From: Tribonema minus
Lineage: Eukaryota; Sar; Xanthophyceae; Tribonematales; Tribonemataceae
DNA: 64,000 bases
Assembly: GCA_017506865.1 (NCBI GenBank)
Contig: JAFCMP010000147.1
Coordinates: 1-64,000, forward strand
Reading direction: 5' to 3'
Below are positions 1-64,000 of the stretch, piece by piece. Numbering within the stretch: position 1 is the stretch's first letter; the number at the start of each line of letters is the position of its first letter. Below the pieces are notes generated by a model. The model searched no databases. It was not told where the DNA came from and was given only the letters and a program-made list of their open reading frames with translations. A program made the translations under genes and the position numbers.

Positions 1-182
1 TCATCTGAAGTATCTGCTGTCAGCGTCTTCAGCTCCAAGGGCAAGGTCAGTGATTTCGCTAGTTTCGGTTGGAGCAGTTGCCTCTCCAAGCGGCGAGAGG
101 TATCGCAGCGAGCTTGTCCAAATGTGCTCAGAATACGAGCCCAATTTCATGCTGCAAAGCATGGAAACGAGGGGAGTGTTTT

Positions 183-1253
183 CTAGTTCTGGTTCACTCC
201 CTCTTCTTTGAAAAGCGCGGTGTGCACGCACGCGCTCTCGTGCATGGTATCACTGAGGTCATGTACCTCCTGAGGTGTCAATGTACCCATGCAGTTGCTC
301 AGTTTTGTAGATATTTGTGCAAGTTTGTTAAATTTAAAAGCCGTGCCTCCCGGGCATGCCGTATAAGCACCTATGCGGCCTAGAAATGCTGGTGAGTCTT
401 GCAGTTGTTTCATCCTCAAAACGTACCCAGACGGAGGTGCAGGTCCAGCATCGGTGCAGTCGGGCCACTGCTCGTCAGTGTGCTCGTACTGCCTAGGTCC
501 GATGATCTCCGTCATCTGAGGCATGCGTGAAGGGCAGTCTGCATTGCCATTGTCTTTGCCAGGCCTGTGTACGACCATGATGTCGTATTCCTGGAGACGC
601 ATGGCCCAATGTAGCAGCTTGCTATTGTGATTGTTCAAGGTCAAGAGCCAGCGAAGCGCAGACGCGTCGGTTACGACGGTTACAGGTCTGCCCCAAATGT
701 AACCGCGGAAGTTGTTCAAAGCTAGCACTACAGCCAGACACTCAGTGCAGTAGCACCAAGTTTGCGTCCTGCACTGAGTTAATCTTGCTGAAAAATGCCA
801 CAACTACCTCTCTGGCAGGTTTGCCGTCAACTGTGTTGACACGGCGCGTGCTGGCCCAGGGGAAGTCCTTGTGCCGTTCACGTATTTGTCTAGTGGCACG
901 AATTGAGATAGAACACCAGCAACGGCTAGCTTGCTTGCGTCTGTATGTACTATAAAAGGTAGGTCAAAGTCTGGGTGCATGATCACAGGAGCGTTTGACA
1001 TGGCGTGCTTGAGTTTGGCCAGCGCCTCTTGGCGGCGTTTGGTCCACGACATGTCAGCGCCATCACGCGTACACTCGACTAGGGGAGCTGCAATATGCGC
1101 GAACCGATGTATGTAGCGCCTATAGTAATTGAAGCACCCCATGAGGACTTGCATTAGCCGTTTATCTACCTTGCCGTCCTTGCCTACGGGTGGCATCATG
1201 TCGACCATGGCTTTTACTTTGTCCTCACATGGCTTGATTCCATACTTGCCCAC
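183..1253 (-). pseudogene. RT connection and RNase H region, broken by frameshifts
   Basis: The frame 804-1253 carries the RT thumb/connection (CFNYYRRYIHRFAHIAAPL) and the start of RNase H (DLPFIVHTDASKLAVAGVLS). The frame 183-803 continues RNase H (VTVVTDASALRWLL, RPGKDNGNADCPSR), and a His-rich segment (HDLSDTMHES) sits where the integrase zinc domain should begin. All three frames are needed in 740-850, with stops, so there are at least two indels. The first 180 bases give no coherent integrase motif. This part is a decayed remnant as read here; consensus errors are an alternative. Confidence 0.8.
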
Positions 1254-1830
1254 CTTGTGGCCCTAGGTATGTAACTTCTTCGGCAAAGAGTTGGCACTTG
1301 TGTCTAGACACACTCATGCCGTACTCTTCCACGCGTCGAAGTACATCGTCCAAGTGAGCTATATGGTCTTCTAAATTCTTGCTGTGTACGAGCACATCAT
1401 CAACGTACACGCACGCATGCGTTTGCCTGGCTGAGCCTAGGAGCTCATGCATGCATCTGGTGAATATGCTTGGCAGGCACACCAACCCAAACGGCGCGAC
1501 CTTGTACTCCCAGAGTGAGCCATCAGGTGCCCGGAATGCCGTCTTGCAGGTTGATTCTCTAGTCATAGGTATTTGCCTGTAACCAGAAGCAAAGTCTAGT
1601 GCCGAGAATATGCGTGAGCCCGAGCATTTCTGAACCAAGTCGTCCATATTGCCAAGCCCATACTCATCACGGCGTGTAACTCTGTTGAGCGGCCTATAGT
1701 CAACGCAGAAACGGACCTTGTCCTTCTGAGTCACCAGCACTGGATTGCTAGCCCAAGGACCATTGGCAGGTCTGATCTGTCCGCGTTTGCGCTCATTTTC
1801 AATGGCTTCAAATATGATTTTAGCTTCGCG
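1225..1830 (-). CDS. Reverse transcriptase domain (gypsy type)
   Basis: Clear RT motifs: FCVDYRPLNRVTRRDEYGL, ALDFASGYRQIPM, and the catalytic YVDDVLVHS near 1394-1410, followed by HLDDVLRRVEEYGMSVSRHKC. This copies element RNA into DNA. The frame is lost near 1250 within the conserved Y-L-G-H-K segment, where one extra G moves the reading frame; the frame then continues as 804-1253. Because the break falls inside a conserved structural element it looks like decay rather than programmed frameshifting. Confidence 0.93.
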   Translation of the reverse strand, partial: REAKIIFEAIENERKRGQIRPANGPWASNPVLVTQKDKVRFCVDYRPLNRVTRRDEYGLGNMDDLVQKCSGSRIFSALDFASGYRQIPMTRESTCKTAFRAPDGSLWEYKVAPFGLVCLPSIFTRCMHELLGSARQTHACVYVDDVLVHSKNLEDHIAHLDDVLRRVEEYGMSVSRHKCQLFAEEVTYLGPQGGQVWNQAM

Positions 1831-2779
1831 TTCAGCCCACCTGCGTGCCCTGTCGGCGATGGGCGCTGCGTCGCCTGTGTCAATGTCCACGTCAAAACGG
1901 TCCGTCACCTTGGGGTTCTTGGGGTCCTTGGCAAAGGCGCCTCGTCGCCGGCGAAGCACCTCCATGGCGCGGTCATAATAGGTGACGCCGTGTTGATCGC
2001 GTTGCTTGAGGATGTTGAAGATCTCCCCGTTCTTGTCACACAGCACTTCACGTAGCTCCTCGTCTGTGCAAGTTCCCAGCGAGGCATTGTGCTCCTCTGC
2101 CACCTTGTGTCTGAATGCGGCTCGTTCCGCCTCAGCGCGCATGGCAGGGTCTGGTCTTGGCGAGTCGTGTTCTGGCACACACGAGGGGTCTGGCTGCTGC
2201 ACAGGTCTTGATCTGTTTACAGCAGGTGTATCTGGTGCGTTTTGCCCAAGGTGTCTCAACGCAATTCTTGTCAAGTTAGTCACAAGCTCCTCTTTGCCAA
2301 TGTCTAGGCTGCAGATCATGCCAGGGGCCTCAATGACGCCCAGCACTGCACCTCTAGGCACAAACACTGGCGCAGTGGAAGTGTTCTCGACTAACATCCC
2401 TAGTGGCTTGTTAGGTGCTACAAAGTCCACCGTATCCATGAGAACGGCACCTCTGGTGGCCAGCCTGTTTGTCATCACTGACGCCTCTGGCGCGTCAGGG
2501 GTGAGTAGCACTTCAACAGGGCCTGTGCACTGTACTGGTGGATGTGACACTACTTCAATGGTTTTAGCGGTGTCAGCTTTAAGCACCTGGTCACACGTTG
2601 TACGCAGCAAATAAGTGCGACTAGGCAAAGTGGGCCTCTGAGAAGACTTGGCTCTTGTAACACCCACCTTGATCGTGTTGGCAGCTGGGGGGTCTAGAGT
2701 CCCCAACTTAGCTTGTTCATGCATGGTAACGGCAGGTCCAGCGGATCCAGCGGGGTGGAATCGCATGCCATGTTCATAG

Positions 2780-3075
2780 GTGATGGACGAGCCAAATTTG
2801 CCAAAGAAATGTGACCCCAAGATTGCCTCGTAAGGCAGGTCCACCACGTAAAAAGCGTGTGTGAATATGGTGTCTTTGAAGCGCACCTGGGCGTGCACTA
2901 CACCTGAAATTGGCACAGACTTCTTGGCGTCTGCAAGTTCAACCGTGGTAAAATCACCCTCGGAGAGCGGGCAAATTGAACCCGGCGGCAACTGGTGTGC
3001 GCGTTCTGTGTTAATGAATTCGGCCTCGGCGCCGTTATCCACTAGCGCGTCAAGTACCAGTTCTTGTATGCCGTT
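2780..3075 (-). CDS. Retropepsin-like aspartic protease of the retrotransposon
   Basis: Around residues 1365-1460 the stretch LDALVDNGAEAEFIN matches the active-site loop of retroviral-type aspartic proteases, followed by hydrophobic strands and YEAILGSHFFGKF, which resembles the ILG-x-DFL element of gypsy-type proteases. The active-site triplet reads Asp-Asn-Gly rather than the usual Asp-Ser/Thr-Gly. The enzyme would cleave the polyprotein, including releasing the methyltransferase. It lies between the methyltransferase and the reverse transcriptase. Confidence 0.75.
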
Positions 3076-3599
3076 ACCAACTTGTGTGCGTATTGGCATG
3101 TGCACAAAGCCATTCTTCTTAGGTCTGCCGACTGCACGTGCCCTATGTAGAATCTTGGGAGGCTTGTCACGTGCTATGCGTCTGGGTTGAGCCTTGAAAA
3201 CATCGGTAGCAATGCTACTAGCACTAGGCTGCTGAGCATCTGCATCACTGTCAGTGTCGCTCATTTCTCGCATTGCAACAGCACGTGGCGTCTCGACATG
3301 CGGCGCATGAGAAGCATGAGGAGTCAAAGGCTCTTCCTCATCTTCACCGTACGTCCAAGGCGTCTGCGAAACCGGTGCATCACTTCCAGGCCCAAATGAT
3401 GCAAGTATGGCTTGGCCTACATTGCGTGTAAAACGCTGGAAGTTCCGCACGCAAGCACTAGCTAGGCGCAGTATTGCAGGCCGATCAGGACCGGAGTCTA
3501 CCATCCATTCTGGCGGGGGAGAAGTGCGATCATGCACTACAACCTCACCTGGTAAGACGCCAGTAGCATCGCGAGGGCTTGGCCATTCCTCCGGCAAGG

Positions 3600-4525
3600 C
3601 AGCAACCGCGTGCAAGGCAAGCATGAGCGCTGACACGCAATTGGGTTGCACTAAGTTTGCAGCCCAGCGCTTCATCTGAGTGACAGTCCCGGAAGGATGT
3701 GGCTCAAAGTAGCCCAGCAAGTTCATGACCTGATCAACAGTCAAGACAAGGGCCTTATTAACTGGTCCTGCGTCTTTCTCACGTGGCTGATAAGACGAGG
3801 AGGGGCCCCGCCCAGGCTGGCGAGTAACAGGGCTAGGGAGCGGCATGTCAGTAGACAGCACGCCTTGCGTCGTGGGTTGCCTCGGGTCCCAATAAAACGT
3901 GTCATGGGAGCAACCAAGATGTTCACGGACCGTACGTGGCTTGCTGGTGCGAAAGCGCTCATTGAGAATTGCATTCAAGCGTGCAAATCGTTCAGGCAAC
4001 CGAGCAGCATTTGCAGCTGACACAGTATAGACGCGCTCACGTGAAGATGCACCATTAACGTCGGTCCCACGAAACTGCACCTCATAGGTGGAGTACCCCT
4101 TTGTACCCACGACGCGGCAGAAGTCACGCCATGAGCTTGATAGGAGCATCCTAGGCACGTTTTCGTTGATGACTAGAGCTGGCAGGCAATCGGCAGCAAT
4201 CTCTGCAACATGTACAAGCGTGCGTGCTGCATCGCCTTCAATCCCCATTCCCGCAGGGGAAAACTCAACACAAGAAGATGTATTCCAAATCGCGTCTGGC
4301 TTGAGGTGCTTGAGCCTCTCGCGAACTTGGGGGCTAGATACATCTGCACATATGACCTCGGTGTCAGGGAAGAGTTTGCTGTACTCCTCACATGTACGCT
4401 TGCAGTTGTCTACCGCTAAGACCACCTGCACGTCAACGTCTGCTGCACGTGCGAACTCCTGCAACCCCCTATGTACACCCCCTATTCCACAGCACAACTC
4501 TGCCACCCGCAGCCGCCTTCTGTCC
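3600..4525 (-). CDS. Cytosine-5 DNA methyltransferase domain inside the retrotransposon polyprotein
   Basis: Residues about 880-1190 show the ordered motifs of C5 DNA methyltransferases, which transfer a methyl group from S-adenosylmethionine to cytosine. Motif I (SAM binding) is AELCCGIGGVHRGL; motif II region is VLAVDNCK; motif IV, with the catalytic Cys, is SSCVEFSPAGMG; motif VI is NENVPRML; motif VIII is SSRERVY; motif IX-like is LTVDQVMNLLGYF; motif X-like is AANLVQPNCVSAL. A gap of about 100 residues between VIII and IX fits a target-recognition region. The domain is in the same uninterrupted frame as Gag and protease. Oddities: the Pro normally before the catalytic Cys is Ser, and motif VIII lacks the usual Gln. 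All key acidic and Cys residues are present, so activity is plausible. Such captures are known, to my recollection, from a few algal and dinoflagellate retrotransposons. Confidence 0.9.
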
Positions 4526-5129
4526 GAACGCCCCGCGTCGGCATCAGACGCCTCCTTAGTCTGCGGATATGACACGGGCGAAGTGGTGGAAGTAGGTGCA
4601 ACGCATCTGGGGTCAGAGTCAGAAACGTCGGTCTTACCTGGCTGCGGAGTGGCAACATCATGAGTGACATCTCGCGCTGCAAGCGGCGCGCAACTGGTCG
4701 TGTCACTGGTGCCCAGAACAGTCAAAGGTGCGCTAGTGTCAAGTGCGCATACTGCTGGAGCGTCACTGGCATCTGGAGCAGTCAATGGTGCGCTGGTGTC
4801 AAGTGCGCGTACTGCTGGCTCACTATGCGCATACAAGAACGTGGCTAACATGCAAGTGCCAACGGTCTTGTCAAGCATGCGTGTAGTGACTTGTGTGCCG
4901 GCCTCAGTCGCCGCTGGTTGCACATCTAGCGCTTCTAGCACATCTTGCGTGGAGCTAGTGCAATGACCGCTGTGCCCAAGTTGCACTGGCGCGTCAACAT
5001 CTATGAGTGCACTAGGCAAGGTGTGGAAAGCGGTGAGCGAACACTCACTTGTCTTGGCGCGCTTGGCGCGCAGCTCGTCGCGGCGCTTCTCCAGCTTGTC
5101 GTGGGGCCTCTTGGCGGCCTTCAGGCGCT

Positions 5130-5225
5130 CGATGCGGTGCTCGTACCATTCCGGGCACTCTTGGCAGTGCTCCCGGAGCTTGTTCTCTCCACCAAAGTGC
5201 TTGTGGCACCCGAAGCACTCGTCGC
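5130..5225 (-). CDS. Cys/His-rich putative zinc finger after Gag
   Basis: Around residues 645-677 of the polyprotein the pattern C-x2-C-x12-H-C-x2-C followed by a further His is seen (core CFGCHKHF, then HCQECPEWYEH). It sits where retroelements usually carry a CCHC nucleic-acid-binding knuckle, but the spacing is closer to a C2H2-type finger. It is flanked by Lys/Arg-rich and Pro/Lys-rich stretches. A role in RNA or DNA binding is likely; targeting of the adjacent methyltransferase is conceivable but only inference. Confidence 0.6.
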
Positions 5226-5429
5226 TGCTGGAAGCCCTGGCCTTGTCGCTCTTGGGCTTGGCCGGCTGCTTGGCAGGCTTGGCGGGAGCCATCGCCGCAG
5301 CCCTAGGGTGGCCCTCGTCCGAAGTGTCCATAGCGGCGCTGCCGCGCATGGCGCTAGTCTTGGCCTTGGCGCCCTCGTTGACGATAGCGAGCGCCATGCC
5401 CTGCCGCTCAGCTGCCTCTTTGAGGTTGC

Positions 5430-6978
5430 GCTTGAAGTCTGCGAGCTGTTGGGGACGCATGGCTTTGTAAAAGTCCTCGGTGCGGTCGACCATGGCGTTC
5501 CAGTCTTCAAGTATAAGGCGCTCCTTGCGGAAGTCTTGGCGAAGGGGCTGCGTCATGCGGTTGGAGAAGTGCGTCTTGAGCATGGTGACGTCGACGACCG
5601 CGCCCTCGGGTCCGGCGCGCTCCGCAGCATGGAGTAGCTCGTCGGCAAACTGGCGTGGCGTCCAGTCTGGCTGCCAGACGAGGTCAGTGATCTCCATCAT
5701 CGCCTCGGCGCGGTGAGCTGCGTTGTCGAAGCGCTTGGCGATCGCCGCCCAAAGCTCCTCGTAGTTCATGGAACCGCAGCCCTGAACGCGCTCCAGCCCC
5801 GTAACAGGGTCCTTGTGCGCGATGATGAGCTGGTCTTGCTGATCCGCGGTCAGGCAACGGCGCAGAGCGAAGTCCCACTTGTCGTAGGGGACACTGTTGT
5901 AGTGGGCCGCCTGCTCGAAATGGCGGCGCGTCGTCTCGGTTGCGCCGGGGCGGAAGGGAATGGGGAGCGCCGTAGGGTTGAAGAACTTCTGCCAGCTCAC
6001 GTCTTCATGGTGGCTAGAGCTCGCAGTGGCGGCAGCTGCAGGCGCGGCGAGTGGCGCTGCGCCCTCGAACGGCGCGCGCGCGGGGTTGATGACGTTGGCG
6101 AAAAGGCCGCTACTGCTAGTAGGCGCGGGGGCATAGCTGTGGCTAGCGGTGGGCGCGAGTAGGTCCGTCCCGGGATAGCCCACGGGCATTGCGCGAAGCT
6201 GCTCCTCTTGGGTGCGCTGGGCAGCTTCGGTGAAGAGCGTCGGCGCGGTGAAGTTGACAAAGTGCGCCAGCGCCGCCGGTCCGGCGCGGCGCGCCGCATC
6301 AAAGTAATCTCGAATGCGGCGGTACCGCTCGACGCGGTCCGCGTGACGCCGCAGGTCCGATGCGCGCAGGGCGCGGCGGTGACGCTCCGCCTCGATGCGC
6401 GAGCGCCAGTCGGCGTCAGCTTCGGCCTCGATGGCTAGCTGCAGGGGCGTGGCGTGGGCAGTAGGCAGAGGACGCCGCTCGCGCTCCTCGTACAGCTCCT
6501 TGATCTTGGCGTCCGCGGCTAGAGTGTCGCGCTTGGCTTTGTCACGAGCAGCGTCATCTTGGGTAATGCGCTGGCCAAGCTCGACCTCGATGCCGCGGGC
6601 GACGCGCTCAACGTCGTCAGAAGAGGTCGGGGGGACGGCGGCGGCGCGTGGAGTTGCAGCGGTGCCGGCGCTGAAGAGGATGGCTGGGTCGAGGCTAGCA
6701 GTGGTGCTAGTAGCTGGACGCACCGAAGCGCTCACGCGCTCTGCAGCACGGCGCAGAGCCTCGTCGCTAATAGCGGGGAGAGCGGCGCGAAGTCCTCGGA
6801 CGATGTCGTCCATCTGCTCTCGACCATCACCGGAAGCCGGGGCAGGTGCGGCGGATGTCGCGACCGGCAGGTTTCCGGAGGACGCGGGGGGACCTTGAGC
6901 TTGAGCGGCAGTGACAGGCGGAGTGGCAGTCGGTGTAGTCCCAGCGCTCGCAGGGGTCGAGGCGACCGCAGCCGACAT
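5430..6978 (-). CDS. Gag-like N-terminal part of the retrotransposon polyprotein
   Basis: About the first 300 residues are Ala/Pro/Ser-rich and of low complexity, followed by charged, Arg-rich helices. Around residues 400-580 lies a region that resembles retrotransposon Gag (capsid) domains, with a Trp/Leu-rich pattern and the stretch WTPRQFADELLHAAERAG. This would form the virus-like particle that packages element RNA. The first in-frame ATG is at 6978; the frame is open upstream to about 7217 without another ATG, so either 6978 is the start or an upstream non-ATG or spliced start is used. The Gag assignment rests on position and general pattern, not on an invariant motif. Confidence 0.6.
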
Positions 6979-7217
6979 GCCGCCCTGATCGGCAGGAGGC
7001 GCCGACACAGGGTGCACAGGGGGGGGCTGTGCCTGCGGATCCGCACCGCCACCGCTACTCTCACCGCCGGTTCCCGCGCCACCCGTTTCCCCAACGGAGG
7101 CTAAGGCCGTCGCAGGCTGTTCGGCGTTGCCAGTGTGGATAGCACTTCCTCCCTGAGACACACGACAAAGTTGGCAACTCGTTGCTAGTACGCACTTCTG
7201 TGTAGAGCGGGCAAACG

Positions 7218-8590
7218 CTCAAAATGTGCGCGTCGACGGCGTGCCAGAGCGCTCAAGATTTTCAAAGTGCTCAAAGTTTATGCAATCTGCTCAGAGGTTA
7301 TGCAGAAGCCGATAATTCCCCTTTCCACTTGAAAAAGCGTGCCAGGGTCGGCCTAGGCGAGTCTAGCCAGCGTGTGGACAACTCCACATTGTCAACTCAA
7401 AATGCGTCGGGGTGATCAGTCCCGTTGCATACATGAGTTTTCACGCTGCACGCAACATTGTGCCGAGGTGCACGAATCAGTTAGCGGCGCTCACACTAAC
7501 TGACGGAAAACGCTGTTGCATGGTTGCGTGTCCATGCTCACGGATTCCTCAAAGTAGCTGGAGCACCTAGTCTGACAGTACAGCCAGTTGTGCCTAGCAG
7601 CCGTGTGCTGGAAGGGAAACACCGTGAGCTTCGTTGATCGCATGCTGTCGTCTGCAGGACTAAACAGCACGGACTTGCCATAGCATGCGAGCAACTGATA
7701 GACGCTGGGCAGTCTTAGTACATAGCAGCGTCCCTATGTGTCTGTTGCACCGCCAGCGCGACCCCGTCGCGGACGCAGTACTTCAGAACACCTTCGTGGC
7801 CTAAGTGCACGGCATTAAACTGTGTCGGAGTAATCGACAGAGTCTTCAAAGTCTAGCACCGATGTTGTCGCCGGCAAGTGGAGCTGAGCCATGATACAGC
7901 AAAGCAGCCTGGAGTCTATGTTCTTGAGCAATAGAGCTGCTGAGCTGCTAGTGACATCAAAGTGCAACCAACTTGCAGGGCAAACATCAGTGGGGCAAAC
8001 AAAGACACACCTGTGTAGACATGACTGAAGAAGGAGAGTGAGCCCAATGGATATGGCTCAGCTCCAGAGGTCTTGCTGTCTCCCAGCCAGGATGGCCTCT
8101 TGTTGCTTGCCTTGTAGGTGCCTCGAGCACTTGTTGTTGAAGCAAAAAAAGCCGTCCTCCTAGTTGCTGGCACAGGGCTTGAAGTTGAAGTACCGGTCCA
8201 GAGAACGGTCTCCCCCTTCCAGAGCTCCTGGCATTTCATGCTACTTGTAGCATAAAACAGAGAACTTGTATCATGTATGTACACACCGTCTGGCCTTTTT
8301 CGTACACGGCGCCGCTCCTTCGGCACAACCCCTGCATGCGCATTACCACCAAGCATCACACCCCACAACACCCCCTTCCGTCTATGGAGCAGGATGTTAT
8401 TTCCCCTTTGTGGCTGCGACATCGAGGCAGGACTCAGCATTCAGCAGCCCCCCCCCCCCCTCCCTTTCCCCCCTCTCACAGCCACCGCACACTGTGTTGG
8501 CCAGACACACGACGCCACATAAACACGCCACGCCGGCGCGCCCCTCTCCCCCCACTCACAACCACCGCGCTGTGCGCTACGCACTAGAAC
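7218..8590. other. Region upstream of the retrotransposon frame; likely 5' UTR/LTR and intergenic
   Basis: No supported gene. The retrotransposon 5' LTR should lie here but I could not find its limits because the 3' LTR is outside the window. The part 8440-8590 is C-rich with simple tracts and is the 3' flank of the kinase gene. A TTGAAG-type short repeat occurs near 8180. Confidence 0.4.
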
Positions 8591-12744
<4,154 letters not shown>

Positions 12745-13870
12745 GTTGCGTGTTGCGCTCTTCCTGCTGCTGAGTCACCGCTCTAGTCACACCTTGCCTT
12801 TGCTGTTGCGTTCTCGGCCTCAACTCAGTAGCGCGGGTGCCCAAGCCGCTACTCGCAACAATTGCACAAATAGAGGCATCTCAGGCCCCGCCCATCAGCC
12901 GTTACAGAAATAATGCAAAGTTCAAGTTCTGCGAAGTTCAAAGTTCTGCGAAGGCAGTTGTTCTGCCAGCACCTGCATTTCTTTCAAGAAGATCGTGTGG
13001 ATCAGAGAAGTGTTGATCGCAGCAACATGGGAGCTACATATCATGCACTGGGGCAGTGTCTCAGTAGTAAAAAACTGTATGACGGGTGTTGCATGTAAGC
13101 ATGCCAGAGCTGCCTGACGCACCACTCTGCCACGTTGTGCAATGAAAGTCAGCCTGATGTTGCTGAGTATTAGCTACGCAAGAAGATTGACCCAGGGCAC
13201 AACACACGCATCACGCTAATGCTGAATATGCATCTATCGGGGGCCGCAGCACACTCTGTGCATCTCAGTTCCATGAGAAGGGCAAACTCCAGTGTGGCTC
13301 ATTGTGTGATCAAGAAATGATCAGAAGGCCCTGTGCTCTGAAGTCCAAACGATCATCTCGATTGCGTTTCAGTGCAGCATTGATGTACCATTTGCCCCTG
13401 CATGCGTGACCACAAACACTTCAATGTAGCGACCCTCACCACCACCGGCACGTAACGCCGGCAGAGATGCCGCTCAAGCAGAAGCCCAAGCGACTCCTGG
13501 CTCACACACATGCTCACATTAACGTGCAATCGCATACGTCGTATCAGCCGCTCAAAGCGCATGCTTGCGCACAAGAGCGGTCTTCGGACCAGTCCCCTGA
13601 AGGCGGTTGCAGGCGTCATGTCAGCGCAGCGCAGCAAGCGTGCCTCCCCATGCAGCCATCCGCAGCAGCTGGGGGCACACGCACCGCCACCACAACTGCA
13701 GCGAGAGCCAGCACCCCGCGAGACAGCGCGAACGTATTTACAGGTTATTATTTACACAGCAGCGCGGCGAGACATGCGCGTCAGGACGAAGTCGTCGTCC
13801 CCGGCACCCCCCCCCCCAGCGCTCCGCAGCGGCAAGTCACCACCCCCCCCCCCCCCTCCCCACCGACTCG
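12745..13870. other. Intergenic region between NDR kinase start and PRA1 end
   Basis: Contains the kinase 5' flank and the PRA1 3' flank. A direct repeat of AAGTTCAAGTTCTGCG-like words lies at 12917-12955. Two TGTAA words (minus strand, about 13740-13765) lie 110-130 bases past the PRA1 stop and could act in polyadenylation. C and G homopolymers at 13808 and 13845. No coding sequence recognised. Confidence 0.5.
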
Positions 13871-16047
13871 TCACCTCCGCGCACCCTGGCCGGAGCCGCG
13901 CCGCAACCCCGCAGCGCCGCCGCCGCCGCCGTCCCCGCCCTGAGCGCTGCCGCCGCCGCTGAGCAGGCTGCCGAGGCCGGCGCCCGCGTTCGCGCGCGCC
14001 TCCTCCTGGAGGCGGTTGAACTTGGACTTGAGGTTGCGCGGGCGGAAGACGGCGTGCGCGAGGCACGTGGCCGCGGCGAGGCCGCTCGCGTAGAGCAGCG
14101 TCGCCGCGGCGCCCGTCGTCGCGAGCAGCGTGAGGATGAGGACGATCGCGATGAAGCGGCGCTCGGGCGCGGAGACGGCGCGCCCGGAGACGACGACGGC
14201 GCGCCCGGATGTTTCCGTGGGGAAGAGGAAGACGAGGAGGGCGAGGGAGGCCGCCGCGACGAGCAGCAGCGCCGGCGAGCTGACGCTGCGGGGAGGCGGA
14301 GCGCGTGAGCGGAGAAGAAATGGCGGGGGGCTTGTGAGAGTTGTGTGCAGAGTGGGGTGTTGTGACACCGGTGGTGAGGCGTATCGTGGGCTGAGGCACG
14401 CATGCAAACAGGGCCGCCGCCGGTGCAAAGGCGTCTACAAGAGGTACTCACAGGCTAGTGCACACGGCGTCAAAACAGCGCCTGAGCACATATGGGATGC
14501 CGTGGCCTATCACATGTGTATGGCTGCCATGCACGATGCCTGTTGCGACTGGCTGCACTCAGCGAATGGCGGGGGATCCAGGCCGGGCACGCTACATATG
14601 CCTGCCAACCATGTTTTGAAACCATCTGGTCATTGGCCTGATGACAGTTACCTAGCATAGGTACAAATGTGCCAAAACACTTGCTGCACAGCCAATGATG
14701 TGGTGATGTGCATGTATGGTGGAAGATACATGCATTGGCGGATCAAATGGCAGACCTGAAAGTCAGAGGCTCACCGTACTCGCCTGTGCATGTCAACCGG
14801 GACAAGAGCCCCAAACGAGCAACACCTTGCCACTGCACGCAGTTCGCCGCCCAAAGCGCAGGGCGCACGCCACTCTTCACCCATTCTCATAACTGCAATT
14901 TATTGCAAGCGTTGGCCTTAACTGCTGCAGCAGCATGAGCACTCACATGAACACTAGGATGCTGCCAAAAACGACGAAGCAGTAGTTCCCCCGGTAGTGC
15001 AGCATGTTGGTGGTTATCCGCTGTGATGGAGGCGCAGCAATGGCAGCAGGGGCGCCAGCAAAGCAGCAGCGCGGGCGCAATAAGAAATGTGGCGAGCGCT
15101 GGTGCACAAGTTCAAACACGACGCCGCAGCGCACACCCGAACAGGTGTTGAAGACATGCCTTGTGTTCAGGAGCGAATGTGCAGGGTGCAAAGGTTGCAA
15201 TTCGCTCGCTCGTTAACGATGGTGTGGGTGAGCTGCGACCAAGCCAGCGCAATTTCACTCTGTTGCAGTTGTTGCCCCTGGAAGAAACATGACCCCCCTT
15301 GAGGCGTTTCAGTTACACGCTGAAGGCTCATGTCGTTGGTGAGCGGGATGATGCGCTGCCGCAGCGCAGTGATCGCGTTGCCCTGCTTGGCCGCTGTTCA
15401 GTCATATGTTGCTGACACTGCCGTATCTCAAAGGACACAGGAAGTGCAGATCATGGCTCGCAGCTCAAAGCGACAAGCGCAGATGTTGGCTTGCTGCTCG
15501 CGCATTGCCGCGGTAGCCAGCAGAGCCCACGCTCGAGCAGCTGTCTGCTGGACTGCCGTGCCGCATTGTCATGCACACCATCGAATCTTCACCTGTGCAG
15601 CCATGTGCTCAAATGACGGGTCACTCAAGATAACGGACAGTACACACACGCGTGCCGGCGGCTCACATGAGCCCATAGCTGAACCGACAGTGAAAACCCG
15701 GCACATGTCATGCTGCTGAGCACCAGACGACGTGCACAAGGGCGCCTTGGTGAGCGTAGGTTTTCTGCCAGCAAAGTACCCTGCGAAAACTAGTGCGCAC
15801 ATGATCAGCAATCATTCACATGCTAAGCAAGGTTCACCTCATCTAGCACTTCCTTCGTCCAGGCCCGCGGTGGCTTGAACTGCTCGAAAAACTCCCCCCA
15901 AGGCCTCATATTTCGCCATGATAGTGATTGCAGCTCGCTTGCAATTGATTGCAGCTCTCCCATGATTCCTGACCCAGGGTCTGCTGTGCCTGGGCTCTGC
16001 CGAGCTCCTGCTGCCTCCGCTTGAAATCGGCGCCTGAGCTCCGCCAT
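13871..16047 (-). CDS. PRA1-family (prenylated Rab acceptor) membrane protein, 3 exons
   Basis: Exons 15838-16047, 14947-15020 and 13871-14285 join in phase (0, then 2) into about 232 aa. The N-terminal exon ends with RNMRPWGEFFEQFKPP, the conserved RPW motif before the membrane region. The next exon gives RITTNMLHYRGNYCFVVFGS, matching the family N-Y signature. The third carries two hydrophobic hairpins (SSPALLLVAAASLALLVFLF and FIAIVLILTLLATTGAAATL) and the plant/algal-like tail FRPRNLKSKFNRLQEE. PRA1 proteins sit in Golgi/ER membranes and bind prenylated Rab GTPases in vesicle traffic. The C-terminal Gly-rich tail is not conserved. Function is inferred from the family. Confidence 0.9.
14286..14946 (-). 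other. PRA1 intron 2
   Basis: An intron of about 660 bases, donor GTGAGT, acceptor CCCCGCAG. No gene seen inside. Confidence 0.6.
15021..15837 (-). other. PRA1 intron 1
   Basis: An intron of about 820 bases, donor GTGAAC (weaker than the other donors here), acceptor ATCACAG. No gene seen. Confidence 0.6.
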
Positions 16048-16680
16048 ATGGCAAACTTTAGCCTATAATCTGCCTGGGAGGTGGCTAGGGTGGTATTCAC
16101 TTGTTTATGAATTCACAAAACCTCACAGCCCTCCCCACCTATGGTGGGCGCCAGCCAACTCGGGGAAGTGGGCGGGTCACTTTGAAGTGAAGTGCAAGTG
16201 GGGAGAGTCACCTTTTCTGGAGCAAGACGTCAAGATGCATGGCGACAATACGCGACATGCAATGAGAAGTTTCAGCACAATTGCATAGAGCAGCTTGGCC
16301 CGTAGCCAGATAACCTTCTCCAAATACTTGTTGAAGAAGCAGATGACTACCGTCAATGGCTAGCAGTCCCAACGAGCAAGCTATGCCAAGATGCAGCAAG
16401 CAGCACCAACAAGTATGGCCACAGAGCAAGTGAATATTCTGATGCGCAACTTCCGTAGTAGCGTCGGCTGGCCAAAACGGCGCAAACACAGTGCACGGCG
16501 AGAGCAAGCAACTGTGGGACCAGAACCATCTCTTGAAAGGAGAGTCGTGCTGTGAAGGGCGCTCTCATTTATGAATGAGTGTCAGTGTATAAAGAAAACA
16601 AAAGAAAGGTTCGACGGGCAAGTTGTTAGCGACAACCAGCGACACCCCAAGTACAGCAATCACTAGATATGTGCCGGGTG
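16048..16680. other. Intergenic region between PRA1 start and the 730-aa gene end
   Basis: Lower in GC than the exons on either side. No coding sequence or repeat recognised; presumed PRA1 promoter and the 3' flank of the next gene. Confidence 0.5.
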
Positions 16681-18873
16681 CTAGAAGGTGCTGTGCCGCC
16701 GCGTTATCGGGGAGGCCAGTTGGCCGAGCCCGTCGCCCAGCTCATAAGCAACTGCCGTCGCCGTGATGGACAGCGGCTGCTGCCTGCACGCCCCCCGAAA
16801 ACTACCGGTCAGGCTGTGCTGCTCAGCGCTGCTGCTCTCCGCTCCCCCCTCCGCTTGACACCCCCCGTTTGAGCCCTGCGTTACCTCGTACCTCTTCCGC
16901 CTCCGCCCCCAGTCGTAACCCAATGCCGCGGCCGCCTCGGCCGGCGCGGAGTCGTCCGTCACCTCCGTCCCTTCGCACTTCAAGTTGTAGTTGCCCAGGG
17001 GGCTCAACACCAGGAGCGCGGGTCTCGAGCCGGCCCTCCGCGGCGTTCTCGTCCGCGCCGCGTCCGCTGCCGCTGCCGCCGCCGCCGCCGTCGCCGCGCT
17101 CTCCGGCGGCGCGCCTGGCGCGGCAGCAGCGCTCGGCCTGCCGGCGCTCGCGCCGCGCCGCTGCGGCCGCGGGCTGGGGCTGCGCACGAAGAAAGCGGAG
17201 GGGACGAGGGGGGAGGCGCAGCTGTGCCCCGGCCTGCCTTCCGACGCCGCTGCCGCTGCGCGCCCTCTGCCGCGCGCGCTGCCGCCGGGGCTCTGCAGCG
17301 GGAGCGCACTTGGGTTGCGGCGTGGTGACGGCAGCCGCGCCGCCGCGCTGGCAGGCCTCCCTGCTGCCGCGCCATGGGCCCACAGCCTGTCGAGATGTCG
17401 CAACTGCACGGTGACGTGGTTGTGGGCGCTGCTGGCGCTGGTGCCGCCGCCGCCGCCAGTGTCGCCAGCACCGCCGCGGGTGCTGCTGCTGCTGAGGCTG
17501 CAGCCGCCACTGAACAGGCTCCTGCTGTCGCTGGCGCAGCTGCTGCTCATTTCGCTGCTGCAGCTGCCCTCATCGTCGCTCTCAGCGGCTGCCGCTGCTG
17601 CTGCTGCCGCCGGCGCCACCGCCCGCCCTGCTGCTCTATCATGTCTGCTGTTGGAGATTGGCGTTGCGTGTCTGCCTGGCTGCAGCTGCTGGTGCTGCGC
17701 AGGCGCGTGCGCCCGGCAGAGCGGTGAGTGTAGCGGCGGCGCCTCCGCTGTCGCTGCCGCTCGCATCGCTGCTGCCAACGGTGATGCATGGAGAGTTGGC
17801 GGCCGCGACGCTGGCTTTATCGGCGACCACAGCTCTGCGCTGGCGCTGCTGCTCCGCCAGTGCTGCCGCCACTGCGCGCTCTGCTGCGCCGCCCAGCGCA
17901 GCAATTTGTGTGCCCCAACGCAGCAATCGCCGTTGCGGGTGGCCCGATCCTCCTGGTGATGCTGCTGTTGCTGCTGCTGCTGTGGCTGCTGCTGCTGCTG
18001 CGGCTGCTGCTGCTGTGCACTTCTACATGCTGTCCAGCTGCCGACGTCACGCACGAGAGGGTCCACCATGAGCTTCTGGAGCTTGGCGCGATTGTGCGGC
18101 GTCGTGGCGGTGATGTCGAAGGCGCGCAGCAGCTCCACAACGTGGTGGCCTTCGCTCCGCGCTAGATGAGCCGCAGCTTGAGCCCAGCTGAGAGCGGCGA
18201 TGCCGCTGCCTGGGGTGACTGTGTCACTCTCAACTGCGCCGCTTGACGAGCACACTAGTCCGAGAACTGAAAGCACGGTGGTGACCATCACAATCACCGC
18301 GAGTGGCGGCTCCGCGAGGGCCGCGAGTTGCAGCATATCTTGCGCATGCGGGTACCAAGTAAGGTCCTGCGCAGAACAGCGAGCTTCGTACGTGTCGAAG
18401 CCGCTCCTTGTTTCACTATCTACGTCGCTATACTCGTTCTCGTACGCCGAGCCGGCATTCGATGAGGCTCGCTGGCTCGAGCTCGCGCCTTCGCCTTCGC
18501 TAGTTGTCCTGCTGCTGCTCGTGATTGGACTTCGTGCGCATTCCCCTGCGCTGGGCTCTCGCAGACCGTGCCACCGATCGTACACGGGCATGCGTGCTCG
18601 CGACCCGCTCTCCAAGGCGGCACCATCTGCGATACAGCTGCGGTCCGGCTTGGTGACAGCACGTTCGCCACGGAGAGCCTGCGCGCTACGCGGCCGTAAG
18701 GCAGATAACGCTTTGCGCAAGGTGCTGAAGGAGCTGCTTCTTGGGGCTGCCACCTGCTGGTCGGACGCTCTAGTTGTCGTTGCGGTGATGGTACTCTGCA
18801 GACTCGTCACAGAGCCCCGCCGTGCTGGTGCATGCGACGACGGCGGGCACCTAGATGGCGCTATCCTCGGCAT
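16681..18873 (-). CDS. Unknown 730-aa low-complexity protein with one predicted membrane segment
   Basis: One continuous frame from an ATG at 18873 to a stop at 16681, with no splice site needed. I do not recognise the family. The N-terminal ~190 residues are Ser/Arg-rich. One hydrophobic segment, LAVIVMVTTVLSVLGLVCSS, lies near residue 200. A partly ordered stretch follows (ALSWAQAAAHLARSEGHHVV, then RAFDITATTPHNRAKLQ), which could be helical and vaguely ankyrin-like. Then come a Gln-rich tract encoded by CAG/CAA repeats (near 17960-18020) and long Ala/Ser/Arg-rich disordered regions. The C-terminus has NYNLKCEGTEVTDD and a basic WGRRRKRYEV. Opposite-strand frames of 130-320 codons overlap it but are pure low complexity, so I prefer the minus frame by length. 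Whether the whole frame is translated is uncertain. Confidence 0.5.
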   Translation of the reverse strand: MPRIAPSRCPPSSHAPARRGSVTSLQSTITATTTRASDQQVAAPRSSSFSTLRKALSALRPRSAQALRGERAVTKPDRSCIADGAALESGSRARMPVYDRWHGLREPSAGECARSPITSSSRTTSEGEGASSSQRASSNAGSAYENEYSDVDSETRSGFDTYEARCSAQDLTWYPHAQDMLQLAALAEPPLAVIVMVTTVLSVLGLVCSSSGAVESDTVTPGSGIAALSWAQAAAHLARSEGHHVVELLRAFDITATTPHNRAKLQKLMVDPLVRDVGSWTACRSAQQQQPQQQQQPQQQQQQQHHQEDRATRNGDCCVGAHKLLRWAAQQSAQWRQHWRSSSASAELWSPIKPASRPPTLHASPLAAAMRAAATAEAPPLHSPLCRAHAPAQHQQLQPGRHATPISNSRHDRAAGRAVAPAAAAAAAAAESDDEGSCSSEMSSSCASDSRSLFSGGCSLSSSSTRGGAGDTGGGGGTSASSAHNHVTVQLRHLDRLWAHGAAAGRPASAAARLPSPRRNPSALPLQSPGGSARGRGRAAAAASEGRPGHSCASPLVPSAFFVRSPSPRPQRRGASAGRPSAAAAPGAPPESAATAAAAAAAADAARTRTPRRAGSRPALLVLSPLGNYNLKCEGTEVTDDSAPAEAAAALGYDWGRRRKRYEVTQGSNGGCQAEGGAESSSAEQHSLTGSFRGACRQQPLSITATAVAYELGDGLGQLASPITRRHSTF

Positions 18874-19654
18874 GTTGGCGCAGCTCCACTACAGGCACCG
18901 ACATACCGTAGGGCTACCAATGCACTAAGAATTCGCACAGGCTGCTTGCAGCTCAGCCATCCTCCAAAACAAACACCGATTTTTACAGTTTCAGATCTTG
19001 AAACCGTGGGAGAGAATGAGAGAAGAAAAAGCGTGTGGGGGGGGTGAGTCCCGGTGACGTGGAAAAGTTTGGGCAAGGATCTTTTTAGAAGCCTTCAAGA
19101 TTGCCTATGTAAAGGTTCACACTGCATCGCCAGTCCAGTCAGTTGTGCAACAGTCAGGCCCTCTGCTACTAGCTGGTGTTGGCAAATGTGATTTGGGAGG
19201 CTTGGGGGGCACCTGTAGATGCGAGCAAACATGCAGAGCCCTTCTGTCTGAGTGCTGCTTGAGGTCTTAACAGAATTACATATGTTCTCCATTGGCGAAC
19301 TGACAAGCGAGGGGCCCGTGAGCTGACGGTCATTAGCATGGCTTGTGCTTTTATGGCACGTCTGTGGCAAGATGACACCTTCAAAGTGAAAATGCACAGC
19401 ACTCCACGCCCCCGCGCAAGCGTCAAATTTCAGTGAAGGTCTCAGAAGGCGCATCTCAGTGCACGCACAAACGCGACGTTGACTTGCAACACAAGCACCA
19501 CGAAAGCATTCGCCCCGCCACGCCAGATGTTGCAGGCTGTACATTCGCGCAGCTGCCATCAACAACAAACAATCATCATCACAGGGCGAGGTCGATCTTC
19601 CGCAGCTGCGCAGAGCCCGCGCTCTCCGCCGTCCGCCGGCTGCCCGCGCTGCGA
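18874..19654. other. Intergenic region between the 730-aa gene and CCDC39
   Basis: The 5' flank of the 730-aa gene and the 3' flank of CCDC39. No coding sequence, RNA gene or array recognised. Confidence 0.5.
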
Positions 19655-19897
19655 CTACTCCCCCCCCCCTCGCTGCCACCGCGCGATGACGACCCCCCCC
19701 CCCCGCCCCCCCCCCCCCGCCCCCGCCGCGTGCCCCGGCGGCGCGCGCTTGGGCACCGTCAGCCCGCGCCGCTGCACCTCCGCGAACAGCGCGTCCTGCA
19801 TCTCGGGGAACTCGCGCGCGAGCTGGCCGAGCGTGAACAGCACGCCCGCGGCGCCGTCGCGCAGCGCCTCCGCGCGCAGCGACTTCTCCGCGAGCGT

Positions 19898-19930
<33 letters not shown>

Positions 19931-22900
19931 CGCCGCCGCCGCCGCCGAGCGGTGCGCCTCGCGCAGCCGCGCCAGCCGGTCGGCGGCCTTGCGCGCCGCG
20001 GCGTCGCACGCGGCAAGGTCCGCGGCGACCTGCGCTGTGGCACCGCTCAGCGACGCGTTCTGGTCGCGCAGGCGCTCCGACTGCGCGCCGAGCGTCTCGA
20101 GGCGCGCCGCGTCCTCCTCGAGGTCCGTCTGCAGGCGCTGCACCTCCTTCTTCTTGCGGAAGAGGGCGTCCTGCGCAAGCTGCAAGGGGGCGGGGGGGGG
20201 GCGCGGGGGGGGGGGGGGAGGGCGGGGGGGTGATTGGGGGCGGAGGGAGAGCGGTGTGGGTAAACTGGTGCTGAGGGTCGTGGTCTGTGGTGCATCTTCA
20301 CATCAATGTCTCAATGTGGAGCCTGCAAAGCTTGACGTGACATGCGAGTCCATTCGTCCTCCTGCATGTCTGTCCGCACGCACTGCAGCGCCTCTTTTCT
20401 CGCGGCGGCGGCACCCTGTGGCAGCGATACGCGCGTTGTGAGCGCTGCCCTGGGGCAACTCTGCACGTAATGGGGCAACTCTACACGTAAGTGTCTGCAA
20501 CAGTTGACTCTCAGGTGGCGCACAAGATTGCGGCCTGTCGTTGCCATTCAGAGCCGCAGTGCGGAGAGGGTCAACTCAACTTGTGCTGTTGTCATGTGAT
20601 GCACACACGAGCTGAGCAATGTCAGCACTGTGGCGCTTTAGCAGAATACTCATGATGTCGATGTTGGGCGCACGATGCCCAGTGGGCTTTGAACGCATTG
20701 ATGCATCATCAACAGGTTCACAGCCAATGATACTGGTCTGAATTGCACTGCGCTTGGTATTTCTGCCTAAAATAGGCAGGATTGACGTCACCTGCAGCCA
20801 TCCACGTCAGCGTTGCTCATGAAAGTGCGGACACAATGAATTCCTAGCCATGCCTGCACACGGTAAATAACCCAGGCCGCCACGGGAAGCAAGGAGCTGC
20901 CAGAACCCCACCCCCTGCATCTGGCACGCGCCGCAGGCGCCATCAGCTCACGCACGCTCTGCCGCAGCCGCAACCACACCCCCCTTGCTCTCCGCGCACG
21001 CGACACGCTTCCCCCCCCACACCCATGCATTCCCCCCCCCTCACACACACACATAACCCCCTTCCGCACACAAACATCCCCCACCCCCCCTCTCGCGCTC
21101 ACCTTCCCCTGCTGCTCGAGCTGGCGCAGCAGGTCCGCCTGGCCGCCGTCGGGGTCCGCGCGCGCGAAGCTCATGCGGAAGTCGACGTTGCGCGCGTTGA
21201 GGTGCTGCAGCGTGTTCTCCAGCGCGCGCATCTCGCGCTCGCGCTTCTGGATCTCCTGGTCCAGCTCGTCGCCCTCGCGCTGCAGCTCCTCGCGCCGCTG
21301 CGCCGCCGCGATGATGTAGTAGGCCTGGACAAGGGGGGGGGGGGGGGGGGGGGGGGGGAGGTGATTGCCGTGCTGGTTGACTCGCCACCCGCGCCTGCCA
21401 TTTTCAGTAGTGAGGACGGCCAGGGTTCAAGGGAAGGGTAGGGGGGCGGGGGGGGAGGGGTTATTGTGTTGTCTGTTGACTCGCCAGCAGTGCCTGACTT
21501 CATCAGTGTTGAGAAGGGCCAGCAGGGGGTGCTGGATATACTTCAAAGTTGAAGCACCGGATCGCTATTTCTCGGCGCTCCACATCTACACGGACACAAG
21601 GAGAGCGCCGCCGTCAGGGCGTGGATGGGAAGGTGCTGAGCCCCCCTATGGCCGAGCGACGATGATGCGCTGCACCAGTCATCTGCATCAATGGGCTTCA
21701 GTGGAGCGGCACACTCATGTTACGCCGGGGATGCCAAGCTCCATACCCGCACACGCAAGATGGGGTCACGAATCAGCATGCGTCGGGCGAGAGTGCCAGT
21801 GTGCCTGCCACCGTGGAGTCCACATGGCACATCATGTCCTCAACACAACGCACCAGTGTCTATCATCCGCACACCACCACCCCGCTGCTGCTTTCAAAGA
21901 CCTACCTGACTGCTGCCGCCGGCCCCCGCCCCCCCCGCGCCCCCCCCCCCTCGCGCTCCATCCCCTCCGGCGGCGCAAACGCCTTCGTCAGCGTCTCGTA
22001 CTTGGCGCGCAGCTTCTCCACGGCGGCGCGGCGCGCGCCGAGCTCGAGCTGGACGCGGTGGCGCTCCTCCTCCGCGGCGCGCAGCGCCGCGCGCCGCACG
22101 TCGCGGTGCGCCGCGACCTCCGCGCGCCGCTCCTCGACGGAGACGCCGAGGCGCGCGCGTCGCGCCTCGAGCGCGAAGACGGCGTCAGCGCGGCCGCACA
22201 GCGCGTCGCGCAGGCGCCGCGCCTCGAGCTTCATGAGGTCGAGCTGGACGGCGGAGCCCTCGCGCGCGGCGCGCGCGCGCGCGCGCGCGCGCCCTCCGCC
22301 GCCGCGCACCCGAGCTCGAGCTCGTTGAGGGACTCGCGCAGGGCGTCGCGCGCGCGCGCGCCGCGCCGCCGCGCCGCCGCAGCGCCGCGCGCAGCTCGTT
22401 GGCGAGGTTGCGCGCCTGCGCGACGAGCATCTTGCGCGCGTCGCGCTCCGCGGCGGCAACGGTCTCGAGCTCCGCAATGCGCGCCTGCAGGCCCGCCTTC
22501 TCCTCGTCGGAGCGCTCGCCGAGGCCGCGCGCGACCTTGCGCTCCATCTGCGCGCAGGGGGGGTGGGGGCGATGGGGGGGGCAGCGGGGGGGGGGGAGGG
22601 GGGTGAGCAGGCTGGTCGGATGCATGCGTTTCTGATTGGGGACGCGGGTTGGGCAGAGAGAGAGAGAGGAGAGCTGCCAAGGCGCAGTAGTGCCAGGGCG
22701 CTAGGCGCCTGGGGCTGGAGACATGACAGCCAGTGAGATCATGGCAAGCACACCATAGTGGCCAGCGGTCCAGTATGGCGAGGCACCAGTAGTTGCCAGA
22801 ACTTGCCAGAACCTACCAGAGAACCCCCAGCAAATGGTGTATGGCCTAGTCCCCTTACATGTACTGGGGTACGCACTGTGCATTGGATTAAAAACTCACA

Positions 22901-25900
22901 GACAAAGGTAGGTTAGCCTAGGGTTAGGGTCAGGGTATGCGTTAGGATGGAAGGGAATGCAGGTTTGCTCAGCTGGTGGTACGCGTCACGAGCATCACAC
23001 ACACGGGTGCAACGCGCAACGTTTGCGGCGTGGCTTGCATTGGTGTCGAGAGCACTTGCCGCGGAAGCTTGCGGATCCGTGCGCATCAAGCACGGAGCCG
23101 TCAGTGCCATCCGACAGTGGACTCCATGTTACCGTCTTACAACTGATGTCAATGCCATTCAAGACCACTGACATGTGCGCTGTGTTTGTACATACACTGC
23201 ATCCCGTGCTTGCATCACGCATGCGACAGGTACAGTATGTACAATCGTTCAAGTGCTGTGGTGCCGTGAAAATGTGCCCGCTGAGATCGCCTGCCACCTT
23301 GCAACCTGTTCTTCAAGCGCTGTCTACGTACGAGCACCTATGAGCTGGCACTGTCACATACGTCAAGAAAGCCTGCAAGCGCAGTATGGATCTCACTGGT
23401 GTCACCAGCACAGCGGCCGCAGTTGTCAGAAGGCGTGCCAAGCTTGCACACCGCTTTGCGCACCATTTGAAGGCACACTAGCCGGTGAGGTCAACGCAAC
23501 ATCTGCGACTTGTGTCATACGTGCTTTGCAGTCTCAGTTCCTTGAGCACAATGTGCACCACGAGCGTCAGCAGCATGCGGCACGCGCTCAGTGCTTCCGC
23601 AGCGCTCTCGATGAGCCCCCATGCCACCAGGCGCTCTGTCTGAGCCGCACAGCAGACGTCGCTGTAGTCCAAGCACATCGCCGCCGACCTGGCGGCGCGC
23701 ATACCAGCGTCCAGCATATGCACATGTGCTACAGCCCCCCCCCCCCCCCCCGGGGCACACCCCCCTGAAGTTAAATGAGGCAGGATGCTCAGCAGCGCAC
23801 ATGGCCCCGGGAAGCACAGCGCTAGCCAACGTGCGCTGAGCGTCGCATACGGCAAACAATGCGTGTCGTGTTGCCACGTGGGCTTTGCAGTCCAAGCGGG
23901 CCACGCGCCATGTGCCATATGCGTGCTCGCCATGTGAGGCAGGCATGCGACGCGCTGAGTCCTAATGCCAACCCTGTCCGCCCACAGGAGCTCGACGCAG
24001 CGGCGAGTGGCATTTCTGCTAGCGCGCAATAGAGGAACGCGCTAGAGCTTGCCGGATAACCCCCTTCAAGTTTCCCCAACCCCACTGAACGTGCTGGGTT
24101 ATGCACCGTGCATCGCATTCCAGCGCTCACAGACAAAGGTAGGTTGGGGTAGGAGTGGGGTTCGAGTTAGGATGGCAGGGCTTGCAGGAATGCTCATGGA
24201 TCCTGGCATGCATTGCGAGTATGGCGCGGCCTTGGCGATGTGATGTGCGCTTGACATTGGAGCAGCCACCGCAGTCATGCGGACGACTGCGCGCGTTGTG
24301 TAGAGGGCACAGCGGATGGGCAGCGCCGCCCAATCACACACTGAAAACGACTGTGCGTCGAACATCTGATGTCATTACATGGTACACGTGCATGTGGTGC
24401 ACATAGTGCTGTCTGCGTGCATGAAGCACTTGCATTATGCATGTTCGCAGCGGACAATGTGTCGTTACCACGATTTGGGGTCCTTATTTCAGGCGCACTG
24501 TACGAGGGCAGCACGCCCTCACCTCTCAAGGTCGCATCGTCAGATTCGTGTATGCACTCATGGTGTCACTCATGTGCCGGCAATAGTTGCGCAGTTGACT
24601 GCAGAGGCTGCACGACTTGCATGCCATCTGAAGACATGCTTCAACGTATCACCAGCCATTTAACCACTGTGTATCCCGCTGTGTCGAACTCTTGAGCGTC
24701 CTACAGGCAGTGCTAGCACCAGCAGCAACGGCTCTCGGAGCGTGCGCGCTGAGCTCCCGTGCCGCGCGGCACTCCATCTGAACCTTGCAGCAGATGCCTG
24801 ACAGACAGCTGCACCAGAGACGGCACACGTCACTGGCATCAAGCACCAGTGCCACACCGTCAGCTATACCATAGCAGCGCTCAGGCTGGCCCTGCCGCTC
24901 ACGCCCGAAGCCGGGTGCGGGCACATGAGACGGCGAATACTGCGCACGCCAACACGCACTGAGCATTGTGCACGGCGGCTGCGTCGCGTGCCGCTGCAGC
25001 CTTGTGGCCCGGCTCAGCCGTGTCAGACGCCAAGCGCTCAGTGCCATGTGCACGCGTGCTCGTCGTGTGAGGGCACGGCGCGTGACGTCTTGCCCTAACC
25101 CTAAGTAAGCAGCATGCCTTGCAGCCTCGACCCTAACCCTAGCCTTAACGCTCTCTCTCCTTGACGCTGACCGTTGAATGCGCGTGCTGCGCGGAGTCTG
25201 CGAGCGCGCGCTGCGTGCTCACCGTGGCGGTGGTGTGAGGCGTGACTGCAGTGACATGCTCTCATAGCATAGTGCCGGACCGTGTACTCTGCTCACAGAA
25301 ACTCGTCCTGTTTAAAGTACTTCGCAAGTTGGCATCCGCATCAACATCTTGCATATACTGGGCGGTCAGATGGCGGTTTGCCGCTATCGGTTTTGCGAAT
25401 CGCATCTCAATAGACGGAGCTCCTAATAAGTGGCAAAATGTGCCGCTCTCTCGCGACTGAGCGGTTGTAGCCATGCAGTCATGTCCAGTCATCTCACATT
25501 CACTCCATGCGCGGCATCAGCAAAGTGGTGCACGGCGTATCTTTCAATACGCCGCTATAGTCATATACTTTGTTGAAGTATACAGACAGTGTACATCGAC
25601 CGTCGGTTCACTGCGCACCATGCTAGTAAACAGTTCCACCCATCATGCTGCCCTGTAGGCGCACAGAGTGCTGCCCACGCCGCCTCGCAGCACAGGTGAT
25701 GGAAGCCTATAGGGTGTACCAGAGTCGTTTTGCATTGAAACGCAAGCCTGCCGTAATGGCAGCGTTAGGGTTAAGCCAGGGTGAATGTTAGTCTAACCCT
25801 AACCCTAGCCTTCCAACCCTGACTCGTACCCATGCACACGCGCATAAAACGCTTACGTCTTAGACTTGGAAGTATCATGTCATGTACTGCTGGAATAGAA

Positions 25901-28900
25901 GCATCCATGGTAGTTCGATGAAGGGTCCGGGAACCTTCACAGGTTTGTCATAGGAAGGACGGGTTGCCCTCGGAACTTTCCTCTGAACCTCCGGCAGGTT
26001 CTGTCAAGCTTAGGGGAGTGGTAATGGCGCGCATGATTGAAATTGTTCTGCGAGGTGTGTTGTGCATCTTGTGAATCATCTGTAGAACCGGCACCATCGC
26101 CTCGAGGCAGCAGGGTGCGCCGAGACCGTTCTGCACCACCGCACGGGCCTGCGCAGATGGCGCAGCTGCCAGCTCTGACCATCACGCCAACGTACATGCA
26201 GGCCACCTGCGCGCGTCTCCCAACACGATTGTGCCGGCACTTGAAGACCGGCGCCCTCACGCCCGGGTATGGCGGGGTCACGCAGCAGTGCTCAGGTGCT
26301 GCGCAACGCTCAGCGCCCAGGCACCGCGGGTCTGCAACGCGCACAACGGACAGTGCTCGCCGTGCCGTCGGTGCGCACGTCACGCCGGCTGCTCGCGCGA
26401 GCGCTAACGCCTTCTGCGTGATGTGGCTAAGAGCGTCGCTTCAAATGTCACACATCTGCAGCGTTGCGCCCGCCTGCGTGGATCTCAAAGACTGCACCAT
26501 CTCCCTGGTGCTACTGCATGGATGGAACAGCAGGGGGTATGGGCCCCGCGGCAGCAGGCCCTCGTGTGATCCGCCTGCTGCGTGCGCCAGGGCCGCACGA
26601 TTTAGCTCACGCTGCGCGTCTGTCGAGCCGTGACACAGCGCTACTCAGACTTGTGACAACAGCCACCACCACCACGCTCATGAGCCGATAGCACATACAC
26701 GCCTACATGCCATGCCGCGCCACCATCGCCGCCGCCCCACCTGCTGTATCTGGAACTCTGCCATGCAGATGAGCTCGTGCTGGAGCAGCTTGTCCGCGTG
26801 TGCACCTCGCATACCATGCCGCCGCCGCCGCCGCCGCCGCCATATACTATCCGTGCTTATGCAGACCACAACAGCTCTCACCTGCTGTATCTGAAACTCT
26901 GCCGTGTAGGTGAGCTGCTGCTGGCGCAGCTGCTCCGCATCGAGCGCGTGCATGTCCTTTGCTGCACCGCCGCCGCAGCTGCCGCCATATACTCTCCATT
27001 TGCCCGTACACTCTCAGACTTCATGAAGACCACAACAACAGCTCTCACCTGCTGTATCGGAGCTCGGCCGTGTAGATGAGCTCCTGCTGGTGCAGCTTGT
27101 CCGCATCGAATGCGGGCACCTCGCATACGCGCCAACGCCGCCGCCGCTATATACTATCCATTCGTATACAGAGACCACAACACTTGTCACCTGCTGTATC
27201 TGGAACTCGGCCGTGTAAAAGAGTTCCTGCTGGCGCAGCGGCTCCGCGTGTAGTGCGTGCACCTCGTGCACCTCGCATACTGCGCCAATGCCGCCGCCGC
27301 CACATACTTGTGCTCTCAACAAGAGGAGTGACCACAACAAAAGGGAGATGAAGACCATTAAAATCCTCACCTGCTGTATCTGGAACTCTGCCGTGTAGAT
27401 GAGCTCCTGCTGGCGCAGCTGCTCCGCGTCGAGCGCGTGCACCTTGCCGCCGAGGTTCTTGAGCGTCGCGCGGCCGCCGGCGACGCGCGTGATCATGTCG
27501 GCCTCCTCCTGCCGCCGCAGGTACAGCTTCTGGCTCTCCTTGAACATGGTGTCCTTGAGGGTGGCCAAACCGCGCGTCACCCTGCGCGCGGAGCGTCGCC
27601 GGGTGTGACGTTGTGTGGGCTTTCTGTTGAAGTTTGGGGGAGGCTTTTGGAGTATCGTCAGCGCGCGGTTAACGTGGCATGTGGTGTGCTGAGCGCGGAG
27701 GCACGCCTGCAGGTGAAACACTTACAAGCTTGTTAGCGGTGACACGTGTCGCCGTGTGCTTCGGTGCGTGCTTCAAAAGTACGCGCTCTCTGATATAAAC
27801 GCAGACGTACGTTCGCCAGGCGCAGCGCCTCCAACTTCCGCCGGTGACTCGCCCATACGGCTGGACTCGCTGAGGCGATCATGCTGGGTGCAGCATGACG
27901 AGCGCCGCGCTCAAAGATACTACGCACACCCATCGGCCGCGCTCTCTCCATGGGTATGAATGGCGTTGGACGTATGCAGACACACCGCCGGCACCGTCCC
28001 TGCACAGCTTTCCGCATGCATCACCGATCCCAACTTGGGGGTTGATGTTAGCCACATCTGCCAGCGCCATCATCGACACCTGCGCTGCTGCGTGCCACTC
28101 TCGGCAGCTCACCTGAGGAGCGGCTTGCAACGTCAGGCGGCGAGTCTCACCTGCACAGCGCATCCTGCCCTCATTCTCAGGGCGTTTTGCCACCGACCGG
28201 CTACCAGCTACCTTGTCGCATGCACTGCTGTAGCTTCAGCCGGCGACCCTCATCTGCGCAGCTGGCGCTGCCTGTGCCTGAGCTCATCTCTCTTGCGCTC
28301 CGCCGCGGAACAGCTACTAACTCCAGTCGGCGGCGACTCACCTGCGCAGCTCGTCCTGCCCGCTCTGGAGCTCGTCTTGGTCGCGCTGCGCCATGAACAG
28401 CTACCCCTGCTGCATAGCACCTGCTGCAACTTCAAGTTGCAAGAACTTCAAACCGGTGACTCACCTTCACCGCTCGCCCAGCCCGTTCCTGAGCGCGTCC
28501 TCGGCACGCTTTGCCAATGAACAGCTACCCCTGCGGCATATGCACCGACACCAACTTCAACCAGCGGCAATTTCAACCAGCGGCTCACCTGCGCAGCTCG
28601 CCCTGCCCGTCCTTGAGCTCGCCCTCGACGCGCTTCGCCAATGAACAGCTACCCCTGCTGCATATACGCTGCTGCAACTTCAACCGGCGGCAACTTCAGG
28701 CGGCAACTTCTCACCTGCGCAGCTCGCCCTGCCCGTCCTTGAGCTCGTCCTTGGCACTCTTTGCCAATGAACCCCTCTGCTGCATGACGCTGCTGCAACT
28801 TCAACCAGCAGCGACTCACCACGGAACAGCTACAAACTTAAATCGGCGGTGCCTCACCTGCGCAGGGCGAGCTGCCCGTCCTTCAGCTCGTCCTCGGCGC

Positions 28901-31900
28901 GCTTCGCGGCCGCGCCCGCGCCCTCCTTGCCTTTGAACAGCTACCCCTGCTGCATACACACTTCAACTTCAACTTCCAACAACTCCACCAGCTCACCTGC
29001 GCAGCTCGCCCTGCCCGTCCTTGAGTTCGTCCTCGGCGCGCTTCGCGGCCGCGTCCGTGCCCTCCGTGCGCCCCGCCTCCGCCTCGGCCTTGCGCTTGGC
29101 GGCGTCGTAGCGGCGCCGCGCGCCCTCCAGCGCCTCCTTGCGCGCCTCGAGCTGAGCGCTGAGGGCGCCGTTCTCCGCGCGCTTGCGCGCGAGCGCGACC
29201 GCGCCTGCCGACAGCGCGCTGCGCACGACGTCCAGCTCGTCCTCAAACTCTGCGAGGAGCGGCGAGAAGTATCATGTACTTCAGAAGTATATACATACAA
29301 GTTCTGTGTTCGTTGTCAGGGTTGGCGCGCGTGTGTGTGTGAGTGAACGGGCTGCGCGGGCGAAGAGCGCTGCTGCAGCGCGATTCACAGTGTTATGGCC
29401 AGCGCAACTGCTTTCTGCAATAACGCGCTGCGCACGACGTCCAGTTCGTCCTCAAACTCTGCGTCACCAGTCACGCGTTTGATGGCAGGGTGAGGGGGAG
29501 GTCGGCGCGCGCGCGCGAGGGGGGGCGGACTGCGTGGGCAAGGAGCGCTGCTGCAGCTGAGGCAGCGAGGCGCAAGCGAACGAACGCGTCTGCCGACACG
29601 GCTCGAGGTGTTGGCAAACGCTACGACTACGTCCAGCTCGTCCTCGAACTCTGCGTGCGTGCGCGAGGCGGCGGCGGGGGGATCATGCGTTTGTCGGCAG
29701 GGTGCGAGGGTGATTGGCGCGCGTGTGAAGGGAAGGACTGTTACGGTGGGGGTGAGGGGCGCTGCCGCGGGTGGGGCAGCGAGGCGCGAGCGGATGCGTG
29801 CGTCAACACGGTTTAAGGTGTTTTGGCGAGCGCAACTGCTTTCTGCAATAACGCGCTGCGCACGACGTCCAGCTCGTCCTCAAATTCTGCGTCACCAGGC
29901 ACGCGTTTACTGGCAGGGTGAGGGGGAGGTCGGCGCGCGTGCGAGGGGGGGCGGACTGCGCGGGCAAGGAGCGCTGCTGCAGCTGAGGCAGCGAGGCGCA
30001 AGCGAACGAACGCGTCTGCCGACACGGTTCGAGGTGTTGGCAAGCACAACAACTATGTCCACTCGTCCTCAAAACTGCACGTGCGCAGTGGTGTCGGGGA
30101 GGCGCGTCAGTGCTCCGTCACTCGTCTGTTCGTGCCGTGCGTTTGGGGGGTCGCGCTGTTGAAGTTCGCCGTTGCAGCTGCTGCGGCGAGGCGCAAGGTC
30201 ACAAGTGCACATCTGACGTTTGAGGCGTTGGCCAATGCAACTGCTTCCTGTGACAGCGCGCTGCGCACGACGTCCAGCTTGTTTTCAAACTCTGCGTGCG
30301 CGCGTGCGGGGGGCGGCGGCGGGTCTCGCACCAGTCGCGCGTTTGGTGGCAGGGTGAGGGGGAGGTTGCCGCGTGTGCAAAGGGGGACGGACTGCGCGGG
30401 TGAGGAGCGCTGCTGCAGCTGTAACAGCGAGGCGCAAGCAATCGTGTTTGCTGCGCAGCACGAGGTTTGGCGAGCACAACGGCGCTTGCTGACAGCACGC
30501 TGCGCAGTATTCGTAATGCGGTGGTGTTAGGCAGGCGCGTCAGTGATCAATCGTTCATTGGTCCGCGCCGTCTGTTTTTGCGGGGTCGGCAGCGGGCGGA
30601 GAGGGAGCGCGCTGCTGATGTCCGCTGCCACAGCTGAGACATCGAAGCGCAAGGTCGCACACGCACGTTGACGCGATTTGAGACATCGACAAAAGCAGTT
30701 GGTATCGGCGACAGCGCGCTGCGCACGGTGTCTGGCTCGGCCTCGAACTCTGCGCGCGCTTGATGCGGCGGCGGCCGCATTCTTGCGTGTGCTGACATTG
30801 CGTGTCCCGGGCGGTGGTCAACAGAGGGCGGCGGGAGAGATTGCGCTGTTGAAGATTGCTGCTGCCGCTGAGGCAACGTGGCGCAACTGAATGTGTTTGC
30901 TGGCGCGGTCCGAGGCGTGGCTGCGCGTGACGACAAGCTCGCCCTCAAAGCGCTGCGCCCGGGGCGGCGGCGGCGGCGGTAAGCGGTGAGTTGCGGAGTC
31001 GTTTTGTGAGTCGTTTTGGAGTTTTGTTGGGGTCGTCCAGCGTGGTTGGCGTGTGTGAGGGTTTCGCTGTCAACGTCCTACTGGTGCAGTCTGAGCGAGC
31101 AATGTCCCGACGACGCCAGCAGTAACGGCGGTGCGTCGAGCCACTGCGATGGAGGCATCAGATGTCGTCGTTGTGAGCAGACGCAGTGTGCGGCAGGGTA
31201 GTGCCATGCGTCACCAGGTCCGTCATGACTCATGAACACATCAGCACACCCGTGATTTTGGTGGCCGTCGACGGACGGGAGAGTGCTCGCACATTTGATA
31301 CACCACATGAAAACGTGTTTTGCGCGGTGCACATCGCCTGTGACTTGAACCATAGCGTTGCATGGGCGCCTGTCTAGGCCTGTGAGTTTTCAGGACACAC
31401 TGAGTCACTTTTGTTCTTGTGAACAGTGTGTTGTGAGTGCATGTGACTGCACCATGCTGACAAGAACAAGGCAGACCAGCCCAAGCCTCTCCTCGCTCGC
31501 ATCTCACGGGCGCCGCTGCGCTACCTCTGCAAACAAATGCGCTGTAGCCCCGTGCGGCGCCTGCAAAATCATGGCCACGTGCTGTTTATGCAGTGCTAGC
31601 TCCAGTATCTGACTCATCGCGCAACTCCGATGAGCCACACGCTTCATGCTGATACCTCACGCTCATTGCACGCTCAGGGTCAGTGCACCTCAATGCTGAA
31701 ACAGGTACTTTGAAGTGTGATACAACTACAAGTTCAACTTCAGCGGCGGCACCTGCTCACCGAGCTGCACACGCATGCGGGCAGGTCAGGCACTTGCGCT
31801 GCCGTGAGAGCGCTGACTGCGGCCGCATCATTTTACAGGCAATTTGGATGGAGGTTCAGCTGGTAGGCAGATGACGTCGCGATTAGACTTAAGTAGGGTT

Positions 31901-34900
31901 AGGGTTACCTTAAGCATTCAGACGTCCAAGTGCTGCCATCAAGTCTCTCGTGAATGATGTGTGCAAGCAAAACTGCAGTCGAATGCTGCATCCTAGGCTG
32001 CCAACAACAACAACTTGCTGGCAGTACAGATCATCTTGAACTGTCAGCGGCGGTACAGCGAGCGCCTCCAGATGCACCCGAGCGGGCAGTGCGCAGAGCA
32101 CTGACACGCTTTCTCCTCACGTACATGCGTATCCCGCACTGCTGAACTGATCGTTGCACAGTCAGGCATGTTGTTGACCCACTCTGTCCTTATGCTTTCG
32201 ACTTTCATGTCATCCATGCTGTGTCCATCGCCCAAAGCCACAAGCAACCGTCCCAAGCGGCGAGCGCACTTCACGCGCAAGCCGCGTGCAGACGTGCAGC
32301 TGTCCCATAAGGCAAGCTCGCCACACATGCGTTGCGAGTAGACGCCAGACGCGACAGCCGTCTGACGCAGTACTACATCACCTACTGCATTGGCGCGGAG
32401 CACACGTGCTCTTGCCATCGCCCCCGACCGCAAGTCAGGCGCCGCTCTGCATAGCCGCAAAGCGCGCTTGCCCACCGCATCTGATGGCGCGGCGGCACCA
32501 CCCGACCCCGCGCCGATTCCGCCCCCTAAGCACAGCCCCCAGCAAATTTGCAAGGTGGCTCAGAGCATGCACTTACGCCGCCGGATGCGTCCATGCCTGC
32601 CTCCCCCGTAGCACCAGCCTGCGCGCACCGGTCACAGGCTGAGCGTGGCTGCTTCCAGTCACCTGCGAGGCGCGCGGTCGCGTCGGCCCGGTACATATTT
32701 GCCTACCCCCTAGCATGACCCCGCGCACACCGGCCATGCGTCATCACTCACCCGCGAGGCGCGCCGTCGCGTCGGCCTGGTCCTGCTTGCGGCGCGCCAC
32801 CTGGCGCTCCAGCAGCTCTATCTGCGCCGTCACCTCGGCGTTGTCCTCCTGCTGCAGCTTGAGGCGCTGCGCGCTCTGCCGCACGAGCTCCTCGCGCGCC
32901 GCGCGCCGCGCCTGCGCGCCCGCAAACTTCTTGCCCACGCCGCCTGCGCCGCGCAGGAACGAGGCGAGGGTTTTTGTGGCGAGCAGAAATAGGGTCGGAG
33001 GGGAGGGTTGGGCGCGCAGAACTAGGGTTGACGGATTCGCGCCGGGGAACGAGGCGAGGGTTTGGAGCGCAGAACTAGGGTGGAGGAATTGGCATGACGT
33101 GGCAAGATGCGCGCGCGCGTGCGTGGCGGCGGAGCACGGTGAGCAGCGCCACAGGCACTCTGGCAGGGACTAGCGGCTATATGCCGAATCATACATTGAG
33201 ACGGCGTCAATGCGGGTCTGGCACAACAGATCTAGGTCGAGTTCCTCGCGTGCCGCGCGCCGCGACTGCACGCCCGCAACCTTCTTGCCCATGCCGCCTG
33301 CGCCGGCAGGGAATGAGGCGAGGGTTTTCGTGACGCATGGAACTAGAGTTGGGTGTTGGCGTACAGAACTAGGGTTAAGGGAATTGCGTCGGAATGAGGT
33401 GATGGTTTTTGTGGCGCACGGAACTAGGGTTGGAGCTTGACATGCAGAACTAAGGTTGAGGAATTGGCGCCAGGAGATGAGTGGGGGTTTGGCGCGCAGA
33501 ACTAGGGTTGGGGCTTGGCGCGCAGAACTAGGGTGGAGAGATTGACGTGACGTGGCGGGAGGCTCACGCGCGTGTGCGGCGGCGGAGTACGTTGCGCACC
33601 GTCACAGGCACTTTCGTACAGACTGGCGGCTATTTTTTGATGCATGAGACGGCATTCGATGAATCATGTCGGTCTGGCATACATAGCACGGCCAGATTAT
33701 TCACGGTAGGGTTACGAAGAGGTCTCTCTTGTCAACTGAACCTCTCAGAGCCACACAACAATGTTGCCTGCATGAAGCGGCTAGGGTAATTGCTGACTGG
33801 GGAGGCCAAATGTGAAGGATCGCACCTCAAGCTGAGCGTCCAACGCGCGATTGCTGACGATGGTGTCTTGACATGAGACTTACTTAGTCAGACTGAGAGG
33901 TTTGCGCACATAGACATCACGGCCGACATGCAATGCCTCCTGCATCAACAGTGCGGTTCGCAAATATGACACAAATGTGCTGTATGCTGACTGAGCACTG
34001 GCTTCCCTGCAAGTCATGATCACAACCTTTTTGCACTGGCACTTGATCATCTAATCTGCTCATTTTGACCGCCACAGTGCCTCAGCAGTTGGCACTTGTT
34101 ACGCCAATCTGCTCATTTTGAACGTGCCTCGCTGCCTCAGGGTCCTGTCTCATTACGCGGCAACACCACGTTGCACCTCACTGGCCTCACCCTGGCCACT
34201 GCACCACTGTGTGCCCTGAGCCAAAGGACGACAGCAGTGTCCAGCGATGATGACTGATCAATCATGGCACCCCAAGGCCCCACAATGACAGCTACGTACC
34301 CTGTTACTTTGGGAGTAATGTGATTCAACTTGCTATTGGTAACTTCATTGAAAGTTGCCATTGGTCATCAGTGGCTGCCATGGCTTGCTGCCCTTGACTC
34401 CCTTGTACACTTTGGTTTCCGCCAGGGATGACGCAACTGACCCACGCACCGGCTGACAGGTCTCCGCACGGCAGAGAATCTCGACAACTAGCGTGGAAAC
34501 AGGGCTGGCCTTCAACTTCAACTTCAACTCTCCATCTCCCTCTCACCGATCTCCTCGTCGCGCCGCCGCATCGCCGCCACCGCGTCCTGCCACTGCCGCA
34601 CCAGCGTCTGCCGCTCCTTGTGCAGCTGCTTGAAGGCGATGGCGGTGCGGTCGAGCTCGACCTGCGCCGCGGCAGCAGCAGCGCTCATGCTCGCCAGCAC
34701 GGCGCGCTTCTCCACAGCACTGCTCAGCAGGGGGGTGGGGGGGGGCGGGGGGGGGGGCGCAGTACAATACGCACACAAGTGAATGAGTCGTGATGATGGT
34801 TGCGAAGAGCGCTGAGATGTGAGTGTGGTCGTGGTTGATGATTTACTCATGTTTGAGTATACAGCTTGCAACGCCAATTGTCCAGTCCAGTCAGAGCTGG

Positions 34901-37900
34901 ATGTCGACATGGTCAGGGACGTACCACAAATGTGCCGCGGCAACCACTGCAAGGCGTCATTGGGGGGGCAGAGGTGTCACGACCGCGCGAGCTGCCTTAC
35001 AGTGCGGATTCATGCACGTGACAGTGCGCTACGCGCGTTACGACATTGGCATCATTACAGCAAAGGAGGCTGGCAATGTCAACGGGCAGATGCCGGTGAG
35101 TGACGGTAATACCCAAAAAACGCACTCAGTACTTAACTTGGCTGTATGTCAGCATAACTCAATTGCACTACCATGCTGCCAGCATGTGCTGTTCCACGGC
35201 ACACCTGTTGTGCACTTGTACATAAATGCTATTGGCACCTGCTGGCACCTGTTGTACAGACCCCTTTGAGAGACCCCATCATCATGCATGGGCACACAGC
35301 ACTACCGTGCAAAGTTGATGTGCAAGTTTCGCACGTGGTGCCGCCACTACACACACGTCATCCTGAGTCCAATGTATGTGTATCTCATGATTGTCCACAC
35401 GTTTCGGGCTAGCGTTAGGGCTACGGTTGGTATGTACGCATAGTCGTCAGCTGCGCCACAACTACATGCAAGACATCTTCAATGTACATATGTACATCAC
35501 GTATGGTGTGACATGCACACACGCTGCAGCCGGCATGCACGTGCCACTCTCAGAGTCAAAGTCAGAGTCGCGTCGCACCTGTGAGACAGCTTCTCTATCT
35601 GCAACAAGAGCTCCCGCGTGCATGTACCAGTCTCAGAGTCAGATTCAAAATCAGAGTTGCATCGAACCTGTCAGAGAGCTTCTATATCTTCAGCGAGAGC
35701 TTCCGCGCGCATGTACCACTTCCAGATTCAGAGCTAGAGTCAGAGCCAGAGTCAGAGTCGCATCGCACCTGTGAGGCAGCTTCTCTATCTGCAGTGAGAG
35801 TTGCCCCGCACACATGTACCACTTTTAGAGTCAGAGTCAGAGCTGCGTCGCACCTGTGAGACGGCTTTTCGATCTGCAGCGAGAGCTCCCCCGTGAACAT
35901 GTAGATTCAGTAGCCAGAATCAGAGCACGAGTCAGAGCCGCGTCGCACCTGTGAGACAGCTTCTCTATTTGCAGCGACAGCTCCCGCGTGCATGTACCAC
36001 TCTGAGACTCAGAGTCATTCTGGTATCTTACCTGTGAGACAGCTTCTCTATCTGCAGCGAGAGCTCGCGCGCGCGCGCCTCGTCCTCGCGCCTGTAGCGC
36101 TCCAGCGCCAGGTTGTCCTCGTCCTTCTGGCGCGCCGCCAGCGCCCACTGCTCCAGCTCGCCCTGGTTCCAGTTCATCTGCAGCTTGAACTGGTCCATGG
36201 CCTCATTGGCCATGAACATGGAGTTCTGCACGTTGTTGAGCTTGTCGCGGAGAGACGCGGCCTCCGTGTCCATCCTCTTCAGCTCCTGGTGACAGCAGTG
36301 GCATAGTGCGCGTAAGCATGGGTCGCAGCGTGCATGTGGCGGATGTGTGTGGGCTTCGACAAGCACGGTACCAACGTGCAATGCCCAGCGGTTGTGAACT
36401 TCTGTGGACTGATACATGTACTGCGAAGTGTATGAACATGCATTTACAAGGCCATGTAATGGCATCTGTTGCCGTGCAAGAACAACAGCTCCGCAACGCA
36501 CGCCTTTATGGCTCTCAGCTGCGCAGTTGGAGGCCCAAACGCCATGCCACCACCAGCAGCATCTTGTGTCAACCCCACAGCTTGAACATTGTGCGCAGAA
36601 CCAGTGCCCATGCCAGGGTCGACACGGTTGCAATACAGTACCATATGACACGCACAAGGCGCGTACCAAGTTCTGGCAAACTTCATGCCAGATTTACGTC
36701 ACCAGCAATTGAGATACCCTTTGTCTAGGCTACCCATGCAAGAGACTGATCATTGGCGTCCCACGTTGCAGGATAGACAGTGGCATTGAGCCTCACACAT
36801 GGTAGTGTGTGCACCAGCAATGTCTGCGTGGCAGCAGTGCACAACCTGCCGCACTCACAGCGAGCCATCAACAGACAGTGGCTGATGTGCAGCGACCTGC
36901 ATGTGTGGCACGCTGCCGTCCCCAGCCTGTAACGCACCTGTCAGCAAGCGCTGCTCACAAAGCTTGCGCTTACGTAACACCCCCTAATGCTTCTGTCCAC
37001 AAAATGGGCACACAACGCAAACTACCGGTCACAGTTCAAGTGAGCCCAGGAGGCATCCAAAACTACACTACACCATGATACCATGCAGCAGGTGTGAAAT
37101 GGCGCTATGATACACGCATACCTGCCCGTAGCGCCCCGCCTCGCGGTCGGCCAGCGCCTTGAGGTGCGCCTCCGTGGTGATCTCCTTGCGCTTGGCCTCC
37201 ATCAGGAAGTTGGTGTTGCCGACCTCCTGCGCCACGTTCTTGAGGTGTTCCTCCATGATCTTCACGCGGTCCACGTGCTCCTGCACCTTCCCGCTCAGGG
37301 TCCCCAGCCTGGCCTCCCGCGCCCTGATTTCGCCGTTGAGCAGCTTGCTCTGCTCGCTGGCAAAGATGGGCAGATCGTCCACGCCCGCCATCTCTGCGTC
37401 GTACGCGTCAGCCTCGCTCTGCTCCTCGTCCTGCGGCTCGGAGTCCAGCGGATCGTACCCGCCATACTCTGCGTAATCCTGCGGAGCCTGTTCTGCGTAT
37501 GGTGGCTGCTGTTGTTCGTGCTGTAGCTGATCATCTGACGGACGAGGTTGCTGGCTAGGCCAATGATAGGCGGCTTCGTTTTCGTTATCAAAATCATGTT
37601 CACTGCCTGGGCTGGTATCGTGATGACCTGCATCGCCGGCAGCATCTTCGTGAGCCGACAACACCTCGTCACTGCTGTATGCAGTTGCAGTCTCAGCAAG
37701 AGCTTCATGATCCGCGGCTGCTTTCGAAGAAAAGCCATCTATCATGCTCGCCGCCTTCTCCATATTCGGTTCAGCATTCGCATTCGGCTCATCCTGCGAC
37801 ATCTCCAGTTTTGCGGCTTTGACTAAGCTATCTGGCGCGCCATCGTGTTGCGTATCATTGACATCAACAGGATCAGACGCCGCCTGCGTGTCTGCCGCGG

Positions 37901-37934
37901 CAGCTTCATCTGGCTCTTCTCCAGCTTCCGTCAT
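19655..37934 (-). CDS. CCDC39: CCDC39/FAP59 homologue, axonemal 96-nm ruler coiled-coil protein, 9 recognised exons
   Basis: Exons: 37122-37934, 36032-36285, 34547-34719, 32752-32943, 28997-29249, 27371-27581, 21906-22547, 21103-21324, 19655-20179. Phases agree at every join. The product is about 1,090 aa, almost all coiled coil. Segments collinear with animal CCDC39 include LQMNWNQGELEQWALAA, ELDRTAIAFKQLHKERQTLV, AEQLRQQELIYTAEFQIQQ, KYETLTKAFAPPEG, AYYIIAAAQRREELQREGDE and RALENTLQHLNARN. CCDC39 with CCDC40 forms the ruler that sets the 96-nm axonemal repeat and positions inner dynein arms and the nexin-dynein regulatory complex. An acidic ~190-residue N-terminal extension precedes the conserved part. 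Exon 7 changes frame three times at simple repeats (GC dinucleotides near 22350 and 22275, a G run near 21940) although its total length is a multiple of 3. Introns are huge and full of exon-end copies. It starts 157 bp from RPS21. Confidence 0.93.
20180..21102 (-). other. CCDC39 intron 8
   Basis: Starts at donor GTGAGC and ends in CCCCCTTGCAG after long C runs (G on the plus strand, 20183-20230). CA-rich and C-homopolymer tracts at 21008-21090. No gene seen. Confidence 0.6.
21325..21905 (-). other. CCDC39 intron 7
   Basis: Donor GTAGGT; the acceptor TTGTCCAG is preceded by a C homopolymer in gene sense (G on plus, 21332-21358). A partial repeat of the acceptor-side flank (G run followed by GTTGACTCGCCA) appears at 21360-21395 and 21437-21487. 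No gene. Confidence 0.6.
22548..26730 (-). other. CCDC39 intron 6, large non-coding part
   Basis: About 4.2 kb without any recognised gene. It contains C-rich acceptor tracts next to exon 7, a possible diverged tandem duplication (22.85-23.96 and 24.06-25.08 kb), and short CCCTAA/TTAGGG tracts at 22917-22945, 25094-25145 and 25763-25818. Reading frames here are short and show no family motif. Confidence 0.5.
22850..25080. repeat. Possible diverged tandem duplication of about 1.1 kb in CCDC39 intron 6
   Basis: The stretch around 22899-22980 (CTCACAGACAAAGGTAGGTT, then GTTAGGATGG) recurs at 24126-24200, and scattered further matches appear in the same order downstream up to about 23950 and 25080. 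Similarity outside the anchor is low, so the extent of the copies is uncertain. Confidence 0.45.
26738..27370 (-). repeat. Array of copies of the CCDC39 exon 6 3' end with its splice donor
   Basis: Four degenerate copies lie at about 26738-26812, 26878-26955, 27046-27125 and 27186-27268; the genuine exon end is at 27366-27440. Spacing is about 140-180 bases. Each contains roughly 70 bases of exon (coding for EQLRQQELIYTAEFQIQQ-like peptide) followed by GTGAG, GTGGG or GTGAC at the splice position. Copies are separated by GCC/CGG trinucleotide tracts and an ATATACTATCCATT-like word. The copy at 27186 could be read in frame as a cassette of 26 codons from an AG at the position of TATGCGAG; the copy at 27046 has a 1-base deletion that breaks the frame. 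Whether any is spliced in cannot be told. Confidence 0.88.
27582..28140 (-). other. CCDC39 intron 5, part without array
   Basis: Acceptor region of exon 6 (CGCGCAG) and about 550 bases with no recognised gene. A short open stretch near 27803-27850 with a good GTACGT donor resembles a mini-exon, but its phase does not fit. Confidence 0.5.
28140..28990 (-). repeat. Array of copies of the CCDC39 exon 5 3' end with its splice donor
   Basis: About seven degenerate copies, at roughly 28147, 28245, 28337, 28461, 28587, 28711 and 28855 (plus-strand left ends), precede the genuine exon end at 28991. Each has CTCACCTGCGCAGCTCGCCC or a variant (donor plus exon end in antisense) and about 55 bases of exon, then a linker containing AACAGCTACCCCTGCTGCAT. 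Spacing is about 90-145 bases. The copies nearest the true exon are the most similar to it. The linker is not part of the exon, so the repeated unit is exon end plus intron start. Confidence 0.9.
29250..30960 (-). repeat. Array of copies of the CCDC39 exon 5 5' end with its splice acceptor
   Basis: Copies of the exon 5 start (antisense GTCCAGCTCGTCCTCAAACT) occur at about 29432, 29630, 29862, 30050, 30270 and 30722, with weaker ones near 30480 and 30925; the genuine exon start is at 29249. Spacing is about 200-230 bases. Several copies keep an AG directly before the exon sequence and preserve a peptide like EFEDELDVVRSAL with replacements. Linkers share a GGCAAGGAGCGCTGCTGCAG-type block. This is the acceptor-side counterpart of the arrays on donor sides of this and other exons. 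Confidence 0.87.
30961..32751 (-). other. CCDC39 intron 4, part without array
   Basis: About 1.8 kb without a recognised gene. A short GGGTTAGGGTTA tract at 31894-31906. The segment 32286-32640 is GC-rich with open frames on both strands but no family motif. Confidence 0.5.
32944..33560 (-). repeat. Copies of the CCDC39 exon 4 5' end mixed with ACTAGGGTT repeats
   Basis: Plus-strand 33237-33330 repeats 32885-32975 (first ~55 bases of exon 4, the acceptor and flanking intron, including CCGCAACCTTCTTGCCCATG against CCGCAAACTTCTTGCCCACG). Around it, from 32985 to 33540, the word GCAGAACTAGGGTT or a variant recurs at least six times, along with GAGGCGAGGGTTTTTGTGGC. The ACTAGGGTT words resemble degenerate TTAGGG repeats. 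Confidence 0.8.
33561..34546 (-). other. CCDC39 intron 3, remaining part
   Basis: No gene recognised. A two-unit tandem repeat of about 50 bases occurs at 34038-34140 (shared word AATCTGCTCATTTTGA, ending GCCTCAG). A TTCAACTTCAACTTCAACT tract at 34511-34530 lies directly beside the exon 3 donor. Confidence 0.5.
34720..35534 (-). other. CCDC39 intron 2, part without array
   Basis: The acceptor of exon 3 (CTGAGCAG) is preceded in gene sense by a C-rich tract (G on plus, 34731-34760). The rest, about 750 bases, shows no gene. Confidence 0.5.
35535..36031 (-). repeat. Array of copies of the CCDC39 exon 2 3' end with its splice donor
   Basis: Five copies at about 35574, 35663, 35764, 35849 and 35944 (plus-strand left ends) precede the genuine exon end at 36028. 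Spacing is about 85-100 bases. Each carries CACCTGTGAGACAGCTTCTC or a variant, i.e. donor plus exon end in antisense, encoding an ELSLQIEKLSHR-like peptide. Linkers consist of TCAGAG hexamer repeats and a CATGTACCACT word. The true donor is GTAAGA while most copies have GTGCGA, so the decoys differ in strength. Confidence 0.92.
36286..37121 (-). other. CCDC39 intron 1
   Basis: About 840 bases, donor GTATGC, acceptor TCACCAG. No gene or exon copies recognised; the only clearly array-free large intron of this gene. Confidence 0.6.
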
Positions 37935-38091
37935 AGCTTCGATTTGATTACTACTCGATCATTCTTTGACGGTTACACACCCAAGAGGGTATACCGTAGG
38001 TAACCTTTCGGACAAGAAGTTGCGGATGTGAAGAAGCTGGCGTGCTTTAGTCTCTGTTGCCACCGCCCCGGACGCCCCAAGACTCGTCAAC
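37935..38091. promoter_or_regulatory. Probable bidirectional promoter of CCDC39 (minus) and RPS21 (plus)
   Basis: Only 157 bases separate the two divergent ATGs, so both 5' UTRs and core promoters must share this space. No obvious TATA box. A pyrimidine-rich stretch TAGTCTCTGTTGCC lies about 30-45 bases upstream of the RPS21 ATG, where pyrimidine-rich initiators of ribosomal protein genes often sit. Use as a promoter is inferred from geometry. Confidence 0.6.
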
Positions 38092-40442
38092 ATGCAGAAC
38101 GAGAGCGGCAAGGATGTAAGTGCCTCGCGCATTGCAGATGCCTCGCGAAGTCGGTGTGCCGCGCACTGTGGCAGTCCAATGACTGATTGACTGACTGACC
38201 ATATGGCTTTTCTCTGCTGCTGCCGTTGCTTTGTTGCCTCAGGTTGACCTGTACGTTCCCCGCAAATGGTGAGTGCGCTGCTGCGAAGGCTAGGATTGGA
38301 GTGGTGCGCTGCGAGGGCGGGTTGGTGTGGCGGGAGGCGCAAATGTGATTCATGGGGGACGAAACTGGAAGCAGAGCTGTAGCTGTCACCGTGACACTTT
38401 CACTGATATGGTGGACGTTCAGGAAGCAGGCTGCGTGAGCCAGCCTCATGGTTACAGCTGTCGCTGCCAAACAACTGCCGATTCCACATTGCTGTGTGCA
38501 ATTGGCACGCGGTTTGGAGTTCAGTATGAGAAACTTGCTAGCCGACGATGTTGCTGTGGCACGGTATATCTCCGCAAGAAAAATGTCACTGACAACTATT
38601 ATTTCTCAGTTCATTGCTTCAGTACATTGCTCGCTGCCACAGCGGAGCAGAAACTGCTGCCACTGTCGCCAAGGCCATGCAGCAGCAGCAGCACTGCATC
38701 CGTTACGCACAGCGGCAGCAATCATCATGCCATCAGCTGAACACTCTTTCTACAAAGTCTTTCTGCAAAGTCTTTGAGAGCCCGGCTGTCATGAAGTAGC
38801 TGCTGCAGCAGGTTGTCGGATTCAGGTGTGCGATGTCTGCAGGGTGGCACGGCAGCTGTGGCGCAGGTGGACGATGCGCCATCGCTCTTTGCAACAAATG
38901 TCGGTGTAGCTCATTGCGTGTTCTGTGCGTGCTGTGCCTTGCCTGCCTTTTGCAGCTCATGGACAAACAGGCTGCTGGTAGCAAAGGACCACGCCTCGGT
39001 GCAGGTACGCAAATCACCATCTTCAAAGTACCAGAGCGTGTACATGTTTGCATCGGCACCTTGCACAGACGTACACAGCTCTGAACCGCCACTGACCATT
39101 TGTAGTTGTCAGCTGCAGGGCGGTTCATGTCCGTACATCTCCGTCCTCAAGAGCTTGCACGCTCCCCCAACTGGTATTCCCTTCATCAAAACCATTGTTG
39201 TCATGATGCAACGAGGGCAGCTTGGCGGACTCTCAGTGCGGCGGTTCGTCATCAGAAGCTCAGCTGGCAGGCGCACATATGGAGCTGTAGTCTTTCACGT
39301 GGCGCTGTAGGCTGATACTGCAGTATGCTGGAATGGTGTGCTCACGGGCAGCACCCTCGAAGGCACTGCTTCGAAGGCGCTGCAGCGTGACTGCATGCAG
39401 CGCACGCAGCCGCATCTCATTTGATTGATTGTGCACCGTATCTCATCTCTCACACCTTGGACAACAGTGGACGTCATCTGCGGTTGTGAGGGTAGGACAA
39501 ATCTTGGCAGCAGCCGCTAGCCACGAGCAGCTGTCAGGCTGACGCCGCAAATGCCGTCACGGCGTCGACTGATCACGACATCTCTCCAGTGCGCGCTCAA
39601 TCGGCCCATCGACGCACTGCGGCGTCGCTCATCTGTTCAAGAAGGCCATCAGTCGAGCTGCAGACTTGTGTTTCACCATTGCCGTGCTAGCGGTAGCAAT
39701 GTAGGCCGCTGTCACAGTGCCAGGGGTTTCCACAGCAGTCTAGGCATAGACGGCGCTGACATTACTGCAGCGCTTGCGGAACGTCGTGGCGCGAGATGTT
39801 AAAGTAAGGCACGGCTCAGGCATTGCCAAACGGCCAGGCGCATGTCACTTACAATCGTACCTTAGCCTGCAGGCATGGCAAGCCTGCGTGCTGTAGACAA
39901 CCTTGACGAGTATATTCATCCATCATAGTCTCAGTCCACAATGGCCTTAATGTGCGTTGAAGCAGGTGCGCTTGTTTTCACAGCGCCGAGCGAGCCGCCG
40001 TGCCTGCTTTGCATGCGTGTAACCACGGGGCACTGGTTGTTTGAGTGACAACGCCGATTGCGCACCTATCGGCATGCATCATCTGGGCCCCTGTTGATCG
40101 AATCGACTCGGATCGCCCCGTGCGGTCCGACATGCACCCTCCAACGACATCTGCTCTTACGTGTGTGGGGAGGCAACACCCCAGCCCTCCCAGCATTGCA
40201 TCCCCCACCTGTCAACCCATCGCTGCTGTGCGCACGTGTCCCCGCAACGCCCGCTCACTACCGCCATTCAAACATGTTCGCTACAGATCAACGTGGCCAA
40301 GATCGACCCCCAGACCGGCGTCGCCACAGGCGCGCACGAGGTGTTCGCGCTCGCCGGCTTCCTGCGGCGCCTGGGCCAGTCCGACAACGCGCTCGCAGCG
40401 CTCTCGTCGCAGAAGGACGCCGAGGCACAGATTGCCGTTTAG
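38092..40442 (+). CDS. RPS21: Cytosolic 40S ribosomal protein S21 (eS21), 4 exons
   Basis: Exons 38092-38115, 38243-38268, 38956-39004, 40287-40442 join in phase (0, 2, 0) to 84 aa, the usual length of eS21. The sequence begins MQNESGKDVDLYVPRKCSW and continues with TNRLLVAKDHASVQINVAK, which match the conserved N-terminal half of the family; the C-terminal FALAGFLRRLGQSDNAL matches the last helix region. eS21 is a small-subunit component near the mRNA exit side and contacts uS2. All introns are GT-AG; the last is 1.28 kb, large for a ribosomal protein gene. A TGTAA word lies about 65 bases past the stop. It shares a short upstream region with CCDC39. Confidence 0.97.
38269..38955 (+). other. 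RPS21 intron 2
   Basis: About 690 bases, donor GTGAGT, acceptor TTTTGCAG. No nested gene recognised. Confidence 0.5.
39005..40286 (+). other. RPS21 intron 3
   Basis: 1.28 kb between a GTACGC donor and a CTACAG acceptor. I see no gene. I looked for C/D box snoRNA boxes, because such introns often host them, and saw no convincing pair. Confidence 0.5.
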
Positions 40443-42145
40443 GAGTGTCCTTCGCTTTGGGTAGGGGGGGGCAGCGTTTACCGCCGCCTGCCGCCGCGGC
40501 AGCGCGGGTGTAAACAGACGACCTTTGCAGCACAGACCGCGACCGGTCGCGTCTCCGTGCCTGCGTCTGTCTGTGCTCGTTGTCTGGATGTTTGCCTCGG
40601 CTTGCTGCACGGGCGCAGCGCTGCACGACTGACTGCGTGCGTCATGAAGGCAGGTGTCAGGTTAACACAATTGTCTACTGTACGGGTCTTACTGTGCTGA
40701 ACACGCTCGCATACCGGCACCTACATGTGCTGACTGCACCTACATGTCAAGGCTGCCTGCTCACGTGCACCGATGATGAAGTTGATTGGGGCGCATGTGT
40801 GCCGCGGACCGCCGCTGCCGGCTGCGAACAGGTCAAGTGCTTTAGACCAGCAGTTGATTCACCATTGCACTGCCTGAGGCAATGACGACCTGTGTCGGCA
40901 GGGTACCCACCTCCGACCACTGTGTCCTTCAGGTGGGCACTGGAAAACAATGCACTCTGTCGTGCGCCGTAATCTCATGTGCATTGAGAGGCCAACGATA
41001 TGCAGTACATGCGGCATTGATAACATCAGTCATGCCATTGGTGCAAGTGCATACGTGGTGACCACTTGAATCATGTACCACACGCAATGCTCATGTTGCT
41101 GGTGTGGGGCACATGCACCTGTCACCTGGTGTGGAGCTAGACAGCAGGAGATTCGGTCTCACGTTACCATGAGTTTATCTGAAACCGCAAATTATTGATA
41201 GTGTGCAGTGTGCCCTTTGGCTCTTGTTTCCGATTCACGCAACCTTGTGTGTGCTTGCCTTACAGGTACCCCTTGGGCCTTCCCAGCTTTGACGTCTTGC
41301 AGTCGAAGCGTTGTCGACGCGAACCCACAGATTTGCACCCTTTGCGTGGTTATGTTGACCAGGCCGAGGGCTCAGTCACTACCCTCACCATTGAGCTTGG
41401 CCCACTGTATATGAAGGCGGCAAAGATCAGCCTTCCATGCAGCTGCTCTTTGATGGCAGTTGCGTGCATAAAGTGACGAGGCATCATGACTTTGGGCATG
41501 GAAGTCAGCTCCACTATGTTGCCTGCTGATGATATTTTCTGGGCCACTGTTTGCCCCCCTCCAGGGACATCAAACGCCAACGTCAGCTTCTGGTAAACCA
41601 CTGCCCTGCAATTCGGCTGGCGGCGGTCACTGCTCGTCTCACATGTGCTGCCGCACCGTGTATGCTCGGGCAGTGCACATCAAAAGTCTTGCTGGAAGGA
41701 GCTGGGCATTCAAGCGTGCCTGTGTGCATACGGTACAGATACATGATGGTTCTAAACAGCCGGCGCCTCATTCGTCAGTGCATCATGGCGTCTCGTTGCA
41801 GCAGGTCATCAGATGCATGCTGGTAAATTACAGCAGCTGTATCAGTGACACTTGTGACATGTCGTATGCGACAGCAATAGCCGCTACTTGAAAGTGCCCG
41901 TCTTGGAGCAAGTGCTTCCCACGGCACGTAAAGGCAATCAAATCAGAAGTGTGCACACTGAACCAGATGAGATGCAGGTGACGGCACACAACGCCTGCTG
42001 TCACCACAACACCGCACAAAGACTCATGGCTGCATTTACACTCCCAAGGCACTTTATTATGCTGATGGCGCCATACCCTGACATGTGCAGCGTACTGCAC
42101 CACAGCAGATCCCGTGCAGAGCGTTCGCTGTCAAGTACGTATGCG
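40443..42145. other. Tail-to-tail intergenic region after RPS21
   Basis: About 1.7 kb of moderate GC. Open frames of 80-95 codons exist on both strands near 41195-41600 but none shows a family motif and they conflict with each other. Nothing else recognised. Confidence 0.5.
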
Positions 42146-42706
42146 CTACAAGGGCACACCTTCGCCGAATGTCTTGGGACTGGGTAGCTGCAGCTGCAGC
42201 AACCGCGCTACCTGCTTGATGTCATACCGTAGCGCCGCGTCCAGCACGTTTGCCTCCAGCGCTTCTGCTCGCTTGACGGCGCTCAGAGCAGCCTGCTCTT
42301 CCGCGCTCATGTCCCTGTAATCGAACGCCTGTCGCAGCAATATAGCCATCTCAGTCACGTCGTACTTGATCCCCAAGCCCTCGTCGAGGCCGTCAGTCGT
42401 CTGCCTCGCCAGGCCTAGAGTCCTCTTGTCTCGGATGAGCACGTTGGACTTCATCAACGTGCGCTGACCCAATGCAACAGTGGCGGACATCCACGGCGCG
42501 GCCAGCTCGTGCCTGCGGACCGTGCCTGCAGCAGGGTTGAAGTCCACATGCCGCACCGTGTGAGTCAACGACAAGGTTTGGTCAGGCGGGGGCGCCAGCT
42601 TTGCTTGTTGCCGACTGGACTCTCCACGGTAGGCGGATGCGTCCGCATAGGCGTCCTCGTAGCCTGGAGGGTCAAAGCCGACGCCGAGTCTTTGCCGCGC
42701 CACCAT
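42146..42706 (-). CDS. Unknown protein of about 187 aa (possibly the last exon of a longer gene)
   Basis: An ATG at 42706 (context GAGCATGGTGGCG) opens a frame to a stop at 42146. I do not recognise the family. The product is soluble-looking with mixed charge: a Tyr/Asp-rich N-terminus (GFDPPGYEDAYADASAYR), a central segment with strand-like spacing (TVRHVDFNPAAGTVRRHELA), and a helical C-terminus (ALEANVLDAALRYDIKQVAR). The base composition and lack of low complexity favour a real gene. The frame stays open upstream of the ATG to about 42841, and an AG acceptor candidate lies near 42726, so an upstream exon is possible. Confidence 0.6.
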   Translation of the reverse strand: MVARQRLGVGFDPPGYEDAYADASAYRGESSRQQAKLAPPPDQTLSLTHTVRHVDFNPAAGTVRRHELAAPWMSATVALGQRTLMKSNVLIRDKRTLGLARQTTDGLDEGLGIKYDVTEMAILLRQAFDYRDMSAEEQAALSAVKRAEALEANVLDAALRYDIKQVARLLQLQLPSPKTFGEGVPL

Positions 42707-43459
42707 GCTCTGGACTACATAGTTGCCACCTACACCTACAGAACCACAGTTACATCTGGTGAAACCAGTTTTTTTTTTTTTCCGAGTTGTTGAAACTTCT
42801 GCGCCTTGACCGTTGTGAGCCATGAGCAGATGTTTGAACACAGTTCGGCTGACATATATCCTGCACGTGCAATGAGACTATGGCATGCAAGCAACATGGC
42901 ACACGTACAACATGTGATGAGACACCCCAACAGGCACCTGGGCACCTCGGAGAGCACATAGCCTGGAAGAGAGGATTCTGTTGCTTTGCTTTTGGTGCTG
43001 TGCACCGCTGCCGCACTGTGCCGCTGCTGCGCTGCGCCGCTGCTGCGCTGCGCCGCTGCTGCCAGGTTCACGCAGAGCGAACCGCTGAGCTGCTCCCAGC
43101 AACGAGCTGATCACATTACATAGCATGCAACTTGACAGCGTAAAGCGCCGGCCGTCGTCACAGTGCCTCATCGTGTATGCACCGGTGCATGTGGAGGCCA
43201 GGCACTACCATCAGCTTTCATCTGCTGCAGGCAGTTGATTCGCAAGGAAACCGCTGCAGCCAGGCGTGCACCACCATGATCAGGTGCTGTTGGGCTGTGC
43301 CGCCTACCCGTGCCTGTCTGGTTCACAGTGCTTGCTCATCAGTGCATGCTCCTCCGTTGCCGCTCACAAAGCCGAGCATTAGCTCGCAGAGAGCGCTCGA
43401 CACTGGCACTTGCGCAAAAATTGCGCGTGCACAGCTCTCTGTCGCCCCACCCCCTCCCC
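42707..43459. other. Region between the 187-aa gene and the ADP/ATP carrier
   Basis: Includes a T13 homopolymer (42769-42781) and a short tandem GCCGCTGCTGCGCTGC repeat (43019-43062). May hold an upstream exon of the 187-aa gene. No gene recognised. Confidence 0.45.
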
Positions 43460-44816
43460 TCACCCCATCAGCACGCGGATCTCGTCAAACAGCACGAGCA
43501 TGAGCGCGCCGCCGACGCCGCGCACGAGGTTCGCGCTGAGCCCCCTGTAGAACCCCCGCACGCCCTCCTCGCGCGCGACCGTGCGCGCGCAGTGCCAGCT
43601 GCCCGCGTACAGCACGTCCGCGCGCCCCGCCTGCATCATCATGCGCCGCCGCAGCGTGTCGAGCGGGTAGACGGCCGTGCCCGCCGCCGTCGTCACCGCC
43701 TGCGCGAGCAGCCAGCGCTGCGCGACGGTGCCGCCGCGCCGGTCGCCCGCGAACGCGCGCACGAGCGCCGCGTCGTAGCAGCCGAAGTACAGGCCGCGCC
43801 ACGCGAAGACGCCCACGAGCGCGGCGTCAAACCCCCTGAAGACCCCCCTCCAGCCCTCCGCGCGCACGACGCGGCGCAGGCAGTCCACGCTGCCCGCGTA
43901 GAGGCGCTGCGCGCCGACGCCGACGTCGACGCCGACGCGCGTGCGCGCGAAGTCAAAGGGGTAGAGGACGACGAGCGACGCCGCGCCGGCCGCGCCGCCG
44001 ACCGCCACGCTGCGCGCGAGGTAGCGCCAGAAGTCGGTCTGCGCCGCAGGGGCGTCTGAGAGGAACGCGTCGCGGAATCTGCGCGGCGTCAGCGGCGGTG
44101 CGGGCTGGCGCGTGGCCGTGGCAATGGGCTTCGTTTATGGCGCTCGGCATTAGGTGTATGGGGCGGGTTAGGGCCTTTGTGTATTCACCACGTCGAGTAC
44201 TCGTGAAGGGTGTGCATGTAGCTGCTGTGAAGCTCGTGTTGAGAGGGTTATACCACTAGTAGAGTCTCGATTCGGAGTTACATTCAAGATGTTGGCAATT
44301 GCAATCACATCTACCAGCGACTTTTGAATAATAAGATGCGCACACACATTGTTTAACGCTTTTCATACCTGTCCCAAATGGTGAAGTTGAGGGCCTGCCC
44401 TGGGAAGTAGCGCGTTACGTTGGCAAGATTGCCTCTCCAGAAGGACAGCAGTCCTTGCTCTTTGTACACTCTCTTGAAGCAGTCGGACATGCCCTTGTAG
44501 CGCTCATGCGGTGCGATTTGTGTGCTGGCGTGCTGCACCTGCAGCAGCAGCTTTACTCGCTCCACCGGCGCTGCACAATACCGAAGACCAAGTGGTAAAT
44601 GACACAAAACGCAGTGTCCGCGGTCAGCAAATTGAATTGCACGGCACAGCCGCAAGCAACGCACTTGTTTAGCATGGCTGTCTGTCGGTCAATTGTGCGT
44701 CGTCACTGACCTATGATGGTTTTGCTGACGATGCCCGCCAATCCGCCGGACAGCAGATCATTCGCCAACTTGCGGAGGACTGTCTGCTGCTTACCGCCAT
44801 GCTCGCCGACGCCCAT
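43460..44816 (-). CDS. Mitochondrial ADP/ATP carrier (adenine nucleotide translocase), 3 exons
   Basis: Exons 44711-44816, 44369-44570 and 43460-44078 join in phase (1, 2) to 308 aa, the usual size. The three carrier repeats show their signatures: PVERVK, PFDFAR and PLDTLR. The last runs into RRRMMM, diagnostic for ADP/ATP carriers. Other conserved parts are [52 protein letters not shown] and [17 protein letters not shown]. It exchanges cytosolic ADP for matrix ATP across the inner mitochondrial membrane; no transit peptide is expected. The third exon is very GC-rich, which produces long antisense open frames that are not genes. Confidence 0.97.
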
Positions 44817-46011
44817 GCCGGGTGTCAGATCAGGGTGGGCGTTTCACACAAGAGAAGTCCATGTCAGTACTTCAAGTACTTGAAGATGGTGGATGAAGTT
44901 GAAGATGAAGTTGAACAGCTTTATCATAACATGTAGCAACGTCCATCCATCAACAGCTTCATCGCCCTCGACAGAGCACCGCCATTTATCTGGAGCTACA
45001 CCTACTACCCTTTCTGAACCAGGTGCCTGTTGTAAACAGTGTTGTTGCACACTTTGGACAACTTGTGTGCATGACAACACATACCAATACAATCAGAAGA
45101 CAGGCGATGAGCATGCAGCGATGCTTGACGAAGCATGCACCATGCCGCGCAGCAAGTCACACGTGCGCCTACAACATCACAACGGGACAGTAGCATGCAC
45201 ATGGCGCAGAAGACACACAGTGGCACAGCAAAACCGCTACTCTCACCTGCACCCAAGGAGACCATAACAAATGAGACGGGCACGCACAGACGCAATCCAT
45301 GAGAGAACAGAGCGACTCTCTTGCGCACGAGTTGCCATTCGCATGGTAAATCCACGTGCCCGGTCTGTGTTGGCGTGTGCAAGCAGCCCTGCGGCGAGCA
45401 CACGCGCACAGCAGCGGGGCAGACGTTCCCCGCAATTTCTCTATGTACAGGGTGTCATGATACAAGGGTCAGATCCGTCAGGTAGTGCCCACCCGCCGCG
45501 CTGGCGTGAATACCCTTTCAGGCAGGCATGCGCGCTGGGAGCGGGGGGGGGGGGCAATACGAAGCGATCACTGTGCACTGCGCTGACTTGCCAACTATTT
45601 GGTGGGGAGGGGGCCGGCTCAAGCTGCGCCGCTCGCGTACGTATGGTAAGCGGGGGCGCGGTCTTGGGTCTAATGGCCGCGACGCAAATGTGAACCGAAG
45701 TTGCTCGCTTGATCACTCGAGGGTTTGAGTCGCCCAATCAGGGGGTATGGGGGGGGTGAGGGCCCCATGCATGGAATCGAATTCATCTAGGGGGAGGGGG
45801 TTGTGGGGGGGGGGGGGGGGGGGGGGTGCTGCAGCAGCGCGCGCTCGCACTACACATTGGCGGTGATGCCGCGCCTGTGCACGGCGGCGCGCGCGCCGCA
45901 GCGGGTGAATTGCCGCTGCTGCTGCTCTCTTGACTCGTTCATCATCTCTCGGCCTGCTTCGCACTTGCGGCACGCGCCGTTACCCAGCTCTTTGACCTCG
46001 CCTCTACTCAC
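44817..46011. other. Intergenic region upstream of the ADP/ATP carrier
   Basis: Promoter side of the carrier and 3' flank of the next gene. G homopolymers at 45541-45552 and 45803-45828, and TTGAAG-type repeats at 44896-44916. Short open frames without family motifs. Confidence 0.5.
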
Positions 46012-47840
46012 TCAGAACAGACCCGAGAGGATGTCCACATCCACGTCGTCCAGGAACCGCGTGTCGGTCAGGCCCCACGCCGCCAGCTCATCGTTGCCGC
46101 AGCCGCCGCTGCTGCCGGCGACAGCGCACGCGGGCGCCAGCGTGCGCGCGCGCTTGGCGACAGTGCCGTCCTGCTGCTGCGCGGCCCACTCGCCGCACAG
46201 GTGGGTGGTGGCGTCAGCGTCGGCGGCATATGACGTGGCGGCGGCGGCGCCAAAGTCAAAGGGCGCGTCGTCGAAGGCGCGCTTGCACGACAACGAAGAC
46301 GACGACGATGACGCTGGCGGGTGCTCCGGCGACGGCGGTATCGAAGCGGGCGGGGGCATGCTGGTGGCGGCGGCGGCAGCGGCGGCGTCGAACGCGTCCA
46401 GCGCCGTCGTCGCGGTGGCGGCGGCAGCGCTCAGTGCCTCCGCGGCGCCGCTCATGTCGCCGCTGTCTATCTCAATCACGATCTGCGTGATGGTGCGCGC
46501 GGCAAACGTCTTGACGGCCTTGGTGACCGTGATGGAGCGGTGCGGCGCGGCGGCGGCGAGCTCCGGGCTGATGTGGCCGCTGATGGTGCGCCACAGCGCG
46601 CGCTGCGCGTCGCTGCGGAGCTGCTGCGCCCCCGCCCCCCCCGCCGCCGCCGCCGCCTCCAGCGCGCAGCACGGGTCATGCTCGTAGCGGTCCGCGTCGG
46701 GCGCGGCGAGGAAGTGCGAGAGGTAGTGCTTGGCGCCGCTCTGGCGGATCTGCAGCGCGTCCGACTCGGCGGGCGTGAGGTGCGGGTACGCAAAGCGCGT
46801 CGACAGCTGCAGGCCGCGCGCGATGATAGTGTCGAAGAAGACGGTGCGCTCGTAGCGGCCCTCCACGCACCTGTGGGGTTTTGGGGGGGGGGGAGAAGGA
46901 GTGCGGGGGGTGGCGACGGCTCACAAAAAGGGTCGCAGAAAGCGCATGTGCGCGGAATGCAGGCTACAGGCTGCGTGGACTGAGCGGTACGCGTATTGGT
47001 TGCATGCGCACGGCACCTTCCATTCGCACGAGGGGAACAACGTGATGTAGTCGTAATGGCCATGTTGCAGCAGACGCTGAGCAACTGCAAACAGTCATGC
47101 AGGTGCCAAATGCGGGTTTGCCGAGTGAGCAGCCTCACCGGATGAGAAGCTGCGCGCCGGGCCAGCCACATGTCCAGAATGCCTTGCGAGCCGCTGGCGC
47201 ACGTTCTGTCAGCAAAGAGCATCACACAGGAGCAGCAGTGAGCCAGTCAGCTGAGTTCGGTCATGGGGCTGAAAACAACATGCAGCACCAGGGCCATGGC
47301 CGGTCAATCAAGTGGACAAGGCTAGAGAAGGAAAAGCCAGGAAAGCTGTTGAGCAGTCTCCCTGGTTGACAGTCGGTTGTGGCACCTGACAAAAGGTCGT
47401 TGTCACCTGTCCCCCCCGCATCCCCCCCATGTATGAGGGCGAAGAATGCAAATACGGTCTGCGAATGCAGAACGCAATGGCTACACTTGAGTGATTGGAC
47501 TGGGTATGTCATGGTTGCTTGGCTAGGGTCCAGCGCAGCCGCCTGCTGCCGCCTTTGCTGCAGATGCACGCTCTACAGTAGAGCCAGCGAGCGTTCCGTT
47601 TGCAATTAGCATCCGCCTGTGCTCTCGCACAGCGGCTAACGCGGCTGCACAGCAGATCAAGTGCGATAGCAGGAAGAAGCCTTGCGAGCGACACCGCTGA
47701 ACATGCTGCTGTCGATGTGTGCTGCACTCACCTAAGACCGTGGTGGTGACACCGCGAGCCTCAAACTGCTTGGGGTGGCGTGCCAGCAGCCACCGGTACG
47801 CAGACCGCTCATAGTTATACTTCTTGATCGGGGTGGTCAT
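46012..47840 (-). CDS. Unknown 346-aa protein with a novel N-terminal domain and acidic C-terminal motif, 3 exons
   Basis: Exons 47732-47840, 47012-47084 and 46012-46870 join in phase (1, 2). I do not recognise the family. The N-terminal ~110 residues look ordered and rich in aromatic residues (YNYERSAYRWLLARHPKQF, QRLLQHGHYDYITLFPSCEW, RYERTVFFDTIIARGLQL). Then come Ala-rich helices, one with RSITVTKAVKTFAARTITQI, and a Ser/Pro linker. It ends in FLDDVDVDILSGLF, an acidic-hydrophobic motif of the kind seen in transcription activation domains. KRAFDD and AKRART could be nuclear localisation signals. A transcriptional co-regulator is a guess. The exon 2 donor (GTGCGC) is the weakest call; an alternative donor 6 bases earlier would break the frame. 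Confidence 0.6.
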
Positions 47841-50800
47841 GTGTATATGTGAAGGGTCTGCGACAGGCTGCAGAAGACGCGCGCACACAGCGCGAGGCTA
47901 AATGAGGCCAGCACCCAGGTAAACGTCTGGCGAGAGTGAGGTATGCGGTAAGGCGCACGAGAAGACGCGTTGAGCAGGCAGTGCGAGGCACCAACCGCTT
48001 CGCGTTGAACGCAAAGCCATGAACTCAGGGCACAACCAGAGACGACGACTTGTGCGACATCGATTGCGAGCCTTGCAAAATGTGCCACACAACGCCGCGA
48101 GAAAGCATACACACTCACGCCGCCTGCGCCACACACTAGTCAGCTTGAGAGGGACATCTGCATCTCAAGTAAGGCTCTGGCTCGGCTTCGCCTTGGCGAT
48201 CCCTGCCACGGGTGCTTGATCGAGCGCGCTCCTCATCAGTGCAGGCTCTGTTGTTCGCTCACATCACATCAAAGCTGTGGCACCACAACACCCTGGTCAA
48301 CGCCGCTAATTAGAGACAGCAGCTACACTGTGACATTGCCCACCTGCGATCGCCTCCACGCCGCCAGCTGCCTGCGCTCGCCTCTTCTTTTGTTGTGGTG
48401 GTACCACCGGTGTTCCCTCCAACAAAGCAAAGTTTTTCGACAGGATTTGCACAAATTCTGGCCAAATTTGCGGAGAAAAAAAAAACAAAATTTGGTGTGA
48501 GTTGCCTTGACGTTGTGAACGTATACAGTTTTCAAAACACATTATATGAGCAATGCTCGTGTCAAAACTCGAACGCAAGAAGTTCAGCATTAACCTGCCA
48601 TGCCATGTTCAGCAATACCAAATTCAGGCAAATGTGCACACTCACACATGCATACTTGATGATGATGCCAAGTCAGGACAGAGAGGACATCATACAAAGC
48701 CAGCGCAGTGGTCGGTCCCAGCCAAAGCCAATTGTCATTAAGAAAGCACTTCACGCCAACAAAAAATCTTGTGCCAGGCCAGCTCCCTGCCGCCTCAGCA
48801 GCATGCTGCTGCGCCGCGTGACAGCGTGTGCACACCAACACAGTGGCGATGGTGCCGACGCAATCGAGGCGGCTGGTGTGCCCTGAGCTTGTGCGCAAGC
48901 CACACCATCTGCTGTCTCTGTCTCTGTCTGTGCGGCTCATGTCCAGAAGCAGTGCCATCGCCACTGATGCAAGCTGGCACTGGCAGATCTTGTCCAGAAT
49001 AAATTAAACCCCCTGCGCACAGTGGGGGTTGCTCCTGCCGCTCCGCCGCCGCAATGTGCTCACGTGTCACCCCGACGCCACTGCTGCTGTCGCCGCCGCC
49101 GCTGCCGTGCACATCAGCAACCGTGCGCACAGGCGCGCGTGCACACTTCGTTAGATGCACAACGCCAGTGTCGCCTTCAAGGCACGCGACGAGCGCCGCG
49201 GTCGCAGTGTCGCGCCGCGAGCTGCCGCCGACGTGCGCGCTGCGGTCACTGCGCACGCCGCTGCTGGAAGCACCGGCGCCGCCTCCAGTTGCATAGCCAA
49301 GGTCATCGAGCACCCACTTGAGCTGTCCCTCCGGGCGCTGCAGCGCAGGGTGGTGACCGCCATGCATCACCCCAGACCGCGTGAGCGTCGGCGGCACTGC
49401 GTGCTGCTGTGGTGGGAGCTGATGTGCTGCAATACGGCTCGCACTCAATGCGCGTGGCGCCTCTCTCAGCGGCTGCGCGACAGCGCCAGCGATCAGCGTT
49501 GCAGCAGCATTCTTACCATACGTCGGCGCAGCTGTCGCAGGCACGTGCCGCAGCAACGGCAGCTCTGCGCCATCTGCTCCGCTCGTCAGGCCCATGTGCA
49601 CCGCCTGTGCAGGGCAACGAGCGTCATGCGAGCGGCGGCGATGCCAATGCAGTGAGCATAGGCATAGTACCGCACAACAGGCACTATGTGAGCAGTTGAC
49701 GCAGCCTCCAGGCACTGCAAGGCTTTCCGCTGCAAGTGGAGCTAGTTGATGTGGCTCGAGCAGTGGCATAACGGTAGCCCGCTGGCAAGACTGCGTGCTG
49801 TGACTGAACCGTCTGGCAACACACCAGCAACAGATTATACACTTTACCCGCAGCAGGTTACGAATGAGTCTGATCACTTCGTTGCACAGTAGATGGCTTG
49901 GTCAGCTGTGAACTGTGACACAATCAATGGGTCAATGATGTGGCGAGCGGCATTATGGTGGCCGCCTGTGCAAGATATCATATTTCAAAAATGTGCCCTG
50001 CCATCGCACGTTCTTGACCCGATGGTATATCTATGTCGTGACAAATGGCGGCTAGGCTTTGTGAACAGTATGTGTGCTGCACTGTGCAGCGGTCAACGCC
50101 CTGCAGTACACTCACACAGGGTCCTCAAGTGCACGCTCACACGGGTGTCATAAGATCAGGCAGCGAAGCAGCGCTATATTCATATAGCATTGCTCGGCAC
50201 TGTATGCGTGCCTGCCCTGATTGCTACCTTGCTGCGGATGCTGCAACGCTCGCCATGTGTTGCTGCTTGGCCCATTCCCCACCACGTGGCACTTGCTTGC
50301 ATGCACTACTTTCTTGTCGAATATACAGGTTGAACGCAGGCCGCTCTGAGATGCCGTGTCCAGCACTATTGCAAAGCGGTCCCCACCATATGCGATTCAA
50401 CAGCATACTGGGCAACGTCCAAACCTGACCACAGTGCGCCAGGCCAGTGCACATTGCCTAAACACTGCCACCAATGGGCAGCCTGATGCCCATTGTGCCT
50501 GCGCTGCGTCGCAATACTGGCGTGTACTTCTCCAAAAAGGGGTGCCTGTCGCAGTCACCTTAGTCGAGTACTCTCATTCATCAGGTCAAATCTGCAGCCT
50601 TCAAGCACGCGTCAGCTATGCTGGACAGACAGTCTGGCATCGCTCAGCACTGTTGGCTTGCGCTGCTGCAGATGCCGCAATGCTCATCCAAATGAAACCG
50701 CTGTTGGCCTGCGCCGCAGATGCTGCAGCGCTCATCCAAAAGATACCGCAAACGGTGCATTGGCGTCCACCGAGCAGGTCCAATCGCAGCAGTGCTCAGG

Positions 50801-50894
50801 CATTTGATCAGTGACGAAGTGCTGCGCACAAGCGGCTCAGTGAGAGGATGCCACTTGCATTTGAGATTCTGCGGGCACCCCAAATACCCCTCAC
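47841..50894. other. Region between the 346-aa gene and the recognised RhoGAP exons
   Basis: No confirmed gene. A minus-strand open stretch (about 48795-49870, no ATG start) is Ser/Gly-rich in 49020-49400 and could be a downstream RhoGAP exon. A two-unit repeat of about 50 bases at 50650-50760 (minus strand, encoding LDERCSICGAG-like and LDEHCGICSSA-like peptides) lies in the same orientation. An A-rich tract (A10) at 48475-48484. Confidence 0.4.
48795..49780 (-). CDS. Possible coding segment, unknown, low confidence
   Basis: A minus-strand open frame runs here without a start codon at its left limit; the first ATG that could matter reads MPLLEPHQ near 49770. It contains a segment of better complexity, QRPEGQLKWVLDDLGYATGG, within Ser/Gly-rich sequence. 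Position and strand allow it to be a 3' exon of the RhoGAP gene. No family motif is visible and the frame may be chance in GC-rich sequence. Confidence 0.25.
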
Positions 50895-53626
50895 CTGCAG
50901 CATCTGTACGACCCGCAGCTGCGCGTGCACCATCGCCAGAGCCGCCCGTCCGACCGCCTGAGCAGCCACTTCCGGAGCACTGCCACAGCTCTCCTGAACA
51001 CCCAGTTGCTTTGACTGAGCATGTGCACGCGTCGCGCGCCCCATTCCCCCCCTCCACTCCTTCAGCTGCGCCGCGCAACCCTGCCGCTCCCCCCCGAGCT
51101 GCGCACGCAGGAGGGCGATTTCCTCCACCAGCACCCCCAATCGCCCCCCCCAGACCCCCCCCAGATACCACTCGCCTGTTTCATTGCCGGTGGCGCTCGC
51201 GGCGGCGGAGGGGGCGGCGGCGGCGCGCGGCGCGCTCGCACGAGCGCTGCCGCATGCTGCCGCCGCCGCCGCCGCTGCCGCGGGCGTGGCGGGGGTCTTA
51301 CGAGCCAGCGTGTTTCTGGCCAAAAGCGCGCCACCGGCCTGCGCTTTTGCGGGGGCGTGACCCCCCGCTGCGGCGCCCTGGTGTTGTCTGTCGTCGCGGC
51401 CGTCGCCCCTCGGCGCTGCGCCGCCGCTGCCCCCGCTGCCGCCGCTGCCGCCGCCGCCGGCGCTGTCCGCGAACCGCAGCACGGCGTCCTCCGCCGCCGC
51501 CGCCGCGCCGCGCTGCTGCCGCTGCGCGCTGCCGCGGTCCGCGCTGGACGCGTCCGCGCTGGCGGCGCCGCGCGGCGACGGCGACACGCTGTGGCAGCGC
51601 GGCACCGCGACGCTCTGCGCGTGGCGGTGCGACGGCCGCGACTGCTGCGCCTGCTGCTGCGCCTGCGCCTGCGCCGCCTGCAGCGCCGGCTTGTACGCAT
51701 GGGCGAGCGAGCGCAGCAGCGTCATTGGCCGCGAGAGCGGCGACGAGGGCGCCGAGCGCGATCCCAGCACGCCCTTGCCGCGCTCCAGGGGCGGCCTGCT
51801 GGCCGCGAGCAGGGGGTTCGCCCCGTGAAACGCCCCCCCCGCCTCGTCCTCGTCAGCGTCGGGGGCAGCGCGAGGGCCCATAAACGCCCACGCGTCGCCG
51901 CGCTTGCCGAGGTTGGCGCGCTGCTTCGACGACGATGCGGGGACCGCAAAGACGCCGTTGCCGCTCCCCGCGGCCTCCCTCTGCGCGCTGTGATTCGAGC
52001 CGAAGGCGGAGTGCTGCGAACAGGGGGACACCGGCGCTGACTGCGCAGCGGTCGCCGCCGCAGCCTGTGATAGCTGCTGCGCTGGAAGGCCGCCGGCGCC
52101 CGCTGCTGCGGCCGCAGCGGCCAGCGGCTCCTCGTCCGGCGGCACCGGCGGCGGTGTCAGCAGCTCTGGCGGCAGCGGCGGCGGTGATGGCGGCTGCGGC
52201 GGCGGCAGCGGCGCTGCAACAGGCTCGTCGCCGCCCATGCCCGCCACAAACTCCGCGGTCACCTTGCTCTTGGACATCATGTGCCGCCACGTGCGCGTCG
52301 GCTCGCGCTTGTGCGGCCGCGCCTTCCTGTCGCCGCCGCTGTCCGCCGCCGCCTCCGCCGCCGCCGCCGCGTCGCCGCCGCCGCCCTTGCTGAGCGCCGC
52401 CGCCGCGTCGGCCGCCTGCGCGAGCGCCGCCTCCGCGATCGCGGCGCCGCGGTCGAACGCCGCGTCGTGCAGCGCGGCCGGCGGCGCCGCCAGCAGCACG
52501 GCGAAGAGCTCGTGGCGCTTGAGCATCTCCGCGACGCCGTCGCACTCGCTGGCGCGCGCGACGGCGGTGCCGAGCGTGCGCGCCACCGCCTCGGCGCCCA
52601 TCATGTTGAGGTGCGCGTGCGCGACGACGCGCGCGGCGTGCTCGAGCAGCGCCAGCAGCAGCGCGCGGTTGAGCGGCGGCAGCGCGGCGCAGAGCGCGGC
52701 GACGTCCGCCGCCGCCGCCGTGAAGTCGGTCCACCTGTCGTAGGGGATGATGGGCTGGTGGCTGCGCAGGCACTGCCTGTCGGCGGCAGGCGGCAGCAGC
52801 GGCATGTGTATTGGGGGAATGCGCGGCAGCGAAGGCGAAGTGTGATTGAAGTCCAAGCTTTCTCAATGTCATCATTGCGCCCGTTGTCAATGCCACAAAT
52901 TTTCAATCCCAGTGTGCCAGCAAGGGGTGCGGCGACACAAGGCAGCTGTCGAGCCCCGCACTTTCACGCAAAGTCTCCAGCACTCAGTCGCCGTCTCCGA
53001 GTGCAAACTCACTTGATGGCTCCAGCTACAGCGTGCGGGTCCAAAGCGCCGTCCAGGGCGCCTGCATCGAGGGCGCCAGTAGACATCAGCCCTGACAGCG
53101 TGTCCACATCTGATGCCAGTCCGCATTTCCTGTACAAGCCCTCCTCCGCCAGTGCTTTGCTGGACAGGTGCTCCAGTGCCAAGCACAGGCTTGAGACACA
53201 AGAGGCCTGGATCAAGATCACCAACAAGGCAAAGTCATGCGTATGAAAGAGTGCTAGAAAAACATCAGTGAGTCTGGCACAGCATCTTGTCTTTTTGCTG
53301 TGCTGGAACCATCTCGAGGCACACAAGTAAGTGATCTATGACGCCACATCATAGCGCTGTTGTATAGTTTACAACGTGTTGATTGGTTGTTGGCGAGATT
53401 GCTCGCAGCAACTTGCACGTAGCTTTTCCGTGATGCGATGCTACCGTGAAGATCTGCAGACAGCGCTCCAGCAACACACACATTTGTGCAAATTAACAGG
53501 CACTGCGTTTCTGCAGCACAGCGTGTTCCTCACCTGGAGCTGTGGCAGCGGCCCGTCCAGATCATTGGAGCTCAATCTCCGCTCTGGCGATTGAGCCAGC
53601 GAGCCGCGTCTGGAGGGGTGATGCAT
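50895..53626 (-). CDS. RhoGAP-domain protein (GTPase activator for Rho/Rac-type GTPases), several exons
   Basis: Recognised exons: about 53534-53626 (start uncertain), 53013-53206, and a long open stretch 50895-52776, phases 0 and 2 fitting. The RhoGAP domain is split over two exons: SSLCLALEHLSSKALAEEGL leads into YRKCG, with the arginine finger in EEGLYRKCG; then AIKQCLRSHQPIIPYDRW, and LNMMGAEAVARTLGTAV with the conserved Asn. RhoGAPs stimulate GTP hydrolysis by Rho-family GTPases and so control actin and polarity. The rest is long, Ala/Ser/Pro-rich and disordered, then a coiled coil (VEEIALLRAQLGGERQG) and a helix ending HAQLRVVQMLQ before a GTGAGG donor at 50895. A small intron may interrupt 51000-51190. 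More exons probably lie below 50895. Confidence 0.85.
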
Positions 53627-54486
53627 GCTCACATGCTTACGCCATTATCACTAGGAATTCCTACGCCTGAGAAATCATCGCAAACGCCGTTATTTGGTGA
53701 GTCTTGAAGCCCAGCGAGTCGACTCGAGTCTTTGGCAATGACTCTGGCCTTACATGGCAACTCCCCACACCCAGGTGTGGAAAAATATCAAGGTGCTGCT
53801 TCCGATACACCACTGACCATCATATTGGCACGGTATGATACAGCGCTACATGTATGCTCGAAAATTTTCGTCTACGAGTGCCACTCAACTCCCTTAAAAG
53901 TGCAAGGCGGCGTCAAGCATGGGAGGGCTGCTGAAATGTTGCATTTGCACACCCTGGTGCTAAGCACCTTGCAACTTTGATCATGGGTCATGCAGCTGCT
54001 GGCCAACAAGCAACAACGGCAGAAGGGATGCTAAGCTCTACAGCGTTTTCTAGGATTAGAGCGCACGTAGAATATGTATAGCGGTGGCCGCTTCTGTGTT
54101 TAGTAGGCCATGTCCAATGTATGCAAGAACGGTGCTGCAGATGTCAGCAGCGGCCGCCATCATGCTGCTTGTTTACTGGACGCATCCAACGTGACTGAGC
54201 GTTGCCCCCCATTCAAGTCACAATCACTTGTTCAGAGGAACGTACACACAGCACGACTTTGCGGCGATACCTTGCGCAAGCGGATACGATCTATTGGCCA
54301 TAGCACCAGCTGCTTCACTCCGGTGGTGCCTTAACACCATGCAGCTATCTCTATGCAGAATGTGATTGCAACCCCCGAAACCAAAAGCACACAACCTGGC
54401 GTCTGCACGTGCACGCAGCAACCCCCCCCACACGGCGCCTCTACTGCTCCCTGCTCCCGATGCCCGCCTTGATAACCCTCGATCAC
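53627..54486. other. Intergenic region between RhoGAP and the channel gene
   Basis: AT-richer than the flanking exons, with no recognised gene or repeat. May contain upstream RhoGAP exons or its promoter and the channel 3' flank. Confidence 0.5.
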
Positions 54487-56846
54487 TCATACGCTATGCC
54501 GCTCCGCTGCCGCCGGCGCCGCCCCCTCCCCCTGCTCGCCGCACCCCCCGTACACGTCACTCCACACGCGCCCCGAGTCCAACAAATCCGCATACACCCT
54601 GCGCCTGCGCGTGGCGACGTCGTCACGCGTCAGCAGCTTGTCCACCTCGCTGCGCGCTAGACCTGCGTCCGCGAGCGGCACGCCGCGGCGGACGGCAGCG
54701 GCAGGCGCGTCCGGCAGCGGCGGCGGCGGCGGTAGCCGCGCCTCCGACGCCACGTCCGCACCGTTCACCGCCGCCGCCGCGCACTCGAGGTACTGGTCCA
54801 CGGCGCCGTTGACGTAGGCCGCGGTAGCGGCGCTCAGCCCGTGGTGACATGGCAGCGGCGATGCTGCGCCGCCGCCGCCCGCGAGCGCGACGGCCTCGCT
54901 GAGCACCGCCGCGCCGAGCGACAGCGAGTACGACGGCAGCGCGGGGAAGTAGTTGGCGGACTGCGGGTAGCAGAGGAGCGTCTGCGCGGCCGCGATGAGC
55001 TCGCTCGCGGCGCCGCGCAGCAGCGCGTCCACGGCGGCGCCGTCGCCGCCGCCGCCGCGGCACAGCGCGGCGATGCGCGCGGGGCCGCCAAGCGCCGCGA
55101 CGCGGCCCGCGAAGCGCCTGTGGCTCGTCACCGCCTCGCTGACGGAGAGGACGAAGGTGGACGCCGCGGTGAGCAGGAAGAAGCCGGTGGCGGCGGCCAC
55201 GGGCACGAGGATACGGTAGGTATCGCTGGCGGGGCGGAGGTCGCCGTTGCCGAGCGTGGTGACCACGTAGCCTGCGGCGCGCGGCGGTGTGCGGGCAGAC
55301 AGTGACTCAGTGAGGCAATCGATCTACCGGCATGGAGCTGTGAGACATGGTGGTTACTAAGCGGATGAGCGGGCTGCTCGCGTAGCGTCAATGAAAGATG
55401 TCTCAGAGCTTCTGTTGCTACAGTGCCACACATGCAAAGTGCAATGTGGCACGCTTCAACATCATTGTCATTCACCCGTGCACAAGTGCTCCACTGAAGC
55501 AGGGTGAGTGGTACTGGCGTCATCGGTGGGGACATTGCAGTAGGTGGGACTGACACAAGCAAGACCGTCTTGGGACTGCCAGTAAGCACACGCACCTGTA
55601 CACCACTTATTTGTGAGCTCAATTTCTCACGGCTGAATCAAAATCTCAGCTTTTAGCGTCAAGCGATGTCCATGATCAGCGGCAGCAATAAGCAGCTCAA
55701 GAGCTTTCACATCACCTCAACAAGTTGCTTACCATTTATGCACTGGTCATAACAGGGGCATGTGTTCAAGACAGCAACGCATCGAGCAGGGGCTGTTGAT
55801 GTCAGCATGCGTTGCGATTCATTCACATGTGCACTGACACATCAGCAACAGAGGGGCGTGGATACTTCAAGAATCCTCTATCTGCACTTTGCTGCCTACG
55901 CGTTAAGCCGCTCAACGCACTGCCGCAGGAGCACACAGCGCAAGCCTCCCCTTCCGCCAGCGGCACCGAAGCCCCTTGGCAGCGCATCATTCCCCCAACT
56001 CCGCACTGTACGCAAGAATCGTTCCTGCGCACGCGCCCCTATGCACGCGCTCACCCGCAAAGTAGATGACCTCTCCAACGGTCGCCGGCGTGCCGTTGGA
56101 CGCGCGCACGACGCCCTCACGGTCCGTCAGGAAGATCAGCGTCCAGGCGACCCAGAACGCCAGCCACCAGAATATGATGGTGAGAGAGACGGTGAGCACG
56201 CCTGCAACGCCTGCGAGGCAGCGGGTCGCTTTGCGACGTCTGCACGCCGCTGCCGTCTTGTGGATGAGCTTGACTATGGCCTGGGATGCGATGCCTGGTG
56301 GGGACAGAAGCGAACAGTTTTAGATTCAGGTGGGTGCGCTGGTGAGTGGACGAGGACATGGGGTACTGGCGCTCACGGAGGTGGTCCACGTTGAGTCGTG
56401 GTTGCCCATTGCAACTACACCTGGAGACGAGAGCACTCAGGGGTGCGAAATGGACCACACGCGGCTGTTTCCATAGCAATGTCGTGAACATGTAAGCACG
56501 CAGCATGCGTTGATCTTAGTGCAAGACAATGGCCTACAACTCCTGAACACCACTGTTAGCAGAGATGGGAGCGCGAGAATGGAGTGGCCGTGTGCCACCA
56601 GTGGCTGCTTGGACGCCGAAGGCGCCAGCCATTGCACAACCAGCCAGCTTGCAACTAAGCTCCGTACGATGCGTCATGCATCCGCGCATTGCAAGCGCGT
56701 GAATCCGGTCACATCATTCATGATTCAACACAGATATGCAATGCCACACCCGTACCTGTGTCTATCACAGACATCGTGGTAAACGCGACATCGTACAGTG
56801 TGAAGAGCGCCAGCAACCCGCCAATCACACCAGCCCATATGAGCAT
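54487..56846 (-). CDS. Potassium-channel-like protein with a single pore domain, 3 exons
   Basis: Exons 56756-56846 (ATG at 56846, could extend upstream), 56055-56294 and 54487-55271 join in phase (1, 1) to about 371 aa. Membrane segments: GVIGGLLALFTLYDVAFTT; then LTVSLTIIFWWLAFWVAWTL in exon 2; then a pore loop and ILVPVAAATGFFLLTAASTF. The pore reads EVIYFAGYVVTTLGNGDLRP, in which TLGNGD corresponds to the TVGYGD selectivity filter of K+ channels. This fits the two-transmembrane-plus-pore (Ion_trans_2) type. The C-terminal ~200 residues are cytosolic, Ala-rich, without a recognised ligand domain. Asn replaces the usual Tyr/Phe in the filter, so selectivity may differ. It is head to head with PIG-O. 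Confidence 0.8.
55272..56054 (-). other. Channel gene intron 2
   Basis: About 780 bases, donor GTGAGC after TTTGCGG, acceptor GCCGCAG. Nothing else recognised. Confidence 0.6.
56295..56755 (-). other. Channel gene intron 1
   Basis: About 460 bases, donor GTACGG, acceptor CCCACCAG. Nothing else recognised. Confidence 0.6.
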
Positions 56847-57317
56847 GATCGCCGGGCAGCAGGCCGTGCCTGCCTTGCTCTTGGCGCAGGCGCTATTGCA
56901 AGGCGCGCATCATCAGCTTGCACCGCGTCTGTGATCTGACACAGCAGCGACGAATGAAGACGTGTGAGGCTATCAGCGGAGGCTGCCAGAAGCGCCTCAT
57001 GATCGTTGCGCAATAGTTTTCATTCTTGACAGAGGCCGTTCAACACAGATCAGCAGTACGTCTTGATGTGAGCCTCCGCAAAGCTTTTTGCAGACGCAAT
57101 TCCGAGTTCTCAGAGACAAGCTTGATTGATGCCCACCAGTGCTGCGTCTGGTTATGGCAGGCTTACCAAATGCACCGCTGCTGCACTCGGCGCTACTTTG
57201 CAGCAATTTCTTTGCTCTCGACCTCTGCACCTCGTCTTCCTATTCACCAGCAAAACTTCAACTTCAACTCTTCAGTTGAAGTCGTGGGAAGATCATCGCG
57301 GAAGGGATGGGTAGCTG
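56847..57317. promoter_or_regulatory. Divergent promoter region between the channel gene and PIG-O
   Basis: 470 bases between the divergent start codons. A TTCAACTTCAACTC tract lies at 57248-57262, about 55 bases upstream of the PIG-O ATG. No TATA box stands out. If the channel start lies upstream of 56846 the region shrinks. Confidence 0.45.
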
Positions 57318-59519
57318 ATGGAGGCAAGGAGCGGCACACGAGCCCACTCGTCTCCACAGTCGCAGCTTCTCTTCTTCTCCTGGGTGCTGCTGCTGCAGCT
57401 GATAGGATTGTGGGTGTTTGTGCAAGGCTTTTTGCTCACCAGGATCGAGCTGCCGGATCGCAGCTCTTGCGATGTAAGAGGTACAGCATGGCATGCATGC
57501 GAAGATGCAAACGCAGGCAGTCCAGCACTCACCGCGCTTAGATCATTCACTTTTCACTTTAAGGAGCGCGTGCTTCGACTCTCGCGCCCACGAGCAGCTC
57601 ACTAAGAATGCAAGCCTGCGAGGTTCACACACGTTTGCGCACCACATGCCCTTGCAGATCTCAAGTTTGCTATCGGAGGACGAGCGTGCCCACCTCAGTG
57701 AGTCTGCAATAGGAGGCCAAGACGACGGCTGCTGGCTCCCACGCCGCCACCAACGCGTGATATGGGTGGTCATAGATGCGCTGCGGTTCGACTTCGCTCG
57801 CTGGAGCGACGACGGCGGCATAGATGGGCCCACTGCTTTCTATCACAACAAGCTGCCAGTCCTGCACGAAGTGCTGCAGGCGGGCAGAGGCAGAGGACTT
57901 CATAGCGGCAATGACACAGCAGCTCCGGGCGGCAGGGCGATGCTGTACAAGTTTGAAGCAGACCCGCCAACGGTGACGATGCAGGTGATGCTCTGCTGCT
58001 GAGAAGTCTATGATATGTCAAGGCATTGCGTGAGGGTTACGTGGCGCCATCAACTGCGCTTGCGAGATGAACACCACAGCGTTGCTTCTGCTTACTCAAC
58101 CAAAGCAAGGTGATCATCGAAGTTGAAGCGAATCCATGTGTGGGTATTGCATTGCCGTGTCCAGGGAACTGCTACATTGCTATGGGGCATCTCAGTGTTG
58201 GTCTTCTCCAGGTGCCGCAATCAGGTGCTTGTCCAGGTTCTCAGTGAAGGCATCGTTGCACCCATGTGCAGATGACAGTTTCAGCCGGTGTGACACATGA
58301 ATGCCCCACGCTTGCTGGACGCGTTTGGCGCTCGACGCACACACGCATCCCATGTGGTGGCTGGATTCAAGGCACCGTTGTGTCAGTATAATCGCACAGA
58401 TCCTTGCAACTGATGATGATGTTGCACAAATGAAGAGTTGGCACACTCCGCGTGCTGCGCCTGTTATTGTTGCGCCTATTATTGCAGGCCTCGTTACTCC
58501 TTGTCGTTGCTGCTCCCTGATTGTGCAAGGCAGCGGCTGAAGGGCCTCACCACCGGCGCGCTGCCCACCTTCATAGACTTCAGAAACAACTTTCACAGCC
58601 CGCAGATAGAGGAGGACAACTGGGTGCAGCAGGCAGCTGCACTGGGTATGCCGCTTGTATTCATGGGTGATGATACTTGGGCCAGCCTGTTCCCGAGCCA
58701 GTTCCAGAGAGCGTTCCCGTTCCCCAGCTTCAACACCAGGTGCGCATTCAGCACGAGACTAGCAGCACTGAAGCAGTGTCAGTGTACAACACAAAACGTA
58801 AGCTGTAAGTGCCACAAGCTAGTACCACTGAAGGCCTTCAGCATATGCAGCACCCCCCCCTTGACATTCTGCTCAAGCGCAAATGGCTCTGTGCTGATGG
58901 CCAGTATAGGTGATGCCCGGCACTGACGGCAGGCAGAATGGATGCACCAGTCTCTCTTGAGAGCTGCACAGGCACTGTAACCTCAACATGACATGATGAA
59001 GTGCGCCTGTCTCGCTGATGATAGCAATGGCATCGTATACTCCGACGCTCGTGCCGCACACCGTTGCCCGCGTCGGCCGGGCAGTGATAGACACGCACCG
59101 TGCTCACGCAGCCGCGCTGTCTGGCTGGCCGTGGCATGCATGCGGTGTGCAGTGCTCAGCCGTGATGACCATCCCAAAAGGCCTCTGAGAGACAGGCGCG
59201 CGCAATCGCATGTAGGCACCTCGCACCGCGGCAGGCACCTGTTGTTGTGGTGCCATCGCGATGCCGGGCCCCTCAAAATCGTGTCGTGTTGTCGCTTTGC
59301 AACATGTCTGAGCACTGTTTTGCACATGCCTTCCATCAAACTGCCGCGCATACTGTAGATGTGGGGTCTGTGTCGCACCATCTGCAGTCAAAGCTGCGCA
59401 CCACCGAGTCCTCCCTGTCGCCCCCAACTGCAGACTGACAGAAGCGGACTTTCGCTTTCCCTCAATGCCGGCGCATCGCTCATCCTCATGCCGTACCCCC
59501 CCCCCCATGCATGCCCCTT

Positions 59520-59550
<31 letters not shown>

Positions 59551-62500
59551 CCCCCTCAGGGACCTCCACACGGTCGACGACGGCGTGCTCGCGCGCCTCC
59601 CCGCGGAGCTCGCGGCGCGCGACTGGCGCGTCCTCGTCGCGCACTTTCTCGGCGTCGACCACGTGGGGCACACGCACGGCCCCGCGACGCGCGCCATGGC
59701 GGACAAGCTCGCGCAGATGGACGCCGCGCTGCGCGCCGTGCTCGCCGCCGCGGACGCCGCGCGCGCGCTCGTCCTCGTCATGGGCGACCACGGCATGACG
59801 GAGGACGGCAATCACGGCGGCGCGACGGCCGCGGAGACGGACGCGGCGCTGCTGGTGTACGACGGGGGGGGGGGGGGGGGGGGGCGGGGGGGCTGAGCTG
59901 GGGGGACGGGGGGCTGGTGGAGGTGTCCGATCCGGAGGCGTCCGTGAGGCACGTGGCGCAGGTGGGTGAGGAGTGGGGGGGCTGCTGGGCATGATGCTTT
60001 GTAGACTGAGGTTAATGTTGAGCGCGCCGCACCGTTCGGCGCCTGTGGTTCACAATCGCCGGTAGGTAAGCTTGGTGCTCATGAGTATGGCGGGGCGTAT
60101 TGCGGGCGCTGTCGGGTCGGCACCCAGCATTTGCTCTCGTTTCTGAGTGAGCATCGAAGTACTGACAGCATGACCACCCAGTGGCGCACAGCCATGTACT
60201 CCTGATATGCCGACGCGCCATTCGGATACATACCGCAACACAGCATGTGAAGCTCTCTTGCTCAACGTGGGGGCGTTGGCGACACAACTTTTGTCAGTGC
60301 ACGAGCAGCAGAGCTCACGGAGCAAAGAGCGGTTGGAAGTGTGTTGCTGGCTCTGTGATGATGATCATCGACTTGGACTCGGACTCTGGATGTTGTACTC
60401 GTGCAACGACCCATACACGCAGACAGAGCCGATTGCAAGTCAGCGCTCACCTACTCAACAGCACTGCAATCACATGTGTGGCGCTGCTTGTATGGCGCTC
60501 CTATACAGGCGCGACGCTAGACTACGCGCTGCATGCCAGTTTGTACCCCCAGGCACTTTCTAGTCTGTGCATTTCATGTACATCAGGTCCCTTTTACTAT
60601 GCTGCACACAACGCAGCGTGCTCAATGCACATACCGCCATCGATGAGCCTTTCAGGTGGATCTAGTGCCGACGCTGTCACTGCTCATGGGGCTCCCGATA
60701 CCCTTTGGCAGCCTGGGGGGGGTGCTGCCGGAGCTGTTTGCTGGGCCTTACGCACACGAGCGGCAGCCCAAAGGGACCGGGGGCCCTCCACAGAGCTCAT
60801 GGCGCTACAATGAGGCCGATGCTTACGGTGAGCCTAGGAAGCATACATACTGGTATTGTCGCAGTCCACCCATCAGTTGTTATCATTGTCACAGTCCACC
60901 TACCAGTTGTGATCTGTGAAACTACCTAGTGTTGTAGTACCAGTTTTGATCTGTGACACTACATGGTGCTGACGGTGGCCCGCCGCCGTAGCTGCTTGCG
61001 ATCTGCTTGCGTCTTGCATGTGAAACTTTGATCTTTACTCAGTGCTGTGGTTCGCTTTGGTCGGACGCGGTTTTAGGATGCAGGCACGCTGGAGTGTAGA
61101 TATATGCTTCACAATGAGTGCATACTTCTTGAGTATTAGTGTGCCCTGGTGGAACTGCTTTTTTCAGCGTGTTCCAATGCGTGCGGCGTGTCCTGCAGCG
61201 CAGCGGTGATCGCCATCTGTGCGCGTGGCATATGCAGCATGCTCACAGCGTGCCACTGACATACCCCCTCCCCCCCACACACACGCCACCACCAGTACCA
61301 TACCCATGCTCATACCCATACTCGTACCTATACCCCCCACACCCCCACCCATCACAGACCGGATCGCGGATGCCCTGTTGGTCAACAGCATGCAGGTGCG
61401 TGGTTTTCTTCTTGATGCTGCACGTGTCATGACATACGACAGCGCATTCACGCGACATGCGGGTGTGTGGTGCATGTCAAAGCATTTGACGACGTGTCAA
61501 GGTCAATGCTCAACACCTCCTGTCATCAACGCCACCACTGGCCATGGGTACATTGGCATGATTAGCTCTCCGATCTTTTGATTCGTTTTCATCAAGTTGA
61601 GGGCTCTGTGAGCTGCATGCCATGAAATGCTTTCATAATGAAGTGTTGTGCTTGGCCTTGGGCTCACAGCGTCTGGGAACAGAGACCTTTCTGTTGTCAA
61701 GAGTTCATCCGCATTATGACAACAGCACACAGACCTCATGGCGTGAACGAGTGACGAAAAGTGGTTCTGCACGGCATATGTCAGTGTTTTGTGCTCTGCT
61801 TGCTGGTACATTGTCGCTGATATCATGCTGCGGCATCAACTGAGGTGACATTACTGCTGCCCCTCGCGATCTAGTACTCGGGCCATTGTGTTGAGCATAC
61901 TTCAGCAATAGGGCATACATGCATACCACATTGGCTTGATGGTTCTGGATCACACCCTGGCGGTCTGTGCTGTCGTTGCGTCAGCTTGTTGCTCACGTGG
62001 AGGCCGTGAGCTGTGCTGGCTGCAATTTGTTTGCTGCATTCTAGACAGGACCCTGAACAGATTACTTTCCATGATATGAGTTTCTAGCTGATGTTGCCAT
62101 GTACTTACTGCACGCATAAGCTTGATTGCTCATTGGACTTCTAGAACGCGGCGGTATTGAGCTTAATCAACCCAAAGTACACCCCCACAAATGTCTGCCA
62201 ATTCAGAGCTTGATCAATGTTGTGAGGCATGGTACAGAGTCGCCCTAACGTGCTGCCATGTGACCCGTGCTCTCGCACTTCCATTCGCTGCTCAGCATGT
62301 TAGGCTGCCGAGCGTTATCGTCCAGACAAACTGGTTGCACGCATGTAACAGCCTTGCACATATGTGCACTGACTGAGTGGATCCAATCAGTCATGGTGAA
62401 CGGAGAGGTGGGTCACGGCACAAGTACCTGGGGCTTATATGGACTCAAACGCCTGGGCACTAATCTTACTGCATAAACACGACTTCAGTGGTGGGACAGT

Positions 62501-64000
62501 GACACAAGCTCAAAGCACCACCACAAACAGAGTCCACGAGATCCCTCAATGCACGTCATCACCATCAATCGACCATTTCTCAAGCTCACGTAGCTGTGAT
62601 CACATGGCTTCTGGCTGCTGCTCTGCGAACTGCGCGAACTCAGCTGTTTCAATTCTAACCCCCCGCCCCCCCCTACCCCCCCCCCCCCCCCAGGTGTGGC
62701 GCTACCTGGACAAGTACTCGCGGGCGCCGCGCGCGTCGCTGCCGTCGCGCGACCTCGCGGAGCTCGGCGCGCTGCTGCGGCGCGCACGCGCGGCGCACGC
62801 GCGCCACCACGACAGCAACGCTCACCACGCGCACGCCGGCAGCAGGAGGAGCGCGCGCCACGCGTGCATCCTCTACAAGCAGTTTCTGGACGCTGCCATA
62901 GGCCTCGGGCGCCGCCTGTGGACGCAGTACAACGAGCCGCTCATGCTGTGGGGGGCGCTGGTGCAGGCGGCGGCGGCGCTGAGCTTGGGGCTGCGCTTGC
63001 GCGCGGCGCTGGCGCGGAGGCGCCGCTGCCGCAGCGGCGAGGGCCGTGGCGCTGGCAGCGGCGGCGCTGCCAGTGACAGCGCCCGCAGCAGCAGCAGCAA
63101 GGATGATAGCCGCAGACATGATGCAGGGTTAGGTGGTGGGCATGTGAGCATCACTAGCGATGGTGCTTACGACAACGACGGCGCCGTTGGCAGCGCTGGT
63201 GCTCAGGCTGTTTTCGAATGGGCAGCAGCAGCGGCAGGGCTGACAGCTGCAGCTGCAGTAATAACTGTCGGCCGCGGCTGGCTGCACTGGGGGATCGCTG
63301 CTGCCGCTGCCGGCCCAGCGGTGCACTTCCTGAGACGGCCATTCGCATTTCGATTCCAGTCAGTGTCACGTCACAACGATTTCGCGCTCCGCGCCGGCCA
63401 AGAATCAGCGCTCCGGAGAGTTGATGCAGCGGCCCAGCTGCCCGCCGACGCCGCAGCGCCACTAGAGCAGCTTTGCTGCGTGTACTGCCCTGCAGCGGTC
63501 ACCGCGCTGTACTGCGTGTACGTGTTCGGCAACAGCTTCATCGACTGCGAGCACGCCGTGCACCTGTTCCTGGGCGCGACCGCGCTGCTGTCGCTCGCCG
63601 CGCTGCAACTCCAGCGCCGCACGGCGGACGGCAAACGCTCTGGCGTGCGCCTCTGTCTCGCGGCGGCGTGCTCCAGGGCCGCCGCTGCTGCTGACGCGGC
63701 GGCCATCGGCAGCAGCAACAGCGGCAGCGGTTCCGCCGTGGCGTGGTCAGTGCTCAGCAGCGTTGTGCCGCCGCTGCTGATGTGGCTTCTGTTCCGCCGC
63801 GCGCACGCAAACGCCATGCACAGCAGGATGCACGCGACAGCGTTGGCGGCAGTTGCGGCGTACTGGCTGCGCTCCGCGCTCAACTCGGACAAGGCAGCCG
63901 GGGAGGGCGCACTGCTGCCGCCGCTGCGTCTGCTGCTGCCGCGCCTCGTGTACCTAGTCAGTCTGGCAGGCGTGACGCTCGCGGTGGCGACGCAGCCACC
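57318..64000 (+). CDS. PIGO: GPI ethanolamine phosphate transferase 3 (PIG-O type), 3' end beyond the window
   Basis: Exons 57318-57473, 57658-57984, 58534-58739, 59560-59961, 60656-60827, 61358-61395 and 62694 to the window end. PIG-O adds ethanolamine phosphate to the third mannose of GPI anchors in the ER lumen. An N-terminal membrane anchor ([20 protein letters not shown]) is followed by an alkaline-phosphatase-type domain: [24 protein letters not shown] (nucleophile Thr), [16 protein letters not shown] and [14 protein letters not shown]. Then [18 protein letters not shown], typical of this enzyme. Exon 7 is one open frame of about 435 codons with several hydrophobic segments. In exon 4 a run of 21 G (59864-59884) leaves the frame one base off; with one more base it would continue into [13 protein letters not shown] consensus length error there is likely. 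Confidence 0.93.
57985..58533 (+). other. PIG-O intron 2
   Basis: About 550 bases, donor GTGATG, acceptor CAAGGCAG. No nested gene. Confidence 0.55.
58740..59559 (+). other. PIG-O intron 3, ending in a very long C tract
   Basis: About 820 bases, donor GTGCGC. The acceptor CCCCCTCAG is preceded by more than 25 consecutive C residues (59521-59547). No nested gene. Confidence 0.7.
59962..60655 (+). other. PIG-O intron 4
   Basis: About 690 bases, donor GTGGGT followed by a G-rich stretch, acceptor CTTTCAG. No nested gene. Confidence 0.55.
60828..61357 (+). other. PIG-O intron 5
   Basis: About 530 bases, donor GTGAGC, acceptor CATCACAG. Begins with a small imperfect tandem repeat (words CACAGTCCACC and CAGTTGTGATCTGTG, about 60870-60962). 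The end is CCCATA/CCC-rich. Confidence 0.55.
61396..62693 (+). other. PIG-O intron 6, ending in a C tract
   Basis: About 1.3 kb, donor GTGCGT; acceptor CCCCAG after C-rich runs (62660-62691). No nested gene seen. Confidence 0.6.

Follow-up and report, generated by a model that had tools for sequence, protein, structure and literature searches.

A putative restriction-modification-type cytosine methyltransferase in the polyprotein of a Ty3/gypsy-type retrotransposon of Tribonema minus

Contig C147 of the genome of the yellow-green alga Tribonema minus, of which the first 64 kb (positions 1-64,000; hereafter the window) were analysed, begins inside a Ty3/gypsy-type LTR retrotransposon that lies on the minus strand and is truncated by the contig start. 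Its polyprotein appears to contain a DNA methyltransferase (DNMT), which raises the questions of whether this enzyme is a genuine component of the element, where it came from and what it does there. We addressed these questions by searching the genome (158 Mb, 554 contigs) for copies and relatives of the element, and by comparing the domain with known C5 cytosine methyltransferases.

Anatomy of the element

The initial annotation had placed a DNMT in one frame with Gag and protease (PR), upstream of the reverse transcriptase (RT). This arrangement was confirmed: the polyprotein frame (Table 1) is stop-free over 1997 codons, with profile matches to PF00145 (E 5e-15) and RVT_1 (E 3.6e-31), and on the overlapping contigs C23 and C435 it continues uninterrupted to 3177 codons. 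Since the window ends before the integrase, the integrase, the Tudor-like C-terminus and the 3' LTR were observed on other contigs, where RT is followed by RNase H, then by the integrase (H2C2 and rve) and finally by a C-terminal part in which the Tudor profile PF21743 scored below threshold, at E 0.03 for L014 and E 0.007 for P0004, with no match listed for P0003. A purine-rich tract lies ahead of the 3' LTR, and comparison of copies gave an LTR length of about 383 bases.

Table 1. Positions of element features in the window
Feature	Position	Strand	Basis or remark
Gag-DNMT-PR-RT polyprotein frame	1225..7218	-	first in-frame ATG 6976-6978; 3' end broken in window contig
5' LTR	7892..8273	-	TGATACA...TGTATCA; copy comparison
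Target-site duplication TGTA	8274..8277		partner beyond 3' LTR on overlapping contigs C23, C435
Primer-binding-site-like stretch	7874..7891	-	directly after LTR, begins TGG; inference
Gag-region zinc finger C-x2-C-x12-H-x3-C	5155..5217	-	sequence
C5 cytosine methyltransferase domain, motifs I-X and target-recognition domain	about 3529..4521	-	sequence, profile, predicted fold
Motif IV, Ser-Cys replacing Pro-Cys	4255..4284	-	sequence
Target-recognition-domain core, common to HindV-like restriction-modification enzymes	3802..3900	-	profile alignment
Aspartic protease active-site region (DNGAE)	3013..3054	-	sequence
Reverse transcriptase RVT_1; YVDD at 1384-1413	1261..1722	-	profile search
RNase H region, split over two frames in window contig	183..1262	-	profile search

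The gypsy-type order PR-RT-RNase H-integrase (H2C2 and rve) was present in L014, P0003 and P0004, with rve just below the cut-off in L014 and PR sub-threshold in all three. The DNMT domain and RT occur together in the relatives P0002 to P0004, two of which (P0003 and P0004) have the integrase domains as well. Together with the LTRs, this order agrees with the earlier proposal that a DNMT is encoded within a Ty3/gypsy-type element. The element is a real LTR retrotransposon with a single polyprotein that runs from Gag through DNMT, protease, RT, RNase H and integrase to a Tudor-like tail, and we are nearly certain of this anatomy and of the DNMT as selected cargo.

At the protease active site, the window's family has DNG, and the relatives P0002, P0003 and P0004 have DCG, DTG and DSG, respectively. 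The Gag-region finger is not the usual CCHC knuckle; its spacing is the same in P0004 and similar in other relatives. An NDR-type kinase gene (8591-11300) in the same orientation ends a few hundred bases before the element. Part of this gene also occurs at the end of contig C23, indicating that the window contig and C23 overlap or are alleles. An Rfam search of the 64-kb window gave no match, and no tRNA was found in it.

Copies of the element and conservation of the methyltransferase

We found 40 near-full-length LTR matches in the genome. Copies with both LTRs, which the initial annotation had envisaged, do exist: 12 same-strand LTR pairs are spaced 8.1-14.9 kb apart and one is spaced 5.7 kb. 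Within the copies on C404, C435, C23 and C471 the two LTRs are 99.5-100% identical, showing that the family moved recently. These four flanked copies were examined for target-site duplications. The insertion on C23 and C435 is that of the window, as the alignment stays above 99% through the LTR and into flanking host DNA up to about 9.9 kb, and all three share the duplication TGTA; C404 is a separate insertion (duplication TGAC), and C471 is a third one, without a matching duplication.

With the strand checked, a DNMT was found upstream of RT in 128 of the 149 RT matches listed for the clade (104, plus 24 added by another DNMT query, a few of the matches being pieces of one copy), and in 45 of the 46 listed at an RT identity of at least 91%. 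The offset between RT and DNMT has a median of 2.7-3.0 kb, with an outlier near 6 kb on C28. For the other 21 listed matches, C257 among them, two DNMT queries found no DNMT upstream; some of these lie near contig ends. The C257 copy (G000:C257:690283-698788) has near-identical LTRs 8.1 kb apart and an RT that is 100% identical, and is likely a natural deletion copy, so loss of the DNMT is possible. Full-length open DNMT frames of the window's type (type A; 290 codons or more, no stop) occur in at least 149 places (117 and 32), counted on contigs and not proven to be separate insertions; as contigs partly overlap (a single insertion is common to C23, C435 and C147), the number of separate insertions is lower than that of places.

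These counts bear on whether the locus could be an assembly artefact, a contamination or a decayed passenger. The contig does start within the element, the 3' part of the frame is broken, and some of the contigs are short. Against this, the insertion is found again, flanked by host DNA, on C23 and C435, the domain recurs at many loci, and its omega is about 0.1 (see below). The assembly join that the initial annotation had named as a possible objection fails on the same counts of listed RT matches and open frames, and we regard an artefactual or decayed origin as hardly credible.

A DNMT query of the genome returned at least 124 matches, with identities of 98-100% in the window's family and of 84-80, 75, 63 and 33-36% in others. 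In the family at 63% DNMT identity the RT is still 91% identical, and an RT at 62% pairs with a DNMT at 33%; the DNMT thus changes faster than the RT core. Within this gypsy clade the DNMT is an old component and almost always present. On G000:C311, a single open frame of 6208 codons contains the clade's DNMT and RT, and perhaps represents two fused copies.

Selection was assessed by omega (Nei-Gojobori). Between the window copy and L050, L053 and L054, omega was 0.105, 0.082 and 0.145 for the DNMT, at a dS of 0.8-1.8, i.e., near saturation; the corresponding values were 0.068, 0.083 and 0.078 for the protease and 0.665, 0.512 and 0.415 for the upstream linker. The target-recognition half of the DNMT gave 0.079-0.151. 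Constraint on the DNMT, its target-recognition half included, is therefore almost as tight as on the protease. The degenerate copy L052 had an omega of 0.114 for the DNMT and 0.247 for PR, and L047 had 0.247 and 0.652, respectively, from too few changes. For the Gag core, omega was 0.260 in L053, 0.493 in L052 (57 codons) and 0.090 in L047. In a pairwise table covering 10 of the 30 loci, values of up to 1.3 in very close pairs result from a dS near zero. The DNMT is under purifying selection across the whole domain.

Class, active site and origin of the methyltransferase

The initial annotation had listed motifs I, IV, VI, VIII, IX and X of a cytosine-5 methyltransferase. A domain with motifs I-X was indeed found, with PF00145 above its cut-off, motifs I, VI, VIII and X, the catalytic Cys and the fold of the class, and the predicted structure is that of a whole C5-methyltransferase including the target-recognition domain; the idea that it might score as another Rossmann methyltransferase was not borne out. 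Motif IV, however, is unusual. In the window's family it reads SSC at 28 of 30 loci and ASC and SAC at the remaining two, whereas Pro-Cys is found in all 87 non-type-A comparison enzymes that have a letter at this site. This difference makes catalysis uncertain.

One alternative is that methylation has been lost and that the domain persists as a structural component, or one that binds DNA or RNA, in the particle or the cDNA complex. The presence of Ser-Cys in a recently amplified family, combined with strong selection on the whole domain, would fit such a role. However, the catalytic Cys and RxR are kept at 30/30 loci, ENV at 28/30, and motif I is unaltered in most; Pro-Cys is also retained in the relatives (APC in P0002, SPC in P0003 and P0004, PPC in L006). 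We consider a purely non-catalytic role unlikely.

Among PDB chains, the DNMT profile matched DNMT2 best (3e-14), followed by HhaI (7e-8), DNMT1 (0.009) and DNMT3A (0.34). The likeness to DNMT2 (TRDMT1) spans motifs I-VIII only and ends before the target domain, and DNMT2 falls on a separate tree branch, with deep nodes poorly supported. By contrast, the match to HindV-like enzymes (L188, L138, L186, L189 and L190; more distantly phage phi3T, L187) covers the whole length, including the target domain and motifs IX-X. With a reference profile built from four HindV-like enzymes and the phi3T enzyme, hhalign aligned type A over 285 columns (E 4e-30), colinearly through the target domain to motif X. 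Seven of 136 reference sequences aligned to type A over at least 270 columns, and these were the seven HindV-like ones; nearly all references had been retrieved by similarity to the same queries, and the set contained neither DNMT1 and DNMT2 nor phi3T. One of the HindV-like genes, L188, adjoins a HindVP-family endonuclease. The HindV-like enzymes differ from the element's DNMT in being stand-alone bacterial or phage proteins with Pro-Cys and about 25% identity.

The DNMT2 matches raise the alternative that the enzyme acts on RNA, methylating the element's genomic RNA or the tRNA primer and so aiding stability, packaging or priming. The best PDB sequence matches are tRNA methyltransferases, the domain adjoins a Gag-like part that would bind RNA, and the active site is altered. 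Yet the target-recognition half matches DNA restriction-modification enzymes, and DNMT2 did not group with type A in a first tree, whose deep-node supports were low. An RNA substrate therefore strikes us as improbable.

Two other origins were considered and set aside. A DNMT3 origin is unsupported, as DNMT3A scored E 0.34 against the far better values of DNMT2 and HhaI, in a comparison limited to PDB chains. The hhalign match to a human DNMT3A fragment without motif I covered 77 columns, and with its 207 residues the DNMT3A fragment in the reference set could not attain 270 columns; DNMT3 was absent among the best 50 fold-search entries listed, which excludes nothing. For a recent viral or bacterial donor no close candidate emerged, the matches listed in viral contigs, prokaryote genomes, phages and plasmids being 21-33% identical.

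The same genome holds a second gypsy lineage with a DNMT (type B; L013, L007; C340, C550), in which a canonical Pro-Pro-Cys enzyme follows the protease and, in L013, precedes RT (PR, called by eye, then DNMT, RT, RNase H and integrase). Between L013 and the window, RT identity is 30.5%. Type B has a full-length open DNMT frame in at least 47 places, and a search for protein relatives found none at E 0.001. Its profile matched the HindV-like and phi3T profile at 5e-30 and type A at 8.6e-22; the same seven HindV-like references ranked first, with 10 of the 136 reaching 270 columns. In a whole-length tree, support was 100 for type A, 100 for the HindV-like enzymes and 85 for types A and B together. 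As to the placement of the enzyme that the initial annotation had hoped to gain from a tree, AU tests did not reject a grouping of type A with the bacterial HindV-like enzymes (p 0.30); they rejected only type B with HindV (p 0.02). They rejected neither one capture nor two: the best tree joins the types, and the different polyprotein positions, the low RT identity and the first tree hint at two captures. Judged by sequence, the DNMT is probably an orphan C5-methyltransferase of restriction-modification type that would have been taken up once or twice.

Other methyltransferases were also seen. L001 (C223:937874), L002 and L003 are small stand-alone C5-methyltransferases (GFPCVGLS); the frame next to L001 matches deoxynucleotide monophosphate kinase (PF21448, E 3e-21), and the pair looks like an endogenous viral gene pair. 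An RFD search for a host DNMT1 gave no match, and the controls gave none either. The available text of one study reports a DNMT5 and a protein classed as DNMT4 in T. minus (PMC10538959).

Possible roles and relation to known elements

That retrotransposons can bear DNMTs, as the initial annotation stated, is documented (PMC5890265; PMC12344493) by a dinoflagellate LINE and DIRS and a Klebsormidium Gypsy (PMC5890265), and, in the general terms of another source, Gypsy and DIRS elements encoding Dam or Dcm occur in stramenopiles among others (PMC6338049). The T. minus element adds a further host lineage, and its enzyme is of another class than the DNMT3 of the Gypsy and DIRS elements described in the accessible text of PMC5890265. 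There, KnitGypsy-Dnmt3 of Klebsormidium nitens has a DNMT3 in its Pol polyprotein, a DIRS-like repeat arrangement and Ka/Ks < 0.2. In both elements purifying selection maintains a C5-methyltransferase within a Gypsy polyprotein; the T. minus enzyme differs in appearing to be an orphan of restriction-modification type, and in lying between Gag and PR, in an element with direct LTRs and a stramenopile host. SymbioLINE-Dnmt and SymbioDIRS-Dnmt3 of Symbiodinium, as described in that text, are similar in that hundreds of DNMTs are retrotransposon-borne and the SymbioLINE enzyme is also an orphan, but these are LINE and DIRS elements without an integrase-bearing LTR architecture. Gypsy-10_Ec32 of Ectocarpus, with its T. 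minus homologue (PMC12477816), is likewise a stramenopile Gypsy with a C-terminal Tudor and is possibly of the same lineage; unlike here, no methyltransferase is reported in the part of that paper available, where the term DNMT does not appear. Our literature search, which left most subscription papers, preprints and supplements outside, found no report of a DNMT-bearing element in T. minus, xanthophytes or stramenopile Gypsy. As far as these searches go, the novelty lies in the host (a stramenopile), the class of enzyme, its location between Gag and PR, the presence of another arrangement elsewhere in this genome and the selected Ser-Cys site.

Taken as a whole, the best explanation is a gypsy element whose restriction-modification-type DNMT methylates its own cDNA, a reading to which we give about even credence; self-methylation as the specific role is rated slightly lower. 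The DNMT would be synthesised as part of Gag-Pol, would enter the particle and would be freed by the protease; it would then methylate cytosines of the new cDNA before integration. Methylated cDNA might resemble resident DNA or be protected, and the new copy would be marked already on arrival. Whether by this route or another, the idea of the initial annotation that the element methylates its own copies and could thereby hide from host silencing is conjectural. Such self-methylation of particle cDNA was proposed for DIRS elements by de Mendoza et al., in whose accessible text retrotransposon DNMTs are capable of de novo CG methylation and the SymbioLINE DNMT gave no DNA methylation in yeast (PMC5890265). 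The latter result implies that an orphan retrotransposon DNMT may be inactive on DNA, and the Ser-Cys motif is the main reason to doubt cDNA self-methylation here. The CpG observed/expected ratio was 0.91 for the element and 0.96 for the remainder of the window, indicating no strong footprint of methylation. Across 23 copies, C>T singletons affected 15/556 CpG sites and 22/1724 other C/G sites (p 0.03), a weak signal in which transitions are only mildly raised.

The enzyme could instead modify host chromatin or target sites in trans, the Tudor-like tail serving as reader, thereby steering integration or leaving copies quiet and tolerated. The sub-threshold Tudor matches in L014 and P0004 and the published Tudor-bearing Gypsy with a T. 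minus homologue point this way, but nothing in the analysis ties the enzyme to host sites, and we think such a role quite improbable. A broader and rather tentative reading, which we rate well below cDNA self-methylation, is that an LTR-retrotransposon clade co-opted a prokaryotic restriction-modification-type DNMT as a core component, fused with a chromatin reader, and that Ser-Cys marks either a non-canonical reaction (e.g., on RNA or an RNA-DNA hybrid in reverse transcription) or a dedicated nucleic-acid-binding part.

In the related brown algae, DNMT1, DNMT3 and DNMT5 are reported to be missing, according to the available text of PMC13076208; the T. minus genome has at least 149 type-A and at least 47 type-B places with a full-length open methyltransferase frame. 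The Ser-Cys site offers a test case for how dispensable the Pro of Pro-Cys is. Cytosine methylation, by which cells normally mark and silence transposons, is a main weapon against them, so that an element with a selected methyltransferase reverses the usual story.
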